A stretch of 64,000 bases of DNA. Source: Amphritea japonica ATCC BAA-1530. Lineage in GTDB: Bacteria > Pseudomonadota > Gammaproteobacteria > Pseudomonadales > Balneatricaceae. The stretch covers positions 3,666,693-3,730,692 of the forward strand of contig NZ_AP014545.1 of the NCBI RefSeq assembly GCF_016592435.1, written 5' to 3'. Below the pieces are notes generated by a model, which saw nothing but the letters and a program-made list of their open reading frames with translations, did not search any database and had not been told where the DNA came from. Shown here in pieces: positions 1 to 64,000 of this stretch; positions within the stretch are counted from its first letter, which is position 1; every line of letters begins with the position of its first letter. A program made the translations under genes and the position numbers.

Positions 1-218
1 ACCTGCCCTTCATTTCGGTCTGGAATCAGCAGCAATAACGCATCCGGCTCATTAAAACCGGTAAGGTAATAGAAACCACTGTCCTGTCGAAATGGATATT
101 CTACATCCCGGTTTCGAGCGATCTCTTTCGCAGAAGGGATAACGGCGACGCTGCCGGGGCTCATCTGTGCCATCAGCTGCTGACGACGAACGGCAAAACT
201 CGATTGACTGATGCGCAT
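1..218 (-). CDS. pepP: Xaa-Pro aminopeptidase, N-terminal fragment (runs off window)
   Basis: The first ~72 codons of a minus-strand gene that continues beyond the window edge. The translation starts MRISQSSFAVRRQQLMAQM and continues through a stretch like DVEYPFRQDSGFYYLTGF, which is typical of the AMP_N domain at the start of proline aminopeptidase P. That enzyme is a Mn-dependent cytoplasmic peptidase releasing an N-terminal residue before proline. The start ATG at 218 is preceded by an AGGGAG ribosome site. It lies 19 bases downstream of the UPF0149 gene on the same strand; ygfB-pepP is a familiar pairing in gammaproteobacteria. The metal-binding catalytic domain is outside the window. 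Confidence 0.85.
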   Translation of the reverse strand, partial: MRISQSSFAVRRQQLMAQMSPGSVAVIPSAKEIARNRDVEYPFRQDSGFYYLTGFNEPDALLLLIPDRNEGQ

Positions 219-237
219 ATGCGAAATTACTCCCTGC

Positions 238-834
238 TCAATGTAAAGTCGTATCCGATGCAGCGCCTTGTTGCGGAGGCTGCGGATTACACTCAGTAAA
301 AATCATCATTGACGATACCCGAATATATTCTTGAAGCTCCATCAGGTCAGACTCATTATCCTCGTCAGCATCCGGCTCAAGCTCTATCTGGGCAATCTGT
401 TCCATATCACCCAACGCTTCCTTCAACTCATCGCTCAGCGACTCATTGGTATGCCCGCCCTGCAGACCGAATCCGGTCAGGAATCCCTGACACCAACTTC
501 CCAGAGCCTCAGCCCGCTCAGCAATAGTCAGGTCGTCATCAGGCAGCAACAGTTGAAAACCGAAATCGACCTGTTCAAGTTGAGCGAGCACGCCATCGTA
601 GAGATCGGTTAGCGCCAACTTAGAGGATTCATGACGAAAATCGGATATATCGGTCAGTTCAGCAGACAGTTTCAACCAGGCTTCATGGCTGAACCGCGCG
701 CCCGCTGACAAATAACCAGATAACAAGCCGTGTAATTCTGCAGCACTGCTTGTCATGCTATCCTCTGCAACTAACATATCGCAGATCTCATAATATTCAG
801 GGATAAAGTCTTCTGGAGACTGGGTTTCAGACAT
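238..834 (-). CDS. UPF0149 (YgfB/YecA-like) family protein
   Basis: A 198-residue acidic protein beginning MSETQSPEDFIPEYYEICDM. The region around SAAELHGLLSGYLSAG and the later LGSWCQGFLTGFGLQG are hallmarks of the UPF0149 family (E. coli YgfB). The frame is open further upstream, but the ATG at 834 gives the family length, and the extension overlaps the divergent gene at 974. The family is widespread next to pepP. Its molecular role is poorly defined; YgfB has been connected to regulation in Pseudomonas, which is family knowledge and not visible here. The C-terminal tail after the DADEDNESD acidic stretch is less typical. Confidence 0.85.
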   Translation of the reverse strand: MSETQSPEDFIPEYYEICDMLVAEDSMTSSAAELHGLLSGYLSAGARFSHEAWLKLSAELTDISDFRHESSKLALTDLYDGVLAQLEQVDFGFQLLLPDDDLTIAERAEALGSWCQGFLTGFGLQGGHTNESLSDELKEALGDMEQIAQIELEPDADEDNESDLMELQEYIRVSSMMIFTECNPQPPQQGAASDTTLH

Positions 835-973
835 GAAGGGGGTACTCTGTATAAGCTTAACTTTTCTGGATTTATATCCTAGCACTTCAACCAGAGGTGC
901 ACCACGAAACAGCACTCGATTACCAGCCATTTTCCGCTTATTATACTGACTCTGATAACAAGGCCTGAATGCT

Positions 974-1183
974 ATGTCTGCGCACGCTTTAGAAACACTG
1001 GAAAGACAGATCAACGAGCTCATCCTGCACTGCCAGCAACTGACGCAGGAAAACCAGGCGTTGCATCGCCACATTGCCGAGCTGCGTGAAGAGCGTAATC
1101 AACGCTTACAGATTACTGGTAAAACTGACCAGAAGATTGAAGCGATGATCAGCCGTCTTAAAACACTGGAGCAGCAGGCATGA
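974..1183 (+). CDS. Small coiled-coil protein, TIGR02449 family (ZapB-like)
   Basis: A 69-residue protein made almost entirely of heptad-like coiled coil: ALETLERQINELILHCQQL then ENQALHRHIAELREERNQ. Length, composition and position immediately before zapA match the TIGR02449 family of gammaproteobacterial small coiled-coil proteins. Its stop codon overlaps the start of zapA by four bases (ATGA), so the two are translationally coupled. A role with the division machinery is inferred from the coupling and the ZapB-like appearance; no activity is visible from sequence. It is divergent from the UPF0149 gene, with ~140 bases for the two promoters. Confidence 0.8.
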   Translation: MSAHALETLERQINELILHCQQLTQENQALHRHIAELREERNQRLQITGKTDQKIEAMISRLKTLEQQA

Positions 1184-1473
1184 GTAACGCCCCCCGCAAT
1201 ATATCCGTTTCGCTGATGGGTAAAGATTACGTCGTTGCCTGCCCCCCTGAAGCAGAGCCTGAGCTACTTAAAGCAGCGGCGTATTTAGATCAGAAAATGC
1301 TAGAGATCAAAGCCAGCGGCCGAATCATAGGAACAGAGAAAGTTGCTGTAATGGCAGCGCTGAACATCGCTTATGAACTACATAATAAGCAAACATCTGA
1401 ACAACAGACAATTTCGGGACGCCTGGGAGAACTGAGCAAGTTAATTGAAGCGACCCTACCCAGCGCTAAATAG
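1180..1473 (+). CDS. zapA: Cell division protein ZapA
   Basis: A 97-residue protein starting MSNAPRNISVSLMGKDYVV, followed by CPPEAEPELLKAAAYLDQKM and a C-terminal helix with NIAYEL. This is the standard ZapA layout: a short N-terminal beta/alpha head then a long dimerising coiled coil. ZapA cross-links FtsZ filaments at the division ring in the cytoplasm. It overlaps the upstream TIGR02449 gene. The downstream neighbours 6S RNA and fau give the conserved zapA-ssrS-fau arrangement found across gammaproteobacteria, which supports the call. Confidence 0.93.
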   Translation: MSNAPRNISVSLMGKDYVVACPPEAEPELLKAAAYLDQKMLEIKASGRIIGTEKVAVMAALNIAYELHNKQTSEQQTISGRLGELSKLIEATLPSAK

Positions 1474-1628
1474 CCGATGCAAAAAAGCAGCCTCAGTAGA
1501 CTATCGGGCTGACCTTATCGCTGATTATGCTTGAAAAATTTTCATCAATTATAATTAATCATTACTTTTCAAGTGGTTAATTATCTTCCTCAATTTATCA
1601 AATAGCACAGTTAAGTTTTAATTCAAGG

Positions 1629-1656
1629 CTGACTTTCGATTTTTGACCAGTATAAT
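1629..1656 (+). promoter_or_regulatory. Sigma-70-type promoter of 6S RNA
   Basis: A perfect TATAAT (1651-1656) lies 16 bases after CTGACT (1629-1634, four of six bases of TTGACA). This places transcription start near 1662, exactly where the 6S RNA closing stem begins. The 155 bases between zapA and this promoter show nothing else recognisable. Confidence 0.7.
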
Positions 1657-1661
1657 GGCAA

Positions 1662-1843
1662 CAGCTCCCTGAGGTTATTGGTAGTCTGGTTAGTCCCTTG
1701 AGCCGATAATCACACTTTTGGAAGTTTCCTGGTTTAATGATGTGCATGTCCGCCAGACGGAAAGCCTAATTTACTCCGGAGGCTACCACCTTGAACCTTC
1801 GGGTTCAGGGCCGATATCAGCGCCGCAACCTTGGGGAGTCTTT
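1662..1843 (+). ncRNA. ssrS: 6S RNA
   Basis: The ~182-base region folds as a long hairpin: CTCCCTGAGG near the 5' end pairs with CCTTGGGGAG at 1829-1838. Internal segments resemble E. coli 6S RNA: AGTCCCTTGAGCCGATAAT, then CACCTTGAACCTTCGGGTTC, whose tetraloop hairpin matches the E. coli segment around ACCTTGAACC. Length (E. coli 184) and location between zapA and fau are diagnostic. 6S RNA binds sigma-70 RNA polymerase by mimicking an open promoter and represses many promoters in stationary phase. The exact ends are estimated from the stem and the promoter. Processing would separate it from a fau co-transcript. Confidence 0.9.
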
Positions 1844-1867
1844 TATCTTTTCTTCTATGTCCTTCCT

Positions 1868-2473
1868 ATGACTCAAGCTACCGATTTTAAAAAAAATCTG
1901 CGCCGTCAAATGCGCAAAGCCCGCCGTTCTCTTAAGCCGGTACAGCAACGTCAGCATGCACGAGGCTTACTCGCAACTATACGCCGACTCACTCAGTTCC
2001 GTCGTAGTCAGAATATTGCTCTGTATCTGCCAAGCGATGGCGAGATTAGTCCAGAAGAGGTCATCCACTACTGCCGAAAATTTGGCAAGCAGTGTTATCT
2101 GCCGGTACTTCATCCTGTCCGCCATAACCGTCTCTGGTTTATTGCGTATAACAAAGAGACCGTTCTGGTTAATAATATTTATGGCATTAAAGAACCCCCG
2201 CTGATCAAAGCACCACGACGTCCGGCCTGGGCACTGGACCTGGTTCTGTTACCACTGGTGGCGTTTGATGAAGAGGGCGGACGACTGGGGATGGGCGGCG
2301 GCTACTACGACCGGACCTTTGCATTTAAGCAGAGCTGGCGTAAAGAGAGAGGCACCCGTCTGATCGGGCTGGCACATGATTTACAAAAAGCAGACCGGTT
2401 AAAAACCGAGAGTTGGGACATTCCTCTTGAAGGTGTCGCAACCGAAAAGAGCTTCTACAACGCGCGTCGGTAA
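1868..2473 (+). CDS. fau: 5-formyltetrahydrofolate cyclo-ligase
   Basis: A 201-residue cytoplasmic enzyme that uses ATP to convert 5-formyl-THF to 5,10-methenyl-THF. It has the family signature GGRLGMGGGYYDRTF near residue 145, which forms the ATP/folate loop, and an N-terminal basic helix KKNLRRQMRKARRSL. The ATG at 1868 was chosen because it gives normal family length; the frame extends upstream only through the 6S RNA gene. As in E. coli (ssrS-ygfA) it probably lies on the 3' part of the 6S transcript. No other gene is coupled to it. Confidence 0.92.
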   Translation: MTQATDFKKNLRRQMRKARRSLKPVQQRQHARGLLATIRRLTQFRRSQNIALYLPSDGEISPEEVIHYCRKFGKQCYLPVLHPVRHNRLWFIAYNKETVLVNNIYGIKEPPLIKAPRRPAWALDLVLLPLVAFDEEGGRLGMGGGYYDRTFAFKQSWRKERGTRLIGLAHDLQKADRLKTESWDIPLEGVATEKSFYNARR

Positions 2474-2493
2474 CCAGGCCTTCAAGTAAAGAC

Positions 2494-2619
2494 TTAACCT
2501 TTAAAAACATCCCCTACGAGAGATACGAATTCAATATCCGCATTGCTTACACCGGTAAAGACAGTGCCCAGTACAAATACGGCGATCAGAACAACAACTA
2601 GATCCGGTCCTTTTTTCAT
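2494..2619 (-). CDS. Small predicted membrane protein (41 aa)
   Basis: An unrecognised 41-residue frame starting MKKGPDLVVVLIAVFVLG, followed by TVFTGVSNADIEF. It has one hydrophobic segment (residues ~7-25) after a KK start, like an uncleaved small membrane protein. A GAGCAGAGA stretch just upstream could serve as a weak ribosome site. It is convergent with fau, 20 bases from the fau stop. The composition looks like a real membrane peptide rather than a chance frame, but there is no functional clue. The 179 bases between it and the next gene (2620-2798) show nothing recognisable. Confidence 0.5.
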   Translation of the reverse strand: MKKGPDLVVVLIAVFVLGTVFTGVSNADIEFVSLVGDVFKG

Positions 2620-2798
2620 TTTCTCTGCTCAAATACTACGGGTTAATTAGGTTACTAAAAAGCGCCGACAAGTCTTCCATAACGCAAAAAATTTGCAAGC
2701 ATTTTCCGCAACTTATAAGCACTTTATCGACAAATACGTTAAAACTTTAACAAAAGACCGTGATTTCCCATAAAAAGTTCCCCTTAATCGGAAAAAAC

Positions 2799-3719
2799 TT
2801 ACAAAAAAGCAGGGAAAAACGCCAAAACAAACGGCATCGTCGCCATGGAGATCAGAATTTGACCCGTAATAATTGCGGCCATTAGTTGAGCGTCTCCGCC
2901 TAACTGCCGTGCCAGCACATAGGCTGTCGATGCCGTAGGTAACGCACTAAACATCAACAACACTTGCGCGACCAACAGCGACTCAACAAATAGCCCACAA
3001 ATCAGCAGCATCAAACAGGGAAACAGTAGCAGTTTGACCGCGCTGCTATAGATCACGGAGCCACCCGTTTTTCGTAATGCAGAAAGGTTTAGTCCTGCAC
3101 CCACCGCCAACAAGCCCAGCGGCAATGCAACACCGCTCAACAACCCGGCAACCGACGCCAGCGCCCAGGGGAGCCCTACTCCCGAGATATTCAGAGAGAT
3201 CCCCACCACACAGGCGATAATCAGAGGATTTTTGACTAAAGCCAATAGCACACTCAGCAATCCGGCTTCTTTGCGGGTATAGAAGCTAAACACCAGTACA
3301 CAAAGCAGGTTTAGCAGAGGCACCATAACGGCCATCACTACCGCAGCAACCGCTAACCCTTCATCACCAAACAACGCAGCGCTCGCCGCCAGGCCGACAT
3401 AGGTGTTAAAACGCATGCCTCCCTGATACACCGAGGTAAAGCTGCTATTCTCTAACGGTTTTATCCACTGCACCGCCACTAACAGGCTGGTCCCTGCCGC
3501 CAATAACAGAATCACTGCTAGCGCAACTTCGCCAATCGGCACGGCACCGACATCAGCAAGGCTCAATTTGTAGATAAGCAACACTGGAAATAATAAAAAA
3601 TAGATCAGCTTTTCTGCCGGCTCCCAGAACCCGTCGCCGGGAAACCCGCCACGTCGAATAGCATGCCCAACACAAACAAGGGCAAAAATCGGCCACAATG
3701 CCGTGAGAATCTCATTCAT
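2799..3719 (-). CDS. AEC-family (auxin efflux carrier-like) transporter
   Basis: A 306-residue inner-membrane protein with about ten hydrophobic segments in two five-helix blocks. It begins MNEILTALWPIFALVCVGH and contains conserved family pieces such as GGMRFNTYVGLAASAALFG and, in the second half, LPTASTAYVLARQLGGD. Bacterial AEC members export or import small organic acids; the substrate cannot be read from sequence. It is divergent from gcvR, with only ~80 bases between the starts. Length is normal for the family (300-320). Confidence 0.88.
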   Translation of the reverse strand: MNEILTALWPIFALVCVGHAIRRGGFPGDGFWEPAEKLIYFLLFPVLLIYKLSLADVGAVPIGEVALAVILLLAAGTSLLVAVQWIKPLENSSFTSVYQGGMRFNTYVGLAASAALFGDEGLAVAAVVMAVMVPLLNLLCVLVFSFYTRKEAGLLSVLLALVKNPLIIACVVGISLNISGVGLPWALASVAGLLSGVALPLGLLAVGAGLNLSALRKTGGSVIYSSAVKLLLFPCLMLLICGLFVESLLVAQVLLMFSALPTASTAYVLARQLGGDAQLMAAIITGQILISMATMPFVLAFFPAFL

Positions 3720-3799
3720 CTATGTGTATAATCCTATTTAGCTGGCATCAACGGGGACAGTGATACCAGCACGGACATTCTATAGAGGAGCAGGCAATA

Positions 3800-4312
3800 A
3801 TGACATCTCTCGTACTCACAGTGATCGCCCCGGATAAGCCCGGTCTGGTTGAACAGCTGTCCCAAACAATCGCGACCCACGGAGGCAACTGGCTGGAAAG
3901 CAACATGTCGCGTCTGGCCGGTAAGTTTGCCGGTATACTCATTGTCTCTGTCGCAACAGAACAATCTGAATCACTGCAAAATGCTTTGCAGGCACTTGAA
4001 TCTCAGGGCCTTAAAGTTACTGTAGAAAGCAGCCAGGAACAGGCAGCTGGGGCTCAGGGTAGCAGTATTTCGCTGGAACTGATCGGCCACGATAAGCCTG
4101 GCATTGTGCGGGATATTTCGCATGCATTGAGTCGTTTCAACATCAATGTGGAGCGACTATCCACGGAACTGGTCAGCGGATCGATGTCCGCCGAAGAACT
4201 GTTCAAGGCCGAAGCGGATCTGACCGTACCAGCCAATGTTGACCTGGATGATCTGCAGCAATCACTGGAAGACATCGCTAGCGATCTGATGGTTGATATT
4301 ACCCTCAACTAA
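3800..4312 (+). CDS. gcvR: Glycine cleavage system repressor-like double-ACT protein
   Basis: A 170-residue protein with two ACT domains. The first begins LVLTVIAPDKPGLVEQLSQ and the second ISLELIGHDKPGIVRDISHAL. The tandem IAPDKPG / IGHDKPG motifs are characteristic of GcvR, which in E. coli binds GcvA and represses gcvTHP when glycine is low. It has no DNA-binding domain. A GAGGAG ribosome site precedes the ATG. It is convergent with argH and shares a bidirectional terminator with it. Other double-ACT regulators are possible, so the specific regulatory target is inferred. Confidence 0.8.
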   Translation: MTSLVLTVIAPDKPGLVEQLSQTIATHGGNWLESNMSRLAGKFAGILIVSVATEQSESLQNALQALESQGLKVTVESSQEQAAGAQGSSISLELIGHDKPGIVRDISHALSRFNINVERLSTELVSGSMSAEELFKAEADLTVPANVDLDDLQQSLEDIASDLMVDITLN

Positions 4313-4340
4313 CAGCCACTACGCAAGAAAAAATGAATCA

Positions 4341-4369
4341 AAAAAAACCCGCAGTTTGCGGGTTTTTTT
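4341..4369. terminator. Bidirectional rho-independent terminator (gcvR / argH)
   Basis: Hairpin AAACCCGCAGTTTGCGGGTTT flanked by A-run and T-run, between the convergent gcvR and argH genes; usable in both directions. Confidence 0.9.
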
Positions 4370-4409
4370 ATATCCGGCCATTTAACGAATAGCCGTAACT
4401 GTTAGCCTT

Positions 4410-5807
4410 TTAGCTACGTGCTGACAACATGCGTTCAGCACGGTCACAGGCTTTGCGTACCTGATTTGGCGCCGTACCACCGATATGGTCTCGGGCACTA
4501 ACAGAGCCATCCAGGGTCAGGACATCAAACACGTCCGCAGTAATCTGATCGGAGAACTGTTGTAGCTCTTCCAGCGTCATCTCACCCAGATCTTTATTCT
4601 GCTCGATACCATAAGCCACCGCTTTACCTACGATCTCATGGGCGTCACGGAATGGAATCCCTTTACGTACGACGTAGTCAGCCAGGTCAGTTGCAGTCGA
4701 AAAGCCACGCAGTGCTGCTTCACGCATGTTCTCACGCTTAGCTTCAATCGCCGGCACCATGTCAGCAAACGCACGCAGGCAACCTTTAATCGTATCGATC
4801 GCATCAAAAAGCGGCTCTTTATCTTCCTGGTTATCCTTGTTGTAAGCCAGTGGCTGAGACTTCATCAGCGTCAGCAATGACATCAGATGACCATAGACCC
4901 GACCACTCTTGCCCCGCACCAGTTCAGGCACATCCGGATTCTTCTTCTGCGGCATAATAGAAGAGCCGGTACAGAAACGATCTGGCAGGTTGATAAAGTT
5001 GAATTGCGCTGAAGCCCACATGACTAGCTCTTCCGAGTAACGAGTCATATGCATCATCATAATGCTGGACGCGGCACAAAACTCAATCGCAAAATCACGG
5101 TCCGATACAGAATCCAGTGAATTTTCAGTCGGCGCAGTAAAGCCCAGTAACTCGGTGGTCATTTGACGGTCAATTGGATAAGTTGTTCCTGCTAATGCAG
5201 CAGCACCTAGCGGCAAAATATTAACCCGCTTACGGCAATCAGCAAAACGCTCATAGTCGCGACTCAACATCTCAAACCAGGCCATCAAATGATGACCAAA
5301 AGTAACCGGTTGTGCCGTTTGCAGGTGAGTAAAGCCCGGCATCACGGTATCCGCTTCCTGACGAGCCAGGCCAATGATTCCCTGTTGCAGCCGGATAATC
5401 TCAGCCAGAACATGGTCAACCTCTTCACGTACATAAAGACGAATATCAGTCGCCACCTGATCATTACGTGAACGACCTGTATGCAGTTTTTTACCCGTAA
5501 CACCAATTTTTTTAGTCAGGGCTGCCTCGATATTCATATGAACATCTTCCAGCTCAATCGACCATTCAAAGTTGCCACTTTCAATATCGGACTGAATTTC
5601 ACTCAGTCCCTGCAGAATATCTGCGCACTCAGCTTCAGTCAGAACGCCGACTTTAGTCAGCATCTTCGCATGAGCAACTGAGCCCTCAATGTCCTGCTTA
5701 TACATCCGCTGATCAAACTGAACTGATGCCGTAAAACGTGCAACAAAGGCATCTGTAGGCTCATTAAAACGGCCGCCCCATTGCTGGTTGGTTTGTTCTT
5801 CACTCAT
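4410..5807 (-). CDS. argH: Argininosuccinate lyase
   Basis: A 465-residue cytoplasmic enzyme that splits argininosuccinate into arginine and fumarate, the last step of arginine synthesis. It carries the superfamily signature [12 protein letters not shown], which holds the catalytic serine loop. Other typical stretches are [13 protein letters not shown] and [18 protein letters not shown], the latter with the second catalytic region. Length is normal (457-470). It is a single gene, divergent from hemC with 185 bases between the starts, as in Pseudomonas where argH also lies beside hemC. Confidence 0.97.
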
Positions 5808-5992
5808 GCTGAAACCTCAAATCTTTCATCCGCACACTTGGCTGCCGGATCTTGTCCTGAATCAATGGCGGGCATTATACAGTAACCCACCCCCCTACCG
5901 CATGTCTGATCAGCTGCTCACTGGCTACTTATCTGTTAAAATCGATAATTATTTTGCATAGCTGACCGGGCAACCGCCCTCCAGGATCCCGT

Positions 5993-6934
5993 ATGACCGA
6001 TAAAGTAGTCCGTATTGCCACCCGTGAAAGTCCTCTTGCCCTCTGGCAGGCTGAGTATGTTAAAGCTGAGTTAGAAAAGTTTCATCCCGGCATAAAAGTC
6101 GAACTGTTGGGCATGACCACCAAAGGTGACGTACTGCTGGACTCGCCACTTTCAAAGATTGGCGGCAAGGGGTTATTTGTAAAAGAACTGGAAGTTGCGA
6201 TGCTGGCAAATGAAGCCGATATCGCCGTACATTCAATGAAAGATGTACCGATGGAGTTTCCAGAAGGACTCGGACTGGCCGTTATCTGCCCACGGGAAAA
6301 ACCTACCGATGCCTTTGTTTCCAACAATTACAAAGTGTTGGATGATCTCCCCCAGGGAGCTGTCGTCGGGACATCCTCTCTGCGCCGGGAAGCACAGATA
6401 CGGGCAAAGCGTCCCGATCTCCAGATCAAGACCCTGCGCGGCAACGTCAATACCCGGTTGCGTAAACTGGATGAGGGTCAGTACGACGCGATCATTCTCG
6501 CGACCGCTGGCCTTATGCGCCTTAAAATGCATGATCGCATCGCCAGCGAAATCACTCCGGAAGAAAGCCTGCCCGCCGGTGGACAGGGTGCTGTCGGTAT
6601 CGAATGCCGCCTGAATGACGTGGCCACTCTTGAACTGCTAAAACCGCTACACGACCCGGAAACCGCTTACCGGGTTATTGCCGAACGGGCGATGAATCGT
6701 CGTTTAGAAGGCGGCTGTCAGGTGCCTATCGCCTGCTTCGCCACCCTTAACGATGCCGGCGATGAACTCTACCTACGCGGACTGGTTGCCAGTACCGATG
6801 GCACCGAGATTCTGCGGGACGAACTGCGTAACAGCCCGGATAATGCTGAAGCGATGGGTATCGAGCTGGCTGAACGCCTGCTGGATGCCGGCGCTGCAAA
6901 AATTCTGGCGGCCGTTTATCAGCAGAATGCCTAA
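5993..6934 (+). CDS. hemC: Porphobilinogen deaminase (hydroxymethylbilane synthase)
   Basis: A 313-residue enzyme that polymerises four porphobilinogens into hydroxymethylbilane in haem synthesis. Motifs: [18 protein letters not shown] at the N terminus, [18 protein letters not shown], and EGGCQVPIA with Cys242 as the attachment site for the dipyrromethane cofactor. First gene of hemC-D-X-Y, with every downstream junction overlapping: its stop (6932-6934) lies inside the start region of hemD. Length is normal. Confidence 0.97.
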
Positions 6935-7733
6935 ACCCCGGATACTGGTCACCCGGCCTGCACATCAGGCGGCCGGGCAAGCAGCATTACTGGAAGGTTC
7001 AGGCCTTGAGCCGGTGCTATTACCCCTACTGGAGATCACACCGGTAGACGCATCGGATCCTGACTTTAACCTGCTAAAAAGCAAAGTGATGGATCTCGAT
7101 CTATATCACAAAGTTATTTTTATCAGTGCTAATGCCGTCACCTGTGGCATCGACCTGATAGACCAGTACTGGCCACAATTACCCATCGGTATCGAATGGC
7201 TGGCAATTGGCCGTCAGACAGCGGCGCAACTCAATAGCCTTGGCATCACCGCCACTCAACCCTCGAACGGCTATGATTCTGAAGCGCTTCTCTCCCTCCC
7301 TCAATTACAGCAGATTGCGACTGATAAGATTCTGATCATGCGCGGCAAAGGTGGCCGGGAAACCCTCGCTGAGCAGCTGAGTCAGCGCGGCGCAATAGTT
7401 GAGTACGCCGACCTTTACCGTCGCACTGCACCACACTATACCTCTGAACAGATCAGCAGTATTATCAGTAATACCAACAACAGTAGCGCCCGAGCCGCCC
7501 CCCTTGCCGCCGTATTAATTACCAGCGGAGAAGCGCTCAATAATCTGACGCAACTGATGACAGAGCACAGTTTTAAGCCGCTTCTGCATACAACATTGGT
7601 TGTACCCAGTGAGCGAGTCGCACGAATTGCAGCCGAGTTAGGCTATACTCGAGTTATTACCGCCAGCGGGCCGGACAATCAGGCGATGGCAGAAACAGTT
7701 TTATCGACTATCGATATGGATGACAGAACATGA
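6927..7733 (+). CDS. hemD: Uroporphyrinogen-III synthase
   Basis: A 268-residue enzyme that closes and inverts ring D of hydroxymethylbilane to give uroporphyrinogen III. It starts [19 protein letters not shown], the usual HemD opening, with the later [17 protein letters not shown] and [11 protein letters not shown] typical of the second domain. HemD is poorly conserved, so identification leans on position after hemC. The ATG at 6927 overlaps the hemC stop by eight bases; the frame is open further upstream inside hemC, but that would not be used. Its own stop overlaps the hemX start. Confidence 0.93.
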
Positions 7734-8986
7734 AAAAAAGCGGGAATAACAATCCAGCCACTTCCGATAAACAAGATGAAGTGATTGAGGGAGAACTGAT
7801 CGAAAAGGAGAGCTCCCCCGCCAATACCGAAGAAAAATCGGCTAAAAAGCCGGTAGAGAAGCCGACAACAAAAGAAAAAACGGCTAGCAAACAGAAAAAA
7901 TCTCCCCCTAAAGAACCCGAACAGCCAGACACACAGCCGCCTAAACAAAAGCCGAGCTGGGCTGGCAGAATCGCACTTCTGCTGGCATTGATTGCACTGG
8001 CCGGTGTGGGTTACCTGTATTGGCTCCAGCTTCAGGCTGGTTCTGTCATGGAACAACGTCAACAAGAAGCTGCAACTAAACTGAATAGTTCGATGGAAGG
8101 CGGTCAGCAACAGCTGAAACAGCAGATCAGCTCACTGACTCAGAAACTATCAACCCTGGAAGGCAAGGCTGCTAAAGAGCAAAGCAACATTGCTGAACTG
8201 CAAAATCGTCTGACACGCAGTATCCAGCAGGTCACCGCCGAACAGAAAAATACCCGTGAAGACTGGTTACTGGCAGAAGTTGAATACCTGCTGCGGCTCG
8301 CCAATCAACGGGTACTGATGGAACAGACACCTAAAGGCGCATTACAGTTGTTACGCTCTGCCGACAAGATCCTGAGCGAAACCGACGATGTCACCATCTA
8401 CGCAATACGTAAAGCTGTCGCAGCGGATATCGCCGCCCTTGAAGCCGTACCCGAGCTGGATACCGAGGGAGTTTTCCTACGACTGGGCGCACTCAACGCT
8501 CAGGTCGATCAGCTTCAGGTTGTACCGCTAACCGAGCAGCATAAATTGCCAGAACTGGTGAACGAAGTAACCAGCGACGAGTTCGCTTCTACCTGGGGTG
8601 CGGATATGAAGCAGGCCTGGGCTACTGTCGCCAGCAAGTTCGATCAACTGGTCGTTATCCAGGATCGCAGCGAACCGGTAGAGCCTCTGCTCTCCCCCCA
8701 GCAAAGCTACTACCTGCAGCAAAATCTGCACCTGATGCTTGAACAGGCACAACTTTCTCTGCTTCAGCACAAGCCAAAGAGCTACCTTAACAGCCTGACG
8801 AAAGCGCAACAGTGGGTAGGCACTTACTTTGAGCAAAATCACAGTAACACCCAGGCCTTGCTGAAAGCCCTGAAAGATCTTGAACAGGTTCAGGTTGCCC
8901 CACAGATGCCGAATATTTCTGGTTCTCTGGCCACCCTGAAAAGCTACCTCAAACAGATGCGTACGCTGAAAGAGGGAGCTGCCTGA
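7730..8986 (+). CDS. hemX: HemX-like inner-membrane protein of the hem operon
   Basis: A 418-residue protein with a cytoplasmic Lys/Glu/Pro-rich tail (residues ~1-75), one membrane helix (ALLLALIALAGVGYLYWL, ~82-99), a coiled coil to ~165 and a periplasmic helical domain. The segment DWLLAEVEYLLRLANQRV is the recognisable core of the HemX family. Although sometimes named a uroporphyrinogen methyltransferase, no SAM-binding motif is visible here, and the protein is better seen as a membrane component of unknown function in the haem pathway. Start and stop overlap hemD and hemY, indicating tight coupling. Confidence 0.9.
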   Translation: MKKSGNNNPATSDKQDEVIEGELIEKESSPANTEEKSAKKPVEKPTTKEKTASKQKKSPPKEPEQPDTQPPKQKPSWAGRIALLLALIALAGVGYLYWLQLQAGSVMEQRQQEAATKLNSSMEGGQQQLKQQISSLTQKLSTLEGKAAKEQSNIAELQNRLTRSIQQVTAEQKNTREDWLLAEVEYLLRLANQRVLMEQTPKGALQLLRSADKILSETDDVTIYAIRKAVAADIAALEAVPELDTEGVFLRLGALNAQVDQLQVVPLTEQHKLPELVNEVTSDEFASTWGADMKQAWATVASKFDQLVVIQDRSEPVEPLLSPQQSYYLQQNLHLMLEQAQLSLLQHKPKSYLNSLTKAQQWVGTYFEQNHSNTQALLKALKDLEQVQVAPQMPNISGSLATLKSYLKQMRTLKEGAA

Positions 8987-10242
8987 TGAAACGCATATTT
9001 ATCCTGCTGCTGGTCATTATGTTTGCCGGCACCTGGCTCGGCCAGAAGATGATCCAGGACTCAGGCTATACTCTGCTTGCCTATGGCCAGACCACGATAG
9101 AAATGAGCCTATGGGTATTTATGGTAATAGCCGTCGCGCTGTTCTTTGCCCTTCACTGGGGCTTAAACCTGCTCAGTCGCTCGCTTAAGTCAGGCACAAC
9201 GCTAAGACTCTGGAGCGGCAGCCGCAAAAGCCGGATCGCCCATAACAAAACCCTTAAAGGTTTAATCGCTCTGTCAGAGGGCAACTGGTGGAAGGCTCAG
9301 CGCTTGCTGACTCTGTCAGCCGATAACGCTGATCTGCCACTGATTAATTATCTGGCTGCCGCCCGTGCAGCACAGGAGCAGGGCGACGACGATGTCTGCG
9401 ATGAACTGTTACAGAAAGCCAGAGCCTCAGCCCCTGAAGCCGAGACAGCCATCGGCATTTTCCACGCAGAGACACAACTTTCCCGCGGACAGCTCGAACC
9501 CTGCCTGGCCACTCTGCTAAATCTGCGAAAGCGCTCACCTAAGCACTCCTATGTGCTCAAACTGCTCCGCAAAGCATATATCCAGCTGGAAGACTGGCAA
9601 GCATTGAAGGCACTGATTCCTGAACTGCGTAAGCAGAAAGCTCTGAAGCCTGAGAAACTCACCAAAACTGAACAGCTATGTTTTCAAAAGCTCCTGGAGC
9701 AGAGCATCGCTCTACCCGACGGCACGGCGGCTGAAGACAAACGTAAAGCACTGGGTGAAACCTGGCATAACATGCCATCCCAGCTAACCAACGACAACGT
9801 CCTTGCCCGCCACTACACCACTCTGCTGGTCGACATCGGCGCGGAAGCCAAAGCTGAGCCCGTACTGAAAGGCCTGATCAAAAGCCAGTGGGATGACGAA
9901 CTAGTGAACCTCTATGGCCGCATTGAAGGAGGCAATCCTAAGAAACAACTGGATACCGCCCGTAGCTGGTTAAAAGACTACCCACTCAACCCCGACCTGC
10001 TACTCACACTGGGCCGCCTGTCACAGCGCAACGAGCACTGGGGCAAAGCCATCACCTACTTCGAACAAAGCCTGGAGCAAAGCCCCAGAGCCGAGACACT
10101 GAGCGAACTGGCACGACTGCTAAACAACCTCGGCGAAACCGATAAAATGCGCGCCCTGATGGAAAGGCATCTGGGGGTTATCGGGGGCGGTTTGCCTGCT
10201 CTGCCGTTGCCTAGCAAAGGGACCAAGATCGCAGCATTATAG
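8986..10242 (+). CDS. hemY: HemY-like TPR protein of the hem operon
   Basis: A 418-residue inner-membrane protein with two N-terminal membrane segments (residues ~3-22 and ~38-62) followed by TPR-like helical repeats, for example LLTLGRLSQRNEHWGKAITYFEQSL near residues 345-370 (listed here in part). The N terminus MKRIFILLLVIMFAGTWLG and the motif ALSEGNWWKAQRLL are typical of HemY_N proteins. This is the proteobacterial HemY, unrelated to the Bacillus oxidase of the same name. Its role in haem metabolism is not settled. It overlaps hemX by one base and ends the operon. A CTAG-type repeat begins directly after the stop. Confidence 0.92.
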   Translation: MKRIFILLLVIMFAGTWLGQKMIQDSGYTLLAYGQTTIEMSLWVFMVIAVALFFALHWGLNLLSRSLKSGTTLRLWSGSRKSRIAHNKTLKGLIALSEGNWWKAQRLLTLSADNADLPLINYLAAARAAQEQGDDDVCDELLQKARASAPEAETAIGIFHAETQLSRGQLEPCLATLLNLRKRSPKHSYVLKLLRKAYIQLEDWQALKALIPELRKQKALKPEKLTKTEQLCFQKLLEQSIALPDGTAAEDKRKALGETWHNMPSQLTNDNVLARHYTTLLVDIGAEAKAEPVLKGLIKSQWDDELVNLYGRIEGGNPKKQLDTARSWLKDYPLNPDLLLTLGRLSQRNEHWGKAITYFEQSLEQSPRAETLSELARLLNNLGETDKMRALMERHLGVIGGGLPALPLPSKGTKIAAL

Positions 10243-10313
10243 TCGCTAGAACGCAGCAAAAAGCGCTGCTTGCTAGACGTCGCTTCGCGACTTGCTCGTG
10301 GCTAGAAAAAGCG
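10243..10313 (-). repeat. CTAG modular hairpin repeat, copy A
   Basis: Read on the minus strand it contains TTTTTCTAGC, a short linker, GAGCAA, the stem-loop GTCGC-GAA-GCGAC, the linker GTCTAGCAA, a second stem GCAGC...GCTGC and a GTTCTAGC end. It aligns base for base with copy C, except that C has one extra module. It starts at the base after the hemY stop codon and ends just before a terminator. Confidence 0.75.
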
Positions 10314-10318
10314 TAAAG

Positions 10319-10345
10319 AGAAGAGAGCCTAGGCTCTCTTTTTTG
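10319..10345 (+). terminator. Rho-independent terminator of the hem operon
   Basis: Near-perfect palindrome AAGAGAGCCTAGGCTCTCTT (10321-10340) followed by a T-run. It sits after CTAG repeat copy A, so the repeat would be in the 3' untranslated part of the hem mRNA. Confidence 0.85.
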
Positions 10346-10589
10346 TTTTTGGGCGTTCTTATTACGGTCAGAATTAACCCTTTGATTTAATTGAACCTGA
10401 GACTTATGCTAGAAAATAGATAAAAGCAGGGAAGCTGCCTCTAGAGTTCACTACAACACTGTAGAACAACTCTCTTCATGTTAGCTATCCTGCTGATATA
10501 TAAAACCAAAGTAATCTTTAGCTAATTAAATCTTAGGAATTATAGTGCCAAGGGGCTCTATAACTAGCTGTTAAATTCTAGGGAAGAAC
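10346..10589. other. AT-rich gap upstream of the HNH-like gene
   Basis: No gene was seen. The only structure noted is an imperfect dyad at 10443-10473 (AGAGTT ... AACTCT with an inner TTC/GAA match), about 115 bases before the next start codon; it could be an operator but nothing supports this directly. Confidence 0.4.
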
Positions 10590-11258
10590 ATGAAGTGTTG
10601 GGCGAAAAACGTATCTCCCTGTTGTAATAAGCAATCTAGCGAGCACTATATCTCAAAGGGACTTTTCAGCGATAAGATGCTTTTCGTTGAAAATGCTCCT
10701 TTTCTTGGTGGAGCTAGTAAAGAGATTTCAAAGGCTTCTCTAACTAGAAATTGCCTGTGCAAGAGGCATAATGAAAGGCTTTCCATATATGATGCTGAAG
10801 CGATTCATTATGGAGAATCTCTGAGGTATTGCTTAGAGCTATCTATCAAGAGAAGAAAATCAAACGCAAGAAAGTTCAGTCTGCACACAAAAAGTATCAA
10901 TTACGATCGTTTCAATCGTTGGTTCTTAAAAACCTACTTGGGTTTAGCTGAATTCTTCAGATATGACTCGGCAATAGACAAAGAAGAATTAGCAAAGCTA
11001 GTGTATTCAGAAACCTCTATTAAGCACTACCTGCATTTAGAAGTGGCAATGGAAATACAAGAGGACTTCCAAATAAAGGAATCTGTATCTATCGCGCCAT
11101 TAGAGAAAAATGAGAAGACAATCGGCATGCAAGTAGAGCTATATGGTATCCGACTTAATGGAGTATTCTCAGATAGACCTGAACATATTCAGAAACCTAT
11201 CAAAATAAGGTTTAATGAGCATAAACAAGGCCCATCTTGCATGGTCAAGTTCGGATGA
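10590..11258 (+). CDS. Putative HNH-like / zinc-binding accessory protein
   Basis: A 222-residue protein of unknown function. The N-terminal ~70 residues hold closely spaced Cys3, Cys11, Cys12, the motif SSEHYISKGLF (16-26), then CLCKRHNERLSIYDAEA (55-71). This pattern (CxxC-like pair, S-x-E-H-x-I, then C-x-C-x-x-H-N-x-x-L-S) resembles divergent HNH endonuclease or zinc-binding folds found in phage and defence-related proteins. The rest has no motif I recognise. Base composition is clearly more AT-rich than the flanking hem and ubiD genes, and CTAG and other dyad repeats surround it, suggesting horizontal gain. A GGAAG ribosome site precedes the ATG. Nuclease activity is a guess; a transcription-related zinc protein is equally possible. 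Confidence 0.55.
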   Translation: MKCWAKNVSPCCNKQSSEHYISKGLFSDKMLFVENAPFLGGASKEISKASLTRNCLCKRHNERLSIYDAEAIHYGESLRYCLELSIKRRKSNARKFSLHTKSINYDRFNRWFLKTYLGLAEFFRYDSAIDKEELAKLVYSETSIKHYLHLEVAMEIQEDFQIKESVSIAPLEKNEKTIGMQVELYGIRLNGVFSDRPEHIQKPIKIRFNEHKQGPSCMVKFG

Positions 11259-11300
11259 ATTTAACAAGGGCCAGCAATGGACCTGCAAATCTGTCACTTA

Positions 11301-11351
11301 AATTGCTGGCGCAATTACGTGCCATAGATCAATGGGGTCAGAGTCATTGAT
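11301..11351. repeat. Two short dyads downstream of the HNH-like gene
   Basis: AATTGC-TGGC-GCAATT at 11301-11316 and ATCAATG-GGGTCAGAGT-CATTGAT at 11328-11351. The second, with the core GGGTCAGAGTCATTGAT, looks like sequence I associate with transposase- or REP-linked repeats of marine gammaproteobacteria (from memory, not verified). Confidence 0.45.
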
Positions 11352-11442
11352 TTTCTAGCAGTGTAACGACCGATTTTTCTAGCAAGGGCGCAGCCCGTCT
11401 AGCAAGCAACGTGCTCTTCGTTGCGGTCTTCGTTCTTAGACG
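11351..11442 (+). repeat. CTAG modular hairpin repeat, copy B
   Basis: Plus-strand TTTTTCTAGCAAGGGC-GCA-GCCC (stem-loop), linker GTCTAGCAAG, then stem GCAACG...CGTTGC and an altered tail CGTTCTTAGACG. A shorter CTAGCA-type segment precedes it (11354-11370). It matches copy C except for loss of one module. Confidence 0.7.
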
Positions 11443-11476
11443 TGGCAGGATTTCTTGAGCTGTTTGCCGGATTAAA

Positions 11477-11540
11477 CTGCACAATCAGGCATCTGGATTA
11501 CGACCAATCCCCCGAGTTACACACCTACTTAATTGTGCAG
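11477..11540. repeat. Inverted repeat CTGCACAAT / ATTGTGCAG (possible MITE remnant)
   Basis: Nine-base perfect inverted repeat (11477-11485 and 11532-11540) separated by 46 bases, each arm bordered by a TTAA-containing AT stretch on the outside. No coding potential lies inside. It is compatible with a tiny degenerate miniature element, but could be chance. Confidence 0.35.
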
Positions 11541-11565
11541 AAAAATTAACCTCTGAGTTACTCAT

Positions 11566-11597
11566 GCTACATCGCCGTGGGGGCACAGCTCCTACAA
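11566..11597 (-). repeat. REP-like solitary repeat
   Basis: On the minus strand it starts TTGTAGGAGCTGTGCCCCCA and continues CGGCGATGTAGC. The GTAGGAGC...GGCGATG layout resembles the Pseudomonas-type REP consensus (GTAGGAGC followed by a hairpin and GCGATG). Only one copy was seen in the window. Confidence 0.4.
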
Positions 11598-11598
11598 C

Positions 11599-11627
11599 AA
11601 AAAAGAGAGCCATCGGCTCTCTTTTTT
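11599..11627. terminator. Bidirectional rho-independent terminator
   Basis: Stem AAAAAAGAGAGCC / GGCTCTCTTTTTT with loop ATC. It can end transcription from the reductase gene (minus) and from the plus-strand island gene. Its stem AGAGAGCC is the same as in the terminator at 10319-10345. Confidence 0.9.
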
Positions 11628-11631
11628 CTAT

Positions 11632-11717
11632 GCTCTTTCTAGCAAGGGCGAAGCCCGTCGAGCAAGTCGCGCAGCGACATCTAGCAAGCAACGCGCTCTT
11701 CGTTGCGTTCTAAAGAC
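11632..11717 (+). repeat. CTAG modular hairpin repeat, copy C
   Basis: The fullest copy. Modules in order: TTTCTAGCAAG, hairpin GGGC-GAA-GCCC, GTCGAGCAA, hairpin GTCGC-GCA-GCGAC, ATCTAGCAA, hairpin GCAACG...CGTTGC, GTTCTA. It lies between the reductase stop codon (minus strand) and the terminator at 11599-11627, so it is in that gene's 3' untranslated region, antisense-oriented like copy A relative to hemY. Confidence 0.75.
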
Positions 11718-11719
11718 GC

Positions 11720-12757
11720 TTACTTCTTCCGGGGCGCGTAAGCAAAGACGTCAGAATGAATCTGTTCGTCCTGCAAACCTTTGGCCTCACACGCGTCGGC
11801 CAGCGCATAAACCATGCCCGGTGAGCCACTGGTGAAGATCTCAACATTCTCAAAGTTGTCAAAATCAGCCACGATGGCATCCGGCAGTAACGCGCTGCGA
11901 CCGGACCAACCGGGGCTATTGTCTGGCTCGCTAACAACCAGATGAACGTGAACATTAGTATGTTCAGCAGCCCACTGCAAAGGCAGTTTCTCCAGATAGA
12001 AATCCGCTTCTACCCGGGCGCCCCAGTAGATATGAATCGGGTTTGTAACCTGATTCGCCAACAGGTGTTCTGCGATGCTCTTAATCTGCGAAAAGCCAGT
12101 ACTGGCAGCGGCCAGAACGATTACTTTATCGGCGGCCAGCTGACTGGCTTCCAGATAACAGTCACCTTTTGGCAGTTCGATCTTCACGCTGGAGTTATTC
12201 TTCAGGTGATCCATGATCGCCATCGACAACTCACCTTCCGGCGTACAACGGATATGTAGTTCGATATCGCTACTGAAGTCCGGTGCACTGCCGATAGAAA
12301 AAGCGGCGCGACGCGCATCGGGTAGAATCAGTTCAAGATACTGTCCCGCATGAAACTCTGTTGCCTGACGACCGGTAACCGGCAGATGCAGGCGCACCCG
12401 GTACACTTCTTCATTTAGCGACTCTACCGACGCAATATCACAAACCAGTTCTTTCACTTGTATCTCTCCAGGGCGTAATAACCCTTTTATTCTCACCCGA
12501 ATATCACTGCAAGGGACGGCGGTACAGGCAAATATTTGCGCTGGCGTCTGCCCCTCTTCTAACTGCAGCGCCAGCTCAGGGTAGCGCTGCTGTACACTGC
12601 CACGTAGCAGTGTTGTTTTACAAATTTCACAGACCCCGTTACGACAACTGAAACGCATCGTATAGCCGGCATTTCGTAAGCTATCCAGTACCGGTAAACC
12701 CGGCTCTGCACTAACTTCATGGGTATCGTTAACGGTGATAGTAAAACGATCACTCAA
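11720..12757 (-). CDS. 2Fe-2S ferredoxin-type NAD(P)H-flavin reductase
   Basis: A 345-residue electron-transfer protein. The N terminus is a plant-type ferredoxin domain with the cluster motif [17 protein letters not shown] (C38, C43, C46) and a fourth Cys in IFACTAVP. A flavin-binding beta barrel ([20 protein letters not shown], with the RxxS-like FAD motif) and an NAD-binding domain follow. Such proteins pass electrons from NAD(P)H via FAD to a 2Fe-2S centre; the gene is often annotated as CDP-6-deoxy-glucoseen reductase-like next to ubiD. It starts at a TTG at 12757 that overlaps the ubiD stop by eight bases, so coupling to ubiD is likely. The electron acceptor is unknown. Confidence 0.88.
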
Positions 12758-14231
12758 GCGGTATACCTAATTGATCCCAGATGTCGTCTACCCGTTGCTT
12801 CACTTCAGGAGTCATCACAATCGGTTCGCCCCACTCACGCTCTGTCTCACCGGGCCACTTGTTGGTGGCATCCATTCCCATCTTCGAGCCCAGTCCGGAG
12901 ACCGGTGAAGCAAAATCCAGATAGTCGATCGGAGTGTTGTCGATCATGGTGGTATCCCGAATCGGGTCCATCCGTGTAGTGATCGCCCAGATAACGTCAT
13001 TCCAGTCCCGGGCATTAATATCATCATCACAAACAATGACAAATTTGGTATACATAAACTGCCGCAGGAAGGACCAGACGCCCAACATCACCCGCTTAGC
13101 GTGACCCGGATACTGCTTCTTCATGGTCACGACCGCCATTCGGTAAGAACAGCCTTCCGGTGGCAGGTAAAAATCGGTAATTTCAGGAAACTGCTTCTGC
13201 AAAATGGGGACAAACACCTCATTCAGCGCCACACCCAGTACCGCAGGCTCATCCGGTGGACGGCCGGTATAAGTGCTGTGATAGATAGGGTCAGGCCTGT
13301 GAGTAATACGCTCAACGGTAAACACCGGAAAGCTATCCACCTCATTGTAGTATCCGGTATGGTCACCAAAAGGACCTTCATCGGCCATCTCTTCAGGGTC
13401 GATATAACCCTCGAGGATGAACTCTGCACTGGCAGGCACTTGCAGGTCGCTGCCAATGCATTTGGTAATTTCAGTTTTACCACCGCGCAGCAAGCCGGCA
13501 AACGCATATTCTGACAAGGTATCCGGTACCGGCGTCACCGCACCTAAAATCGTCGCAGGATCGGCCCCTAGCGCAACGGCTACCGGGAAATTTTCCCCTG
13601 GATGCTGCTCTTTCCACTCACGGAAATCCAACGCTCCACCCCGATGGGACAACCAGCGCATGATCAGCTTATTTTTACCGATCACCTGCTGCCGGTAGAT
13701 GCCCAGATTCTGACGTTCTTTGTAAGGCCCTTTGGTGATCACCAGCGGCCAGGTAACGAGCGGGCCAGCATCCCCGGGCCAGCAACGCTGTACCGGAATA
13801 GTCCCCAGATCAACAGCGTCCCCTTCAATAACATGAGTCTGACAGGCCGCATTACGGACCTTCTTCGGCCCCATATTCAGCACCTGCTTGAAGATCGGCA
13901 GCTTTTCCCAGGCGTCTTTCATCCCTTTGGGCGGCTCTGGCTCTTTCAACATCGCCAATAACTTGCCCACTTCTCTCAGGCTGGAAACATCTTCCTGTCC
14001 CATCCCCAGCGCCACGCGCTTAGGAGTCCCAAACAGGTTAGCCAGTACGGGATAGTCATAGCCTTTAGGATTTTCAAACAGCAGCGCAGGGCCTTCCGCG
14101 CGTAACGTGCGATCGCAGATCTCAGTCATTTCCAGATCGGGATCAACTTCCGTCGTAATACGTACCAACTCACCCTTCTGCTCCAGGCTGTTGATAAAGT
14201 CGCGCAGGTCTTTATATTTCAGATTTGACAT
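12750..14231 (-). CDS. ubiD: UbiD family decarboxylase (3-octaprenyl-4-hydroxybenzoate carboxy-lyase)
   Basis: A 493-residue prenylated-flavin-dependent decarboxylase acting in ubiquinone synthesis. It begins [20 protein letters not shown]. Typical stretches: [43 protein letters not shown] and [19 protein letters not shown]. The ATG at 14231 is preferred over the slightly upstream one because it matches the family N terminus. It needs UbiX for cofactor prenylation; ubiX is not in the window. The position next to rho and trxA matches Pseudomonas. Its stop overlaps the reductase start. Confidence 0.95.
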
Positions 14232-14244
14232 AGTTTTCAGCAAT

Positions 14245-14274
14245 AAAAAAGGGCAAGCCGTAAGCTTACCCTTT
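14245..14274 (-). terminator. Rho-independent terminator downstream of rho
   Basis: On the minus strand, AAAGGGTAAGC pairs with GCTTGCCCTTTTTT across a short loop, between the rho stop and the ubiD start. It separates rho from ubiD, so the two are not one simple operon. Confidence 0.8.
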
Positions 14275-14291
14275 CAGAACAGAGATATGAA

Positions 14292-15551
14292 TCAGGAACG
14301 ACGCATAGAGAGGAAGAATTCGTCGTTCGTTTTGAAGTCTTTCAGCTTATCAAGTACAAACTCGATAGCAGCAGAATCTTCCATAGGATCCAGCAGCTTA
14401 CGCAGAATCCACATCCGCTGCAGCTCCTCTTCCGAAGTCAGCAGATCTTCACGACGCGTACCTGAGCGACGGATATTGAAGGCTGGGTAAACCCGCTTCT
14501 CCGCTACTTTACGGTCCAGATGTACTTCAGAGTTACCGGTACCTTTAAATTCTTCGAAGATAACTTCATCCATCTTCGAACCGGTATCAACCAATGCCGT
14601 AGCGATGATAGTCAGGCTACCACCCTCTTCGATGTTACGCGCAGCACCGAAGAAACGCTTAGGGCGCTCCAATGCGTGCGCATCTACACCACCAGTAAGT
14701 ACTTTACCGGATGATGGAATCACGGTGTTGTAAGCTCGGGCCAGACGCGTAATAGAGTCTAGCAGGATCACTACATCCTTCTTATGCTCGGTCAGACGCT
14801 TAGCCTTCTCCAGCACCATTTCAGCAACCTGGACGTGACGTGAAGGCGGTTCATCGAAGGTCGACGCTACCACTTCACCACGGACTGTCCGCTGCATTTC
14901 GGTAACTTCCTCAGGACGCTCATCAATCAGCAGTACGATAAGATGAACTTCTGGGTTATTACGGGTAATCGAGTTAGCGATATTCTGCAACATCAGCGTC
15001 TTACCCGCTTTAGGCGGCGACACCAACAATGCACGCTGGCCTTTACCCATCGGGCAAACCAGATCGATAACACGGGCAGTCAAATCTTCTGTACTACCGT
15101 TACCCTGTTCCATTTTCAATCGATCCTGCGCAAACAGCGGCGTCAGGTTTTCAAATAGAATCTTATTCTTAGCATTTTCCGGCTTATCAAAGTTGATCTG
15201 ATCAACTTTTAACAACGCGAAATAGCGTTCGCTGTCTTTCGGCGGTCGAATCTTACCGGAGATAGTGTCACCGGTACGCAGATTAAACCGGCGAATCTGG
15301 CTCGGTGATACGTAGATATCATCAGGGCCCGCAAGGTATGAGCCTTCCGCTGACCGCAGGAAGCCAAAGCCATCCTGCAGGATTTCCAATACGCCATCAC
15401 CATATATGTCTTCGCCACCTTTAGCATGACGCTTAAGGATCGAAAAAATCACATCTTGTTTACGGGAACGACCGAGGTTATCAAGCCCCATCTCTTTTGC
15501 TATTTTTAGCAGTTCGGGAACGCTTTTCTTTTTAAGTTCAGTAAGATTCAT
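14292..15551 (-). CDS. rho: Transcription termination factor Rho
   Basis: A 419-residue hexameric RNA helicase. N-terminal Rho_N helices ([20 protein letters not shown]), the cold-shock-like RNA-binding domain with GFGFLRS, then the ATPase: Walker [12 protein letters not shown], Walker [14 protein letters not shown]-type segment ([14 protein letters not shown]), Q-loop [13 protein letters not shown] and R-loop [10 protein letters not shown]. The start at 15551 matches the family length; an upstream in-frame start would add 17 residues. It carries no insertion domain. No strong ribosome site is seen, which fits the autoregulated leaders known for rho genes. Confidence 0.97.
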
Positions 15552-15754
15552 AGGTATATGTGTAGGAAGACAGGTCAAGGCCTTGAGCGGAACAGCTAGC
15601 ACCGTTCAGGTCAGATTGATTTGAATAAAGAAACCAGGTTTCTGGCACAGAAATAAATATTTGGAGAAGACACTATAATGCGTTGATCAAAAAGAGTCCA
15701 GTAAATCAGGGAGCAAACCATGATCTCGGTCACTCCCTATAATTTTAGTATCTT

Positions 15755-16081
15755 TTAGATACTATCTTCGATAAATGCAGCCAACTGAGACTTAGACAAC
15801 GCCCCGACTTTGGTCGCTTCAACCGCGCCATCTTTAAACAACATCAGCGTTGGAATACCGCGGATACCAAACTTTGGTGGCGTTTCATTATTCTCATCGA
15901 TATTCAGCTTACAGACTTTCAGCTTACCATCGTAATCTTTAGCGATCTCTTCCAGAACCGGCGCAATCATTTTACAAGGACCACACCACTCTGCCCAGTA
16001 ATCAACCAGTACCGGCCCTTCCGCTTTCAATACATCGTCTTCGAAGGAGGTATCAGTCACGTTAACAATATTTTCACTCAT
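15755..16081 (-). CDS. trxA: Thioredoxin 1
   Basis: A 108-residue cytoplasmic dithiol reductase with the active site WCGPCK (Cys33, Cys36) after VDYWAEW, and the cis-proline segment [13 protein letters not shown]. It is the standard single-domain thioredoxin. An AGAGGC ribosome site lies ahead of the ATG. It is divergent from ppx (242 bases apart) and lies ~200 bases upstream of rho on the same strand, the usual Pseudomonas-like order. Confidence 0.97.
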
Positions 16082-16323
16082 ACAAAGCCTCTACCGTGAG
16101 ATTCACTCAAATATAATATCCACCGATCATACCACTGTCTTTAAACGGTTGTGAATACTCGGGCGCATTGAACAACATTTATACGCATTCGATAATGCCG
16201 CGGCAGTGATGCGAATAGCGCTGAAAGCCACTGTAAGTTACAGCTAGCTATCACAAGGCTATACTCTAATCAGTCATCATTATCTGGTAAGCTAACCCAA
16301 ACAACACCTTGAACCCTATCTAT

Positions 16324-17841
16324 ATGAATCAAGAAACTGCCAGTTTTAACCCTTCAGAATCCTCCCTGTTAGCGGCTATCGACCTGGGCTCTAACAGCTT
16401 TCATATTGTCGTTGCCAAACTGGTCCAGGGGGAACTTCAACCCATCGATCTGTTGTCCGACAAAGTTCAACTGGCTGCGGGCCTTGATGAAAACCGGATG
16501 TTAACCCCGGAAGCCCGGCAACGAGGGCTTGACTGCCTGGAACGGTTCGCCCAACGGGTGCGGGATATACCAGAACAACAGATCAGAATTGTAGGCACCA
16601 ACGCACTGCGGGAAGCGGTCAACAGTGATGAATTTATCCAAGACGCCGAAAAACTGATGGGCTGCTCCATTGAAGTGATTGCCGGAATTGAGGAAGCACG
16701 GCTAATCTATCTTGGGGTTTCCCACACCCTGGCCGGTAACCATGGCCGCAGGCTGGTGATCGACATTGGCGGCGGCAGCACCGAGTTTGTCATCGGCGAA
16801 CGCTTTGAACCCCTTGAACTGGAAAGCCTTGAGATGGGCTGTGTTAGTTTCAATAAGCGCTACTTTGCCGACGGAGTTATTAGTGAGAAAAGCTTTCAGC
16901 TGGCGGTTTTTGGCGCACTGCGGGAACTGCTCAGCATTAAACGCAAGTATCGCCAACAGGGCTGGGAGGATTGCGTTGGCTCTTCCGGCACTATAAAAGC
17001 GGTGCGCAATGCCTGTATTGCACTGGGCTATTCCACTGACAAAATTACCGCATCAGCCTTACAACAGCTGAAAGAAAAAATTCTTAGTTACAACCATGTG
17101 GACGAGATCGACATTGAAGGCCTGAAAGAACAGCGTCGCGCCGTATTTCCTGCGGGCATCGCTATTTTATCCGCCGCATTTGAGTCTCTGGGCATTAAAG
17201 AGATGAGCTTATCAGAAGGGGCCCTGCGAGAAGGTTTGCTCTACGATATGGCAGGACGCCTACGCCATGAAGATGTGCGGGAACGCAGTATCAACGCGAT
17301 GATACAGCGCTACCATGTCGATCAGGAGCAGGCGGGGCGGATTGAGCAAACCGCTCTCATAGCTCTGACCCAGGTGCGGGATAACTGGCACCTTGAGGAT
17401 AACGAATACCATAACATGCTCAGCTGGGCCGCCCGCTGTTGCGAATGCGGCCTGACAATCGCCCATAGCCAATACCACAAACACAGCGCCTATCTACTGC
17501 TCAATTCAGACCTGCCAGGCTTTACGAAACGACAACAGGTTCAGCTGGCAGCGATGGTTCGGGACCACCGACGCAAGTTTTCCCTTGCAGGCTTTGAGCA
17601 GATGCCCGCACGAGAAAGCAAGCACTTCAGTCGCCTGACCATACTCCTCAGACTCGCCTTTGTTCTACACCGTAACCGCAGTCGCGAACGCCTGCCCGCG
17701 TTTTATCTGAGCGCCGACAAAAATGAACTCTCTCTCCGCTTTCCTGACAACTGGCTCAGCCATCAACCCCTGACCCAAACAGATCTGGAGCACGAAGCCG
17801 CTTATCTCGCGAATGCGGGGTTCTCTCTTACGTTTAAGTAG
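16324..17841 (+). CDS. ppx: Exopolyphosphatase (Ppx/GppA family)
   Basis: A 505-residue enzyme that removes terminal phosphates from polyphosphate. The ASKHA-fold phosphate loops are clear: AAIDLGSNSFHIVVAK, then GTNALREA and VIDIGGGSTEFVIG. A C-terminal HD-like helical domain follows. The start is taken at ATG 16324; a TTG 15 bases upstream is also possible. Divergent from trxA. The full-length two-module form favours Ppx over the closely related GppA pppGpp phosphatase, but the two are hard to tell apart by eye. The partner ppk is not in the window. Confidence 0.92.
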   Translation: MNQETASFNPSESSLLAAIDLGSNSFHIVVAKLVQGELQPIDLLSDKVQLAAGLDENRMLTPEARQRGLDCLERFAQRVRDIPEQQIRIVGTNALREAVNSDEFIQDAEKLMGCSIEVIAGIEEARLIYLGVSHTLAGNHGRRLVIDIGGGSTEFVIGERFEPLELESLEMGCVSFNKRYFADGVISEKSFQLAVFGALRELLSIKRKYRQQGWEDCVGSSGTIKAVRNACIALGYSTDKITASALQQLKEKILSYNHVDEIDIEGLKEQRRAVFPAGIAILSAAFESLGIKEMSLSEGALREGLLYDMAGRLRHEDVRERSINAMIQRYHVDQEQAGRIEQTALIALTQVRDNWHLEDNEYHNMLSWAARCCECGLTIAHSQYHKHSAYLLLNSDLPGFTKRQQVQLAAMVRDHRRKFSLAGFEQMPARESKHFSRLTILLRLAFVLHRNRSRERLPAFYLSADKNELSLRFPDNWLSHQPLTQTDLEHEAAYLANAGFSLTFK

Positions 17842-17851
17842 CCAGGAATTT

Positions 17852-17923
17852 AGTAGCTAGACGTCACAAAAAGCATGACTTGCTAGACGCGGCTTCGCCG
17901 CTTGCTAGTGGCTAGGAAGAGCG
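17852..17923 (-). repeat. CTAG modular hairpin repeat, copy D
   Basis: On the minus strand: CTTCCTAGCCACTAGCAAG, hairpin GCGGC-GAA-GCCGC, linker GTCTAGCAAG, then GTCATGC...GTGAC and GTCTAGCTAC. Stem bases differ from copy A but pairing is retained. It begins ten bases after the ppx stop, in the same orientation relative to its gene as copy A has to hemY. Confidence 0.75.
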
Positions 17924-18010
17924 GTTATGGAGGAATTCTGGGCTTTTTTGCCCTTAAAGCAATACCTTACAAGGTGTAAAGTAAGCTTACTCTAATCGGG
18001 TGGGTTGAAC

Positions 18011-18060
18011 GTTTTTTCTAGCCACTAGCAAGTCGTGTTCTTTGCGACGTTCTAGCAACT
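18011..18060 (+). repeat. CTAG modular hairpin repeat, copy E (short)
   Basis: TTTTTTCTAGCCACTAGCAAG, then GTCGTGTTCTTTGCGAC (stem GTCG...CGAC) and GTTCTAGCAACT. It has a single hairpin module. It lies just beyond the pckA terminator and is oriented opposite to copy D, giving a head-to-head pair in the ppx-pckA gap. Confidence 0.7.
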
Positions 18061-18069
18061 GATCTAAAC

Positions 18070-18100
18070 AAAAAAAGGCTCCCGAGGGAGCCTTTTTTTT
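18070..18100. terminator. Bidirectional rho-independent terminator (pckA)
   Basis: Stem GGCTCCC-GA-GGGAGCC with an A-run before and T-run after, 14 bases from the pckA stop on the minus strand. Confidence 0.92.
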
Positions 18101-18113
18101 GTGCAAGTCGTCT

Positions 18114-19661
18114 TTAAGCTTGTGGACCTGCAGCGATGATCGCTTCTGCTACACCTTCAAACTTCGTAAAGTTAGTAGTGAACTGACCAATCAGGTCATT
18201 CGCAGTCGCATCGTATGCACCTTTATCTGCCCATGTATCACGTGGATTCAGCAACGCAGAATCAACACCCGGTACAGATGTCGGAACAGTCAGGTTGATA
18301 CCCGCCAGGTGCTGAGTCGGAACATCGATCAGTGCACCATCCTGAATAGCCGCAATGATGCCACGAGTCGTCGGGATATTAAAACGAGAACCAGTACCGT
18401 AAGCACCACCGGTCCAGCCTGTATTTACCAGGTATACCTGGCTATCAAACTCTTCAATTCGCTTGATCAGCAGGTCAGCGTATTCGCTCGCTGGACGCGG
18501 GAAGAAAGGCGCGCCAAAACAAGTAGAGAAGGTAGATTTAATACCACCGCCTGAACCCATCTCCGTAGAGCCAACCAACGCAGTGTAACCAGACAAGAAG
18601 TGATATGCCGCTGCTTCTTTAGACAGGATAGACACTGGTGGTAATACACCTGTCAGATCGCATGTCAGGAAGACAATTGCTTTAGGCTCACCGCCTTTGT
18701 TCTCTTCAGTACGCTTTTCAACGTGCTCCAGAGGGTATGCGCAACGTCCGTTTTCAGTCAGCGTAGTATCGCAGTAATCAGCAGTACGCGCGTCATTCAG
18801 CGTAACGTTCTCTACGATCGCACCGAAACGGATAGCATCCCAGATAATAGGTTCGTTCTTCTGACTCAGGTCGATGGTCTTGGCATAGCAACCACCTTCC
18901 AGGTTAAAGACAACACCTTTACCCCAACCGTGCTCATCATCACCGATCAGGTAACGATCCGGATCAGCAGACAAAGTCGTTTTACCGGTACCAGACAGGC
19001 CGAAGAACAACGTAGTATCGCCATCCTCGCCAACGTTAGCCGAGCAGTGCATCGGCAGAACATCTTTCTCGGGCAGCAGGAAGTTCTGAACAGAGAACAT
19101 CGCTTTTTTCATTTCACCGGCATAACGCATGCCTGCCAGCAGTACTTTGCGCTTAGCAAAGTTGATGATCACACAGCCATCGCTGTTAGTACCATCACGC
19201 TCAGGCTCACATTCAAAGCCTGCAGCGTTAAAAATCTGCCACTCTTCTTTCGCCTTAGGATTAAACTCTTCCGGACGAATAAACAGGTTCTGGCCAAACA
19301 GATTCTGCCATGCAGTTTCTGTTGCCATCTCTACCGGCAGGTATTGATTAGTGTCAGAACCAACATGAACATGAGATACGAAATGCTCGCGAGCAGCCAG
19401 ATACTCTTCAACCCGAGCCCAGAGTGCATCAAACTTATCAGCATCAAACGGACGGTTGATGGGGCCCCAGTGAATCGCATCTGAGGTACTGGCTTCGTCA
19501 ACGATAAAACGGTCCATAGGAGAACGGCCTGTACGCTTACCGGTTATAACAACCAGTGCACCAGTATCAGCCAGAGTTCCTTCACCACGCTGAATGGCTT
19601 TTTCAACTAGTTGAGCCGGGCTCAAATTTACGTGTACAGTGTTCACGGTTTCTTTGCTCAT
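18114..19661 (-). CDS. pckA: Phosphoenolpyruvate carboxykinase (ATP)
   Basis: A 515-residue gluconeogenic enzyme that converts oxaloacetate plus ATP to PEP and CO2. Motifs: [15 protein letters not shown], the kinase-1a loop [11 protein letters not shown], the metal site IGDDEHGW, and the later [13 protein letters not shown]. The ATG at 19661 gives the usual N terminus [14 protein letters not shown]; nine upstream codons are open but lack support. Placed for growth on organic acids, which fits the dct uptake system in the same window. The 276-base upstream gap (19662-19937) holds a minute plus-strand frame and, presumably, the pckA promoter. Confidence 0.96.
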
Positions 19662-19784
19662 TGCTTGATTCCCTTGGCGTCTAGCCAAAAAAAATTATTT
19701 ACCTGATTTATGCAGCCTGACCCCTGTTTTTTTTGGAATTCCTGCCGGAAAGCCAACGGGGCCGTTGTTATAAGGAGGCGTATT

Positions 19785-19835
19785 ATGTCAAAAAAGCGAG
19801 CAAAACACCATCAATTGAGAACCTTTCCTAACTAG
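19785..19835 (+). CDS. Possible 16-residue basic peptide upstream of pckA (doubtful)
   Basis: MSKKRAKHHQLRTFPN, preceded by a perfect TAAGGAGG ribosome site with seven-base spacing. It lies antisense to the presumed pckA leader/promoter and has no recognised homologue. The strong ribosome site is the only evidence; it may be chance. Confidence 0.25.
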   Translation: MSKKRAKHHQLRTFPN

Positions 19836-19937
19836 CTCAAAAATACTAAAAAAACGTTCTAATATTAAGCGCTTAGATCTCTTTGGTTATCTGCCTTCAA
19901 TCAAGCCTTCAGACTAAGTTACTAATTTAATTTTGCC

Positions 19938-20810
19938 TTAATGTAGCTGATCTGACCCTTTGATATTGGCACTATCAGAGAACATCAGGGTGATATCAGC
20001 CTGATCAAAGCTATATCGTTCATTACAGAACTGACAATTAACATCGATGCTACCCTCTTCCCGGACAATTTCTTCAAGTTCATCCTGTGTTAGGTAGCGC
20101 AGAGCATCTGCAGTACGCTTACGGGAACAATCACAGTTGAATTGCAACGCTTCCGGATCATACAGACGACAATCTTCTTCATGAAACAAGCGGTGCAATA
20201 TTGTTGCATTATCCAGTTCCAGCAACTCTTCATCGGTCAGCGTGGACGCGAGAAAGCTAAAATGCTCCCAATCTGTCTGAGAATCACCTTTAGCCGGCAT
20301 CACCTGTAACAGGAAACCCGCGGCACGCTGCTCATCCGCAACCAAATGAATCTGGGTTGGCAATTGTTCGGAACGACTAAAATAAGCTTCTAGACAATCG
20401 CTCAGCTGCTCACCTTCCAGAGGGACCACCCCCTGATAACGTTTACCCTGGTCTGGCTCTATCGTAATGACCAACTGCCCACCCCGTAACAGTTCACAGA
20501 ACTCAGCTTGCTCAGGCAGCTCTCCGTCAAAGCGGGCAATCGCTCGCAAATCCCGCTGATGATTACACTCTGCCATCAACACTTTCACCTGATTTTCACT
20601 CTGCGCCTGGAGTAATAACCGGCCATCAAACTTTAGCGTGGCACTCAGCAGACTAACTGCCGCCATCATCTCACCCAGTAACTTATTAATCAGGGCAGGA
20701 TACTGGTGATGCTCTATCGCTTGTTGATAGCTCTGCTCCAATCCGGTCAGTACACTGCGGATATCTGCTTGTTCGAAAAGAACTCTTTGAAGCTGGTCAG
20801 AACTACTCAT
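19938..20810 (-). CDS. hslO: Redox-regulated holdase chaperone Hsp33
   Basis: A 290-residue cytoplasmic chaperone activated by oxidation. The C-terminal zinc switch CDCSRKR ... CQFC (CxC then ~30 residues then CxxC) is intact. The N terminus has the family segment FEQADIRSVLTGLEQSYQQ. Under oxidative stress the four cysteines release zinc, form disulfides and expose the substrate-binding surface. Same strand as hslR and yrfG, 104 bases after hslR. Length is normal (~290). Confidence 0.95.
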   Translation of the reverse strand: MSSSDQLQRVLFEQADIRSVLTGLEQSYQQAIEHHQYPALINKLLGEMMAAVSLLSATLKFDGRLLLQAQSENQVKVLMAECNHQRDLRAIARFDGELPEQAEFCELLRGGQLVITIEPDQGKRYQGVVPLEGEQLSDCLEAYFSRSEQLPTQIHLVADEQRAAGFLLQVMPAKGDSQTDWEHFSFLASTLTDEELLELDNATILHRLFHEEDCRLYDPEALQFNCDCSRKRTADALRYLTQDELEEIVREEGSIDVNCQFCNERYSFDQADITLMFSDSANIKGSDQLH

Positions 20811-20914
20811 ATCGATCTCTGAAACTCTGTCTTTGAATGGCGATCCGGTGCGATAACTCGTTGCAATAACTGAGCCCCCGGAAAAACTGAAATTTTATCA
20901 CAACGCTTGTCGGG

Positions 20915-21334
20915 CTAGCGATCCTTAAACTGCATAATCTTCCGCCGATCTTTCTTGTTGGGGCGATGCTCGGGGCCTAAATTCCCACGCATCACTTTAC
21001 GCTGTGCGGTAGCCTCTTCCCGCTGTTTGATACTCTCCTCTGTTTCCTGATACAGCAGCTGTGCCTCGGGGGCTCCGCGCCGCTGGTCAGACACGGCCTG
21101 AATTACCACGACTTTCTCATCATAGCCCTGCCGAATAATCAGCGTGGCACCAATTTCAACATGCCGGCTACACTTACCCCGCTGACCTTCATAATGGACT
21201 TTGCCACCTTCAACCGCCTGTTTAGCCGCCCCCCGGGTTTTAAAAAACCGGGCCGCCCAAAGCCATTTATCCAGCCGAACCTTCTTTTCCGCTTTTGGCT
21301 TGTCCTGATGATGTTCTTGCTTAGGCTTATTCAT
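20915..21334 (-). CDS. hslR: Heat-shock protein 15, S4-type RNA-binding
   Basis: A 139-residue basic protein with an S4 domain: VRLDKWLWAARFFKTRGAAK then AVEGGKVHYEGQRGKCSRHV. Hsp15 binds stalled 50S subunits carrying nascent tRNA and helps recycle them. N- and C-terminal tails are Lys/Arg-rich (KAEKKVRL; HRPNKKDRRK). The ATG abuts the yrfG stop directly with no gap, so translation is coupled. The yrfG-hslR-hslO order is conserved from E. coli. Confidence 0.95.
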   Translation of the reverse strand: MNKPKQEHHQDKPKAEKKVRLDKWLWAARFFKTRGAAKQAVEGGKVHYEGQRGKCSRHVEIGATLIIRQGYDEKVVVIQAVSDQRRGAPEAQLLYQETEESIKQREEATAQRKVMRGNLGPEHRPNKKDRRKIMQFKDR

Positions 21335-21985
21335 CTACTTTTTAATTATCTCATTAAAGTGTTCTATCGCGTTGAAATCACTGATATCCCGCCCAGGTTT
21401 TTGACTATCGGGTTGAATAATACTCAATAAATATGCGATACCGTATTGCCGGGCGGAAGCCAAAACGGCCAGGCTATCATCGACCAATAACGTTCGACTC
21501 GGATCAAAAGGCTCCTCTTCCTGAAGCCGGTGCCAGAAACCCTGATGCTCTTTCGCTACCTGATAATCATGAGAACTAATAATCCGATCAACCAGCTGAT
21601 CCAGCCCTGTCTCTTCTAATTTCAGTGTCAGACTATCCCGATGCGCATTGGTCACAATAACCCGTCGGATGCCTTCTCCCTTCAGGTGCTCCAGAAAATC
21701 GTGAACATGGGGGCGAAAAGCGATCCGTTCCCGAATCTCAGTTTTCAGTGCTTTAATATCTACATTAAGTTCACGGGACCAGTAGTCCAGGCAGTACCAG
21801 TTCAGAGTTCCCTGCTCCTGCATAATCCGCTCATGCAACCACTGAGTCGCCTCTACCCTGTCAATACTGTGTAGCTCGGCATAGCGAACAGGCAGATGCT
21901 CAAGCCAGAAAAACGTATCAAAGTGCAGGTCTAAAAGGGTGCCATCCATATCCAGAAGCACCGTATCAATATTTTGCCAATCCAT
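21335..21985 (-). CDS. yrfG: GMP/IMP nucleotidase, HAD family
   Basis: A 216-residue haloacid-dehalogenase phosphatase. Motif I is DMDGTLLDLHFD, motif II VIVTNAHRDSLTLKLEETG, and motif III/IV around KEHQGFWHRLQ and TLLVDDSLAVLASA. E. coli YrfG hydrolyses GMP and IMP; the assignment rests on neighbourhood (hslR, hslO, divergent nudE) plus HAD motifs. First gene of a three-gene minus-strand cluster, divergent from nudE with ~85 bases between starts. Confidence 0.9.
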   Translation of the reverse strand: MDWQNIDTVLLDMDGTLLDLHFDTFFWLEHLPVRYAELHSIDRVEATQWLHERIMQEQGTLNWYCLDYWSRELNVDIKALKTEIRERIAFRPHVHDFLEHLKGEGIRRVIVTNAHRDSLTLKLEETGLDQLVDRIISSHDYQVAKEHQGFWHRLQEEEPFDPSRTLLVDDSLAVLASARQYGIAYLLSIIQPDSQKPGRDISDFNAIEHFNEIIKK

Positions 21986-22069
21986 ATAAAAAGCCAGCGC
22001 CTCAGGTTAAGATTAAGGAGCCTGCTCGCAGACTCCTTAACGACATTGAATGCCGAGGAACGGATCAGT

Positions 22070-22618
22070 ATGCCTGTAAAACCGGATATTTTGAAGATAA
22101 CACCCGCCACTAAAAGCCGACTCTTTCAGGTTGAACAGATCGAGTTGCGCTTTTCTAACGGTGTGGAGCGTACCTACGAACGCCTGGCCAATAAGGGCCG
22201 AGGCGCAGTCATGATCGCAGCCATCGATGAAGCACAAAACGTACTACTGATTAAGGAGTACGCTGTAGGCCTTGAAGACTATCTGCTCACTCTGCCTAAG
22301 GGCCTGATCGATCCTGGCGAAGACGCCTTTCAAGCGGCTAACAGAGAGCTGAAGGAGGAAGCTGGTTTCGGCGCCGAGCATCTCACGTTCATCAAGCAGA
22401 TGACGTCTGCCCCCAATTACATGGGACACAAAATCACGACAGTACTCGCGCAAGGACTGTTCCCTTGTCGTTTACAAGGCGACGAACCTGAAGAGATGGA
22501 AGTGGTTCGCTGGCCCATTAGCCAGCTGGATGAGCTGTTTCGCCGGGATGATTTTTCCGAAGCCAGAGCAATTGCTGCCCTCTACATGGTCAGAGAACAG
22601 CTCCAGAAAAACGAATAA
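22070..22618 (+). CDS. nudE: ADP compounds hydrolase NudE (Nudix)
   Basis: A 182-residue Nudix hydrolase acting on ADP-ribose, NADH and Ap3A-type substrates. The Nudix box is GEDAFQAANRELKEEAGFG, with an LPKGLIDPG lead-in. The start at 22070 (MPVKPDILKI) fits the family; the open frame upstream overlaps yrfG and is Arg/Leu-rich, unlike coding sequence. It is followed 11 bases later by cysQ, a conserved pairing that removes nucleotide by-products. Confidence 0.93.
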   Translation: MPVKPDILKITPATKSRLFQVEQIELRFSNGVERTYERLANKGRGAVMIAAIDEAQNVLLIKEYAVGLEDYLLTLPKGLIDPGEDAFQAANRELKEEAGFGAEHLTFIKQMTSAPNYMGHKITTVLAQGLFPCRLQGDEPEEMEVVRWPISQLDELFRRDDFSEARAIAALYMVREQLQKNE

Positions 22619-22629
22619 AGGCCCTCTCG

Positions 22630-23448
22630 ATGAATCAGCAGACTCTCTATAACGCCGTTCTGGGCGTAGCCCGGCAGGCGGGCGAAGCTATTATGCAGGT
22701 TTACCGCCGGGACGATCACGGAATTCAGGAAAAAGCTGATAAGTCCCCCCTCACAGAGGCCGACCTTGCGGCTCATGAAATAATTAAAAAGGGTCTGGCA
22801 CAATTAACCCCCAAGCTCCCACAACTCAGCGAAGAGGATACTGAGGTTCCGTACTCAAGCAGGCAGCATTGGGAAAGCTTCTGGATGATTGATCCATTGG
22901 ACGGGACTAAGGAGTTTATCCGCCGCAACGATGAGTTCACCGTTAACATCGCTCTGATTCATAACGGCCACCCAGTCTTCGGCGTGATCTGTCTGCCAGT
23001 GTCCGGCATCTGCTACATTGGAGGTCAGCAGATGGCGCCCGTTAAACTGATTCCAGGGCAGCCTTCTCAGCCACTTCAATGTCGGCCGCTGCAGCAACCC
23101 GTCAAAGTACTGGCCAGCCGACGCCATAAAAACGATCGGGACCTGCCTTTTCTGGAAAAAGTAGCTCAGCAGTTTGGTCCGCTTCAGATTGACAACTACG
23201 GCAGCTCACTGAAAATGTGCGTTATCGCAGAAGGCTCAGCTGACCTATACCCTCGCCTATACCCTACCTGTGAATGGGATACTGCGGCCGCGCAGGCAAT
23301 TCTGGAAGCCGCCGGAGGGATGATGCTGAGTGGCGATGATCTTCAGCCGCTGAGATACAATAAGCCCAGTCTGCTGAACCCTGATTTCTTTGCTCTGGGT
23401 GATCCGGGCTTCCCCCGGCAACTGCTGGGAGCAAAGCCCTCCACCTGA
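22630..23448 (+). CDS. cysQ: 3'(2'),5'-bisphosphate nucleotidase
   Basis: A 272-residue Mg-dependent phosphatase of the inositol monophosphatase superfamily. It hydrolyses PAP from sulfate assimilation to AMP. Metal site motifs: EEDTEVPYSSR, WMIDPLDGTKEFIRRNDEFTVN (in part DPLDGTKEF), and CEWDTAAAQAIL. Cytoplasmic or membrane-associated. Located directly after nudE in the same operon. Confidence 0.95.
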   Translation: MNQQTLYNAVLGVARQAGEAIMQVYRRDDHGIQEKADKSPLTEADLAAHEIIKKGLAQLTPKLPQLSEEDTEVPYSSRQHWESFWMIDPLDGTKEFIRRNDEFTVNIALIHNGHPVFGVICLPVSGICYIGGQQMAPVKLIPGQPSQPLQCRPLQQPVKVLASRRHKNDRDLPFLEKVAQQFGPLQIDNYGSSLKMCVIAEGSADLYPRLYPTCEWDTAAAQAILEAAGGMMLSGDDLQPLRYNKPSLLNPDFFALGDPGFPRQLLGAKPST

Positions 23449-23464
23449 ACCCGCTAGCTCAGGA

Positions 23465-23746
23465 CTATGGCGCTTTACACGCCCGCGCGCCGACACGAAC
23501 CGTCTCTTCAACTTTTCGCTGTACCGCTGGGTCAGTAATAGTACCCTGCATAATACGTTCGACATCTTTATCACTGAAATTCTTATGCACATAATCCGAC
23601 AGACAGCTGCACTGCGCTTCGGTTGCGGTTCCTCCCGCCATGCACCCCTCTTTAAATGGCGTCCAGGTTGTTGACGTCAGATATTGAGTTTTTACCGTAA
23701 ACACCACCAGCAATACAGCTGCAATCCAAAGAAAAACTTTACCCAT
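23465..23746 (-). CDS. Small membrane-anchored or secreted cysteine protein
   Basis: An unrecognised 93-residue protein. Residues ~4-18 form a hydrophobic signal or anchor (VFLWIAAVLLVVFTV). The exported part holds four cysteines (C35, C46, C48, C90), including CSC, which could form two disulfides or bind a ligand. The sequence EGCMAGG...EAQCSCLSDYVHKNFS suggests a small conserved periplasmic family. It is convergent with cysQ (stops ~17 bases apart) and has no partner gene. Confidence 0.7.
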   Translation of the reverse strand: MGKVFLWIAAVLLVVFTVKTQYLTSTTWTPFKEGCMAGGTATEAQCSCLSDYVHKNFSDKDVERIMQGTITDPAVQRKVEETVRVGARACKAP

Positions 23747-23884
23747 AGCCGCTAGTCGCCTGCTGTCTAATTATGATCGGGAGATCGATTCTAACAGCTC
23801 TAATACATCTGTCAGCAAACTTTAGTCTGATATAAATAGACCCACCCTGGATTTCTCCATTTGAAATAAGGGGTTTTACGGGCA

Positions 23885-24031
23885 ATGAAAACGTCTTTTA
23901 AGGATGCTATGATTCTGCACAAACAGGCCTTGGGAGGTCTGCAGCGCTTGAAATATTACAACAATGACCCAATTTATATTACAGATTCACTATCTATGCT
24001 GAACCTGACACTAAAAGGTAACTACTTATGA
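23885..24031 (+). CDS. Possible 48-residue upstream frame overlapping the sodB start
   Basis: An open frame beginning MKTSFKDAMILHKQALGG whose TGA overlaps the sodB ATG as ATGA. No strong ribosome site (AAGGGG 13 bases upstream). No homologue recognised. It may be a leader peptide coupled to sodB or a chance frame in the sodB 5' region. The rest of the 23747-24027 gap shows no clear element. Confidence 0.3.
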   Translation: MKTSFKDAMILHKQALGGLQRLKYYNNDPIYITDSLSMLNLTLKGNYL

Positions 24032-24612
24032 GCTTTGAACTACCAGCACTGCCATTCGCCAAAGATGCACTGGAACCTCACATCTCTGCGGAAACTCTGG
24101 ACTTCCACCACGGCAAACACCACAACACATATGTTGTTAAGCTGAATGGACTGGTACCAGGAACTGAATACGAAAATAAATCTCTTGAAGAGATCATCAT
24201 GTCAGCGCCAGCTGGCGGCGTATTCAATAACGCAGCTCAGATCTGGAACCACACTTTCTACTGGAACTGCCTGTCACCAAATGGTGGCGGCGAGCCAACA
24301 GGCGCGGTTGCTGATGCAATCAACGCTAAATGGGGTTCATTCGCAGCATTCCAGGAAGAACTGAACGACAAAGCTGTAAACAACTTCGGTTCAAGCTGGA
24401 CCTGGTTGGTTAAAAATGCTGATGGCTCACTGGAAATCGTTAACACCAGCAATGCCGGTACTCCGATGACTAACGGTCAGACTGCTCTAATGACAGTCGA
24501 TCTGTGGGAACACGCTTACTATATCGATTATCGTAACGTTCGCCCCGACTACCTGAAAGGTTTCTGGGCACTGGTTAACTGGGACTTTGTTAACCAGAAC
24601 CTTGCTGCTTAA
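24028..24612 (+). CDS. sodB: Iron superoxide dismutase
   Basis: A 194-residue cytoplasmic enzyme that dismutates superoxide. It begins MSFELPALPFAKDALEPHIS, the usual FeSOD opening. Metal ligands are visible: His in TLDFHHGKHHNTYV, His in AAQIWNHTFYW, and the Asp/His pair in TVDLWEHAYYIDY. FNNAAQIWNHTFYWNCLSP and the GGG that follows point to the iron rather than manganese type. Monocistronic, ending in a strong terminator. Confidence 0.97.
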   Translation: MSFELPALPFAKDALEPHISAETLDFHHGKHHNTYVVKLNGLVPGTEYENKSLEEIIMSAPAGGVFNNAAQIWNHTFYWNCLSPNGGGEPTGAVADAINAKWGSFAAFQEELNDKAVNNFGSSWTWLVKNADGSLEIVNTSNAGTPMTNGQTALMTVDLWEHAYYIDYRNVRPDYLKGFWALVNWDFVNQNLAA

Positions 24613-24634
24613 TGACTGATAACATCAGACTGAA

Positions 24635-24661
24635 AAAGACACCTTAGGGTGTCTTTTTTTT
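24635..24661 (+). terminator. Rho-independent terminator of sodB
   Basis: Stem AAAGACACC-TTA-GGGTGTCTTT followed by a run of T, 22 bases after the sodB stop. Confidence 0.93.
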
Positions 24662-24738
24662 TGCTCCGGAACAAAATAGTTTACACTAGGCAGATGATAT
24701 GGATTTCATAAAACCGGTTACGGAACTTAAAATAGATC

Positions 24739-26508
24739 ATGCAACGAAATTTTTTCCCGTTTATTACAACCGGCTGGCTCCTGCTTACCTTAATTATGGT
24801 TGGGCTAAGCCTTTACGCCGATTACACTAATCTGAAGAAAAGTGTCAGCAACGATGCACAATTCGTCTACGCATCCGTTTATGAAAAAGCCTATATAAAC
24901 GAAGTACTACTACAAAGTTTCAGCGTTCTGGTCTCCTCATTACCCAACGATCATGAAGCGATCCGCAGCTTTGCCAACGAAATGCGCAAGCGGTATCCGC
25001 ATATAGAACGACTACAGATACAGCAACAGCAAGTGCCCTTCACTACCAGCTACGGCAAGGCCACAGAGTATAATTTAGACCCCACCAGCGATGAGTTCAA
25101 TGCGCGTTTCCCTATTACATTTATAGAGCCTTTAAACCCCGATACCCGCTACCTGCTAAAGAAAGACCTGTTGTCCGATCCCGTTTTCGCGAACACCATA
25201 CGTTTTGCCCGAAAATACCATCAACCCATTACCTCTCCCTCGTTCAAACTGGACGAGCAACAGAATGCTTATGGGCTTTTCTTAGCATTCTTTGAGCGTA
25301 ATACTCCTCCCTCAGGCCTCAACCTATATATCGCATCATTAGTGATTAATATTGAGGGAATGCTTCCCAATACAAATTTCCTCTCAAAGCACAGCAGTAT
25401 TAAGTTAATGGATGAGAGCGGCCTGATACTTGACCAGCATCTGTCAGATCAGGACATCCAGCCAACGTCCTGGCTGCCGCAATTAGAGGAACAGCGCACC
25501 ATTAACCGCTTCGGGCAATCCTTCCAGCTACAGATTTCCCACCAGTTTGGACTAAAAAACATCAACCTGAGTACGTTAATGATTCTTCTCTGCTGCTCAC
25601 TTGCGGTATATATCCTGTTAATGGCCTACCTGCGTCAGAAAGTTCAAACAGCGATAGAGCATTCGACGCTCTACGCCACGCTTAATACTGAACGACAGCA
25701 GCTTGAAACCCGTATTCATACCCGTACCCGTGAGCTCAGGGAGCAGTTGATAGAAAATCGTCGCCTGACACATCAGGTCCTCGCCGTACAAGAGCGTGAA
25801 CGCCGTAACCTGTCCAGAGAACTCCATGATGAACTGGGGCAGTCTCTAACCGCCATTCGGACCGATGCTAAAATACTCAAACGTATCCACCCCGAAGAGA
25901 GCAGCATTGTGAATCAGACGGCGGAATCGATCGATGCGATTGCACAGAATATATACGACGTCACTTACGGCATGATGCGCACACTGCGCCCCTCTGCACT
26001 GGATGATCTGGGACTGGTTGACGCCCTTCAGGAGTGCATTATTTCCACCCGTTTTAATGAACATGGAATAGCACTGCATACTGACTTTAGGGGGGCACTG
26101 AATGAGATGTCAGAAGACTACAATATCACTCTGTTCAGACTGACCCAGGAAGCATTCAGTAACATTATCAAATATGCCAAAGCCCGTAATGTCTGGATTG
26201 ATATCCATAGAGTATCCAAAGGTAATCGCAAAGAGATCAACGGCGACCGACTAGAGATAATGATCAGTGATGACGGCATCGGCTTCGACATTGAAACCGA
26301 GGCATTCAAGAAGGGCTTTGGCCTCATAGGAATGCGCGAACGGGTCAGAGCGTTAGATGGAGTATTTCAAATCCGCCACAACCACGATCGCGGCACTCGA
26401 ATCATCGCTATCATCCCCCTTCTTGCCGGACCTGAGAGGGAGATTGAAGCAACCCGATCAGAGGCAGCCATAGCTGGTCCAGCAACACCGGTTGGGCTTT
26501 TGCATTAG
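24739..26508 (+). CDS. Orphan membrane histidine kinase, CHASE-like sensor with HisKA_3
   Basis: A 589-residue NarL-system type kinase. TM1 lies at ~12-27, a periplasmic domain at ~28-275, TM2 at ~278-297. The periplasmic part has MRKRYPHIERLQIQQQQV and VFANTIRFARKYHQPITSPS, which resemble a CHASE ligand-binding domain. A coiled coil leads into SRELHDELGQSLTAIRTDA, with His363 as the probable phosphorylation site (HisKA_3), then an HATPase_c with DDGIGFD and GFGLIGMRERV. No response regulator is adjacent on either side, so the partner is elsewhere. Its last 98 bases overlap the convergent tesA gene. The signal sensed is unknown. Confidence 0.85.
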   Translation: MQRNFFPFITTGWLLLTLIMVGLSLYADYTNLKKSVSNDAQFVYASVYEKAYINEVLLQSFSVLVSSLPNDHEAIRSFANEMRKRYPHIERLQIQQQQVPFTTSYGKATEYNLDPTSDEFNARFPITFIEPLNPDTRYLLKKDLLSDPVFANTIRFARKYHQPITSPSFKLDEQQNAYGLFLAFFERNTPPSGLNLYIASLVINIEGMLPNTNFLSKHSSIKLMDESGLILDQHLSDQDIQPTSWLPQLEEQRTINRFGQSFQLQISHQFGLKNINLSTLMILLCCSLAVYILLMAYLRQKVQTAIEHSTLYATLNTERQQLETRIHTRTRELREQLIENRRLTHQVLAVQERERRNLSRELHDELGQSLTAIRTDAKILKRIHPEESSIVNQTAESIDAIAQNIYDVTYGMMRTLRPSALDDLGLVDALQECIISTRFNEHGIALHTDFRGALNEMSEDYNITLFRLTQEAFSNIIKYAKARNVWIDIHRVSKGNRKEINGDRLEIMISDDGIGFDIETEAFKKGFGLIGMRERVRALDGVFQIRHNHDRGTRIIAIIPLLAGPEREIEATRSEAAIAGPATPVGLLH

Positions 26509-27040
26509 GATGTAAGCCATCCGCTTGCATTAATTCAGGCTGTAAAACGACTGGGGCCATAAAAAAAGGAATCATCGGCACTTCCTGCTGTTGCGCTACC
26601 GTCTCAAATAACGCCGAAAAACCATCACTGTACCGGGGACCGTAATTAGGTGGAATCCGCATTTCCAGCAGTAACACCTGAGCTCCGGCTGCACGGGCCT
26701 GCTCAATAAGACGAGTAAGATTACGCTCTATTAACGCCAGCGGCGCACCACGCAAACCATCGTTAGCACCGAGTTCCAGCACCACCAGCTCAGGCTTATG
26801 TTGATCCAAAGCCCTGGGTAAACGCGTAAGACCTCCATGAGTCGTTTCACCGCTAATACTGGCGTTGATGACCTCATAACTAAAACCATTTTTTTCTAAC
26901 TTCTGATCCAGCAGTGCAACCCAGCCCTGCTGTTGAGGCATCCCATAAGCGGCAGAAAGACTGTCACCCATCACTAAAATGGAACTGCTCCATGCTAAGC
27001 TAGACAGAAGTAATAACCAGACCCCAAGTATATTCGACAT
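26411..27040 (-). CDS. tesA: Multifunctional esterase/thioesterase/lysophospholipase TesA (SGNH)
   Basis: A 209-residue periplasmic hydrolase. A signal peptide ends near SSLAWSSS. SGNH blocks: block I MGDSLSAAYG with the catalytic Ser, block II SGETTHGG, block III LGANDGLRG, block V DGLHPNAKAQ with Asp/His. It hydrolyses acyl-CoA and lipid esters. Its ATG (27040) overlaps the divergent ybbA ATG (27039) by two bases as CATG. Its 3' end overlaps the histidine kinase gene tail to tail. tesA divergent to ybbA-ybbP is conserved in E. coli. Confidence 0.93.
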   Translation of the reverse strand: MSNILGVWLLLLSSLAWSSSILVMGDSLSAAYGMPQQQGWVALLDQKLEKNGFSYEVINASISGETTHGGLTRLPRALDQHKPELVVLELGANDGLRGAPLALIERNLTRLIEQARAAGAQVLLLEMRIPPNYGPRYSDGFSALFETVAQQQEVPMIPFFMAPVVLQPELMQADGLHPNAKAQPVLLDQLWLPLIGLLQSPSQVRQEGG

Positions 27041-27725
27041 GCAGACTCCTGAATCCAATGCTGTGCTTATGGCCACCGACTTGAATAAAACCTTTCCCGG
27101 TGACAACGGTGGGCTGAATATCTTTAATAATATCAGTATCCGCGCCGATGCGGGCGAGAGTATCGCGATCCTCGGCTCTTCCGGGGCAGGAAAATCGACT
27201 CTGCTGAGTATACTCGCGGGGTTGGATGAGCCCAGTCAGGGCAATGTAGTGCTGTTAGGCAAGTCGCTGTCCGGACTGGATGAAGAATCACGCGCGGAAC
27301 TCCGTTCAAATCACATCAGCTTTGTGTTTCAGTCATTCCAGCTTTTACCAGAACTGAGCGCGCTGGATAATGTGCAGCTCGCACTGGAGATTCAGGGGCA
27401 TTCCGAACCTTTGAAACAGGCCGGGTACTGGCTTAACCGTGTTGGGCTGGAACAGCGCCATCATCATACGCCGGCACAAATGTCTGGCGGAGAACAACAA
27501 CGGGTGGCTATCGCACGGGCTTTTGCCACTGAGCCGAGCCTGCTCTTTGCTGACGAACCGACCGGCAATTTAGATGATAAGACCGGCACTGAAATCATCG
27601 ACCAGCTCTTTGAACTCAATCAACAACTCAACACTACGCTAATCCTGATCACCCATGACGCGTCTCTGGCTCAACGTTGCCAGCGCCGCCTGCAACTTCA
27701 CAACGGTCAGTTACTGGAGCTATAA
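27039..27725 (+). CDS. ybbA: ABC transporter ATP-binding protein YbbA
   Basis: A ~228-residue LolD-type ATPase. Walker [14 protein letters not shown]-loop [17 protein letters not shown], signature [14 protein letters not shown], Walker [14 protein letters not shown]-loop LILITHD. It pairs with the large FtsX-like permease downstream (stop and start one base apart). Role unproven; such MacB/LolCDE-like transporters move lipophilic material or do mechanotransmission at the inner membrane. The start could be ATG 27039 (MQTPESNAV) or ATG 27069 (MATDLNKTF); the first overlaps the tesA start codon. The second would leave 28 bases between the divergent starts. Confidence 0.9.
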
Positions 27726-27726
27726 G

Positions 27727-30189
27727 ATGAGGTCTAAGCAACTCGTCAGTCTGGCCCTGAAGCAAAGCCGATCAGATTTACGAACCTTCGAATGGCGCGC
27801 TTTACTACTGGCCCTGCTACTGGCAACCACGCTCGCCACTTTCCTCACATTACTTGGTAATCAATTAGAGCAAGGACTCAGCCGACAGAGCGCTTCGGTA
27901 CTGGGAGCAGACTTAAGCCTTAGCGACAGTAAACCCGTTTCAGAAGATCAACTCTTTATAGCTGACGCCCTCAATCTGCAATACACCCATGTTATCCAAT
28001 TCTCCTCTATGCTGAGTACCGAGGAACAGATATTACTCAGCTCAATCAGAGCGGTGGAAGCTCCCTATCCGCTGCGTGGAGAGCTGCGAACCGATCCTCC
28101 ACAAGCAACGCCGGTGCCTTTACCGGGCACCGCCTGGGCCGAACAACAACTATTACAGCGTATGGGGGTAGAGGTTGGCACTACTATCAGTCTTGGATAC
28201 TCCAGTTTCAAAATCACCGCTGCGATTATTAGTTCACCGGATCGGGGCAACGGGTTCCGCAGCTTTAGTCCGCAACTGCTAATCAACCGCCAGGATCTGG
28301 AGGCAACCAAAGTCGTTCAACCCGGCAGTCGAATTGGTTATCGTACCCTCTTCAGCGGTACTGAATCACAGATAAGAAAGTACGCTGATCAGCTCAACAA
28401 GGCTCTAACGCCCCAGCAACGCCTTTGGTCCGTATATGCAGATCAGCCAATGGCAGCGGGTGCATTAAAAAATGCGTCAAACTTTTTACGGATGACCTCG
28501 CTGTTTGGCTTGCTGTTATGCGGTCTGCTGATCACCCTGAGTCTGCGCCGCTATAGCAGTGTTCAATACCGCCGAAGCGCGTTATTAAAATGCTTGGGGC
28601 TAAAGCCAAAGCAGGTACTGCACCTCTACCTCATCAAACTCATCTTTGGATGGAGTCTGGCAGCAATACTAGGCTCACTTATCAGTATCATTCTGTTACA
28701 GCTAACGGGGTCTCTGCTGCAAACTATCCTGCCTGCTGGGTTGCCCGCTCCGGATTACCGATTGGCCCTGATCGGCCCATTACTCAGTCTGGCCCTGTTA
28801 TTAGTGATTGGTTTTTCACCATTATTACAGATCAGTCGAATACCGGTTATGGGCCTACTACGTCGAGATCAGCTTAGCCACCAGGGGCTTAGCTGGCCTG
28901 CCCGTCTGGTTATTCTATTTCTGACCGGTGTGGTCATCGCGCTTTATCTCGGATCGATCATCAATGCACTGGTCGCTATTCTGTTAACCGTTGCCACTAT
29001 TCTCGTGGCGGGCCTTTTTGCCAGCTTGTTTCTCCCCCCGGCCGGACGTTTCTTTGCCCGCTATTCACGCTTAGGCCGCTTACTGGGCTTTCGTATACGC
29101 CAACAACGACAATGGCATCGTATTCAACTGGGAATTATGAGCCTGTTACTGGCACTGTTAAGTAGCCTGCTTCTAAGTCAGACAGAACTGGTAGACCGCT
29201 GGCGCGAACAGATTCCAAAAGACACTCCAAACCAGTTTGTGATCAATATTCAACCCTGGGAGCTGGAGCCTCTGAGTGATTTCCTCCAGCAAGCCGGTCT
29301 GTCACCCAACCTTTATCCTATGATTCGCGGTCGCATCACCCGAATTAACGACCAGCTACCCGCCGAGGTTTTAACCCCGGAACAGTTGCAGCATAACTCC
29401 CTGAAACGAGAGCTGAACCTCAGCTGGGCAGCTGAGGCACCACAGCATAATCAGGTAATTGCCGGGACATGGTGGCATCCGGAGACTCCGGACAACCTAA
29501 TTTCAATTGAACAGGAGCTCGCAGAAAGCCTCGGATTGAAACTGGGTGATACAGTCGGTTTTGAAATAGCAGGACAAAAACTCAATGCAACCGTGCGTAA
29601 TATACGGCAGGTAGAGTGGCGCTCATTCCGACCCAATTTCTATGTCATCTTTAGCCCTAAAGCGATGGCGCAGTATCCACAAACCTATATCACCAGCTTC
29701 AAGCTGACCGGAGAACAGGCCGCACTCAGTCGTGAACTGCTTAAACAGTTCCCCGCACTCACCCTGATCGATGTCAGCCAGTGGATCGACCAGGCCAGTG
29801 AACTCATTACCCGTCTGATTCAAGCCTCGACACTGGTATTGGGGCTCACTCTCTGTGCTGGCTTACTTCTGGTACAACTGCTGCTCTATCAGGAGCTAGA
29901 ACAACGGCGTCATGAGAACGCTTTGCTACAGGTATTAGGCAGCACTCCGCGGCAGACAAGACAATTAGATCTGCTGGAATTTGCTTTGCTAGGCTTTGCC
30001 AGTGGCGCGATGGCCGCAGTACTGGCCGAGATAATGACGGGATTAATCAGTTTCCAGTTACTGGAACTGCCTCTCATATTACATCCTGTCATCTGGGTGC
30101 TGCTCCCTCTGACAGGCTGCGCAATATTTACACTGGGGACGCTGATCAGTCGGCGTCGCAGTGGTTACCAACAACTACAACAAAGCTAA
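27727..30189 (+). CDS. ybbP: ABC transporter permease YbbP, FtsX-like
   Basis: A 820-residue inner-membrane permease with the YbbP layout: one N-terminal helix after RTFEWRALLLALLLAT, a periplasmic domain to ~255, a first FtsX block of helices (~260-400), further helices to ~460, a second periplasmic domain and a C-terminal FtsX block ending in GTLISRRRSGYQQL. EQRRHENALLQVLGSTPRQ is the coupling-helix-like stretch characteristic of FtsX domains. It works with YbbA. Function unresolved in the family. Length is typical (800-850). Confidence 0.9.
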   Translation: MRSKQLVSLALKQSRSDLRTFEWRALLLALLLATTLATFLTLLGNQLEQGLSRQSASVLGADLSLSDSKPVSEDQLFIADALNLQYTHVIQFSSMLSTEEQILLSSIRAVEAPYPLRGELRTDPPQATPVPLPGTAWAEQQLLQRMGVEVGTTISLGYSSFKITAAIISSPDRGNGFRSFSPQLLINRQDLEATKVVQPGSRIGYRTLFSGTESQIRKYADQLNKALTPQQRLWSVYADQPMAAGALKNASNFLRMTSLFGLLLCGLLITLSLRRYSSVQYRRSALLKCLGLKPKQVLHLYLIKLIFGWSLAAILGSLISIILLQLTGSLLQTILPAGLPAPDYRLALIGPLLSLALLLVIGFSPLLQISRIPVMGLLRRDQLSHQGLSWPARLVILFLTGVVIALYLGSIINALVAILLTVATILVAGLFASLFLPPAGRFFARYSRLGRLLGFRIRQQRQWHRIQLGIMSLLLALLSSLLLSQTELVDRWREQIPKDTPNQFVINIQPWELEPLSDFLQQAGLSPNLYPMIRGRITRINDQLPAEVLTPEQLQHNSLKRELNLSWAAEAPQHNQVIAGTWWHPETPDNLISIEQELAESLGLKLGDTVGFEIAGQKLNATVRNIRQVEWRSFRPNFYVIFSPKAMAQYPQTYITSFKLTGEQAALSRELLKQFPALTLIDVSQWIDQASELITRLIQASTLVLGLTLCAGLLLVQLLLYQELEQRRHENALLQVLGSTPRQTRQLDLLEFALLGFASGAMAAVLAEIMTGLISFQLLELPLILHPVIWVLLPLTGCAIFTLGTLISRRRSGYQQLQQS

Positions 30190-30208
30190 AGTAGCCTCTT
30201 CCTTGCAA

Positions 30209-32830
30209 CTATAAACCCAGTGATACACTCGGTAGCGCCTTAGGATCAGCCAATGAAGGAACTGGAAAGCAGGTAAAAAGGCGCTCGCCTTTTACTTTCT
30301 TTATCAGTTGCTGCTTCACGCGATCAGCGCGCTGTTGTGCAAGTTCGATCAGGCTCGCCCTCTCCTGCTCTAGCAGTTTTTCAACCGACAGTGGTTTTTC
30401 ACGCTTCTTGTTTTGTTCTTCCAGTTGCACTTTAAGCAGCAGCTGATCTTGTTGTACCGCCTGGCCACAGATATTCAGGCGCATCCCTTTACGTTCTGTC
30501 AGCATTGACTCAATTTTAGTCAGATACCCCCGCCCGTGAGCATCAAGTTCAGCACTGCCTGGGGCAAAAGAGACTGGATCCAAACGAATAAAACTACCGT
30601 CGGTCGCGGCATCAACCACCAGACTAATTAGCGTACTGTATGGCTCTAGCGACTTTGTCAGAATACTGAATGCTGCCTTTTTAAGTCCTTTTCCTGCTAA
30701 CCGCTGTACCACACTTTGCAATCCAAAATTGGGGTCTTCTAAAGACCCGCTAATAGGTACGTCCAGATCGATATTATCATCACCGTCCTGTAGAACAGAG
30801 ATAGCCGTACCCAGCGGCATTGAAAGCTTTTTACTGAACTTGGCCATCTGTTCCTGATCAGCGGGTTCAACTTCCAGTCGATGTATCTTAATCTCGTTAG
30901 TGCCCTTAATCTTGCCAGCACTCAACTCACCCGAGCTATTTAATGCCATCTGCCCATTCTGCAAATAATAACCCGTGTACTGGATGCTATAGGGGCTCAA
31001 TCGAGGCAACTCAAGCTGTTTAAGCTGACCTTTCCAACTGGCTTTCTCTCCACCACCGGCCAGATTAGTATCCCCCGTCAGATCAAGCGTCGTAAAACCA
31101 TTCAATTTGAGGCCCAGGTCAAATTTTGCGGGAGTTTTACTGCCGCTATCCAACCCTAGCAACTGAGCTTTAATGATTTGAACTTCACTGTTAAAAGCAG
31201 GCTCGGTGCTGTTATCAGTAAACATTACCTTACTCTCACCATTCACCAGTAACTCGCTCACCTGTATTCGCAGAGCAGATTCTGATGATGGTTCAGATTC
31301 ATCGCCAGGCGATCTAACGACCTCTGTTTCACTCAAGCTGTTTAACCCGGCCTGCAAACGCTCAACATTAACCGGTTTCTTATCTCCGCTCAGTTGTTCC
31401 TGAACCAGCAAGTTCTGCAGCGAAACCCGTTCAATCATCAACGCCTTACCTAACTGAAAACGAGTGTTCGTAATATCCATGTTCAGCTGCGCCAGAGTAT
31501 TATCCGCTGCTGGAGCAACCTTCAGCCCGCTCCCTTTGAGGCCAGCAACGCTGACTTCTTTTGGCAGAGCCAGTTTGATAGCTTTCAGCCGGGCGTCAGC
31601 TAACGTCAGCAATACCTGATCATCCTTTAACGCCTTAACCTGCACCTGCGAGAGAGAGAGCTCACCTTCATCGCTGTTAATAACCAGAGGCTGTTCCTGT
31701 AGCAACAGTGAAACCGCACCTTGCCAATCGGTATTCGCAACACTTGCCTGCATCCGTTCTGGCTGTTGATAGATCAACTCATCCGCCGTCAGCTGCCCCT
31801 TAACATCGACTTTATCCAGACCAGACTCATTAAAAGCCAATCCTGTTGAGCCCTGCCAGTTACCCGCTTTCACATTTACCGACATCGCCTCGGCAGAAAG
31901 CTCGAGCCCTGCCAGTTTCAACGCCCCATCCAGCGCGACTGACTCCGGTTTTCCTGAGCGAAGAACCACGTCAGTCGTTCCCTTCCATGTAAGTAACTGC
32001 TGACTAACATCAAGGTCAGTCTGATTCCAGCTAAAGTTATCTACCCGAAAACTGCCACTTTGAGCAATTGTAATGCTCTCTCCCATCATCGCCGTTAATT
32101 TCAGATCGGTAGTGAGCGTCGCTCGCAACTCAGGCACAAAGGGCGCAGAAAAGGAATGGATTGGCAGTTGATCGAGTTTGATATGCAACTCGGAACGCTT
32201 CGCTGCTGTCAGCGGCTGAGCCTTTGTGTCCAGGCTAAAAGGAGCACCATTAATCGCACCGTTAAGAGAGAGATTAGTGATCGCCTCTTCCTGCCACATA
32301 TAGAAGGTATCCAGGTTACCGTTGTCGATTGACAGCTGATAATCGCCCTCTTTCAGCCGGGCCTGCCAGCTAAAGTCAGCAATGCTGAGACGATTTAAAC
32401 CAAATAACAGAGAAGAAGGCTCATCCGGTTCTGAGGACTCTTCAGCGGCTGGGGCTGGTAGAGCGATCGGACCTATATAGAAGCGGCTGGACTCTGCGAG
32501 CACCTCTTCACGCAGATCAATACGTCCCTCTTCAAGTATCAGGTCACTAATCAGAATGCGTTGTTCCAACAATGATGAATAATCCAGATCGACGATCAAC
32601 CGGCCCAGCTTTAGCTCGGGCTGATCTGGGGTAATCACTGAGACCCCTTGCAGAGTGACGCGGCCGGTAAACCAGTTCACCGATAAAGAGTGAATACGGG
32701 CACTACTCGCCCCCTGATCAAGCAACCATTGAACAGCAAAGTCTCTGCCCAATTGAATAGAAGTATGAAGTAACAAAAAAAACGCCAATAGGGTGATAAT
32801 ACTGCCCTGTAAGAAACCCTTAACACTCAT
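30209..32830 (-). CDS. DUF748 (AsmA-like) envelope protein
   Basis: A 873-residue protein with one N-terminal membrane helix (FLQGSIITLLAFFLLLHTSI), then a long beta-rich periplasmic region in the style of AsmA/DUF748 proteins: LGRLIVDLDYSSLLEQRILIS, GPIALPAP and repeated strands. The C terminus has SFAPGSAELDAHGRGYLTKI, which resembles an OmpA-like peptidoglycan-binding stretch and is common at the end of DUF748 proteins. AsmA-like proteins are thought to bridge the periplasm and move or organise lipids; a role here is inferred. It is convergent with ybbP, 19 bases apart. Confidence 0.85.
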   Translation of the reverse strand: MSVKGFLQGSIITLLAFFLLLHTSIQLGRDFAVQWLLDQGASSARIHSLSVNWFTGRVTLQGVSVITPDQPELKLGRLIVDLDYSSLLEQRILISDLILEEGRIDLREEVLAESSRFYIGPIALPAPAAEESSEPDEPSSLLFGLNRLSIADFSWQARLKEGDYQLSIDNGNLDTFYMWQEEAITNLSLNGAINGAPFSLDTKAQPLTAAKRSELHIKLDQLPIHSFSAPFVPELRATLTTDLKLTAMMGESITIAQSGSFRVDNFSWNQTDLDVSQQLLTWKGTTDVVLRSGKPESVALDGALKLAGLELSAEAMSVNVKAGNWQGSTGLAFNESGLDKVDVKGQLTADELIYQQPERMQASVANTDWQGAVSLLLQEQPLVINSDEGELSLSQVQVKALKDDQVLLTLADARLKAIKLALPKEVSVAGLKGSGLKVAPAADNTLAQLNMDITNTRFQLGKALMIERVSLQNLLVQEQLSGDKKPVNVERLQAGLNSLSETEVVRSPGDESEPSSESALRIQVSELLVNGESKVMFTDNSTEPAFNSEVQIIKAQLLGLDSGSKTPAKFDLGLKLNGFTTLDLTGDTNLAGGGEKASWKGQLKQLELPRLSPYSIQYTGYYLQNGQMALNSSGELSAGKIKGTNEIKIHRLEVEPADQEQMAKFSKKLSMPLGTAISVLQDGDDNIDLDVPISGSLEDPNFGLQSVVQRLAGKGLKKAAFSILTKSLEPYSTLISLVVDAATDGSFIRLDPVSFAPGSAELDAHGRGYLTKIESMLTERKGMRLNICGQAVQQDQLLLKVQLEEQNKKREKPLSVEKLLEQERASLIELAQQRADRVKQQLIKKVKGERLFTCFPVPSLADPKALPSVSLGL

Positions 32831-33097
32831 AGTCAGCCCATCTATTCATCTAACATTGTTCTATGATATTAGCAGCTTATTCATCGCCAGAGGAAATCTG
32901 ACATAACGGAGCAGAACCTTTCAGGAGAGTTGAACACTTCGGGGATTTGCCAGATCAAATGAACTAAGACCAAGTTATAACTACTCAGCAGCGCCTCAGA
33001 CTGGTAGAATCGCGGCCGAATTGCTTATAAAGATACCTTAAGGTACGGAGCAGTTCGATTCAAAACAGTTCTATCAACGACTTACGGGTGACGTATC

Positions 33098-33223
33098 ATG
33101 GCAAACCATGACGAAAGCTTCCGTGACAGCTCAGGCCCAATCTGGTTCCTGATCAATACCGGTGCCCTGGCATGGATCTGCATGCCAGCAATCATCGGCT
33201 GGACTCAAATTGTCCAGTGGTAA
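33098..33223 (+). CDS. Small hydrophobic protein (41 aa)
   Basis: An unrecognised 41-residue frame: MANHDESFRDSSGPIWFLIN, then TGALAWICMPAIIGWTQIV. A polar N terminus is followed by one hydrophobic, Trp-rich helix with a central Cys-Met-Pro. It lies alone between two minus-strand genes (DUF748 and rpiA) and is followed by a strong terminator 19 bases later, so it looks like a genuine single-gene transcript. A GGGTGA upstream may act as ribosome site. The remainder of 32831-33097 shows no other feature. Confidence 0.55.
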   Translation: MANHDESFRDSSGPIWFLINTGALAWICMPAIIGWTQIVQW

Positions 33224-33241
33224 GCTGCTACGGTTTAAAAT

Positions 33242-33271
33242 AAAAAAGGCCTTCATATGAAGGCCTTTTTT
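33242..33271. terminator. Bidirectional terminator, perfect 30-base palindrome
   Basis: A-run, GGCCTTCATATGAAGGCC, T-run; perfectly palindromic over 30 bases, between the 41-aa gene and the end of rpiA. Confidence 0.93.
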
Positions 33272-33294
33272 ATTTTCTGAACGTTAACACTGAA

Positions 33295-33966
33295 TTAACA
33301 GGTTAAAGTCTCAACACCTTCAGGCGTACCCATCAGCACAACATTCGCGCCTCGACGGGCAAACAGTCCATTAGTCACCACACCGACGATGTTATTAATC
33401 TGAGTTTCCAGCGCTTCGGGCTGTTCAATCTCAAGTCCATGCAGATCAAGAATAACGTTACCGTTATCAGTTACAACGCCATCCCGGTAAACCGGCATGC
33501 AATCCAGTTTAACCAGTTCACGCGCAACCTGTGAACGCGCCATCGGGATGACTTCAACCGGTAACGGAAAACCGCCTAACAGATCAACCTTTTTAGTCTC
33601 ATCAACGATACAGACAAACTCTTTAGCCACATCAGCAACAATCTTCTCACGGGTAAGAGCAGCACCACCGCCTTTAATCAGATTCAGTCGACCATCAAAT
33701 TCATCAGCACCATCAACATATACCTCCATTTGATCAACAGAGTTCATATCATAAACTTCGATACCGTGGCTTCGCAGGCGTTCAGCCGTCGCTTCAGAGC
33801 TGGCGACTGCCGCTTCAAACAACGATTTAATTTTTGCCAGTTCATCAATAAAAAAATTCGCGGTGGAACCGGTGCCAACGCCAACGATCGAATCACGGCT
33901 GAGTTTTGGCTGGATATAAGCAACGGCAGCCTGAGCAACTGCCAGTTTCATCTCATCCTGTGTCAT
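33295..33966 (-). CDS. rpiA: Ribose-5-phosphate isomerase A
   Basis: A 223-residue cytoplasmic enzyme interconverting ribose-5-P and ribulose-5-P. Motifs: [16 protein letters not shown] near the N terminus, [21 protein letters not shown] with the catalytic Asp region, and [20 protein letters not shown]. Length (220) is standard. Divergent from ilvA with ~155 bases for both promoters; rpiA/ilvA divergence is conserved in gammaproteobacteria. Confidence 0.97.
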
Positions 33967-34121
33967 AGTGTGGGAAACCCGTATAAATGTCGATATCTGG
34001 CGGTGATTATACGCGGATTAGGCGATATCTTATAGACGAAAACCGCCTCAAAGATTACCATTTAAGGCTAAATTCATACTGAGCTCCATTTCGGATCACA
34101 GCAACTAACTGAAAGCACCCG

Positions 34122-35642
34122 ATGGCACACCGATATATAAAGAAAATTCTTGATGCCCGCGTCTATGATGCCGCAATCGAAACCCCACTGGATGAGGCGA
34201 TGAGTCTCAGCAAGCGGCTGGGTAACCGAGTGCTGCTGAAGCGGGAAGATCTGCAACCGGTGTTCTCCTTCAAGCTCCGTGGCGCCTACAATAAAATGGC
34301 CCAACTGTCTGAAGAAGAACGTCAGCGCGGAGTTATTGCCGCATCCGCCGGCAATCATGCTCAGGGACTGGCACTGTCTGCCAAAATTCTGGGTGTCGAC
34401 GCCACTATCGTCATGCCTAAGACCACGCCGGACATAAAGATTAACAATGTCCGGGCTCTGGGGGCCACAGTTGTGTTGCATGGTGCGGCCTTTGATGAAG
34501 CAGCAGCTCACTCCATGAAACTGGTTAAAGAACGCGGTCTGACTTACGTTCATCCCTATGATGATGTCGATGTGATCGCCGGTCAGGGTACCATCGCAAT
34601 GGAGCTACTGCGCCAGGAAAGCGGTCATATCGATGCGGTATTTGTACCGGTCGGTGGTGGCGGACTGATTTCCGGGATTGCCGTGTATATTAAATACCTG
34701 CGCCCGGAAACCAAGGTGATCGGTGTTGAATCGGAAGACTCCGCTTGCCTTAAAGCAGCCCTTGAAGCCGGTGAGCGGGTTATCCTGCCACAGGTGGGTA
34801 TCTTTGCAGACGGTGTCGCTGTCGCTCAGATCGGAGAAAATACTTTCGATCTCTGTCGCCAGTATGTCGATGAAGTCATCACCGTGAATACCGATGAGAT
34901 CTGTGCGGCCATCAAGGATATTTTTGAAGACACCCGTTCAATAACAGAGCCGGCCGGAGCACTAGCCGTCGCAGGCATGAAAAAGTACGTCGCTCGGGAT
35001 GAGGTTGAAGACGCGACGCTGATCGCAATCGATAGCGGTGCAAATGTTAACTTCGATCGGTTACGGCATATTGCTGAGCGTTCTGAATTAGGTGAAAACC
35101 GCGAAGCAATTATCGCCGTTAAAATCCCAGAAAAACCGGGCAGTTTTAAGCAGTTCTGTAACGACCTGGGTAACCGTAATATTACCGAGTTTAACTACCG
35201 TTATGCTGATGATGAGGATGCACAGATCTTTGTCGGCGTACAACTGCGCAATGGCGGTGATGGCCGTAGAGAGCTGATCGAAGATCTCAAGCATGAGTCC
35301 TACAAAGTCATCGATCTGTCCGATAACGAGATGGCTAAACTCCATGTGCGCTACATGGTAGGCGGTCGTGCGCCGGAGTCAGTCACCAATGAAATTCTCT
35401 ATCGTTTTGAGTTCCCGGAACGCCCGGGTGCGCTAATGAACTTCCTCAAAAAACTGGGGGGGCGCTGGAACATCTCGATGTTCCATTATCGCAACCATGG
35501 CGCCGCCTATGGTCGTGTTCTGGTAGGTCTGCAAGTGCCAGCAGAAGAACACCCTCAGGTCTCCGAGTTCCTCGATGATATCGGTTACAACTACTGGGAA
35601 GAGACAGAAAACCCCGCCTATAAGCTATTTCTTGGATCATAA
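34122..35642 (+). CDS. ilvA: Threonine ammonia-lyase, biosynthetic
   Basis: A 506-residue PLP enzyme making 2-oxobutanoate for isoleucine synthesis. The PLP lysine is in FSFKLRGAYNKM; the phosphate loop is PVGGGGLISGIA; SAGNHAQGLA is the substrate loop. Two C-terminal ACT-like regulatory domains follow (VKIPEKPGSFKQFCNDLG and FEFPERPGALMNFLKKLG), as expected for the isoleucine-inhibited biosynthetic form. Single gene with its own terminator. Confidence 0.97.
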   Translation: MAHRYIKKILDARVYDAAIETPLDEAMSLSKRLGNRVLLKREDLQPVFSFKLRGAYNKMAQLSEEERQRGVIAASAGNHAQGLALSAKILGVDATIVMPKTTPDIKINNVRALGATVVLHGAAFDEAAAHSMKLVKERGLTYVHPYDDVDVIAGQGTIAMELLRQESGHIDAVFVPVGGGGLISGIAVYIKYLRPETKVIGVESEDSACLKAALEAGERVILPQVGIFADGVAVAQIGENTFDLCRQYVDEVITVNTDEICAAIKDIFEDTRSITEPAGALAVAGMKKYVARDEVEDATLIAIDSGANVNFDRLRHIAERSELGENREAIIAVKIPEKPGSFKQFCNDLGNRNITEFNYRYADDEDAQIFVGVQLRNGGDGRRELIEDLKHESYKVIDLSDNEMAKLHVRYMVGGRAPESVTNEILYRFEFPERPGALMNFLKKLGGRWNISMFHYRNHGAAYGRVLVGLQVPAEEHPQVSEFLDDIGYNYWEETENPAYKLFLGS

Positions 35643-35656
35643 GCACTATCGTCTCA

Positions 35657-35688
35657 ATAAAAAAAACCGCCTGATGGCGGTTTTTTTT
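35657..35688. terminator. Terminator after ilvA
   Basis: A-run, CCGCC-TGAT-GGCGG, T-run, 15 bases beyond the ilvA stop; also placed to end the convergent membrane-protein gene. Confidence 0.92.
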
Positions 35689-35712
35689 GCACTTAATATC
35701 AAGTCGGCTGTG

Positions 35713-36219
35713 TTAAGGCATCTCGGGGGAGTGCTCAAAACGATCGGTTAAAAACGCTTTCAATGTAAACAAAATAATTGATGTGCTACCCCAGGTCAGA
35801 CCGACCACTACACCCAGATCTACAATCCCGCGCCAGGGCTGCTCGAGCATATGAACAAGCTGCACCAGAAGTAAAATACCCACCAGCAGACAATAACTGA
35901 CAATCATACGCTTGCGCTTTATATCGAAAAAACCCATACAGAACAATGGTGCGAAAATAAAACGTACCGGCGTGACATTATCCCGCAGAAATAACAACCG
36001 GGCAGCGACCCGGGGAGAGTAACCTCGCTGGAACCCCTTATAACCCTCTGCAAACCCCATAAACACAACGCTAATAACTAACGCGGCCCAGTGATACCAG
36101 CTTAACGAGAACAGGAAAGTATCAAATCCGATAACTCCGAGGCGAAGAATTGCATTGCCAAAAATAAAGGCAATACCAGCAAAACCCCATAAAACTGCAA
36201 TACGACCCAACACAGGCAA
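35713..36219 (-). CDS. Unrecognised inner-membrane protein (168 aa)
   Basis: A 168-residue protein with about four membrane segments (~6-24, ~40-58, ~104-122, ~132-152). A cytoplasmic or periplasmic loop around GYKGFQRGYSPRVAARLLFL is basic. No catalytic motif visible. The segment RGYSPRVAARLLFLRDNVTP is likely the conserved part of a family, but I do not recognise it. It is the last minus-strand gene after the fap block but is separated from fapF by ~90 bases and a hairpin, so it is probably not part of that operon. Confidence 0.7.
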   Translation of the reverse strand: MPVLGRIAVLWGFAGIAFIFGNAILRLGVIGFDTFLFSLSWYHWAALVISVVFMGFAEGYKGFQRGYSPRVAARLLFLRDNVTPVRFIFAPLFCMGFFDIKRKRMIVSYCLLVGILLLVQLVHMLEQPWRGIVDLGVVVGLTWGSTSIILFTLKAFLTDRFEHSPEMP

Positions 36220-36279
36220 ACCATCAATAATTCCAGAGAAGCCGCCATTATAGTGGATACTTACTCAGTAAAGAATATC

Positions 36280-36297
36280 CGGGCCATCTCTGGCCCG
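36280..36297 (-). terminator. Hairpin downstream of fapF, probable terminator
   Basis: CGGGCCA-GAGA-TGGCCCG, 14 bases after the fapF stop. The following sequence is only moderately T-rich, so termination strength is uncertain. Confidence 0.5.
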
Positions 36298-36310
36298 AGA
36301 ATTTCATAAT

Positions 36311-37537
36311 TTAAAAGCGATAGGGGAATTTTACTCCGAGAGAGAAGTCAGGAGCATCGGGGGTGAGGCCAATACCCAGAGTGGTTGACATTGATAGCTT
36401 ATCGCTCAAAGCATAAGTAACGCCGGCATTAAAGGTCGCCGCATTACCATCACTACCAAAGATATCTTTCCATTCACTTCCTTCCAGCCGCGTCTCACTT
36501 TTTTGACTGATTCTCTGTGAGACTGACAAACTCATACTCATCCGTTCATTCATCGCAAATGCCATTCCCAGACCGTAGAAAACAGAGTCACCTAAACGAA
36601 CATCCCCAGGCTGATCCCCTGAAGTAGAGCTAATATCATCAAAACTCCCATCTAGGTTATAGGTATAACCCACATTGGCAAACAGAATGGCGGGATCCGT
36701 CGTTTTTACAAAAGACAGACTATTGCTGATACTCCATAAACCACTTCCGGTAGGCAGCTCTTTGGGATAAGTAACTGTATCGGTGCCGCTAGCGTTGGTT
36801 ACTGACTTGGTGACTGTTGGTGTTCCATAAGGATGACTGCCGGTAGGAGCTTTAATACTCAGGTTCCAGACTATATCTGGCCTGCTAGCCGTTTCATTAA
36901 AGAGCTTATACGCAGACGTTAGAGTAATATCGCCTAAATCAGCTTCATCCACAGTGGCTTCAGCGCCAACACCATTTACATTGCGTTGAAACGATGTATT
37001 CCTGTAAACAAAGGGCACTGTGGCACCAATCTGCCACCGGTCGTTGACGTTATAGCGTCCCGTTGCATCGAAGGTATAAATATCTGCTGATATATCATCA
37101 ACCGAAATGTCACCCAAGAAGATAGCATCCAGCGCCAAAAAGCCTTCCAGCACGAGTTCCTTACGATCGTAATGGCTATAATTCATTCCCAGCTCTACGG
37201 TAAAACTATTACTGAAAAGCGCATGCTCCTCTTGCATTATATTATCAACACTGGAGCTGGGCGCGGCTGATTTCACTACTTCATTCTGAGCTGTTTGCTT
37301 CTGAGGTTCAGCTTGTATAGCTTGTCTGCCGCTCTCCAGCGAATAGAGCCGTTGCTCCATCTCTCTAAGTGTTTGCGCCTGTCGTTCATTAATTAGTTTT
37401 AATTGTTTAATTTCGAATTTTAGCTGCTCTCCGTCACTTACTGTCGCGGTTTCTTCAGCCAAGACGACCTGACATACCGCCAGACTTAACAGGCTTACGG
37501 CCATCCCTGACCGGCCCCAATGAGATCTGTAATCCAT
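36311..37537 (-). CDS. fapF: FapF-like outer-membrane exporter of functional amyloid
   Basis: A 408-residue exported protein. A signal peptide (~1-27, ending AVCQVVLA) is followed by a coiled coil at ~37-69 (EQLKFEIKQLKLINERQAQ), a linker, then a ~290-residue beta-barrel with alternating strands, ending in aromatic FPYRF as outer-membrane porins do. N-terminal coiled coil plus barrel is the layout of FapF, the trimeric channel that exports Fap amyloid subunits. Last gene of the A-F order. A strong GGGGGA ribosome site precedes the ATG. Without its neighbours it would be called a generic MetA-pathway-type porin. Confidence 0.8.
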   Translation of the reverse strand: MDYRSHWGRSGMAVSLLSLAVCQVVLAEETATVSDGEQLKFEIKQLKLINERQAQTLREMEQRLYSLESGRQAIQAEPQKQTAQNEVVKSAAPSSSVDNIMQEEHALFSNSFTVELGMNYSHYDRKELVLEGFLALDAIFLGDISVDDISADIYTFDATGRYNVNDRWQIGATVPFVYRNTSFQRNVNGVGAEATVDEADLGDITLTSAYKLFNETASRPDIVWNLSIKAPTGSHPYGTPTVTKSVTNASGTDTVTYPKELPTGSGLWSISNSLSFVKTTDPAILFANVGYTYNLDGSFDDISSTSGDQPGDVRLGDSVFYGLGMAFAMNERMSMSLSVSQRISQKSETRLEGSEWKDIFGSDGNAATFNAGVTYALSDKLSMSTTLGIGLTPDAPDFSLGVKFPYRF

Positions 37538-37633
37538 TTGTTTTCCCCCTTTCCCCCGAAAAGAGCAAAGCGATCCAACGGACCACTTTGCACATACCCA
37601 TAGTTAAAAGTAGCAGGTATTTAGCCTACGGCT

Positions 37634-38446
37634 CTATAAGCCCCTGAGATGATTCAAAGATCGGAGGACTCCATTGGGACGAAACTCCGATAACGACGAG
37701 CTTAGTTCGACAGTCAAACCGATACGATTAAGCACCTGATTTAAATCGCTGTTTAGCTGAGTGCTCTGGAGTATATTTCCGCCGGAAAACTGTGAGCGGG
37801 TAATTTGCTGCGACACCGAACCAAAATCAGGAATATCAACCTGATAACCAACACCTTCAGCATCTACAGAAACCTGGGTATTAACACCTTCATCACTCAG
37901 ATGACTGTGAGTTCCCGTATCACCTACCTCTATCAACCCTTCAGTATCAGGAACGATGTCAGAATCGGTCACCGTCCAATCGACAGCATTGTGGACACTA
38001 TTACTATCTCCGGCGACCTGAATGCTCTGCACTACCCCGGAGATATTTTCCAGAGCACCATTGTCCGACACATTATCTAAAGATGACTGTAGCACCTCTT
38101 CCGACGGCACTGACAAGCCAATATTTCGACTACGGTACATCGTCATATGCGGGCGGTAGCGATCACGACCAAAATCAAAATTGACACGCATCTCCATATT
38201 AAAGTCGCGCCCCCCCTGGCGTTGCCAGTCCGTACGCATACGTATACCAAAAAATGCTACTTTGCGACCATCGACAAATCGTCCTCGCATTGCGGCAAGT
38301 TCAACATCACTTACTACTCCTCCTTGTAAACCAAAAGGGCCTGTTTGTTGGGCCGCATTTGAATTATTTGGCAACAATAAAAACAAACTTACAATTGCCG
38401 ATCCTGCTGTTACTCCTATTCTTGTATTCCATTGACAGCTGTTCAT
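37634..38446 (-). CDS. fapE: FapE-like extracellular component of the amyloid system
   Basis: A 270-residue exported protein with a signal peptide (~1-32, ending NNSNA). Directly after it is VVSDVELAAMRGRFVDG (44-60), then a beta-rich region rich in Asn, Ser and Val with little similarity to known folds. Assigned FapE from position between fapD and fapF and similar size (Pseudomonas FapE is a small accessory protein found in fibrils). The motif DVELAAMRG also appears, in variant form, in FapA and FapD of this operon. GGGAGGAG gives an excellent ribosome site. Identification by sequence alone is weak. Confidence 0.65.
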   Translation of the reverse strand: MNSCQWNTRIGVTAGSAIVSLFLLLPNNSNAAQQTGPFGLQGGVVSDVELAAMRGRFVDGRKVAFFGIRMRTDWQRQGGRDFNMEMRVNFDFGRDRYRPHMTMYRSRNIGLSVPSEEVLQSSLDNVSDNGALENISGVVQSIQVAGDSNSVHNAVDWTVTDSDIVPDTEGLIEVGDTGTHSHLSDEGVNTQVSVDAEGVGYQVDIPDFGSVSQQITRSQFSGGNILQSTQLNSDLNQVLNRIGLTVELSSSLSEFRPNGVLRSLNHLRGL

Positions 38447-38470
38447 GACTTACTCCTCCCTTTCGGGAAG

Positions 38471-39190
38471 TTAAAACAGTTCGGCATGGCGAAAACCATG
38501 TTCCAGTAACTGCGCGTCACTCAGAGGTGCGAATGTATTGCTTAAGCTCCGGGCGGTTAGTTGACGCTGTGGATTAATCAAAACAGATGACTTATTGAAT
38601 CCACGCCCAATGACAGCAAAGACAATACCGTTCCAACTCGATAAAAAATCATCTATAGGCATGATTTTATTACCCAAAGCCGGATCAGCCAGATAGACAA
38701 GGTTCTCTTCGGTCTTCTTTAATACAACGAAGTGCTTATAACCTTTGAGATCCAGCAGAACAATGGTTGGTATCTTTATTCCTTGCAGAGTATCAGGTTC
38801 AACTTTATAACCCCGGCCACGCATACCCACGCGCTCCAGATAGTGTTTAATATTTAGTAGCGAAAATCCCTGTGCTCGAACTTGTTCAATATCACTAACG
38901 GCAAACAGACCATCCAGCATATCTTCTTCTGTCACTCGCAGGCCGTAGCCGTACCTGAGCACAGTAGCCAATGCCGCTGCGCCACAGCTAAAGTCAGTCT
39001 GCTGTTTTATAATATGCTGATAGCGTTGTTCACGCATGCTAATGACCGGCTTACTCAGGTTTGAGCCACCGGGAAGAACGTTAGCTAACTCAATCTGAGC
39101 GGCCTGTACAGGGAAGTTAATAAATAGCACCAGAACCAAAACGGCATCTGGAATCCTGGCGAAACTGCTAGTAATCTTACTAATCATCAT
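38471..39190 (-). CDS. fapD: FapD-like C39 family peptidase
   Basis: A 239-residue exported papain-like peptidase. A signal sequence or anchor (~13-30) is followed by the C39 domain: oxyanion Gln and nucleophile in QQTDFSCGAAALATVLRYGYG (Cys69; shown in part), His153 in KGYKHFVVLKK and Asp169 in YLADPALG. All three catalytic residues are present, so it is predicted active. FapD is required for fibril export in Pseudomonas, acting in the periplasm. The C-terminal tail PLSDAQLLEHGFRHAELF contains a variant of the leader-like motif in FapA and FapE. Start codon ATG-ATG, with no strong ribosome site. Confidence 0.85.
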   Translation of the reverse strand: MMISKITSSFARIPDAVLVLVLFINFPVQAAQIELANVLPGGSNLSKPVISMREQRYQHIIKQQTDFSCGAAALATVLRYGYGLRVTEEDMLDGLFAVSDIEQVRAQGFSLLNIKHYLERVGMRGRGYKVEPDTLQGIKIPTIVLLDLKGYKHFVVLKKTEENLVYLADPALGNKIMPIDDFLSSWNGIVFAVIGRGFNKSSVLINPQRQLTARSLSNTFAPLSDAQLLEHGFRHAELF

Positions 39191-39277
39191 AATAAGCCCA
39201 CTTATAACAGTCTAAAGCCAGGCTGATTTAACAGCCCGGCTCAGATCATCTCAGCAAAAGTCTATCTATCAGAACCT

Positions 39278-40591
39278 TCATTCACCCGAAGGAACCGTAA
39301 TAGACGTACTGTCTACCTTAGTCATAGCCAGACTATTATTTTGCAGATTACTGGTACCGGCCGTAATATTCACACCGATATTACCCTTCGCACCACGTAA
39401 TGCATTATCACCCATTGCTGCGTTGTTCTCATGCCGCACGTAACGGCTAACCAAGTGCTCAACACTACCGGTAAAGGTTCCACTAAGAGATTGCGTACCT
39501 GCTTCAGAGAAACCAATACGGCCTCTCTCTCTGCTCGGACCAATACGGCCTCTTTCACCATGAGCGGAAACAACACCTCTTTCTCCTGAACCTGAAATAG
39601 TGCCACTTTCAGTGAATTCAAAGCGACCTGGATCGTCATTATCACCGCCGGGTGAAACATTATCGTTATCAAAATCAAGATGCCCCCAGTAAGAGGTACC
39701 GCCCCCCTGCTCATGGCCATCACCATTAATCCAAACTTCTGGATAAACATCATTGCTCTGGCTTGAAGTGCCTGAATACGTTGCAGGACCATTACTACCA
39801 CTGTAGCGAGCAGCGCTATTAACACCACTGTAGCTAGCACCTGAATTTGTACCGCTATAACCTCCGTTACCAGAACCGTTATAACTACCGCCCATAGCAC
39901 CATTCATAGAGACCTGAGTGGTAATTATTTCATGGGTTTCTTCAGGCAGGTTATGAACCTGATTATTTTCGGTTTCCTGAGCAACCGATACCGTCGCCTC
40001 ACCCATAGAGCCTGAAGCAACTGAGCCGGCAAAAGAGTTTGCCTGGACGTTACTACTACCCGCCGCAATATTTACTCCGATATTACCCCGGGCATTCTCT
40101 AGCGCATTGCCGCTAAAGTCAGCGGTATTGATAGTCCCCCAGTTGAAAGCGACATTATCTTCCGCATTCTGATCCATAAAGATTTCAGCATCGGCGGAGC
40201 CAAATACAAACCCTGCATCAGCGGCAGCCAACGCTGCGGCATTACTCTGTACGTTATGATCACCGGCACTGATGTTCACACCAATATTACCTTTAGCACC
40301 CTTAAGCGCGTTACCGTCAAGTGTTGCAGAGTTATCCACACGGTCATTTATGGTCAGGTTATTATCACTATCCTGTTCCTGATCAACCACTGCCATACCC
40401 AGAGAATCAACACGAATACGGCCTGTGATCGCAACATCACCTGAATATTCAACACTTTTTTTCACATGGACATGCTTACTTAGGTGGGCCCCAGAGCCGC
40501 CACGAGAGTTGCCTTCTGCAAGGGCGAAACCTGAAAAACTAAGTGCAGCAACTGCGACGGCCAACGGCGCCATTTTAAATACCTGTTTCAT
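39278..40591 (-). CDS. fapC: FapC-like major functional amyloid subunit
   Basis: A 437-residue secreted protein. Signal peptide 1-25 (ending GFALA). Three imperfect repeats: residues ~93-122 (GNIGVNISAGDHNVQSNAAA), ~161-190 (GNIGVNIAAGSSNVQANSFA) and ~395-424 (GNIGVNITAGTSNLQNNSLA). Linker 1 is ~38 residues; linker 2 is ~204 residues and contains a Tyr/Gly/Ser-rich stretch (231-280) and ERGRIG-type repeats (337-360). Repeat-linker-repeat-long linker-repeat is the FapC plan, and GVNxxAGxxNxQxN is the Fap amyloid signature. No Cys is present, so the C-terminal CxxC I recall for Pseudomonas FapC is absent. AGGAGAAGG is a strong ribosome site. Confidence 0.85.
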   Translation of the reverse strand: MKQVFKMAPLAVAVAALSFSGFALAEGNSRGGSGAHLSKHVHVKKSVEYSGDVAITGRIRVDSLGMAVVDQEQDSDNNLTINDRVDNSATLDGNALKGAKGNIGVNISAGDHNVQSNAAALAAADAGFVFGSADAEIFMDQNAEDNVAFNWGTINTADFSGNALENARGNIGVNIAAGSSNVQANSFAGSVASGSMGEATVSVAQETENNQVHNLPEETHEIITTQVSMNGAMGGSYNGSGNGGYSGTNSGASYSGVNSAARYSGSNGPATYSGTSSQSNDVYPEVWINGDGHEQGGGTSYWGHLDFDNDNVSPGGDNDDPGRFEFTESGTISGSGERGVVSAHGERGRIGPSRERGRIGFSEAGTQSLSGTFTGSVEHLVSRYVRHENNAAMGDNALRGAKGNIGVNITAGTSNLQNNSLAMTKVDSTSITVPSGE

Positions 40592-40636
40592 GGTCCTTCT
40601 CCTTTTTATTCTTCAAGCACCGGGGTATATTCCCGA

Positions 40637-41275
40637 TTATTTTTTTGATCCCAGTGAAACACTGAGACCAAAACTGTTACTTGTTGCATTTCCTGAACCT
40701 GCCAATTGGTTGATCTGTACCACACCACTGGTTCCATTAAAGGCACCCTCACCGATCGATACTTGTCGATGTTGTCCATTACTATCACTGGTAAGCTGGC
40801 TGGCAGATTGACCGGTTACCGTGAGACTTAACTCACTTTCAGAAACCGCAACCCCGCCTAAAGCAAAACCGATAGCAACGTCATTGAGTTGTGCATTACC
40901 GGAACCACTTGCATGGTTAATAGAGATAAGGCCAGAAGCATTGGAAAATGCATTGCCCTCAATCAGACTGACAGCTGAATAAAGCCCCCCCCCGGGAAGG
41001 CCAACATGTTGTGAAGCTTTGATCTGTGCCGTTGCACCCAAACCCTGACCGATACTTACAGCAAGAGCACGAGCATTAAGCTGAGCATTAGAATCCCCTG
41101 CGACAATATTGACGCCGATAATTCCGCGACTACTTTCCAAAGCAAAATCACTAATCACTGCCTGGTTACTGTATTCAAATTGTTCAACCGCAAGTGGCGT
41201 TTCGGCAGCAGCACTAGCGGCCATCAGCAGCATCAATAAACAATTAACAGATTGAGTAGAGAGAGAGCCTTTCAT
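40637..41275 (-). CDS. fapB: FapB-like minor amyloid subunit (nucleator)
   Basis: A 212-residue exported protein: signal peptide ~1-24 (ending ASAAA). Three repeats at ~43-72 (RGIIGVNIVAGDSNAQLN), ~106-136 (SGLISINHASGSGNAQLN) and ~176-206 (SGVVQINQLAGSGNATSN). These are the FapC-type motif in degenerate form with short linkers, as expected for FapB, the proposed nucleator. Only one Cys, in the signal peptide. It begins two bases after the fapA stop, and a GGAGGGG ribosome site lies inside the fapA end, so the two are coupled. Confidence 0.82.
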   Translation of the reverse strand: MKGSLSTQSVNCLLMLLMAASAAAETPLAVEQFEYSNQAVISDFALESSRGIIGVNIVAGDSNAQLNARALAVSIGQGLGATAQIKASQHVGLPGGGLYSAVSLIEGNAFSNASGLISINHASGSGNAQLNDVAIGFALGGVAVSESELSLTVTGQSASQLTSDSNGQHRQVSIGEGAFNGTSGVVQINQLAGSGNATSNSFGLSVSLGSKK

Positions 41276-41277
41276 AA

Positions 41278-41610
41278 TCAGCGCCCCTCCAAATAGACTT
41301 CGACAGTTACAACTGAATTGCTGTAACCCTGAGCACTTTGAGCTCCTTTCTTAACACCCCCCTCATCCCAGAGAATAATGCCCAATTCCATCTGGGCCGA
41401 CGGAATCGCATGATCAATTCCTTGTCCGCGAACAGCTCCGAGCTGATCCTCGTCCAGCACTGCTACTGCAATGCCTGAATCAGATGCGAATAACTGATCC
41501 CCCACCCCTTGATCAGCCATCAGCACAGGCGCCCACCACAATCCAGCAAGTGATAGCAAACTAACCGCTAAAACTTTTTTAATACTGGTTGGGGTTAACC
41601 AATTGATCAT
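41278..41610 (-). CDS. fapA: FapA-like periplasmic accessory protein
   Basis: A 110-residue exported protein, first gene of the fap operon. Signal peptide ~1-32 (SLLSLAGLWWAPVLMA). Then VAVLDEDQLGAVRGQGID (49-66), a leader-like motif shared with FapE. The C-terminal half is short and beta-rich. Assigned FapA (chaperone/regulator of fibril composition in Pseudomonas) mainly by position and size. The ATG at 41610 has AGGTGA five bases upstream; the GTG at 41619 is less likely because it overlaps that ribosome site. Confidence 0.65.
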   Translation of the reverse strand: MINWLTPTSIKKVLAVSLLSLAGLWWAPVLMADQGVGDQLFASDSGIAVAVLDEDQLGAVRGQGIDHAIPSAQMELGIILWDEGGVKKGAQSAQGYSNSVVTVEVYLEGR

Positions 41611-41650
41611 TCTGATCACCTGATAAGTGGACTAAGTTCACTTACAACAC

Positions 41651-41666
41651 AGCAAGAACAGAACCA
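41651..41666 (-). promoter_or_regulatory. Sigma-54 (-24/-12) promoter of the fap operon
   Basis: On the minus strand TGGTTCTGTTCTTGCT: the -24 TGG and -12 TTGCT elements have exactly the canonical spacing (TGG, eight bases, TTGC), preceded by a T as in the consensus YTGG. Transcription would start near 41640, ~30 bases before the fapA ATG. A sigma-54 activator gene lies just upstream on the same strand. The middle bases deviate from CACG, so activity is likely but not certain. Confidence 0.7.
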
Positions 41667-41878
41667 AAAAAACTATCTGTCTGATTTACATAGGATTAAT
41701 CATCTTCGGCACGATACTCTACTAGCGAGAGAGGCTGTAACTGTTTCAGGAAGTTAACACCAACTTGACAACAGCAATAAAAAAGACTTATGTATCAGTT
41801 AGTTATATAGCTACACATAAGTGTAAAGGCAGTATTACAATCTTAACGCAAGCACACTTTTCGGTACCGGTCAGACAT

Positions 41879-41906
41879 AAAAAAACCGCCAATAGCGGTT
41901 TTTTTA
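41879..41906. terminator. Terminator between the sigma-54 regulator and fapA
   Basis: AAAAAACCGCCAATAGCGG then T-run, 33 bases after the regulator stop. It isolates the regulator transcript from the fap promoter. The rest of 41667-41878, where activator sites would lie, shows no obvious repeated dyad. Confidence 0.88.
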
Positions 41907-41938
41907 TACTTAAAAGACAAGACATTAGCAGAGATTCA

Positions 41939-43306
41939 TTACGATAAAGATAAGTGATACTTTTCGATGATTCGATACAATGTCACTCTGGATACACCCA
42001 ACACCTTGGCTGTCTGTGTCATATTATTATGGCAGTATCTTATGGCACTGATAACCGCCTCTTTCTCCGCCTTTTCTCGTGCCTCTTCCAATGAGATAAC
42101 TGGCCGATCATCATCTGTACTGTAGCTCTGCAGGTCCAGGTCATCCGGCTTAATCAGCCGCCCATCGCACATAACAATTGCCCGGCGTATCCGATTAATA
42201 AGCTCCCTGACATTACCTGGCCAGCTGTATCGTTCCATCACCTGTAGAGATGTCTGAGAGAAACCTTTAAGTTTTGCCTGCCCATCTGAAACAAAGCGGT
42301 CAAAGAAGAACTGGGCCATCAACTGAGTATCACCTTCTCTTTCTCGCAACGGTGGTGGCTGCAACTGAAGAACATTCAATCGATACAAGAGATCCTCACG
42401 AAATCGACCACTTTTAACGGCTGCATCAAGATCAACATTCGTTGCTGCAACCACTCTGACATCCACAGGAATTTCTGTATTGCCACCCAACCGTTGAATT
42501 ACATTTTCCTGCAAGAATCGCAGCAGATTAACCTGCATATCAAAAGGCAAGTCTCCTATTTCATCAAGAAAAAGAGTGCCTCCGGCTGCCGCCTCGATCT
42601 GGCCACATTTCTGCGAATTAGCGCCCGTAAATGCACCTTTTTCATAGCCAAATAATTCAGACTGTATGAGATTTTCAGGGATAGCACCGCAATTAACAGC
42701 AATGAATGGCTTGTCTGCACGGCCGGAGCGCTCATGGACAGCCCTCGCGATCAGCTCTTTTCCGGTTCCGCTTTCTCCATATATCAAAACAGGCGCATCG
42801 ACACTGGCAACCTTACGAATCGAGCCAAACAATTTAATCATCGATGGACTACTCCCCACCATCTCATACTCATCGTAGCCTTGTTCCAAGTCATCTAAGC
42901 ATAGGCTTGCCATTCCATGAGCATGGCCTAGTGTCGACAGCAGACGCATATAGTCTACCTCTGAGAGAGGCAGCGTATAATAATCATGACAAGTTTCACG
43001 AATCAATTTACAAAAAGCTCGCTCATGTAAACACTCAGTACTAGTGATAATCACCCATTCGATGGTGCGATAATCAGTCAAAAGAGCCTCTACTTCGCGA
43101 AGCTGACCGGGTTCAACACTGACAAGCTGAATTAAACCAACACTATACTTTTGATTATCAATAATGCTTCTAGCTTCCTGCAGGCACTCTACTTCTTCAA
43201 TATCCCAGCCCTGCAGAGAGATAGTGGCTTTGCTAATAGAGTCAATCTTATTATTTGTCCGTACATATAAAACTGGACGACGTAATTCCACCATTGGAAT
43301 ATTCAC
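41939..43306 (-). CDS. Sigma-54-dependent activator with degenerate receiver, VpsR/FleQ-like; likely fap regulator
   Basis: A ~455-residue enhancer-binding protein. The N-terminal ~140 residues have the size of a receiver domain but lack the acidic pocket and phospho-Asp, so control by phosphorylation is unlikely. AAA+ domain: Walker [17 protein letters not shown], the sigma-54 loop GAFTGA, Walker [18 protein letters not shown] and RREREGD-type sensor ([11 protein letters not shown]). C-terminal Fis helix-turn-helix [20 protein letters not shown]. Start: GTG at 43306 with AGGGGG five bases upstream fits best; a GTG at 43312 and an ATG at 43294 are alternatives. Degenerate-receiver relatives (VpsR, FleQ) respond to c-di-GMP, which is an inference here. 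Confidence 0.8.
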
Positions 43307-43312
43307 ACACAC

Positions 43313-43731
43313 CCCCTACTCCCTCATCCTGCATCACTAACCCATGTGATGCCGCACCTAAGGGCCCGTTCTCCAATAAGCGACAAGCCTATGTCGCAAA
43401 TAAGAGGATAGTTTATAAAAACAGCAGGGGTTACTAAATCATCCCGGAATGGGGACATTTAACTTGACAATATTTCATTAAGAAAATATGAGAAGCGAGT
43501 AGCTTTTGACGCGTTTTCCCTAATTACCTATAGGGCAAATGTCCTAAAGCATCAGTTTTTCAACATCCAATTAACTCATCTTTATAAACATAATAGAATC
43601 AGCAGAATATATAATTCACGCAGACAATAGCATCAAGAACTATCAATATAAACAAGAGGTTATTGCCTTAATAGCAACCTGATCAGCTACCCCCTCGCTA
43701 CAAGTATATTTAACTAACTGGAGGTATCATC
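43313..43731. other. Intergenic region upstream of the sigma-54 regulator
   Basis: AT-rich, no gene seen. It presumably contains the promoter of the regulator (reading left) and of the tiny plus-strand frame at 43732 (reading right). No clear -24/-12 element or strong dyad was recognised. Confidence 0.5.
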
Positions 43732-43800
43732 ATGTCTAGATCCAAGCTCGCTGCCAAAATGACACACAAGCAAGCCGGACAACTCCCAGCTGAGAAGTAA
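43732..43800 (+). CDS. Candidate 22-residue peptide gene
   Basis: MSRSKLAAKMTHKQAGQLPA followed by EK and TAA. A textbook GGAGG lies seven bases upstream. Basic, no signal peptide or hydrophobic run. It is the first of two tiny frames in an otherwise empty 917-base gap. Could be a leader peptide, a peptide signal, a precursor peptide, or the remains of a decayed gene. Not recognised. Confidence 0.4.
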   Translation: MSRSKLAAKMTHKQAGQLPAEK

Positions 43801-43823
43801 TAGAGAGAGGCATCGATACCATT

Positions 43824-43889
43824 ATGAGCAAAGTTACTGATAGCGCCGTAAAACCAGCATTATCAACTGCCAAATGCCGGCACCATTAA
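43824..43889 (+). CDS. Candidate 21-residue peptide gene ending CRHH
   Basis: MSKVTDSAVKPALSTAKCRH plus a final His and TAA, 23 bases after the first tiny frame, in a different reading frame. Upstream GAGAGAGG is a possible ribosome site, but the spacing (13 bases) is long. The C-terminal Cys-Arg-His-His could bind metal. The stop is followed by a T-run after a weak TGCC/GGCA hairpin, perhaps a terminator. The remainder, 43890-44142, has no recognisable feature. Confidence 0.35.
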   Translation: MSKVTDSAVKPALSTAKCRHH

Positions 43890-44142
43890 TTTTTTGTATT
43901 CCGACTCAGTAAGAACTCACGCTATGTACTGAGGATTCCTCTTTGAGGTGGGTTTGAGGCAAGCAATATCACGATAGCAACAATGGAGACCTGCATAAGA
44001 AAGACCTTGAAGCACTTCGTATAATCTCACGAACCTTAAGCGTCGGGACAAGCATGGGAAAGACCACTGCATCGATAAAAGCCTTCTGGACATATTTTCT
44101 GTGCATTCGTCATCATAAGCGGTAGATGCACCTGATTTTTGA

Positions 44143-44183
44143 CAAAAAAAAGGGCCGCAGATTCATTAAGAAAATGCGGCCCT
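44143..44183 (-). terminator. Terminator of the dctPQM operon
   Basis: On the minus strand AGGGCCGCA pairs with TGCGGCCCT across a 14-base loop and is followed by a T-run, 47 bases after the dctM stop. Confidence 0.9.
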
Positions 44184-44229
44184 AAACAGTTACTCATCCG
44201 GATTGGGTGGATGAACGGCTGATTACAAA

Positions 44230-45627
44230 CTAATAACCATTCAAGTGATCGATATATTCCGGCAAGAACAGCGAGATCTGCGGTATATAAGTGATCAATA
44301 TCAGGAAGAACAACAGCAAACATAACCAAGGCAAGCAGGCTTTTATTACCCAGATCATATTCTTACCGGTGATACCTGCGGTCACAAAGAGGTTCAAGCC
44401 TACCGGAGGTGTCAGCATGCCAATTTCCATATTCACCACCATGATAATACCCAGATGAATCGGATCGATACCCAGCTGAGTCGCTATTGGGAACAGAATA
44501 GGAGCCATGATCAGAATGATCGCAGAAGGCTCCATAAAGTTACCCGCTATCAACAGCAGAATATTCACTACAATCAGAAAGCCCCAGGCTGGCAGCCCCC
44601 AGTTAACGATCACTTCAGCAATCTGATGAGGGATACGCTCAGTCGTCAATACATGTGCAAACAGCATCGCATTAGCAATAATAAACAGCAGCATCAGAGA
44701 CACTTTCGTGGCATCCAGAATAACCTTACGTACTTCAGGATGACGAACTGACTTAGGAATAGCCCATAGCATCTGCAATATATTACGGATAGTTGCTGAG
44801 CCTGCGGACTCGCCCTCATTCTGCCATGCGATCCCCTTCATTGGACCAATATCACGATAGCCAAGCACTGAGACCATGTACGCATATACTGCAGCAACTG
44901 CTGCGGCTTCAGTCGGACTGGCAATACCGCCATAAATGGAGCCCAATACGATGATAATCAACATCAGGCCGCCCAGGGCGATAATGAAAGACTTACCTAA
45001 ATGCCGGAATCCCGGAAAGGGCTCAGCAGGCAGCTTCATTATCCGCGCGGCGATATAGATGGCAATCATCAGAATACCGCCCATCATCAAACCCGGAATA
45101 AAGCCCGCCATAAACATACGCGATGCTGATACTTCAGTCGCAGCAGCATACACCAGCATAACAATCGAAGGCGGAATCAAAATACCGAGAGTACCGGCAT
45201 TAGCAATTACGCCAGCGGCAAATGACTCTGGGTATCCAGAACGTACCATACCCGCGATAACAATAGTTCCGATCGCCGCCACAGTCGCAGGCGAAGAGCC
45301 CGATACGGCAGCAAACAGCATACACGCCATAACCGATGCCATCGCCAGTCCACCACGCACATGGCCGACACTATCAACGGCAAAATTAATCAGCCGCTTA
45401 GCCACACCGCCGGTCGATAAGAAGGCCGATGACAGGATAAAGAAAGGGATCGCCAGCAGCGTATAGTGCTCAGACGTTGCCTCAAAAAATTTCAATGACA
45501 CTGAAGCCAGTGAGTCGTTTGAGAACAGAAGAATTGTCGTCACGCTGGACAAACCCAGAGCGATCGCAATCGGCATGCCCATAAACATACAGGCAAACAG
45601 AATAATAAATAGCGCAGCAGTAGTCAT
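44230..45627 (-). CDS. dctM: TRAP transporter large permease (DctM)
   Basis: A 465-residue inner-membrane protein with ~12 hydrophobic segments. Typical DctM stretches: ACMFMGMPIAIALGLSSV, VSGSSPATVAAIGTIVIAGM, GILIPPSIVMLVYA, GIASPTEAAAVAAVYAY and LTPPVGLNLFVTAGI. It forms the sodium-driven transport channel with DctQ, fed by DctP. It is longer than many DctM (~425) because of a cytoplasmic insert around residues 225-270 (DIGPMKGIAWQNEGESAG). The start overlaps the dctQ stop by four bases. Confidence 0.95.
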   Translation of the reverse strand: MTTAALFIILFACMFMGMPIAIALGLSSVTTILLFSNDSLASVSLKFFEATSEHYTLLAIPFFILSSAFLSTGGVAKRLINFAVDSVGHVRGGLAMASVMACMLFAAVSGSSPATVAAIGTIVIAGMVRSGYPESFAAGVIANAGTLGILIPPSIVMLVYAAATEVSASRMFMAGFIPGLMMGGILMIAIYIAARIMKLPAEPFPGFRHLGKSFIIALGGLMLIIIVLGSIYGGIASPTEAAAVAAVYAYMVSVLGYRDIGPMKGIAWQNEGESAGSATIRNILQMLWAIPKSVRHPEVRKVILDATKVSLMLLFIIANAMLFAHVLTTERIPHQIAEVIVNWGLPAWGFLIVVNILLLIAGNFMEPSAIILIMAPILFPIATQLGIDPIHLGIIMVVNMEIGMLTPPVGLNLFVTAGITGKNMIWVIKACLPWLCLLLFFLILITYIPQISLFLPEYIDHLNGY

Positions 45628-46214
45628 GAGCGATCCCCTCTGTCTGAATCCTTACGTTCTTTCTCGAGTCTTTCCTGCTCTTCCATCGCTTTCAGTTCTT
45701 TCGCTATCTCCATGCTTTCTTCGGCTTCATCATGCATACCAAAGCCCTCAGTCTGATGCTTAAGTACTTTCCAGCCCAGCTCTAAGAAGCGAATGATTAG
45801 CATTGCAAAACCGATCACCAGAATACTCATCGCCATCCATTTCTGAATTGGCATATCTTCCAGCTCGATGCCGATCATTTTCATCTTGCTCAGATAGATC
45901 CACGAGCCATAAAGTAACAACCCGCTGTAGACCAGGCACAGGCCAATCGCGACCAGCGTAAAGAAGCGGTGTGCATTTTTCGGCAGCAACTTAACAAACA
46001 CATCAACACCGATATGCGCACCGACTTTAATGCCGTACGAAGCACCATAAAGCACAAACCAGGCAGCCAACAGAAGAGTCATCTCCTGCGCCCAGTGAAT
46101 ACCCGAATTAAAGCCAAAGCGCATTACCACCTCAGCAAATACCAGTAGCGTCATCGCCACCAGCAGCAGGGAGAGAAACGTCTCTTCCAGCTTTGTGATT
46201 AGATTACGAACCAT
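45624..46214 (-). CDS. dctQ: TRAP transporter small permease (DctQ)
   Basis: A 196-residue four-helix membrane protein. Conserved DctQ features: MRFGFNSGIHWAQEMTLLLAAWFVLYGASYG, listed here by its core WAQEMTLLLAAW, and the following KVGAHIGVDV. The C-terminal ~45 residues are a charged cytoplasmic tail rich in Glu, Lys and Arg (MEIAKELKAMEEQERLEKER), longer than usual. Partner of DctM and DctP. It is separated from dctP by 224 bases holding two strong hairpins. Confidence 0.93.
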   Translation of the reverse strand: MVRNLITKLEETFLSLLLVAMTLLVFAEVVMRFGFNSGIHWAQEMTLLLAAWFVLYGASYGIKVGAHIGVDVFVKLLPKNAHRFFTLVAIGLCLVYSGLLLYGSWIYLSKMKMIGIELEDMPIQKWMAMSILVIGFAMLIIRFLELGWKVLKHQTEGFGMHDEAEESMEIAKELKAMEEQERLEKERKDSDRGDRS

Positions 46215-46355
46215 AACGGCCCCCTTAATAACAACGGTGAACTTCCTACCTTGTCATTGTGATAACAGGTGCTTCACAGGACAGCCTTACAAGCCCATAC
46301 AGAGCCAGAATGGCTCTCCTGTGAAACCAAAGAGTTAAATATCTATAGAGAGGGT

Positions 46356-46425
46356 GCTGCGACAGGGCCTATACTCCCGTCGCAGCTATCGTGCTTAGTC
46401 ACCCTAAAGATCTCGCAGAGATCTT
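46356..46425 (-). promoter_or_regulatory. Two tandem hairpins between dctP and dctQ
   Basis: GCTGCGAC / GTCGCAGC (46356-46386), extended by an inner GGG/CCC, and AAGATCTC-GCA-GAGATCTT (46407-46425; perfect 8-base stem, 3-base loop), the latter 13 bases after the dctP stop. No T-run follows either one. They may protect the dctP message or attenuate read-through, giving more binding protein than permease. Confidence 0.6.
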
Positions 46426-46438
46426 CGGAAAACCTGCT

Positions 46439-47422
46439 TTACTGGTTAGACGCTTCAGCGGCTTTTATCAGATCAGCACCGATTTCATCCGCAAACTGAG
46501 CCCAAACTGGCTTCATAGCTGTCACCCATAGGGCACGCTCTTCAGCTGAGATCTCGATAACTTCAGAACGCTTAGAGTCGATAATCGCCTGCTTATCACT
46601 GTTCGCTTTATCTGCAGCGATACCGTTACCAAACGCGATCGCTTCATCCAAAGCCGCTTTTATTTCAGAACGCAGATCAGCATCCAGACCACCCCAGAAT
46701 TCAGCAGAAGTCACGACCATGTAATCCAGCACACCGTGATTTGACTCAGTGATGAAGGGCTGTACTTCGAAAAACTTCTTGGAGAAGATGTTAGACCAGG
46801 TATTTTCCTGTCCATCAATCGCCTTCGTTTGCAGCAGTGTAAATACTTCAGAGAAAGGCTTCTTCAAAGGAACCGCGTCCACCGCTTCAAACTGTGCCTG
46901 CAGCACATCAGAGGTCATGATGCGGAACTTTTTACCACTTGCATCGGCAGGTACTTTCAGCGGATCGCTGGCAGATAGCTGCTTCATACCGTTGTGCAGG
47001 TAGCCCAGGCCGACCAAACCTTTAGACTCAAGAGAGGTCAGCATTTTCTGGCCATCAGCACTGCTTTGAAAACGCTCAACGGCATCGATATCCTTAAACA
47101 GGAACGGCAGATCAAACAACTGTAGAGACTTAGTATATTTCTGGAACTTAGACAGGGATGGCGCCGCCATCTGCACATCACCCAGCAACATCGCCTCCAG
47201 CACCTTATTATCGCCAAACAACTGTGAACTAGGGAAAACATTCACTTCCACTTTTCCTGCCAGACGCTCAGCAACCAGTTCAGCAAACTTGTTGGCCATT
47301 TGACCTTTAGGCGTATTTTCTGCCACTACGTGAGAAAACTTAATTTCAACCGGTGCAGCTATTGCTGATGTTGCACCAAGAGTCAGAGCCATTGCCGTAA
47401 CGGCCGCAGTAAGTAAACGCAT
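46439..47422 (-). CDS. dctP: C4-dicarboxylate TRAP transporter binding protein (DctP)
   Basis: A 327-residue periplasmic binding protein. Signal peptide ~1-22 (LTLGATSAIAA). The mature part begins PVEIKFSHVVAENTPKGQMA, the usual DctP opening. Later conserved pieces are YLHNGMKQLSASDPLKVPAD, KFRIMTSDVLQAQFEAVDAVP (core FRIMTSDV, with the carboxylate-binding Arg) and IDGQENTWSNI. The substrate is probably succinate, fumarate or malate, supported by the adjacent DctBD. Start at 47422 with GGAGAA seven bases upstream. Confidence 0.95.
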   Translation of the reverse strand: MRLLTAAVTAMALTLGATSAIAAPVEIKFSHVVAENTPKGQMANKFAELVAERLAGKVEVNVFPSSQLFGDNKVLEAMLLGDVQMAAPSLSKFQKYTKSLQLFDLPFLFKDIDAVERFQSSADGQKMLTSLESKGLVGLGYLHNGMKQLSASDPLKVPADASGKKFRIMTSDVLQAQFEAVDAVPLKKPFSEVFTLLQTKAIDGQENTWSNIFSKKFFEVQPFITESNHGVLDYMVVTSAEFWGGLDADLRSEIKAALDEAIAFGNGIAADKANSDKQAIIDSKRSEVIEISAEERALWVTAMKPVWAQFADEIGADLIKAAEASNQ

Positions 47423-47511
47423 ATGCTTCTCCAATATTGTAATTATTCAGGCGCTTTTGGGTCTAACAGCAGAACCCGCGCTCAATTTCTTTTTTTTTAC
47501 ACATTGGTTAG

Positions 47512-47527
47512 AGCAAAGTACGCGCCA
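47512..47527 (-). promoter_or_regulatory. Sigma-54 (-24/-12) promoter of dctPQM
   Basis: On the minus strand TGGCGCG-TACT-TTGCT, one mismatch from the consensus TGGCACG-N4-TTGCW. Predicted transcription start ~47500, about 78 bases before the dctP ATG. DctD, the expected activator, is encoded 2 kb away. Confidence 0.85.
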
Positions 47528-47627
47528 ACTATCGAAAAAAGCCTAGAGAAATATTTTTTACTATGTCAAAACAATAAGTTGGGACAGTACTCTCTGTTGA
47601 AGCTCAAATAGATGGCAACTAACTTAC

Positions 47628-47676
47628 GGGCGGAAAACCACCCATTTACGACGAGAACAAAGAGGGGTTTCCACTC
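47628..47676. promoter_or_regulatory. Tandem dyads upstream of the dctP promoter, candidate DctD sites
   Basis: GGGCGGAAAACCACCC (47628-47643) and GAGGGGTTTCCACTC (47662-47676) share the pattern G-x-G-x-GG, 3-4 bases, CC-x-C-x-C, with centres ~33 bases apart (about three helical turns), roughly 130-165 bases upstream of the predicted start. Position and pairing suit enhancer sites. The shared motif is seen; the protein that binds is inferred. Confidence 0.5.
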
Positions 47677-47799
47677 AATCGCAAGGGCTGATCCGTGAAA
47701 TTACCCAAAATGCTGACATAGACAGTCGCACCGTACGCTACAGACAGGTATATTAGTGGCAAACTTAAAAAGCCTGATAATTCATCCGGATATCTAATT

Positions 47800-49395
47800 A
47801 TGGCGATTCAAACCAAAGTAAATTTAAGCCTCGCTTTTGTCTTTCTTATTGTACTGATCACCTCTATCACTGCGATCTATAGAAGCGAAACCGGCCTGTC
47901 ATCCGAAATTGCGCTGCAAAATACGCAAAGCACTGCCGATGCTTACTTCGACAGTATCAACATCATGATGCTGAGCGGCACGATGAACAACCGGCAAGCA
48001 CTGCAATCAAAAATCCTTGCGAACCCGGATCTGATCGAAGCACGCATCATACGTGGCGATCCAGTTACAAGCATGTACGGTGAAGGCACATCGGATTCAC
48101 ATATCCAGGATGATCTGGATAGACGAGCAATGACGGGCGAGAACATAGCCGTTGAACTGGATGATGAGAAAGGCCACCGGATGACCATTATCCATCCGAT
48201 GCGAGCCAGCTCAGATTATAAAGGTACCAACTGTCTGACGTGCCACCCGGTTGAGGAAGGTGCGATTCTGGGTGCTGTTCGCGTGACCTATAGCTTTGAG
48301 AAAATTGATAAGCATATCTTCACTAATATCAGAAACATCGCTCTTGTCGAACTGGCTATGTTTATTATCGCGCTGTTTTTAGTCGGCTGGATGATTCACC
48401 GAATCGTCATTAAACCGATCAATAAAATGAACGATACCATTCGGGATATTGAGCAGAATGCAGATCTGACTCAGCAGCTGGACATACAATCTAATGATGA
48501 AATTGGCCAGATGTCCGTTTCATTCAACAGCATGCTCCGGACCTTTCACGACAGTATTCAGCACGTCGTCCAGTCAATTGAGATGCTGGGCCAGTGTAGC
48601 AGTCATATCAATGATATCTCTGAGATGGCTAACAGCGGCACAGCAAAACAGATAAGCCGGGCTGAAGCGGTCACCAATGCAATGATCGCAATGGATGGCG
48701 CTACACAGAACGTTTCCGCCACCGCCGACGTCACCATTAAAGCGTCTGATAAAGCGTTACAGGAAACCCGTAGCGGCGTTGATATCACCTCCGCTACCGT
48801 GAAGAAGATTGAATCTCTGCAGCAGCAGATCCAGCACGCAACCGAGGTTATCGTTCAACTCGAACAGCAAAGCTATAACATCGATGCTGTATTAAGCGTG
48901 ATTCAGGATATCGCCGAGCAAACCAATCTCCTTGCACTTAACGCGGCGATTGAGGCGGCACGTGCAGGTGAGCAGGGCCGAGGTTTCGCCGTCGTCGCAG
49001 ATGAAGTTCGAACCCTTTCTCAACGGACTCAGAACGCCACGGTTGAGATCAACGGTATTATCGGCTCGCTGCAGCAAAATGCGAAGGGCGCCGCCCAGGT
49101 AATGGGGCAGGCAAGCAAAGAAACCGAATCGAATGTTAAAGAAGTTCAAGAAACCTCAGCGGTACTCTTTAATATTCAAAAAGAGATGGAAGCGATTACT
49201 GAAACCAACCATAGCATCTCCGAATCCGTGAAGCAGAGCGGTGCAGCTACGCTGGAAATCGAGGGCGCGGTTAATGAAATAAATGAGGGCAGTGAACACG
49301 CTAAAGACCGGGTTGTACGTTTATCGTCAATCGCGGTACAGCTGAATAACCTGGCGGATGAACTGGATAAAAGGGCGAAGCAATTTAAGCTCTGA
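47800..49395 (+). CDS. Methyl-accepting chemotaxis protein with periplasmic haem c motif
   Basis: A 531-residue chemoreceptor. TM1 ~8-27; periplasmic domain ~28-178; TM2 ~180-200; HAMP ~200-253; cytoplasmic signalling domain with the hairpin tip around [20 protein letters not shown] and [18 protein letters not shown] (listed as separate pieces). The periplasmic domain has [13 protein letters not shown] with Cys145, Cys148, His149: a classical covalent haem c attachment site. The [10 protein letters not shown] region near residue 55 could supply a distal ligand. Such receptors (DUF3365-like) are thought to sense redox state or gases. No CheR-docking pentapeptide at the C terminus. It sits between dctP (divergent) and dctD. 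Confidence 0.9.
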
Positions 49396-49412
49396 TTCCA
49401 GTTTCTACTCAG

Positions 49413-49442
49413 AAAAACGGCGACCCTGGGGTCGCCGTTTTT
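49413..49442. terminator. Bidirectional terminator (mcp / dctD)
   Basis: AAAAACGGCGACC-CTG-GGGTCGCCGTTTTT, between the convergent chemoreceptor and dctD genes. Confidence 0.93.
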
Positions 49443-49460
49443 ATATCTGCTACTCAGCCT

Positions 49461-50837
49461 TTATTTGTAATCTTTCTTATCCAGCTCATACTTTTTCATT
49501 TTGTCATAGAGCGTCTTACGGGGAAGCCCCAAAGTTTCCTGCGTAAGCTTCAACGAGCCACTGTTGCGGGACAGCTCCTCTTCCAGGACCAGTTTTTCAA
49601 ACTGCTCAACCTGCTCTGGCAAGGTCATGCACTTACCTGGCGAAGAACCGTTCTGCTCCCCTACGGAGAAATCATAACTCGGCCCCAGCAACACATAGCG
49701 CTCAGCGATATTCCGAAGCTCCCTGACATTACCGGGCCAGTGGTGAGCAACCAGCGCCCGCAACTTTTCGGCGCTCAGCTGTGGCACCTCTTTCTGATAC
49801 TGGGCCGATGCGATCAATGCAAAATGCTGAAACAGCATCGGAATATCTTCCCGCCGTTCTCTGAGCGGTGGAATCTCAAGACTCACAACGTTAAGACGAT
49901 AATACAGATCTTCCCGGTATTCGCCCAGCTCACTCAACTCGCGCAGGTTCACTTTAGTTGCAGCCACCACCCGAAGGTCCAGCGCGATTAACTCATTAGA
50001 GCCTAATCGCTCTATCGCCCTCTCCTCAAGCACCCGTAACAGTTTAACCTGTAACGACGGAGACATACTCTCGATCTCATCCAGGAACAAAGTGCCGCCA
50101 TTGGCATGCTCGAACTTACCAATGCGACGACTTTTAGCATCAGTAAAAGCCCCCTTTTCATGGCCAAACAGCTCGCTCTCAATCAGATGCTCTGGCACCG
50201 CGCCACAGTTTATCGCCACAAAGTTCTTATCCCGGCGGTTACTGTGCTCATGAATATAGCGAGCTACCAGATCCTTACCCGAGCCGGTTTCAGCCTGAAT
50301 CAGAATATCCGCAGGCGTGTCAGCAATGTGCTGAATCATCGCCCTAAGCTGTTGAATACGTAAAGAATTACCAATAATCCGGGGGCCTATACCCCCTTGC
50401 GCCTCAAGCGCTTTACGCAAGTGTCTGTTTTCAAGGGTCAGACGACGCTTCTCAGCGGCACGACGGACAACGTCATTGAGTAACTCAGAGGAAAAAGGCT
50501 TCTCAATAAAGTCGTAAGCACCATCTCGCATAGCCCCCACAGCCATAGAGATATCACCATGCCCGGTTATCAGAATAACGGGCAAATCCGCATCAATATT
50601 GACGATCCTTTGCATCAATTCAAGCCCATCAATACCCGGCATATTGATATCACTGACCACAACCCCGGGCCAGTCCCGGTCAAGAAGGCTCAAGGCTTTT
50701 TCAGCACTCTCTGCAGCCACAACGTCATAGCCGGCTAGCTCCAGCGTCTGCCCAACGGCAATCCGGATATGTTTCTCATCATCAACTAACAAGATTTGAT
50801 GCGGCTGCTTCTCTTCCGCTGTTATTTCAGCATTCAT
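49461..50837 (-). CDS. dctD: C4-dicarboxylate response regulator DctD
   Basis: A 458-residue sigma-54 activator. Receiver domain ~14-125 with ILLVDDEKHIRIAVGQTL, phospho-Asp in VVSDINMPGIDGLELM and Thr/Lys in LITGHGD...EKPFSS. AAA+ domain ~155-390: Walker A variant AETGSGKDLVARYIHEHS, sigma-54 loop GAFTDA (GAFTGA with Gly to Asp), Walker [14 protein letters not shown]-terminal Fis-type helix LKLTQETLGLPRKTLYDKMK. The GAFTDA loop is also seen in DctD-type proteins. Thirty bases after dctB, same strand. It should activate the dctP promoter at 47512-47527. Confidence 0.95.
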   Translation of the reverse strand: MNAEITAEEKQPHQILLVDDEKHIRIAVGQTLELAGYDVVAAESAEKALSLLDRDWPGVVVSDINMPGIDGLELMQRIVNIDADLPVILITGHGDISMAVGAMRDGAYDFIEKPFSSELLNDVVRRAAEKRRLTLENRHLRKALEAQGGIGPRIIGNSLRIQQLRAMIQHIADTPADILIQAETGSGKDLVARYIHEHSNRRDKNFVAINCGAVPEHLIESELFGHEKGAFTDAKSRRIGKFEHANGGTLFLDEIESMSPSLQVKLLRVLEERAIERLGSNELIALDLRVVAATKVNLRELSELGEYREDLYYRLNVVSLEIPPLRERREDIPMLFQHFALIASAQYQKEVPQLSAEKLRALVAHHWPGNVRELRNIAERYVLLGPSYDFSVGEQNGSSPGKCMTLPEQVEQFEKLVLEEELSRNSGSLKLTQETLGLPRKTLYDKMKKYELDKKDYK

Positions 50838-50867
50838 CGATCGCTCTTTATTCTTAACCGTTTCAAA

Positions 50868-53111
50868 TTATTCTAACCCGATAGACGATGCCGGCGCATC
50901 CGTTGTCGGTAAACTGATCGTGAAAATTGCACCACCCAGCGGATGGTTTGCAACACTCAGCTGGCCATTCATAGACTCAATAATACGATGTGAAATGGAC
51001 AAACCCAGCCCTAGTCCCTGACCCGCTTTTTTAGTGGTATAAAAGGGTTCAAAAACCTTCCCCAATTCTGACTCGGGGATACCCGGCCCATGGTCACGAA
51101 ACGAGATCAGCAGTCGTGACGGTTGTCGCTCTAACCCAATCTCTATCCATTTTTCTGACTGCCCCTCCATTGCCTGCAATGCATTACTAATTAAATTAAC
51201 CACGACCTGTTCGAGTCGCAGCGTATCTCCAAGCACAAAAAACTGATCAAGTTTATTCGGCCATTCAATTTTGGCGTTAGCCTTATCCAGGCGGCCATAC
51301 ATGATCGACATCGCGCCGTCTCGCACTGCTTTCAAACTAACTAATGCTGACTGACCGGTGGTTTTTCGGGAGAACTCTTTTAGCGGCGCGATAATCTTGG
51401 CCATCCGCTGAGTCAGACCGCTGATCTCACGCAGATTACTGTTAATAGGGTCCGTTTTCCCCATTTCCAAAAAAGACAGGGCATTATCGGTATAACTCCT
51501 AATCGCGGTAAGTGGCTGATTCAATTCATGGTTAATCCCCGCAGACATCTGCCCGATAACAGCCAGTTTAGCGGTTTGAATCAGCTCATTTTGCGTATTC
51601 TTATGCTCTTCTACTTCCTGCAGAAGACGGGCATTCGCCCGGGTTAGATCCTGGGTGCGCTCCGACACCCGGTATTCAAGCTGATCCCGGGCTTCTCGCA
51701 ACTGTTCTTCATTCTCTTTACGTTCGGTAACATCATGGATAGTAACGACAAACCGACTGGCACTACTATCGGACATCCTACCGATGATTAATTCAATCGG
51801 AAATGCTGAACCATTAGCCCGTACACCGGACGCCTCGACCATCAGCTCAGCAGGCTGGCTCTCCTCGTTCTGATGGGAAATATGCTGCCAACAAACGGCC
51901 CGATCCTCCTGGCCGACCAGCTTGCTGAAATACTCCCCCGAGATAAAGTCAGCATGGTAACCAAACAGCTTTTCAGCGGTCGGATTAAATGACTCAATCA
52001 AGCCATGAGCATCCAGAGTAATCAATCCTGCGTGAGTATTATCGATTATCGCCCTTACCCTCGCCTCACTTCGCTCTAGCGATAGAGTCTGCTGACGTTT
52101 AAACCGGGCCCGTTCATGGGAAATTCTTCGCCGGGCCATCAAAAACAGAACAAGGAAGACCAGAGCACTGTAAATAAAACCCGCCAGTAAAGCGTTATTA
52201 ATAACCCGACGCTCTACCGACTTAAGATCCGCCAAAATCGAAACATTGAAACCGGCATCAGGCACCGTCCGTACCTGTTGCAGATATTGCCGGGTTTCGA
52301 CCCCATCCAGAGCCCGGTTATCAATTCTATCCCCTTCTATCAAGGTGACTACTTCGCTGTTCAGAAGACGCTTTCGCTCCAGAATAGGCAGCGATGTTAG
52401 TTGATGATCGCCGTAACGTAAGCTGGAAACAATTCTTTGCAAATCCGGCTGAGGGAGTGGCTCCAGTGTCCGAAACTTCCATTCCGAACGGGTGCTGATA
52501 AAGATAACGCCATCCTCATCGGTCACCAGAATATCTGTCTGCGGATCATTCCAGTCGGTCTCAATATCATTGAGATCGATCTTAACCACGATGACGCCAA
52601 GAATATTCTCCCGGTATTTCACTGGATATGAGAAAAAGTATCCGCGTTTCTTAGAGGTTGTACCCAGCGCAAAATAACGCCCCTCTCTGCCCTCAAGTGC
52701 ATCCCTGAAATAGGGCCGGAAGGAAAAGTTACGTCCCACGAACGTACTCTCCTGTGACCAGTTACTGGCCGCCAGGGTATTACCTTCGGTATCCATCAGA
52801 TAGGTATCTGACGCTCCAATGGTCTGATTCACTTGTTCAAGATACAAATTTGCCCTAAACACCCCGTCGCTTTCAGGCAGCAGCAGGAGGTTCACAAGCT
52901 CTGAATGGGACGACAGTAATTTTGGCAGATCTTTATAGCGATCAAGCTCCTGTTGAAGACTCAAAACATAACGGTTCAAGTCTGCAGATGCACTTTGCTG
53001 AAGATCTTCAACCGCACGGGAGCGACTCATTGAGACCGTTTGGTAGATGACCAGCGCAAAGAGCCCTAGTAGCAACAATACCAGCAGTGGACGTAAACGT
53101 GTTTTTATCAA
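50868..53111 (-). CDS. dctB: C4-dicarboxylate sensor histidine kinase DctB with extra PAS domain
   Basis: A 747-residue inner-membrane kinase. TM1 ~8-26, a double-Cache periplasmic sensor ~27-305 (with YLMDTEGNTLAASNW and NFSFRPYFRDALEG), TM2 ~307-327, a PAS domain ~350-465 (IIDNTHAGLITLDAHGLIES), a coiled coil, HisKA with the H-box MSAGINHELNQPLTAIRSY, and HATPase_c ending with KAGQGLGLGLSISHRI. The RxYF-type Cache motif fits dicarboxylate binding. About 130 residues longer than the Rhizobium DctB, because of the PAS domain. It starts at a TTG (53111) with no good ribosome site; the next in-frame ATG would delete TM1. Confidence 0.93.
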   Translation of the reverse strand: MIKTRLRPLLVLLLLGLFALVIYQTVSMSRSRAVEDLQQSASADLNRYVLSLQQELDRYKDLPKLLSSHSELVNLLLLPESDGVFRANLYLEQVNQTIGASDTYLMDTEGNTLAASNWSQESTFVGRNFSFRPYFRDALEGREGRYFALGTTSKKRGYFFSYPVKYRENILGVIVVKIDLNDIETDWNDPQTDILVTDEDGVIFISTRSEWKFRTLEPLPQPDLQRIVSSLRYGDHQLTSLPILERKRLLNSEVVTLIEGDRIDNRALDGVETRQYLQQVRTVPDAGFNVSILADLKSVERRVINNALLAGFIYSALVFLVLFLMARRRISHERARFKRQQTLSLERSEARVRAIIDNTHAGLITLDAHGLIESFNPTAEKLFGYHADFISGEYFSKLVGQEDRAVCWQHISHQNEESQPAELMVEASGVRANGSAFPIELIIGRMSDSSASRFVVTIHDVTERKENEEQLREARDQLEYRVSERTQDLTRANARLLQEVEEHKNTQNELIQTAKLAVIGQMSAGINHELNQPLTAIRSYTDNALSFLEMGKTDPINSNLREISGLTQRMAKIIAPLKEFSRKTTGQSALVSLKAVRDGAMSIMYGRLDKANAKIEWPNKLDQFFVLGDTLRLEQVVVNLISNALQAMEGQSEKWIEIGLERQPSRLLISFRDHGPGIPESELGKVFEPFYTTKKAGQGLGLGLSISHRIIESMNGQLSVANHPLGGAIFTISLPTTDAPASSIGLE

Positions 53112-53351
53112 ATAGCAGCCCGTAATACAATTACAAAAAGTTAAGATTGCTTTACTATTTCAGCTCATAAATCATTTAATATTCGGCAAAACACTACATT
53201 TCCTGTAATATATTTACATAAATATTGGTTAAGCTTATGAATAGAGTATTAAGAGCTATTAAAATGATTGCTCTACCCGTAAGTTGTAATAGAAACGACC
53301 AATAAAGTCTAACAGGTAAAGCTGTTTCACCGCCCATCGGATAAACTTATC

Positions 53352-54791
53352 ATGCAAAAACGCACAAAAATTGTTGCTACTCTTGGCCCATCAACAGATA
53401 AACCGGGCGTACTCGATCAGCTGATCCGCTCAGGCGTTAACGTGGTACGACTCAACTTTTCCCATGGCAGCGCCGACGATCACCGCCAACGCGCTGCAGA
53501 AGTGCGCAAATTATCTCAACAATTAGCGATACCTGTCGCAATACTCGGTGATCTGCAGGGCCCAAAGATCCGCATCGCTCGCTTCAAAGATGATATCAAA
53601 ATCAAGCTGGCGGTTGGTGATCACTTTGCACTCGACTCCGCACTGGATACCCATGCAGGAGACCAGACTCAGGTCGGCATCGACTATAAAGCACTTCCAG
53701 GGGATAGCCGCCCTGGCGATATACTGCTACTGGATGATGGCCGCGTGCAATTTAAAGTCCTCAATGTTCAGGCTACCCGGATTAACTGCGAAGTCATCAT
53801 TGGCGGCCCTCTGTCCAACAACAAGGGTATTAATCGTCAAGGAGGCGGACTTTCAGCAGCAGCGCTGACCGATAAAGATAAACAAGACATACTGGTCGCC
53901 GCCGATATTGATGCTGATTATATCGCGGTCTCCTTCCCTCGCAGCTCTGTCGATCTGATTGAAGCACGACAACTACTCGATCAAGCAGGCAGTAGCGCTG
54001 AGATTATTGCCAAGGTAGAGCGGGCAGAGACCGTCAGCTCTAATGAAGCGCTGGACGATATCATTCTGGCCTGCGATGGCGTTATGGTGGCCCGCGGCGA
54101 CCTCGGCGTTGAGATCGGCGATGCGGAGCTGATCGGCGTGCAGAAACATATGATCAAAAGAGCACGGGAACTGAATCGCACCATTATTACCGCTACTCAG
54201 ATGATGGAAACCATGATTCAGAATCCGATGCCAACCCGTGCAGAAGTATTCGATGTTGCTAACGCAATTCTTGATGGTACTGATGCCGTCATGCTGTCCG
54301 CAGAGACAGCCGCGGGAGACTACCCTGTTGAAGTTGTTCAGGCGATGACTAAGATCTGCCAGGGCGCAGAAAAACACCAGCTATCACGACCAGCACCCAC
54401 AGGTATCACTCAGCGTTGTGAACATATTGACGAAACTATCGCCCGCTCAGCCATGTATACCGCGAACCATCTTGTGGGGGTAAAAGCGATTATCTGCCTG
54501 ACTGAATCCGGCTCAACCCCGCGCTGGATGTCACGTATTCGCTCTGGCCTGCCGATATTTGCGCTCACCAGAAATGAGCGCGCAATGCGGCGTATGGCGC
54601 TCTACCGTGGGGTAGAGCCCATGTTGTTTGATGGTACAGGTCTGGACGTTAAATCACTCAATAACCAGGTACTTGAGAGCCTGAAAGCAAAAGAGTTACT
54701 TTGCAGTGGTGATCTGGTTCTGCTTACCCGGGGCGCGATAATCGGCAGTGGTAATGGCACCAATTCAATGCAGGTACTGCAAGTACCCTGA
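53352..54791 (+). CDS. pyk: Pyruvate kinase
   Basis: A 479-residue glycolytic enzyme that converts PEP and ADP to pyruvate and ATP. Typical stretches: RTKIVATLGPSTDKPG at the start, VVRLNFSHGSADDHRQRA, ILGDLQGPKIRIARF, the catalytic Lys/metal motif IIAKVERAE, DGVMVARGDLGVEIGDAE and TATQMMETMIQNPMPTRAEV (in part). Length and sequence favour the PykA (type II) group. It is divergent from dctB with 240 bases between. Confidence 0.96.
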   Translation: MQKRTKIVATLGPSTDKPGVLDQLIRSGVNVVRLNFSHGSADDHRQRAAEVRKLSQQLAIPVAILGDLQGPKIRIARFKDDIKIKLAVGDHFALDSALDTHAGDQTQVGIDYKALPGDSRPGDILLLDDGRVQFKVLNVQATRINCEVIIGGPLSNNKGINRQGGGLSAAALTDKDKQDILVAADIDADYIAVSFPRSSVDLIEARQLLDQAGSSAEIIAKVERAETVSSNEALDDIILACDGVMVARGDLGVEIGDAELIGVQKHMIKRARELNRTIITATQMMETMIQNPMPTRAEVFDVANAILDGTDAVMLSAETAAGDYPVEVVQAMTKICQGAEKHQLSRPAPTGITQRCEHIDETIARSAMYTANHLVGVKAIICLTESGSTPRWMSRIRSGLPIFALTRNERAMRRMALYRGVEPMLFDGTGLDVKSLNNQVLESLKAKELLCSGDLVLLTRGAIIGSGNGTNSMQVLQVP

Positions 54792-54940
54792 TCCTTCTCA
54801 GAGCCGCAGCCGAATAAGCCTCTTGTCCGGCTGCCTCTCCTTTTCTATCGAAAACCCTGATTCCTCATATCTGTAGGTATCACGTTGAGCAAAGGCTACG
54901 CTATAATAGCGCTCTTTTTCCCTGGTAAAGGTATCCTGAC

Positions 54941-56506
54941 GTGTCTGAGGCACTAAAACAGAATCTGAAATTACTTACTGAGAACGGCCAGATTCTGGCG
55001 CTCGACGGTATCCTTCATGGCATCGAGAAAGAAGGTCTGCGAGTTGATACTCAAGGTTCGATCAGCCAGACTGACCACCCTGCTACACTGGGATCTGCCC
55101 TGACTCACAGCCATATCACCACCGACTACTCTGAAGCGCTGCTAGAATTTATTACGCCCGCATTCAAAGAGTCTGGGGACGCCCTCAATTTTCTACAACA
55201 GTTGCATAGCTATACCTATCAGCAGCTGGGAGAAGAGGAACTCTGGAGTGCCAGTATGCCCTGCCATATTGCCGGAGAGAGCGCTATCCAGATCGCTCAT
55301 TTCGGTAGCTCTAATGTTGGCCGACTAAAATATATTTATCGCGTGGGGCTTGAGCATCGTTATGGAAAAATGATGCAGGCAATTGCAGGTATTCACTATA
55401 ACTTTTCTTTACCGGAAACCCTCTGGCCAGTGCTACGGGAACTTCAAGGCAGTCAGGAAAGCCTTCAGCAGTTTCGCTCGTCCGGCTATTTTAAACTGAT
55501 TCGGAACTTCCGCCGTTCATCATGGTTGCTGCTCTATCTGTTTGGTGCATCGCCTGCTCTTTCCTCCAGCTTTATGTGCGGCCAAAAACACGATCTGGAT
55601 GTCTGGGATGAGAAGACGCTCTACCGGCCTTATGCAACATCATTGCGCATGAGTGATCTGGGCTATTCCAATAAGGCTCAGGCAGAGTTGAATATCTGTT
55701 TCAATCACCTCGACACCTATATCCACACTCTGACCCAGGCGATTAACACCCCTTACCCTGCGTATGACAAACTGGGTGTTAAGACCGCAGAAGGGTATAA
55801 GCAGCTGAATAACTGTGTTCTGCAAATCGAAAATGAATACTACAGCGATATTCGCCCTAAACGGGTAGCCCTGTCCGGAGAAAAGCCGATACACGCTCTA
55901 CATGAGCGCGGTGTAGAATATATCGAAGTGCGCAATACCGATATCAACCCTCTGCTTCCCCTGGGTATCGATCAGCTGCAGTCAGATTTCCTTGATGCCT
56001 TTTTGGTGACCTGCCTGTTATCAGACCCCAGCGAAGTATCAAATAAGGAATGTGAGTTAATCGATCAGAACAACAGTCTGATCGTTAACCGAGGGCGTGA
56101 GCCAGGCCTGACACTGACTAAAAATGATCAGCAACTGACGGTACCTGAATGGGGTAACCAGCTATTGACGGACATTCAACAGACCGCTGTTGTTTTGGAT
56201 GAAATCGCCGGAAATTCCCGCTATTCAGATGCTGTCGCTGCACAACAAGCAAAATTGAACGATCCGAAACTGACGCCTTCCGCACAGATTCTTGAAGCGA
56301 TGCAGACATCCGGGCTCGACTATGAAGCCTTTATTCTGCAACAGAGCCGAAAGCACCGTAATAACATCATCAATGTAGGGATAAGCTCTGAGCAGCAGGC
56401 TTATCTTGACCAATTAACGGTTAGTTCAAAAGAAGAACAGGCTCAGATTGAAATGAGTGATACGCAGAATTTTGATAATTATCTGGCGGACTATCTTTCT
56501 CAATGA
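54941..56506 (+). CDS. gshA: Glutamate-cysteine ligase (type 1)
   Basis: A 521-residue enzyme catalysing the first step of glutathione synthesis, ATP-dependent joining of glutamate and cysteine. Features: GILHGIEKEGLRVDTQGSIS, HSHITTDYSEALLEFITPA (glutamate-binding region) and the later YRPYATSLRMSDLGYSNKAQ. The start codon is GTG at 54941, needed for the family N terminus MSEALKQNLKLL. It lies 150 bases after pyk and has its own terminator, so is probably transcribed separately. Confidence 0.95.
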   Translation: MSEALKQNLKLLTENGQILALDGILHGIEKEGLRVDTQGSISQTDHPATLGSALTHSHITTDYSEALLEFITPAFKESGDALNFLQQLHSYTYQQLGEEELWSASMPCHIAGESAIQIAHFGSSNVGRLKYIYRVGLEHRYGKMMQAIAGIHYNFSLPETLWPVLRELQGSQESLQQFRSSGYFKLIRNFRRSSWLLLYLFGASPALSSSFMCGQKHDLDVWDEKTLYRPYATSLRMSDLGYSNKAQAELNICFNHLDTYIHTLTQAINTPYPAYDKLGVKTAEGYKQLNNCVLQIENEYYSDIRPKRVALSGEKPIHALHERGVEYIEVRNTDINPLLPLGIDQLQSDFLDAFLVTCLLSDPSEVSNKECELIDQNNSLIVNRGREPGLTLTKNDQQLTVPEWGNQLLTDIQQTAVVLDEIAGNSRYSDAVAAQQAKLNDPKLTPSAQILEAMQTSGLDYEAFILQQSRKHRNNIINVGISSEQQAYLDQLTVSSKEEQAQIEMSDTQNFDNYLADYLSQ

Positions 56507-56530
56507 CTCACTCGTAAAGTATGCACTGCT

Positions 56531-56557
56531 AAAAAAACCCGCTATGCGGGTTTTTTT
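56531..56557. terminator. Bidirectional terminator (gshA / fliL-like)
   Basis: AAAACCCGC-TAT-GCGGGTTTT inside A- and T-runs, between convergent genes. Confidence 0.92.
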
Positions 56558-56566
56558 ATAATCAGC

Positions 56567-56974
56567 TCACTGCAAAACAAAACTGGTAAAGAACAGATCC
56601 GCTACAAAAGCTTCGCCTTCTTCAGCCAATAGCACTTGCTGTACCTTTCCCAGGGCCTCCTGAGCCAGTAAGTGCTGAGCATCCACCGTTTTGAGCTGCT
56701 CCTCCTCTTTCGAACTCAACAGCATCAAAATCTCATGTCTCACTTCAGGCTTATGATAGTTCACTGCATGATGGGCTGCTGAGCTAGTCACCTGAATCGT
56801 AATTTCACATTTCAAAAATCGCAGTTTCCCCGGACTAACAAAATTTGAGACGAAGGGCTTCAACTCAATATAGTTTACATAATCATCTTCCGCGCCCTCG
56901 ACAGGCTCATCTGCAGCCCAGGCAGGCTGTATCAGCGCTCCCAGAAACACCATCAGCAATAAACGTTTTAACAT
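56567..56974 (-). CDS. FliL-like flagellar basal-body-associated protein
   Basis: A 135-residue exported protein. The N terminus MLKRLLLMVFLGALIQPAWA is a cleavable-looking signal, then YVNYIELKPFVSNFVSPGKL and LKCEITIQVTSS, ending LLAEEGEAFVADLFFTSFVLQ. These match the FliL periplasmic domain (YV.L.PF.VN, FL...VAL). The usual FliL has an uncleaved N-terminal helix and lies in the flagellar cluster, so this is probably a stand-alone paralogue modulating the stator. It is divergent from rsd with ~230 bases between. Confidence 0.8.
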   Translation of the reverse strand: MLKRLLLMVFLGALIQPAWAADEPVEGAEDDYVNYIELKPFVSNFVSPGKLRFLKCEITIQVTSSAAHHAVNYHKPEVRHEILMLLSSKEEEQLKTVDAQHLLAQEALGKVQQVLLAEEGEAFVADLFFTSFVLQ

Positions 56975-57203
56975 TATTCAACTTCCTAACCGGGTTATAA
57001 AGATGCGTTCGATCTCAAAACAACGAATTAATCATAGAGTTAGCTCTATTTGTACCATCTTTGAACAAAAATATCAGCGCCCACCCCCTAAGTTTGAGTA
57101 ACCTCAACGGAAACGACTTCAGCTATTGCCTAGTTCACAGCGATAGGATTAGTATTGAGAGCAAGCAGTCTCGAGTACTGTTTTTATAATAAGGAGGCCC
57201 GCT

Positions 57204-57686
57204 ATGCTAGAAAAATGCCGAAACGCCCAGGAACGCTGGGGAGGTGTCAGCGATATAATAGATAGCTGGCTCGAAGAACGTCAGAGACTCATCAGCACCT
57301 TTGTCGCGCTACCACAACAGAACGCCGATGAAGCCCTGAAAGAACACATTCAGGAGTTCTCTCAGCTGATGATGGACTATATATCGTCCGGTCACTTTGA
57401 AGTCTATGAACAACTGCTGAAAGAGGGCAGTGAGTTCAATGACGGTAGTCTGGAAACTGCGCAGGAACTATTTCCCCGCATTCAAACCAGCACCGATGCC
57501 GCACTGGACTTCAATGATCTGTATTCAAGCTTTGAAGGACAAACGTTGCAAGAGATGCACGAACTTACCTGTCAGCTGTCCTCATTAGGCGAATCACTGG
57601 AGGAACGCTTTGCCCTCGAGGACAAGATGATCGAGGTTCTGCATACAGCTCATCGTGAGCAAGTGTTCGCTGAAACTCAGGCATAA
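57204..57686 (+). CDS. rsd: Rsd/AlgQ-family anti-sigma-70 regulator
   Basis: A 160-residue all-helical protein. It starts MLEKCRNAQERWGGVSDIID and continues WLEERQRLISTFVAL, matching the Rsd/AlgQ opening. Rsd binds region 4 of sigma-70 in stationary phase and frees core polymerase for other sigma factors; AlgQ in Pseudomonas also affects alginate and siderophore genes. AAGGAGG lies ahead of the ATG. With 6S RNA in the same window, the segment encodes two known modulators of sigma-70 polymerase. Confidence 0.9.
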   Translation: MLEKCRNAQERWGGVSDIIDSWLEERQRLISTFVALPQQNADEALKEHIQEFSQLMMDYISSGHFEVYEQLLKEGSEFNDGSLETAQELFPRIQTSTDAALDFNDLYSSFEGQTLQEMHELTCQLSSLGESLEERFALEDKMIEVLHTAHREQVFAETQA

Positions 57687-57732
57687 TCCAACACTGTTGC
57701 TAAACCGCCTATATTGATTGCAGGGAAACGTT

Positions 57733-58713
57733 ATGAATAACAGGCTGGGCGCTTTTGGTTGCGCACTGGTAGCCACCGCAGTACTTACTGGCTGTAGTGG
57801 AGGTGATAAACCCACAAAGCATGTCGAGTATGCCTTGCAAGGTGCATATTCAGCCTCGATTTCCCCCTCGGCTCGCTACGCCGCTATCGGCTCTTTCAAT
57901 CATGGTGGCAGTCTTTGGAGTCTGGCCGATCATGAACGGTTGTATAACTGGAACCATCGGGCGGGAGATTATAGTCTTATCGCCGCCAGTGCATTCTCTC
58001 CTGACGAACTATACGCAGCAACCGCCAACCAACAAGACTTAGTACTGTGGAACCTAAGTAACGGTCAGCCGGAGGGGTTCTGGAGTTCCCCGGCAGAAAT
58101 TCTGGCGATGGATCTTTCCCCTAACGGCAATTATGCCCTACTGGGGCTGGCCGACCACACGGCGGTCTATTTTGACGTCAAACGTGGCGGTGTTATGCAA
58201 ACCTTTCGCCACAATGCACGGGTAAAGTCCGTCGATCTGAGCGAAGATGCTTTACTGGCATTAACCGGCGATGATGAGTACAACGCGCAGCTCTGGGATG
58301 TGCAGAGCAACAAAGTTATCCACAGCCTGAAACTCGGCAACATCGTTGACACCGTTGCTCTCTCCCCCAGTAAGCAACTTGCGTTTAGCTCTGGTAGCCT
58401 CGATCGCGCGCTGATCTGGAGCACCCAGGACGGTGAAGTACTACATACCCTATCAGACAACCGGGATCTGTTCGGCAGACGTCTGAGCTTCCTCTCAGCA
58501 CGATTCTCAGCAGACAGCAGCCGACTCCTCACCGGCACCGCCTCAGGCTCCGTCCAGCTATGGGATACCGGCAGCGGCACCATGTTACGCAGCTGGGAGG
58601 TCCATAAACGCGACCCGTACGGGCCTACCAGTACCGGGGTGTATTCGGTTGGTTTTGGCAACGGGGTATATTACGCGATCGGGTCTAACGGAATTATTAA
58701 TGAGCTTAAGTAG
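57733..58713 (+). CDS. WD40-repeat lipoprotein
   Basis: A 326-residue predicted lipoprotein. Signal peptide with lipobox VLTGC (Cys ~21). Then at least five WD40-like blades: LQGAYSASISPSARYAAIGS, LIAASAFSPDELYAATANQ, ILAMDLSPNGNYALLGLAD, VKSVDLSEDALLALTGDDE and AQLWDVQSNKVIHSLKLG. A seven-bladed propeller in the periplasm or outer membrane is likely. The function is unknown; such proteins act as binding platforms. It lies 46 bases after rsd on the same strand, possibly co-transcribed. CAGGGA is the ribosome site for the chosen ATG. Confidence 0.85.
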   Translation: MNNRLGAFGCALVATAVLTGCSGGDKPTKHVEYALQGAYSASISPSARYAAIGSFNHGGSLWSLADHERLYNWNHRAGDYSLIAASAFSPDELYAATANQQDLVLWNLSNGQPEGFWSSPAEILAMDLSPNGNYALLGLADHTAVYFDVKRGGVMQTFRHNARVKSVDLSEDALLALTGDDEYNAQLWDVQSNKVIHSLKLGNIVDTVALSPSKQLAFSSGSLDRALIWSTQDGEVLHTLSDNRDLFGRRLSFLSARFSADSSRLLTGTASGSVQLWDTGSGTMLRSWEVHKRDPYGPTSTGVYSVGFGNGVYYAIGSNGIINELK

Positions 58714-58742
58714 CCCGTTCAGATGCTTTAGTTATTAACAGG

Positions 58743-58790
58743 CCCTATATCATATGATAATTCGCTTGCTAGAAAAGCGACAATATAGGG
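58743..58790. repeat. Nested hairpin with CTAG-repeat-like core, copy F
   Basis: Outer arms CCCTATAT and ATATAGGG enclose an inner TCGCTT-GCTAG-AAAAGCGA hairpin. The inner CTTGCTAGAAAAGCG matches part of CTAG copies A and D (plus-strand reading) and has the same orientation relative to its upstream gene. It could work as a terminator for the WD40 gene, though no T-run follows the outer stem beyond GTTT. Confidence 0.5.
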
Positions 58791-58991
58791 TTTATTGATA
58801 GTGGCTGTAGTATTTCCGCTTTCAGCCTAGAAACGATACGCACATCGCTAAAACTCTTCTGTATTCCTCAAAAAGCCAAAATCTGGCAACATCTCTGCCT
58901 CTGAGAGGGTTGAGCCAAAGTAACAATTCTGAACAAAAGCACTGCATATCAATTCAAGCTTTATATACACTTGTACACCCTGCTTACAGAA

Positions 58992-60011
58992 CTAAGCAGT
59001 GAATATCTGGCAACAGTTCTTACCTTTTTTCTTAGCGATATAAAGTGCTATATCTGCTTGTTTGAATAGATCAGTTTTATTCAGTGCTTCAGTTTTCAAC
59101 GATGCGACTCCAATACTGACAGTGATTGCGCTAGCAGCATCTAAGACATCATGCTTGACGTCTAATAACCTGACATTCTTTCTTATTCTTTCTGCAACGG
59201 TTAATGCAGCGCTGCCCTCTGTCGAGGGTAATAATACGACAAATTCCTCACCACCAAATCGCGCAGCAAAATCGGTTTCTCTCAGCAGAGAGGACTTTAT
59301 CGTTTGCGCGATACGCGTTAGTACAACGTCACCAAAATCATGCCCATACTTATCATTGTATTCTTTGAAGCAGTCTACATCGATTATCAAAAAAGAAAGG
59401 GACTCACTATTTCGTTTGGCAGTTGCCACATTCTCTGTCAGGCGCCTTTCATAGGCATGTCGGTTTGCTATGGTCGTTAAGCTATCTGTTTCACTGATGA
59501 TCAACAACTCTTCAACTGCTTTTTCTAACTCAAGGGTTCGACTTTTAACCCGAGCCTCAAGCTCGTGATTCAGTTCTTGTATTTCAATATTTACTTGCTT
59601 TTGCTCAGTAATATCGACCGATACAACCATGAAATAATCGATCTGATCGTTATAGTCATTATGGTCATTGATCGGAACGATGGTCGAATGAAACCACAGA
59701 ACATTCCCGTCAATATCTACCACCGAGCCTTCATGAATCACTATTTCAGTAGTATCCCGTGCCTTTATCAGACTTTTGGTCATTTCATCACGAAATAGTT
59801 GAGGATAGAACTCTAGTGGATATGGTTTCCCGTAATACTCGGTAATGTCATCAATACGAAGACCCGTGATACCAGCAGAGCTCATATATTGTAGATGAAA
59901 TTCTAAATCCACTATTTTTGTGCATACTGGGGAGTGCTCAATCCATGCTGTGCTTTGCTTTTCAGAGAACCACAATAGATCTTGTCTCTTTTTAAAATCA
60001 ATAACTGACAT
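58992..60011 (-). CDS. Diguanylate cyclase with PAS sensor (PAS-GGDEF)
   Basis: A 339-residue cytoplasmic protein with no membrane segment. A PAS domain (~20-145: FHLQYMSSAGITGLRIDDIT, VDIDGNVLWFHSTIVPI, VSVDITEQKQ), a coiled coil, then GGDEF ~170-335. The active site is RFGGEEFVVLLP, preceded by RETD five residues upstream, an intact allosteric inhibitory site (RxxD). Therefore it is predicted to make c-di-GMP with product feedback. It probably influences biofilm-related functions; the fap regulator in this window is of a type that can respond to c-di-GMP. Confidence 0.92.
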   Translation of the reverse strand: MSVIDFKKRQDLLWFSEKQSTAWIEHSPVCTKIVDLEFHLQYMSSAGITGLRIDDITEYYGKPYPLEFYPQLFRDEMTKSLIKARDTTEIVIHEGSVVDIDGNVLWFHSTIVPINDHNDYNDQIDYFMVVSVDITEQKQVNIEIQELNHELEARVKSRTLELEKAVEELLIISETDSLTTIANRHAYERRLTENVATAKRNSESLSFLIIDVDCFKEYNDKYGHDFGDVVLTRIAQTIKSSLLRETDFAARFGGEEFVVLLPSTEGSAALTVAERIRKNVRLLDVKHDVLDAASAITVSIGVASLKTEALNKTDLFKQADIALYIAKKKGKNCCQIFTA

Positions 60012-60450
60012 AAGCTCCCTTTTCTTAGTAACGCCTTCACTCTTGTGCAGAAGACATCATACTCAGACTAACATCTCTGTCTGTAATCCAATATATTAAC
60101 CCCCTTATAACGCCCCCCAAGACCTATTACCACAGATCTGAATGAGATCTGTCTAAGCACGTTTCACTAGAAGACTAATACCCATTAGAACCACAGAATA
60201 AAGCAATCCATCTCCGCCTTTATTTTGTATAAGTCTCTCAGCGAAGACAACTAAAACAGATTAAAATCAATAAGTTACAGTTATCTGCAAATATCTCGAT
60301 ACTCTATAGAGACAGTTTTCTTCTAAACAAACAAAAATTATAGCCCTAACATATTGATATATATACATTAATCAACATTGGCATAAAGACTGCTTTACAG
60401 AAGTTATCAATAACAAAACCTTTGCTAATTTAAATCAAGGAGCTTCAACT
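60012..60450. other. 439-base intergenic region without recognised gene
   Basis: AT-rich, between the divergent diguanylate cyclase and EF-hand genes. It must hold the promoters of both. No strong dyad, terminator or convincing -35/-10 pair was identified by eye. Confidence 0.5.
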
Positions 60451-60675
60451 ATGAACATCAAAACCCTATGCGCCATCGCCCTGACAACTGTATCTGCCAC
60501 TACTTTTGCCGGTGAGATGCCAGACTTTCAAACCGTCGATATTAACGCTGATGGCGCGATCAGTCTGGAAGAAGCGAAAAGCGTTGAAGGTCTTGAAGCC
60601 GCTTTTGTAACAGCGGATATTGATAAAGACGGACAGCTGAACGAAGCGGAATACGAAGAAGTTTCTCGCGGCTAA
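60451..60675 (+). CDS. Small periplasmic EF-hand calcium-binding protein
   Basis: A 74-residue exported protein. A signal peptide (~1-20, ATTFA) then two canonical EF-hand loops: DINADGAISLEE (30-41) and DIDKDGQLNEAE (56-67), both with Asp/Asn at 1, 3, 5, Gly at 6 and Glu at 12. It should bind two calcium ions. Role unknown; small EF-hand proteins of this type are common in marine gammaproteobacteria. AAGGAGC is the ribosome site. Own terminator follows. Confidence 0.85.
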   Translation: MNIKTLCAIALTTVSATTFAGEMPDFQTVDINADGAISLEEAKSVEGLEAAFVTADIDKDGQLNEAEYEEVSRG

Positions 60676-60722
60676 TTTGTTTCTGCGCGTCGGCTTTTCT
60701 AATACGATGCGTTTTAGCCATT

Positions 60723-60750
60723 AAAAAACCGCCCTAAGGGGCGGTTTTTT
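60723..60750. terminator. Bidirectional terminator (EF-hand gene / aapP)
   Basis: AAAACCGCCC-TAA-GGGGCGGTTTT hairpin with T-run, 47 bases after the EF-hand stop and 52 bases from the aapP stop. Confidence 0.9.
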
Positions 60751-60801
60751 TCATCCTTTTTATCGCCGTACAAGTCATTCAACAGCGTCTTATCGCTCTT
60801 G

Positions 60802-61560
60802 TTAGTGTTGAAGAATCTGACTCAGAAACAGCTGAGTCCGCTCATGCTGCGGATTGTTAAAGAATTCATGGGGTTCATTCTCTTCAACAATCTGCCCACC
60901 ATCCATAAAGATAACCCGGTCAGCCACGGTCTTCGCAAAACCCATCTCGTGGGTTACGCAAAGCATTGTCATCCCTTCGTTTGCCAACTCAATCATGACA
61001 TCCAGCACCTCTTTGATCATCTCGGGGTCGAGAGCGGAGGTCGGTTCATCAAATAGCATCACATCGGGATTCATACAGAGTGAACGGGCTATCGCTACCC
61101 GCTGCTGCTGCCCCCCGGATAACTGCCCCGGATACTTCAGTGCCTGATCGGGAATTTTTACCCGTTCAAGCAGCTCCATCGCCCGCGCTTCGGCTTCCTT
61201 ACGGGGCATTTTTTTCACCCAAATAGGCGCCAGCACACAGTTTTCCAATACAGTCAGGTGCGGAAACAGGTTAAAGTGCTGAAACACCATACCCACTTCC
61301 TTACGGATCGCTTCGATATTTTTAATATCTTCATTCAGCGGGATATCACTGACAATAATATCCCCTTTCTGGTGCTCTTCCAGATGATTAATACAGCGAA
61401 TCATGGTTGATTTACCGGAGCCCGATGGACCACAGATAACAATCTTTTCGCCCTGCTTAACTTCCAGGTTAATGTTCTTCAGAACATGAAACTCGCCGTA
61501 CCACTTATTCAGGTCGCGCAGTTCCACCATCAATTTATCAGTCGCTTGTGAATGACTCAT
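60802..61560 (-). CDS. aapP: Amino-acid ABC transporter ATP-binding protein (AapP-like)
   Basis: A 252-residue polar-amino-acid-type ATPase. Walker [17 protein letters not shown]-loop [18 protein letters not shown], signature [16 protein letters not shown], Walker [18 protein letters not shown]-loop CVTHEMGFA. It energises uptake of L-amino acids with the two permeases encoded upstream. The gap to the permease gene is 18 bases. The order Q-M-P on one strand matches the general amino-acid transporter aapJQMP/bztABCD. The substrate range cannot be read from sequence. Confidence 0.95.
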
Positions 61561-61578
61561 CTCTAAATCTCTCTGTTA

Positions 61579-62679
61579 TCAGGCTCGGTTGCCGTGGCCA
61601 GTGTGTAATTTTCTCTCCAGTTGTTGCGAGTAGCGCGACATACTGAAACAAAACACCCAGAACATCAGGGCAACAAACAGGTAACTCTCTGTGGAATAGC
61701 CGATCCATTTCGGATCCTGATTCGCTGCCTGGCCGATCGCCAGCAGATCAAACAGGCCGATAATTAACACCAGACTGGTATCCTTAAACAGGGCAATAAA
61801 CGTATTAACAATTCCCGGAATCATCAGTTTCAACGCCTGCGGCATGATTATCAGAATCATCTTCTGCCAGTAACCCAGCCCTAATGCATCAGCCGCCTCA
61901 TATTGTCCCTTAGGGATCGCCTGAAGGCCTCCCCGGATAACCTCCGCCATATAGGCTGACTGGAATAGCGTGATACCGATCAGTGCCCGCAACAGCTTGT
62001 CAAAGCTCATCCCTTCAGGAAAGAACAGCGGCAACATAACCGACGCCATGAAGAGCACCGTGATCAGCGGTACACCCCGCCAGATTTCAATAAAAATGAC
62101 ACAGACTGAACGTACAATAGGCATCTCAGACTGACGCCCCAGCGCCAGTACAATGCCCAGAGGCAGCGATGCCACTATCCCCACGACCGCCAATACCAGC
62201 GTCAGACTCAGTCCACCCCATAAATGGGTTTCAACCTGTATAAGCCCGAAAGAGTTGCCATACAGAAGGAAAAAAGCGGCCACCGGGTAGATGACTAACA
62301 GCCACACCGCAACCAGTCCCTTTTTAGGCGTCTGAGGCATAACCAGCCAGACAATCGAACCGATCAGCAGGAAAAAAGCCAGCTGCAGACGCCAAAGTTC
62401 CGCTTCAGGGTAAAACCCATAGAGGAACTGATCTAACCGGCTAATAATAAACACCCAGCATGCACCGCCACTGGTACAGTCATCACGACTATCACCTATC
62501 CAGTCAGAATCGATAAAGATCCACTGAATCACCGGCACCATAAAGCTGATCAGAAAGAATCCAATTACAATAGTTGCAACTGAATTAACTGGTCCGTTAA
62601 ACAGATTTTTACGCAGCCAGCCAACAACACCTATCAGGTTAGACGGTGGGGGCATCGCGGGTTGTAATTCATATTTCAT
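61579..62679 (-). CDS. aapM: Amino-acid ABC transporter permease (AapM-like)
   Basis: A 366-residue inner-membrane protein with ~8 helices. The large N-terminal part before the core is typical of AapM. The permease core has GGLSLTLVLAVVGIVASLPL and the EAA loop EVIRGGLQAIPKGQYEAADALGLGYWQKM (core IPKGQYEAADALGLG), which contacts the ATPase. It pairs with AapQ. Eleven bases separate it from aapQ. Length (~370-380) agrees with AapM/BztC. Confidence 0.93.
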   Translation of the reverse strand: MKYELQPAMPPPSNLIGVVGWLRKNLFNGPVNSVATIVIGFFLISFMVPVIQWIFIDSDWIGDSRDDCTSGGACWVFIISRLDQFLYGFYPEAELWRLQLAFFLLIGSIVWLVMPQTPKKGLVAVWLLVIYPVAAFFLLYGNSFGLIQVETHLWGGLSLTLVLAVVGIVASLPLGIVLALGRQSEMPIVRSVCVIFIEIWRGVPLITVLFMASVMLPLFFPEGMSFDKLLRALIGITLFQSAYMAEVIRGGLQAIPKGQYEAADALGLGYWQKMILIIMPQALKLMIPGIVNTFIALFKDTSLVLIIGLFDLLAIGQAANQDPKWIGYSTESYLFVALMFWVFCFSMSRYSQQLERKLHTGHGNRA

Positions 62680-62690
62680 AATATCCCCTC

Positions 62691-63917
62691 CTAGCGTTCC
62701 GTTAGCTGAATTCTGGCGTTATACCAGTTCATAAAGAAAGACGTAAGCAGGCTCAGTGTCAGATAGACCGCCATCGTCATCGCAATAACTTCTATCGCCT
62801 GACCGGTCTGGTTCAGCGTGGTTCCAGCGAAGACGTTAACCAGATCCGGATAACCAATCGCAGTCGCTAACGAAGAGTTCTTCGTCAGGTTAAGGTATTG
62901 ACTGGTTAAAGGAGGGATCACAACCCGCATCGCCTGCGGAATAACAATCAACCGCAATGTTTTCCCTTTTGAAAGACCCAATGCCGACGCGGCCTCGGTC
63001 TGACCATGGGACACGGCGAGAATGCCCGCCCGCACAGTCTCGGCAATAAAGGCTGCAGTATAGATACTCAGTGCCAGCCAAAGAGCGATCAACTCCGGAA
63101 TAACCGTGATGCCGCCCCTAAAGTTAAAGCCTTTCAACTCTGGGTGTTCCAATCCCATCGGCATACCACTCAACAGGAAAAGAATCAGCGGCACGCCGAC
63201 AATCAAACCAATGCTGGTTAGAAATACCGGAAACTGCTGTCCGGTGCGCTCCTGGCGCTTAGCTGACCAACGGGAAATGAGCCAGCTTCCGACCAGGGCC
63301 GCAACAAAACCAAATGCCACCAGACCAAATCCATCTTCGGCCACAGGTGCAGGGAAGATAAAGCCCCGGTTGTTAATAAAAGAACCAAAAAACTCAATAC
63401 TCTGCCGTGGGTGTGGCAGCGTTCGCAGTACAGCGAAGTACCAGAAAAAAATCTGTAGTAGCAAAGGAATATTGCGGAAAATTTCAATATAAAAGGTTGC
63501 AAACTTTGAGATTAACCAGTTATCCGACAATCGCGCCACGCCCAGAATAAAGCCCAGAATGGTCGCGGCAAAAACCCCCATTGCTGCAATCAAAATCGTA
63601 TTTAACAGACCGACTAAAAAAGTCATCCCGTAACTGGATGCTTCCGTATAGTCGATAAGGCTCATAGCGATACCGAAGCCTGCTTCACTGGTCAGGAAGT
63701 CAAAACCGGTGGTTATACCCCGTTGTTCGAGGTTTGTCAGGGTATTATCAATGATGGTATAAAACACGAATCCCAGCGCTGACAAAAGCAGCACCTGGAA
63801 CAGTAACGACCGCTTCTTGGGGTCGTTCCAGAATTTTGGCTTGTCCATTGGTGGCGCTTTTGGTTGTGCTGAACCACCATCAGGCTTGTGACTTGAATTC
63901 GAAATGTCTGAGGACAT
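62691..63917 (-). CDS. aapQ: Amino-acid ABC transporter permease (AapQ-like)
   Basis: A 408-residue inner-membrane protein with ~8 helices and an EAA loop ETVRAGILAVSHGQTEAASALGLSKGKTL (core VSHGQTEAASALGLS). GLLNTILIAAMGVFAATILG is the start of the core fold. The N-terminal tail is Pro/Lys-rich and cytoplasmic (GGSAQPKAPPMDKPKFWND). First of the three genes visible here. The binding-protein gene (aapJ) is expected just beyond the window: the last bases, read on the minus strand, begin AAAGGCCGGCCGTTTTTG, which looks like the end of a terminator or attenuator hairpin following it. Confidence 0.93.
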   Translation of the reverse strand: MSSDISNSSHKPDGGSAQPKAPPMDKPKFWNDPKKRSLLFQVLLLSALGFVFYTIIDNTLTNLEQRGITTGFDFLTSEAGFGIAMSLIDYTEASSYGMTFLVGLLNTILIAAMGVFAATILGFILGVARLSDNWLISKFATFYIEIFRNIPLLLQIFFWYFAVLRTLPHPRQSIEFFGSFINNRGFIFPAPVAEDGFGLVAFGFVAALVGSWLISRWSAKRQERTGQQFPVFLTSIGLIVGVPLILFLLSGMPMGLEHPELKGFNFRGGITVIPELIALWLALSIYTAAFIAETVRAGILAVSHGQTEAASALGLSKGKTLRLIVIPQAMRVVIPPLTSQYLNLTKNSSLATAIGYPDLVNVFAGTTLNQTGQAIEVIAMTMAVYLTLSLLTSFFMNWYNARIQLTER

Positions 63918-64000
63918 TGTTAACTCCAGAAATCAGTACACAGATCCTTCTGCCGCTGCATGAAAGAAAAGAGCTGCAGAAACAAAAACGGCCGGCCTTT

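Follow-up and report, generated by a model that had tools for sequence, protein, structure and literature searches.

The window analysed here is a 64,000-nucleotide stretch from Amphritea japonica ATCC BAA-1530. Positions 36311-41619 on its minus strand almost certainly carry a complete, intact-looking fapABCDEF operon, with the gene of a BrfA-type activator beside it. All seven ORFs were found at the coordinates and on the strand that an earlier note on this DNA had given for them, and the locus comprises the following features.

36311..37537, minus strand: fapF, predicted outer-membrane exporter with coiled coil and beta barrel (NCBIfam FapF E 8.7e-122, PDB 5O65 E 8.2e-90)
37634..38446, minus strand: fapE, accessory protein and predicted FapD substrate (NCBIfam FapE E 1.3e-25, 33-homologue alignment, model)
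38279..38314, minus strand: FapE residues 45-56, VSDVELAAMRGR, leader-like motif and predicted cleavage region
38471..39190, minus strand: fapD, C39-family cysteine peptidase (NCBIfam FapD E 2.5e-85, PDB 6MPZ E 2.2e-10)
39278..40591, minus strand: fapC, major amyloid subunit (NCBIfam FapC E 1.3e-52, PDB 9NQD/9U4U, Foldseek 9U4U)
40637..41275, minus strand: fapB, minor amyloid subunit (NCBIfam FapB E 1.7e-27, repeats)
41278..41619, minus strand: fapA, small accessory protein (position and homologues in relatives; likely start ATG 41610)
41422..41457, minus strand: FapA residues 55-66 (counted from GTG), LDEDQLGAVRGQ, weaker motif copy, 9.6 bits
41651..41666, minus strand: candidate sigma-54 -24/-12 promoter upstream of fapA, TGGTTCTGTTCTTGCT (19.1/22, p 0.014)
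41877..41907, minus strand: terminator-like perfect inverted repeat with 13-nt arms, between the activator gene and fapA
41939..43312, minus strand: BrfA-type activator with VpsR domain, sigma-54 AAA+ domain and Fis-type HTH (Pfam)

Composition of the fap operon

Profile searches against the Fap families matched FapB, FapC, FapD, FapE and FapF to their NCBIfam models. Together with the PDB matches and a gene order kept in relatives, this bears out the Fap assignment and the order A-B-C-D-E-F, in which fapA is placed solely by where it lies and by its homologues in relatives. Taken together, the matches, with the NCBIfam E-values listed for FapF, FapD and FapC, lie far past chance. The view that A and E rest mainly on position stood for FapA, which had no NCBIfam match and whose homologues phmmer found at the corresponding position in 12 of 15 stretches from relatives, and fell for FapE, which has a family match of its own. 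Since all five scores are below the curated cut-offs (406.9 against 700 for FapF, 90.1 against 250 for FapE, 285.3 against 330 for FapD, 179.5 against 195 for FapC and 96.3 against 190 for FapB), the operon is divergent, as had been proposed. The cut-offs themselves look narrow, as the one for FapF was missed by all 69 genomes that matched FapF and the one for FapE was passed by six of 11 that matched FapE. The FapA start at ATG 41610 appears by eye more likely than that at GTG 41619 because an AGGTGA box precedes the ATG.

The GVN-type repeats claimed for both subunits were located in the two translations. FapC has three GNIGVNxxAGxxNxQxN-type cores, at residues 101, 169 and 403, with a G/S-rich linker of about 200 residues separating repeats 2 and 3, while in FapB two cores fit the search pattern (residues 51 and 115) and a third, looser one was recognized by eye. 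Besides the similarity of both repeat proteins to the FapB and FapC families, FapC matches the solved FapC fibrils (PDB 9NQD/9U4U, E 2.6e-14 and 3.8e-14) and the fold of 9U4U (Foldseek, E 4.7e-6). For FapF, the proposed coiled-coil plus beta-barrel exporter agrees with sequence evidence, namely the NCBIfam model, the solved FapF structure (PDB 5O65) and residues 63-68, RLYSLE, which fit by eye the R-h-x-x-h-E trimer motif described in the available part of PMC6173795. Amphritea FapF is accordingly listed as a predicted trimeric barrel with a periplasmic coiled coil.

Gene order, a three-repeat FapC, a C39 FapD, FapE and a FapF barrel with the coiled-coil motif are common to the Amphritea operon and to fapABCDEF of Pseudomonas (UK4, PAO1) and other Proteobacteria. 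It differs from the known operons in sequence, FapE being 19-97% identical to the FapE of 32 aligned relatives, as well as in the long G/S-rich linker of FapC and the lack of cysteine in this protein. The strongly altered linkers had been regarded as a novelty, which does not hold, as variable FapC linkers were already described in 2013. Fap operons outside Pseudomonas were likewise described in that year. The Amphritea operon is an ordinary but complete gene set for protein fibres that hold bacterial biofilms together, a further member of an already known amyloid system; the comparison among relatives outweighs the operon itself in importance. This comparison supports the Fap family identities, the gene order, the promoter-like site and the motif treated below. 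Signal-like N-termini were noticed by eye on the operon products.

Activator and promoter

The activator ORF, for which GTG 43312 is a possible start as well as GTG 43306, carries VpsR-like, sigma-54 AAA+ and Fis HTH domains and adjoins fap, which places it with the BrfA type. The Pfam domains and an adjacency kept in relatives support a sigma-54 activator at this position. The earlier note had called it private, and this has to be given up, because in the first set of relatives each of the 13 fap loci has a homologue beside it (before fapA in 11, beyond fapF in two) and BrfA has been published. According to the available parts of those reports, BrfA is a c-di-GMP-sensing, RpoN-dependent activator beside fap, c-di-GMP binding has been reported for it, and mutants of P. 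fluorescens indicate that BrfA and RpoN drive fap in strain PF07. The Amphritea activator is likewise a sigma-54 activator beside fap; it lies upstream on the same strand, whereas BrfA of PF07 lies downstream and reversed. The likeness is drawn via Pseudomonas-type fap-adjacent activators, with PF07 BrfA entering by description only. Activators beside six fap loci (L063-L068), taken for Pseudomonas because their FapE scores exceed the NCBIfam cut-off, are 44-46% identical to that of Amphritea, and the VpsR domain is present in the one of the six that was scanned (L063). Within the Amphritea genome the activator alone matched the VpsR domain at E <= 0.01. A profile of the activator found a match at E<1e-90 in 41 of the 45 loci with FapB/C; as it also accepts other NtrC-type proteins (e.g. 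at window position 49461), the figure of 41 does not tell how many BrfA-type genes there are.

The candidate -24/-12 promoter before fapA scored 19.1 of 22 on a self-made scale based on the -24/-12 consensus; compared with 500 single-base shuffles, p was 0.014. Sites with p < 0.05 were present in 14 of 18 stretches with a fapA-labelled ORF as first gene and in one of five Pseudomonas-type stretches with fapB used as first gene. The terminator-like repeat that separates the activator gene from fapA suggests that the activator is probably transcribed separately. Inverted repeats before fapA were compared in six stretches, and apart from terminator-like ones none was shared beyond the sister stretch L034.

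In our best explanation of the locus, fapA-F would be switched on by the BrfA-type activator with sigma-54 RNA polymerase, c-di-GMP being the probable signal. FapC, with FapB, would be threaded through the trimeric FapF barrel and stack into cross-beta fibrils outside the cell, FapD as a periplasmic C39 peptidase would most likely cut FapE after a double-glycine-like leader, and FapA might be bound or cut by FapD. We give this explanation as a whole a probability of about 0.88, weighted toward operon and activator; c-di-GMP control, protein location, cleavage and fibrils are what we infer for Amphritea.

FapD and the leader-like motif of FapE

The catalytic residues of FapD were correctly read as intact, with Cys69, His153 and Asp169 in C39 context, and the protein matches the double-glycine peptidase 6MPZ. 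FapD shares sequence family and catalytic residues with cytoplasmic C39 double-glycine peptidases of the PCAT1 type; unlike these, it is reported to be periplasmic and had no ABC transporter domain match in Pfam. Its N-terminus is signal-like by eye. The accessible portions of papers from 2017 and 2018, including PMC6173795, call the substrate or role of FapD unknown, and no later paper naming its target was among the open-licence literature matches listed. Published work, as far as its available text goes, reports that the active cysteine of FapD is needed for FapC secretion and that the N-terminal ~70 residues of FapE yielded no peptides; mass spectrometry detected peptides throughout FapA, so that in Pseudomonas this protein possibly stays uncut.

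A motif like LSDxELAxMRG[RK] was present near the N-terminus of FapE in all 45 FapB/C loci, and the FapE-labelled motif ORF adjoins FapD in each of them. RG itself was kept in 43, with HGK or TGK replacing RG[RK] in the other two (L089, L091), and is invariant across 33 aligned FapE proteins. Canonical C39 cleavage sites are GG or GA, and double-glycine leaders follow the consensus LSxxELxxx. FapE contains the LSxxELxxx pattern, and the 33 aligned proteins have RG[RK] in place of GG/GA, the site of PCAT1-type peptidases. Based on the resemblance of the motif to a double-glycine leader, FapD is predicted to cut FapE at VSDVELAAMRG-R, a reading that we favour with some reserve. In the FapE model, the motif forms a short helix (residues 47-53) of low confidence (block means 48-49), followed by a flexible RGR and a folded domain from about residue 61. 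The best hit of a fold search with FapE (E 0.038, TM 0.14/0.11) amounts to no match.

The 40 training windows of the motif matrix (38 distinct) came from 41 FapE-labelled ORFs, and the matrix was applied to the first 400 residues of FapE and 150 of other classes. At least 10 bits were reached by 46 of 46 FapE (training set included) and 14 of 22 FapA, as well as by one of 93 FapB/FapC-labelled, two of 44 FapF and four of 3,343 other ORFs, in a collection that includes spurious frames and loci that are not phylogenetically independent (L092 contains two identical copies, and some genomes contribute several loci). Shuffled ORFs reached this score in seven of 2,980 cases, and FapD itself has a similar internal stretch in nine of 46. 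Outside the training loci, 16 of 746 ORFs near FapD-like genes scored at least 10 bits versus two of 1,668 far ones. The FapA copy is weaker, and in Amphritea it keeps RG, as opposed to SSG, ASG or TSG in the FapA ORFs of five Pseudomonas-type loci.

When PDB was searched with profiles of motif windows, leader matches came from one profile of four. This profile (A3, 21 mixed windows) gave 12 matches, including the CtA leader (E 0.054 and 0.66), an NHLP leader (E 0.093) and a bacteriocin-type leader (E 0.83); its two best matches were a repetitive designed protein, and further ones were unrelated. Profiles A4, A5 and A6, built among others from FapE windows only and from RGG windows alone, retrieved no leader peptide from PDB, and this line lends weak support to FapD cleavage. 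The CtA leader segment, picked after the A3 match and thus not blind, scored 18.7 bits on the FapE matrix, a value reached by five of 1,112,209 11-mers from ORFs not labelled FapE or FapA. No useful match came from NCBIfam when ten FapD-adjacent proteins were scanned there to look for a leader family.

Other FapD loci and competing readings

Fewer than two FapB/C matches were found at 47 of 92 FapD loci, in a set partly chosen to include such loci; the 92 remain from 96 stretches after leaving out a broken copy (L042) and three without FapD match (L040, L056, L075), and the 47 include two with recognisable FapE (L046, L084). In many loci without FapB/C, small proteins adjoining FapD-like genes carry LxxxELxxxRGG, the RGG form being confined to FapD-adjacent proteins other than FapE, while the rule applied detected no motif ORF in 17 of the 47. 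The models of FilC and FilB, from the putative FilA/FilB/FilC pilus system, are matched by FapF and FapD as well (E 2.5e-18 and 1.9e-28). That system differs from Amphritea fap in cargo, with fewer than two FapB/C matches near the FilB-type genes compared.

These Fil matches and the frequency of such FapD loci would suit a FapD/FapF cassette, of Fil type or otherwise, that serves cargo of another kind. The Fap models win widely, though, fapB and fapC with Fap repeats are both present, and the matches to solved FapC in effect refute this reading, provided that the repeat proteins do form amyloid; we give it hardly any credence. It is also improbable that the activator controls other genes, such as neighbouring transporters, and stands beside fap by chance. 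The terminator-like repeat, with its probable separate transcription, would allow this, but the homologues beside fap in all 13 loci, the single VpsR-domain match in the genome and the reported control of fap by BrfA, in the part of that study available, speak against it.

The most serious competitor, which we nevertheless regard as unlikely, gives the FapE/FapA motif a role in structure or in docking (with FapF or FapD) instead of cleavage, the FapD target lying in another protein, e.g. in the FapF linker. Cleavage of FapF near GG motifs was raised by Rouse 2017 in the portion available; the FapE motif lacks a canonical GG, and FapE-only profiles failed to retrieve known leaders in PDB. Against docking stand the invariant RG of the 33 aligned FapE, the absence of the motif from FapF in 42 of 44, and its recurrence, often as RGG, in FapD-adjacent ORFs not recognisable as FapE, with enrichment outside the training loci. 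Cleavage of FapE by FapD is kept as the preferred reading, and the conserved, precisely placed motif offers a single testable site for FapD. If true, it would explain the need for FapD in FapC secretion and tie Fap to bacteriocin-style leader processing. With odds slightly better than even, FapD and its relatives may be periplasmic double-glycine-type peptidases that are paired with FapF-type barrels and read a post-Sec LSDxELxxxRG[R/K/G] leader on FapE, FapA and many unrelated neighbours. Fap would then be one branch of a two-step "Sec, then leader" export family, and Pseudomonas FapA possibly an uncleavable pseudo-substrate.

Upstream ORFs of some FilB-type genes, which we take to be FilA-like, carry a motif of the D-x-x-L-S-x-V/I-T-G-Q type; with a pattern written after examples had been seen, it was detected in six of the 20 FilB-type and other late loci L104-L123 (L104, L105, L107, L108, L109 and L123). 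Pfam Bacteriocin_IIc gave matches in 21 of 274 genomes, all of them short of the cut-off; one of these (L134, E 0.039) is located some 565 nt upstream of an ORF read as FapD-like.

Candidate FapD recognition motif and cut site

The fap locus of the window is a further example of an already known Fap system, and what is new relative to Rouse 2017 is a candidate FapD recognition motif and cut site, which renders the FapD substrate question directly testable. That study reported that the FapD cysteine is essential to FapC secretion, that the Fap proteins are without a canonical C39 sequence and that peptides were obtained throughout FapA-D while the first ~70 residues of FapE yielded none, and proposed FapE as the likeliest FapD substrate (PMC5557850). 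The features concerned are:

36311-41619, minus strand, fap operon
37634-38446, minus strand, FapE
38471-39190, minus strand, FapD (C39 peptidase)
41666-41651, minus strand, candidate -24/-12 site, 33 nt before the fapA ORF

Side-by-side reading revealed a common stretch after the signal peptides of FapE (VSDVELAAMRGR) and FapA (LDEDQLGAVRGQ). In 33 aligned FapE proteins, R54 and G55 alone are invariant N-terminal to position 66. Run against this genome, a motif profile built with the window FapE and FapA sequences included matched fapE (E 1e-6) and fapA (2.3e-4), the next best match being no better than 0.07. The FapE model (pLDDT 70.7) places a short helix of low confidence at residues 47-53; confidence drops further over 53-56, and from ~61 onward the chain folds into a beta domain, a predicted layout that would suit a leader. 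Reported cleavage of canonical double-glycine leaders follows the second residue of a GG or GA pair (PMC10233263), while the alignment predicts that FapD would cut FapE after RG or RG[RK]. Direct resemblance to solved leader peptides was weak, as these were found by one of four motif profiles. The C-terminal end of FapE carries a conserved ALxxLRGL that looks like the central part of the N-terminal motif.

In contrast to the window FapA motif, the FapA ORFs of five loci taken for Pseudomonas show ELSDxD followed by SSG, ASG or TSG and lack RG. This would agree with the absence of FapA processing in published work. A pseudo-substrate role for FapA is speculation.

Distribution of the motif around FapD genes

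A bit-score matrix trained on the FapE motifs was scanned over 4,465 other ORFs, and the top scorers were mostly FapA and small FapD-adjacent ORFs. These small ORFs adjoin FapD-like genes in loci without FapB/C, and in many the motif ends in RGG. A further comparison used 40 new FapD loci from which FapD and the eight recognisable FapE proteins had been removed: at least 10 bits were reached by 16/746 ORFs within 1.5 kb of FapD versus 2/1,668 ORFs at distances above 3 kb (Fisher p 4.8e-7; 4.8e-7 to 2.6e-4 across the five thresholds tried).

FapD followed by a FapE-labelled motif ORF was present in all 45 FapB/C loci of both sets, 43 of them with RG (exceptions L089, HG, and L091, TG). Among the 47 FapD loci with at most one FapB/C match, a motif ORF lay within 4.2 kb in 30 and was not found in 17. 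Within FapB/C loci, at least 10 bits were scored by FapE (46/46), FapA (14/22), FapB/FapC-labelled ORFs (1/93), FapF (2/44), FapD (9/46), activators (1/46) and other ORFs (4/3,343). The matrix is thus not perfectly specific, since FapD of the window and its relatives holds an internal motif-like stretch (e.g. VSDPELVxxQGF; VSDIEQVRAQGF in the window), which may reflect chance, a fold signature or self-mimicry.

Motif-bearing ORFs on both flanks of a FapD-like gene were observed in L060, L062, L074, L077, L080, L093 and L098-L101, loci with a FapF match and fewer than two FapB/C matches that are apparent sister systems with other cargo. In locus L134, a small protein ~565 nt upstream of an ORF assigned by reading as a FapD-like C39 peptidase matched Pfam Bacteriocin_IIc below the cut-off (E 0.039).

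Operon, activator and relatives

The seven ORF positions in the earlier note were all borne out, and its Fap identification was correct, although the novelty of the operon itself is low. NCBIfam profiles matched FapF (E 8.7e-122), FapE (1.3e-25), FapD (2.5e-85), FapC (1.3e-52) and FapB (1.7e-27), none of the five reaching the curated cut-offs, and FapA gave no match in this search. Window FapF matched FapF crystal structures, and its RLYSLE fits the reported R-h-x-x-h-E trimer motif (PMC6173795); FapD matched C39 double-glycine peptidases of known structure. FapC matched the solved structures 9NQD and 9U4U by sequence. Structure prediction, proposed earlier as a check for the FapC repeats, gave an AlphaFold model (mean pLDDT 64, block means of repeat regions 82-89) for which Foldseek returned a single structure with E <= 0.001, namely 9U4U (E 4.7e-6).

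The activator combines VpsR, sigma-54 AAA+ and Fis HTH domains, and no other protein of this genome matched the VpsR domain; the domain was present in five of six scanned fap- or FapF-linked activators (not in L051). It is 44-46% identical to those adjoining six fap loci taken for Pseudomonas (L063-L068). In P. fluorescens PF07, BrfA reportedly adjoins fap, a -24/-12 promoter precedes fapA, and fap transcription drops in rpoN and brfA mutants (PMC9207406); c-di-GMP sensing is reported for BrfA (PMC13101488). Of the 18 stretches whose first gene is fapA-labelled, 14 had a -24/-12 site at p < 0.05. Because of these domains, relatives, BrfA reports and the site, the activator is most likely a known kind of fap partner; with a homologue in thirteen relatives' fap stretches and BrfA published for PF07, it is not private to this operon as had been supposed.

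Those thirteen, among fifteen stretches fetched, hold fapB-F and the activator homologue, which sits past fapF in L033 and L041 and precedes the operon in the other eleven; L038 and L040 gave no FapB/C match. At E <= 1e-3, the FapF model had matches in 23 of 95 genomes, including 10 of the 17 genomes of the genus, the window's own counted. Window FapF was 94% identical to that of an Amphritea MAG, the best of three named relatives. Amphritea belongs to Oceanospirillales. Dueholm 2013 reports that Fap systems occur across the Beta-, Gamma- and Deltaproteobacteria, with fapA often lost and FapC linkers varying strongly; a literature search combining Amphritea and amyloid found nothing relevant. 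In L042, another genome of the genus among the thirteen, the fap locus is broken into many frames, possibly through sequencing error or decay (single contig, rated 78% complete). L070 carries a second tandem copy of fapA-E with a single fapF and one activator.
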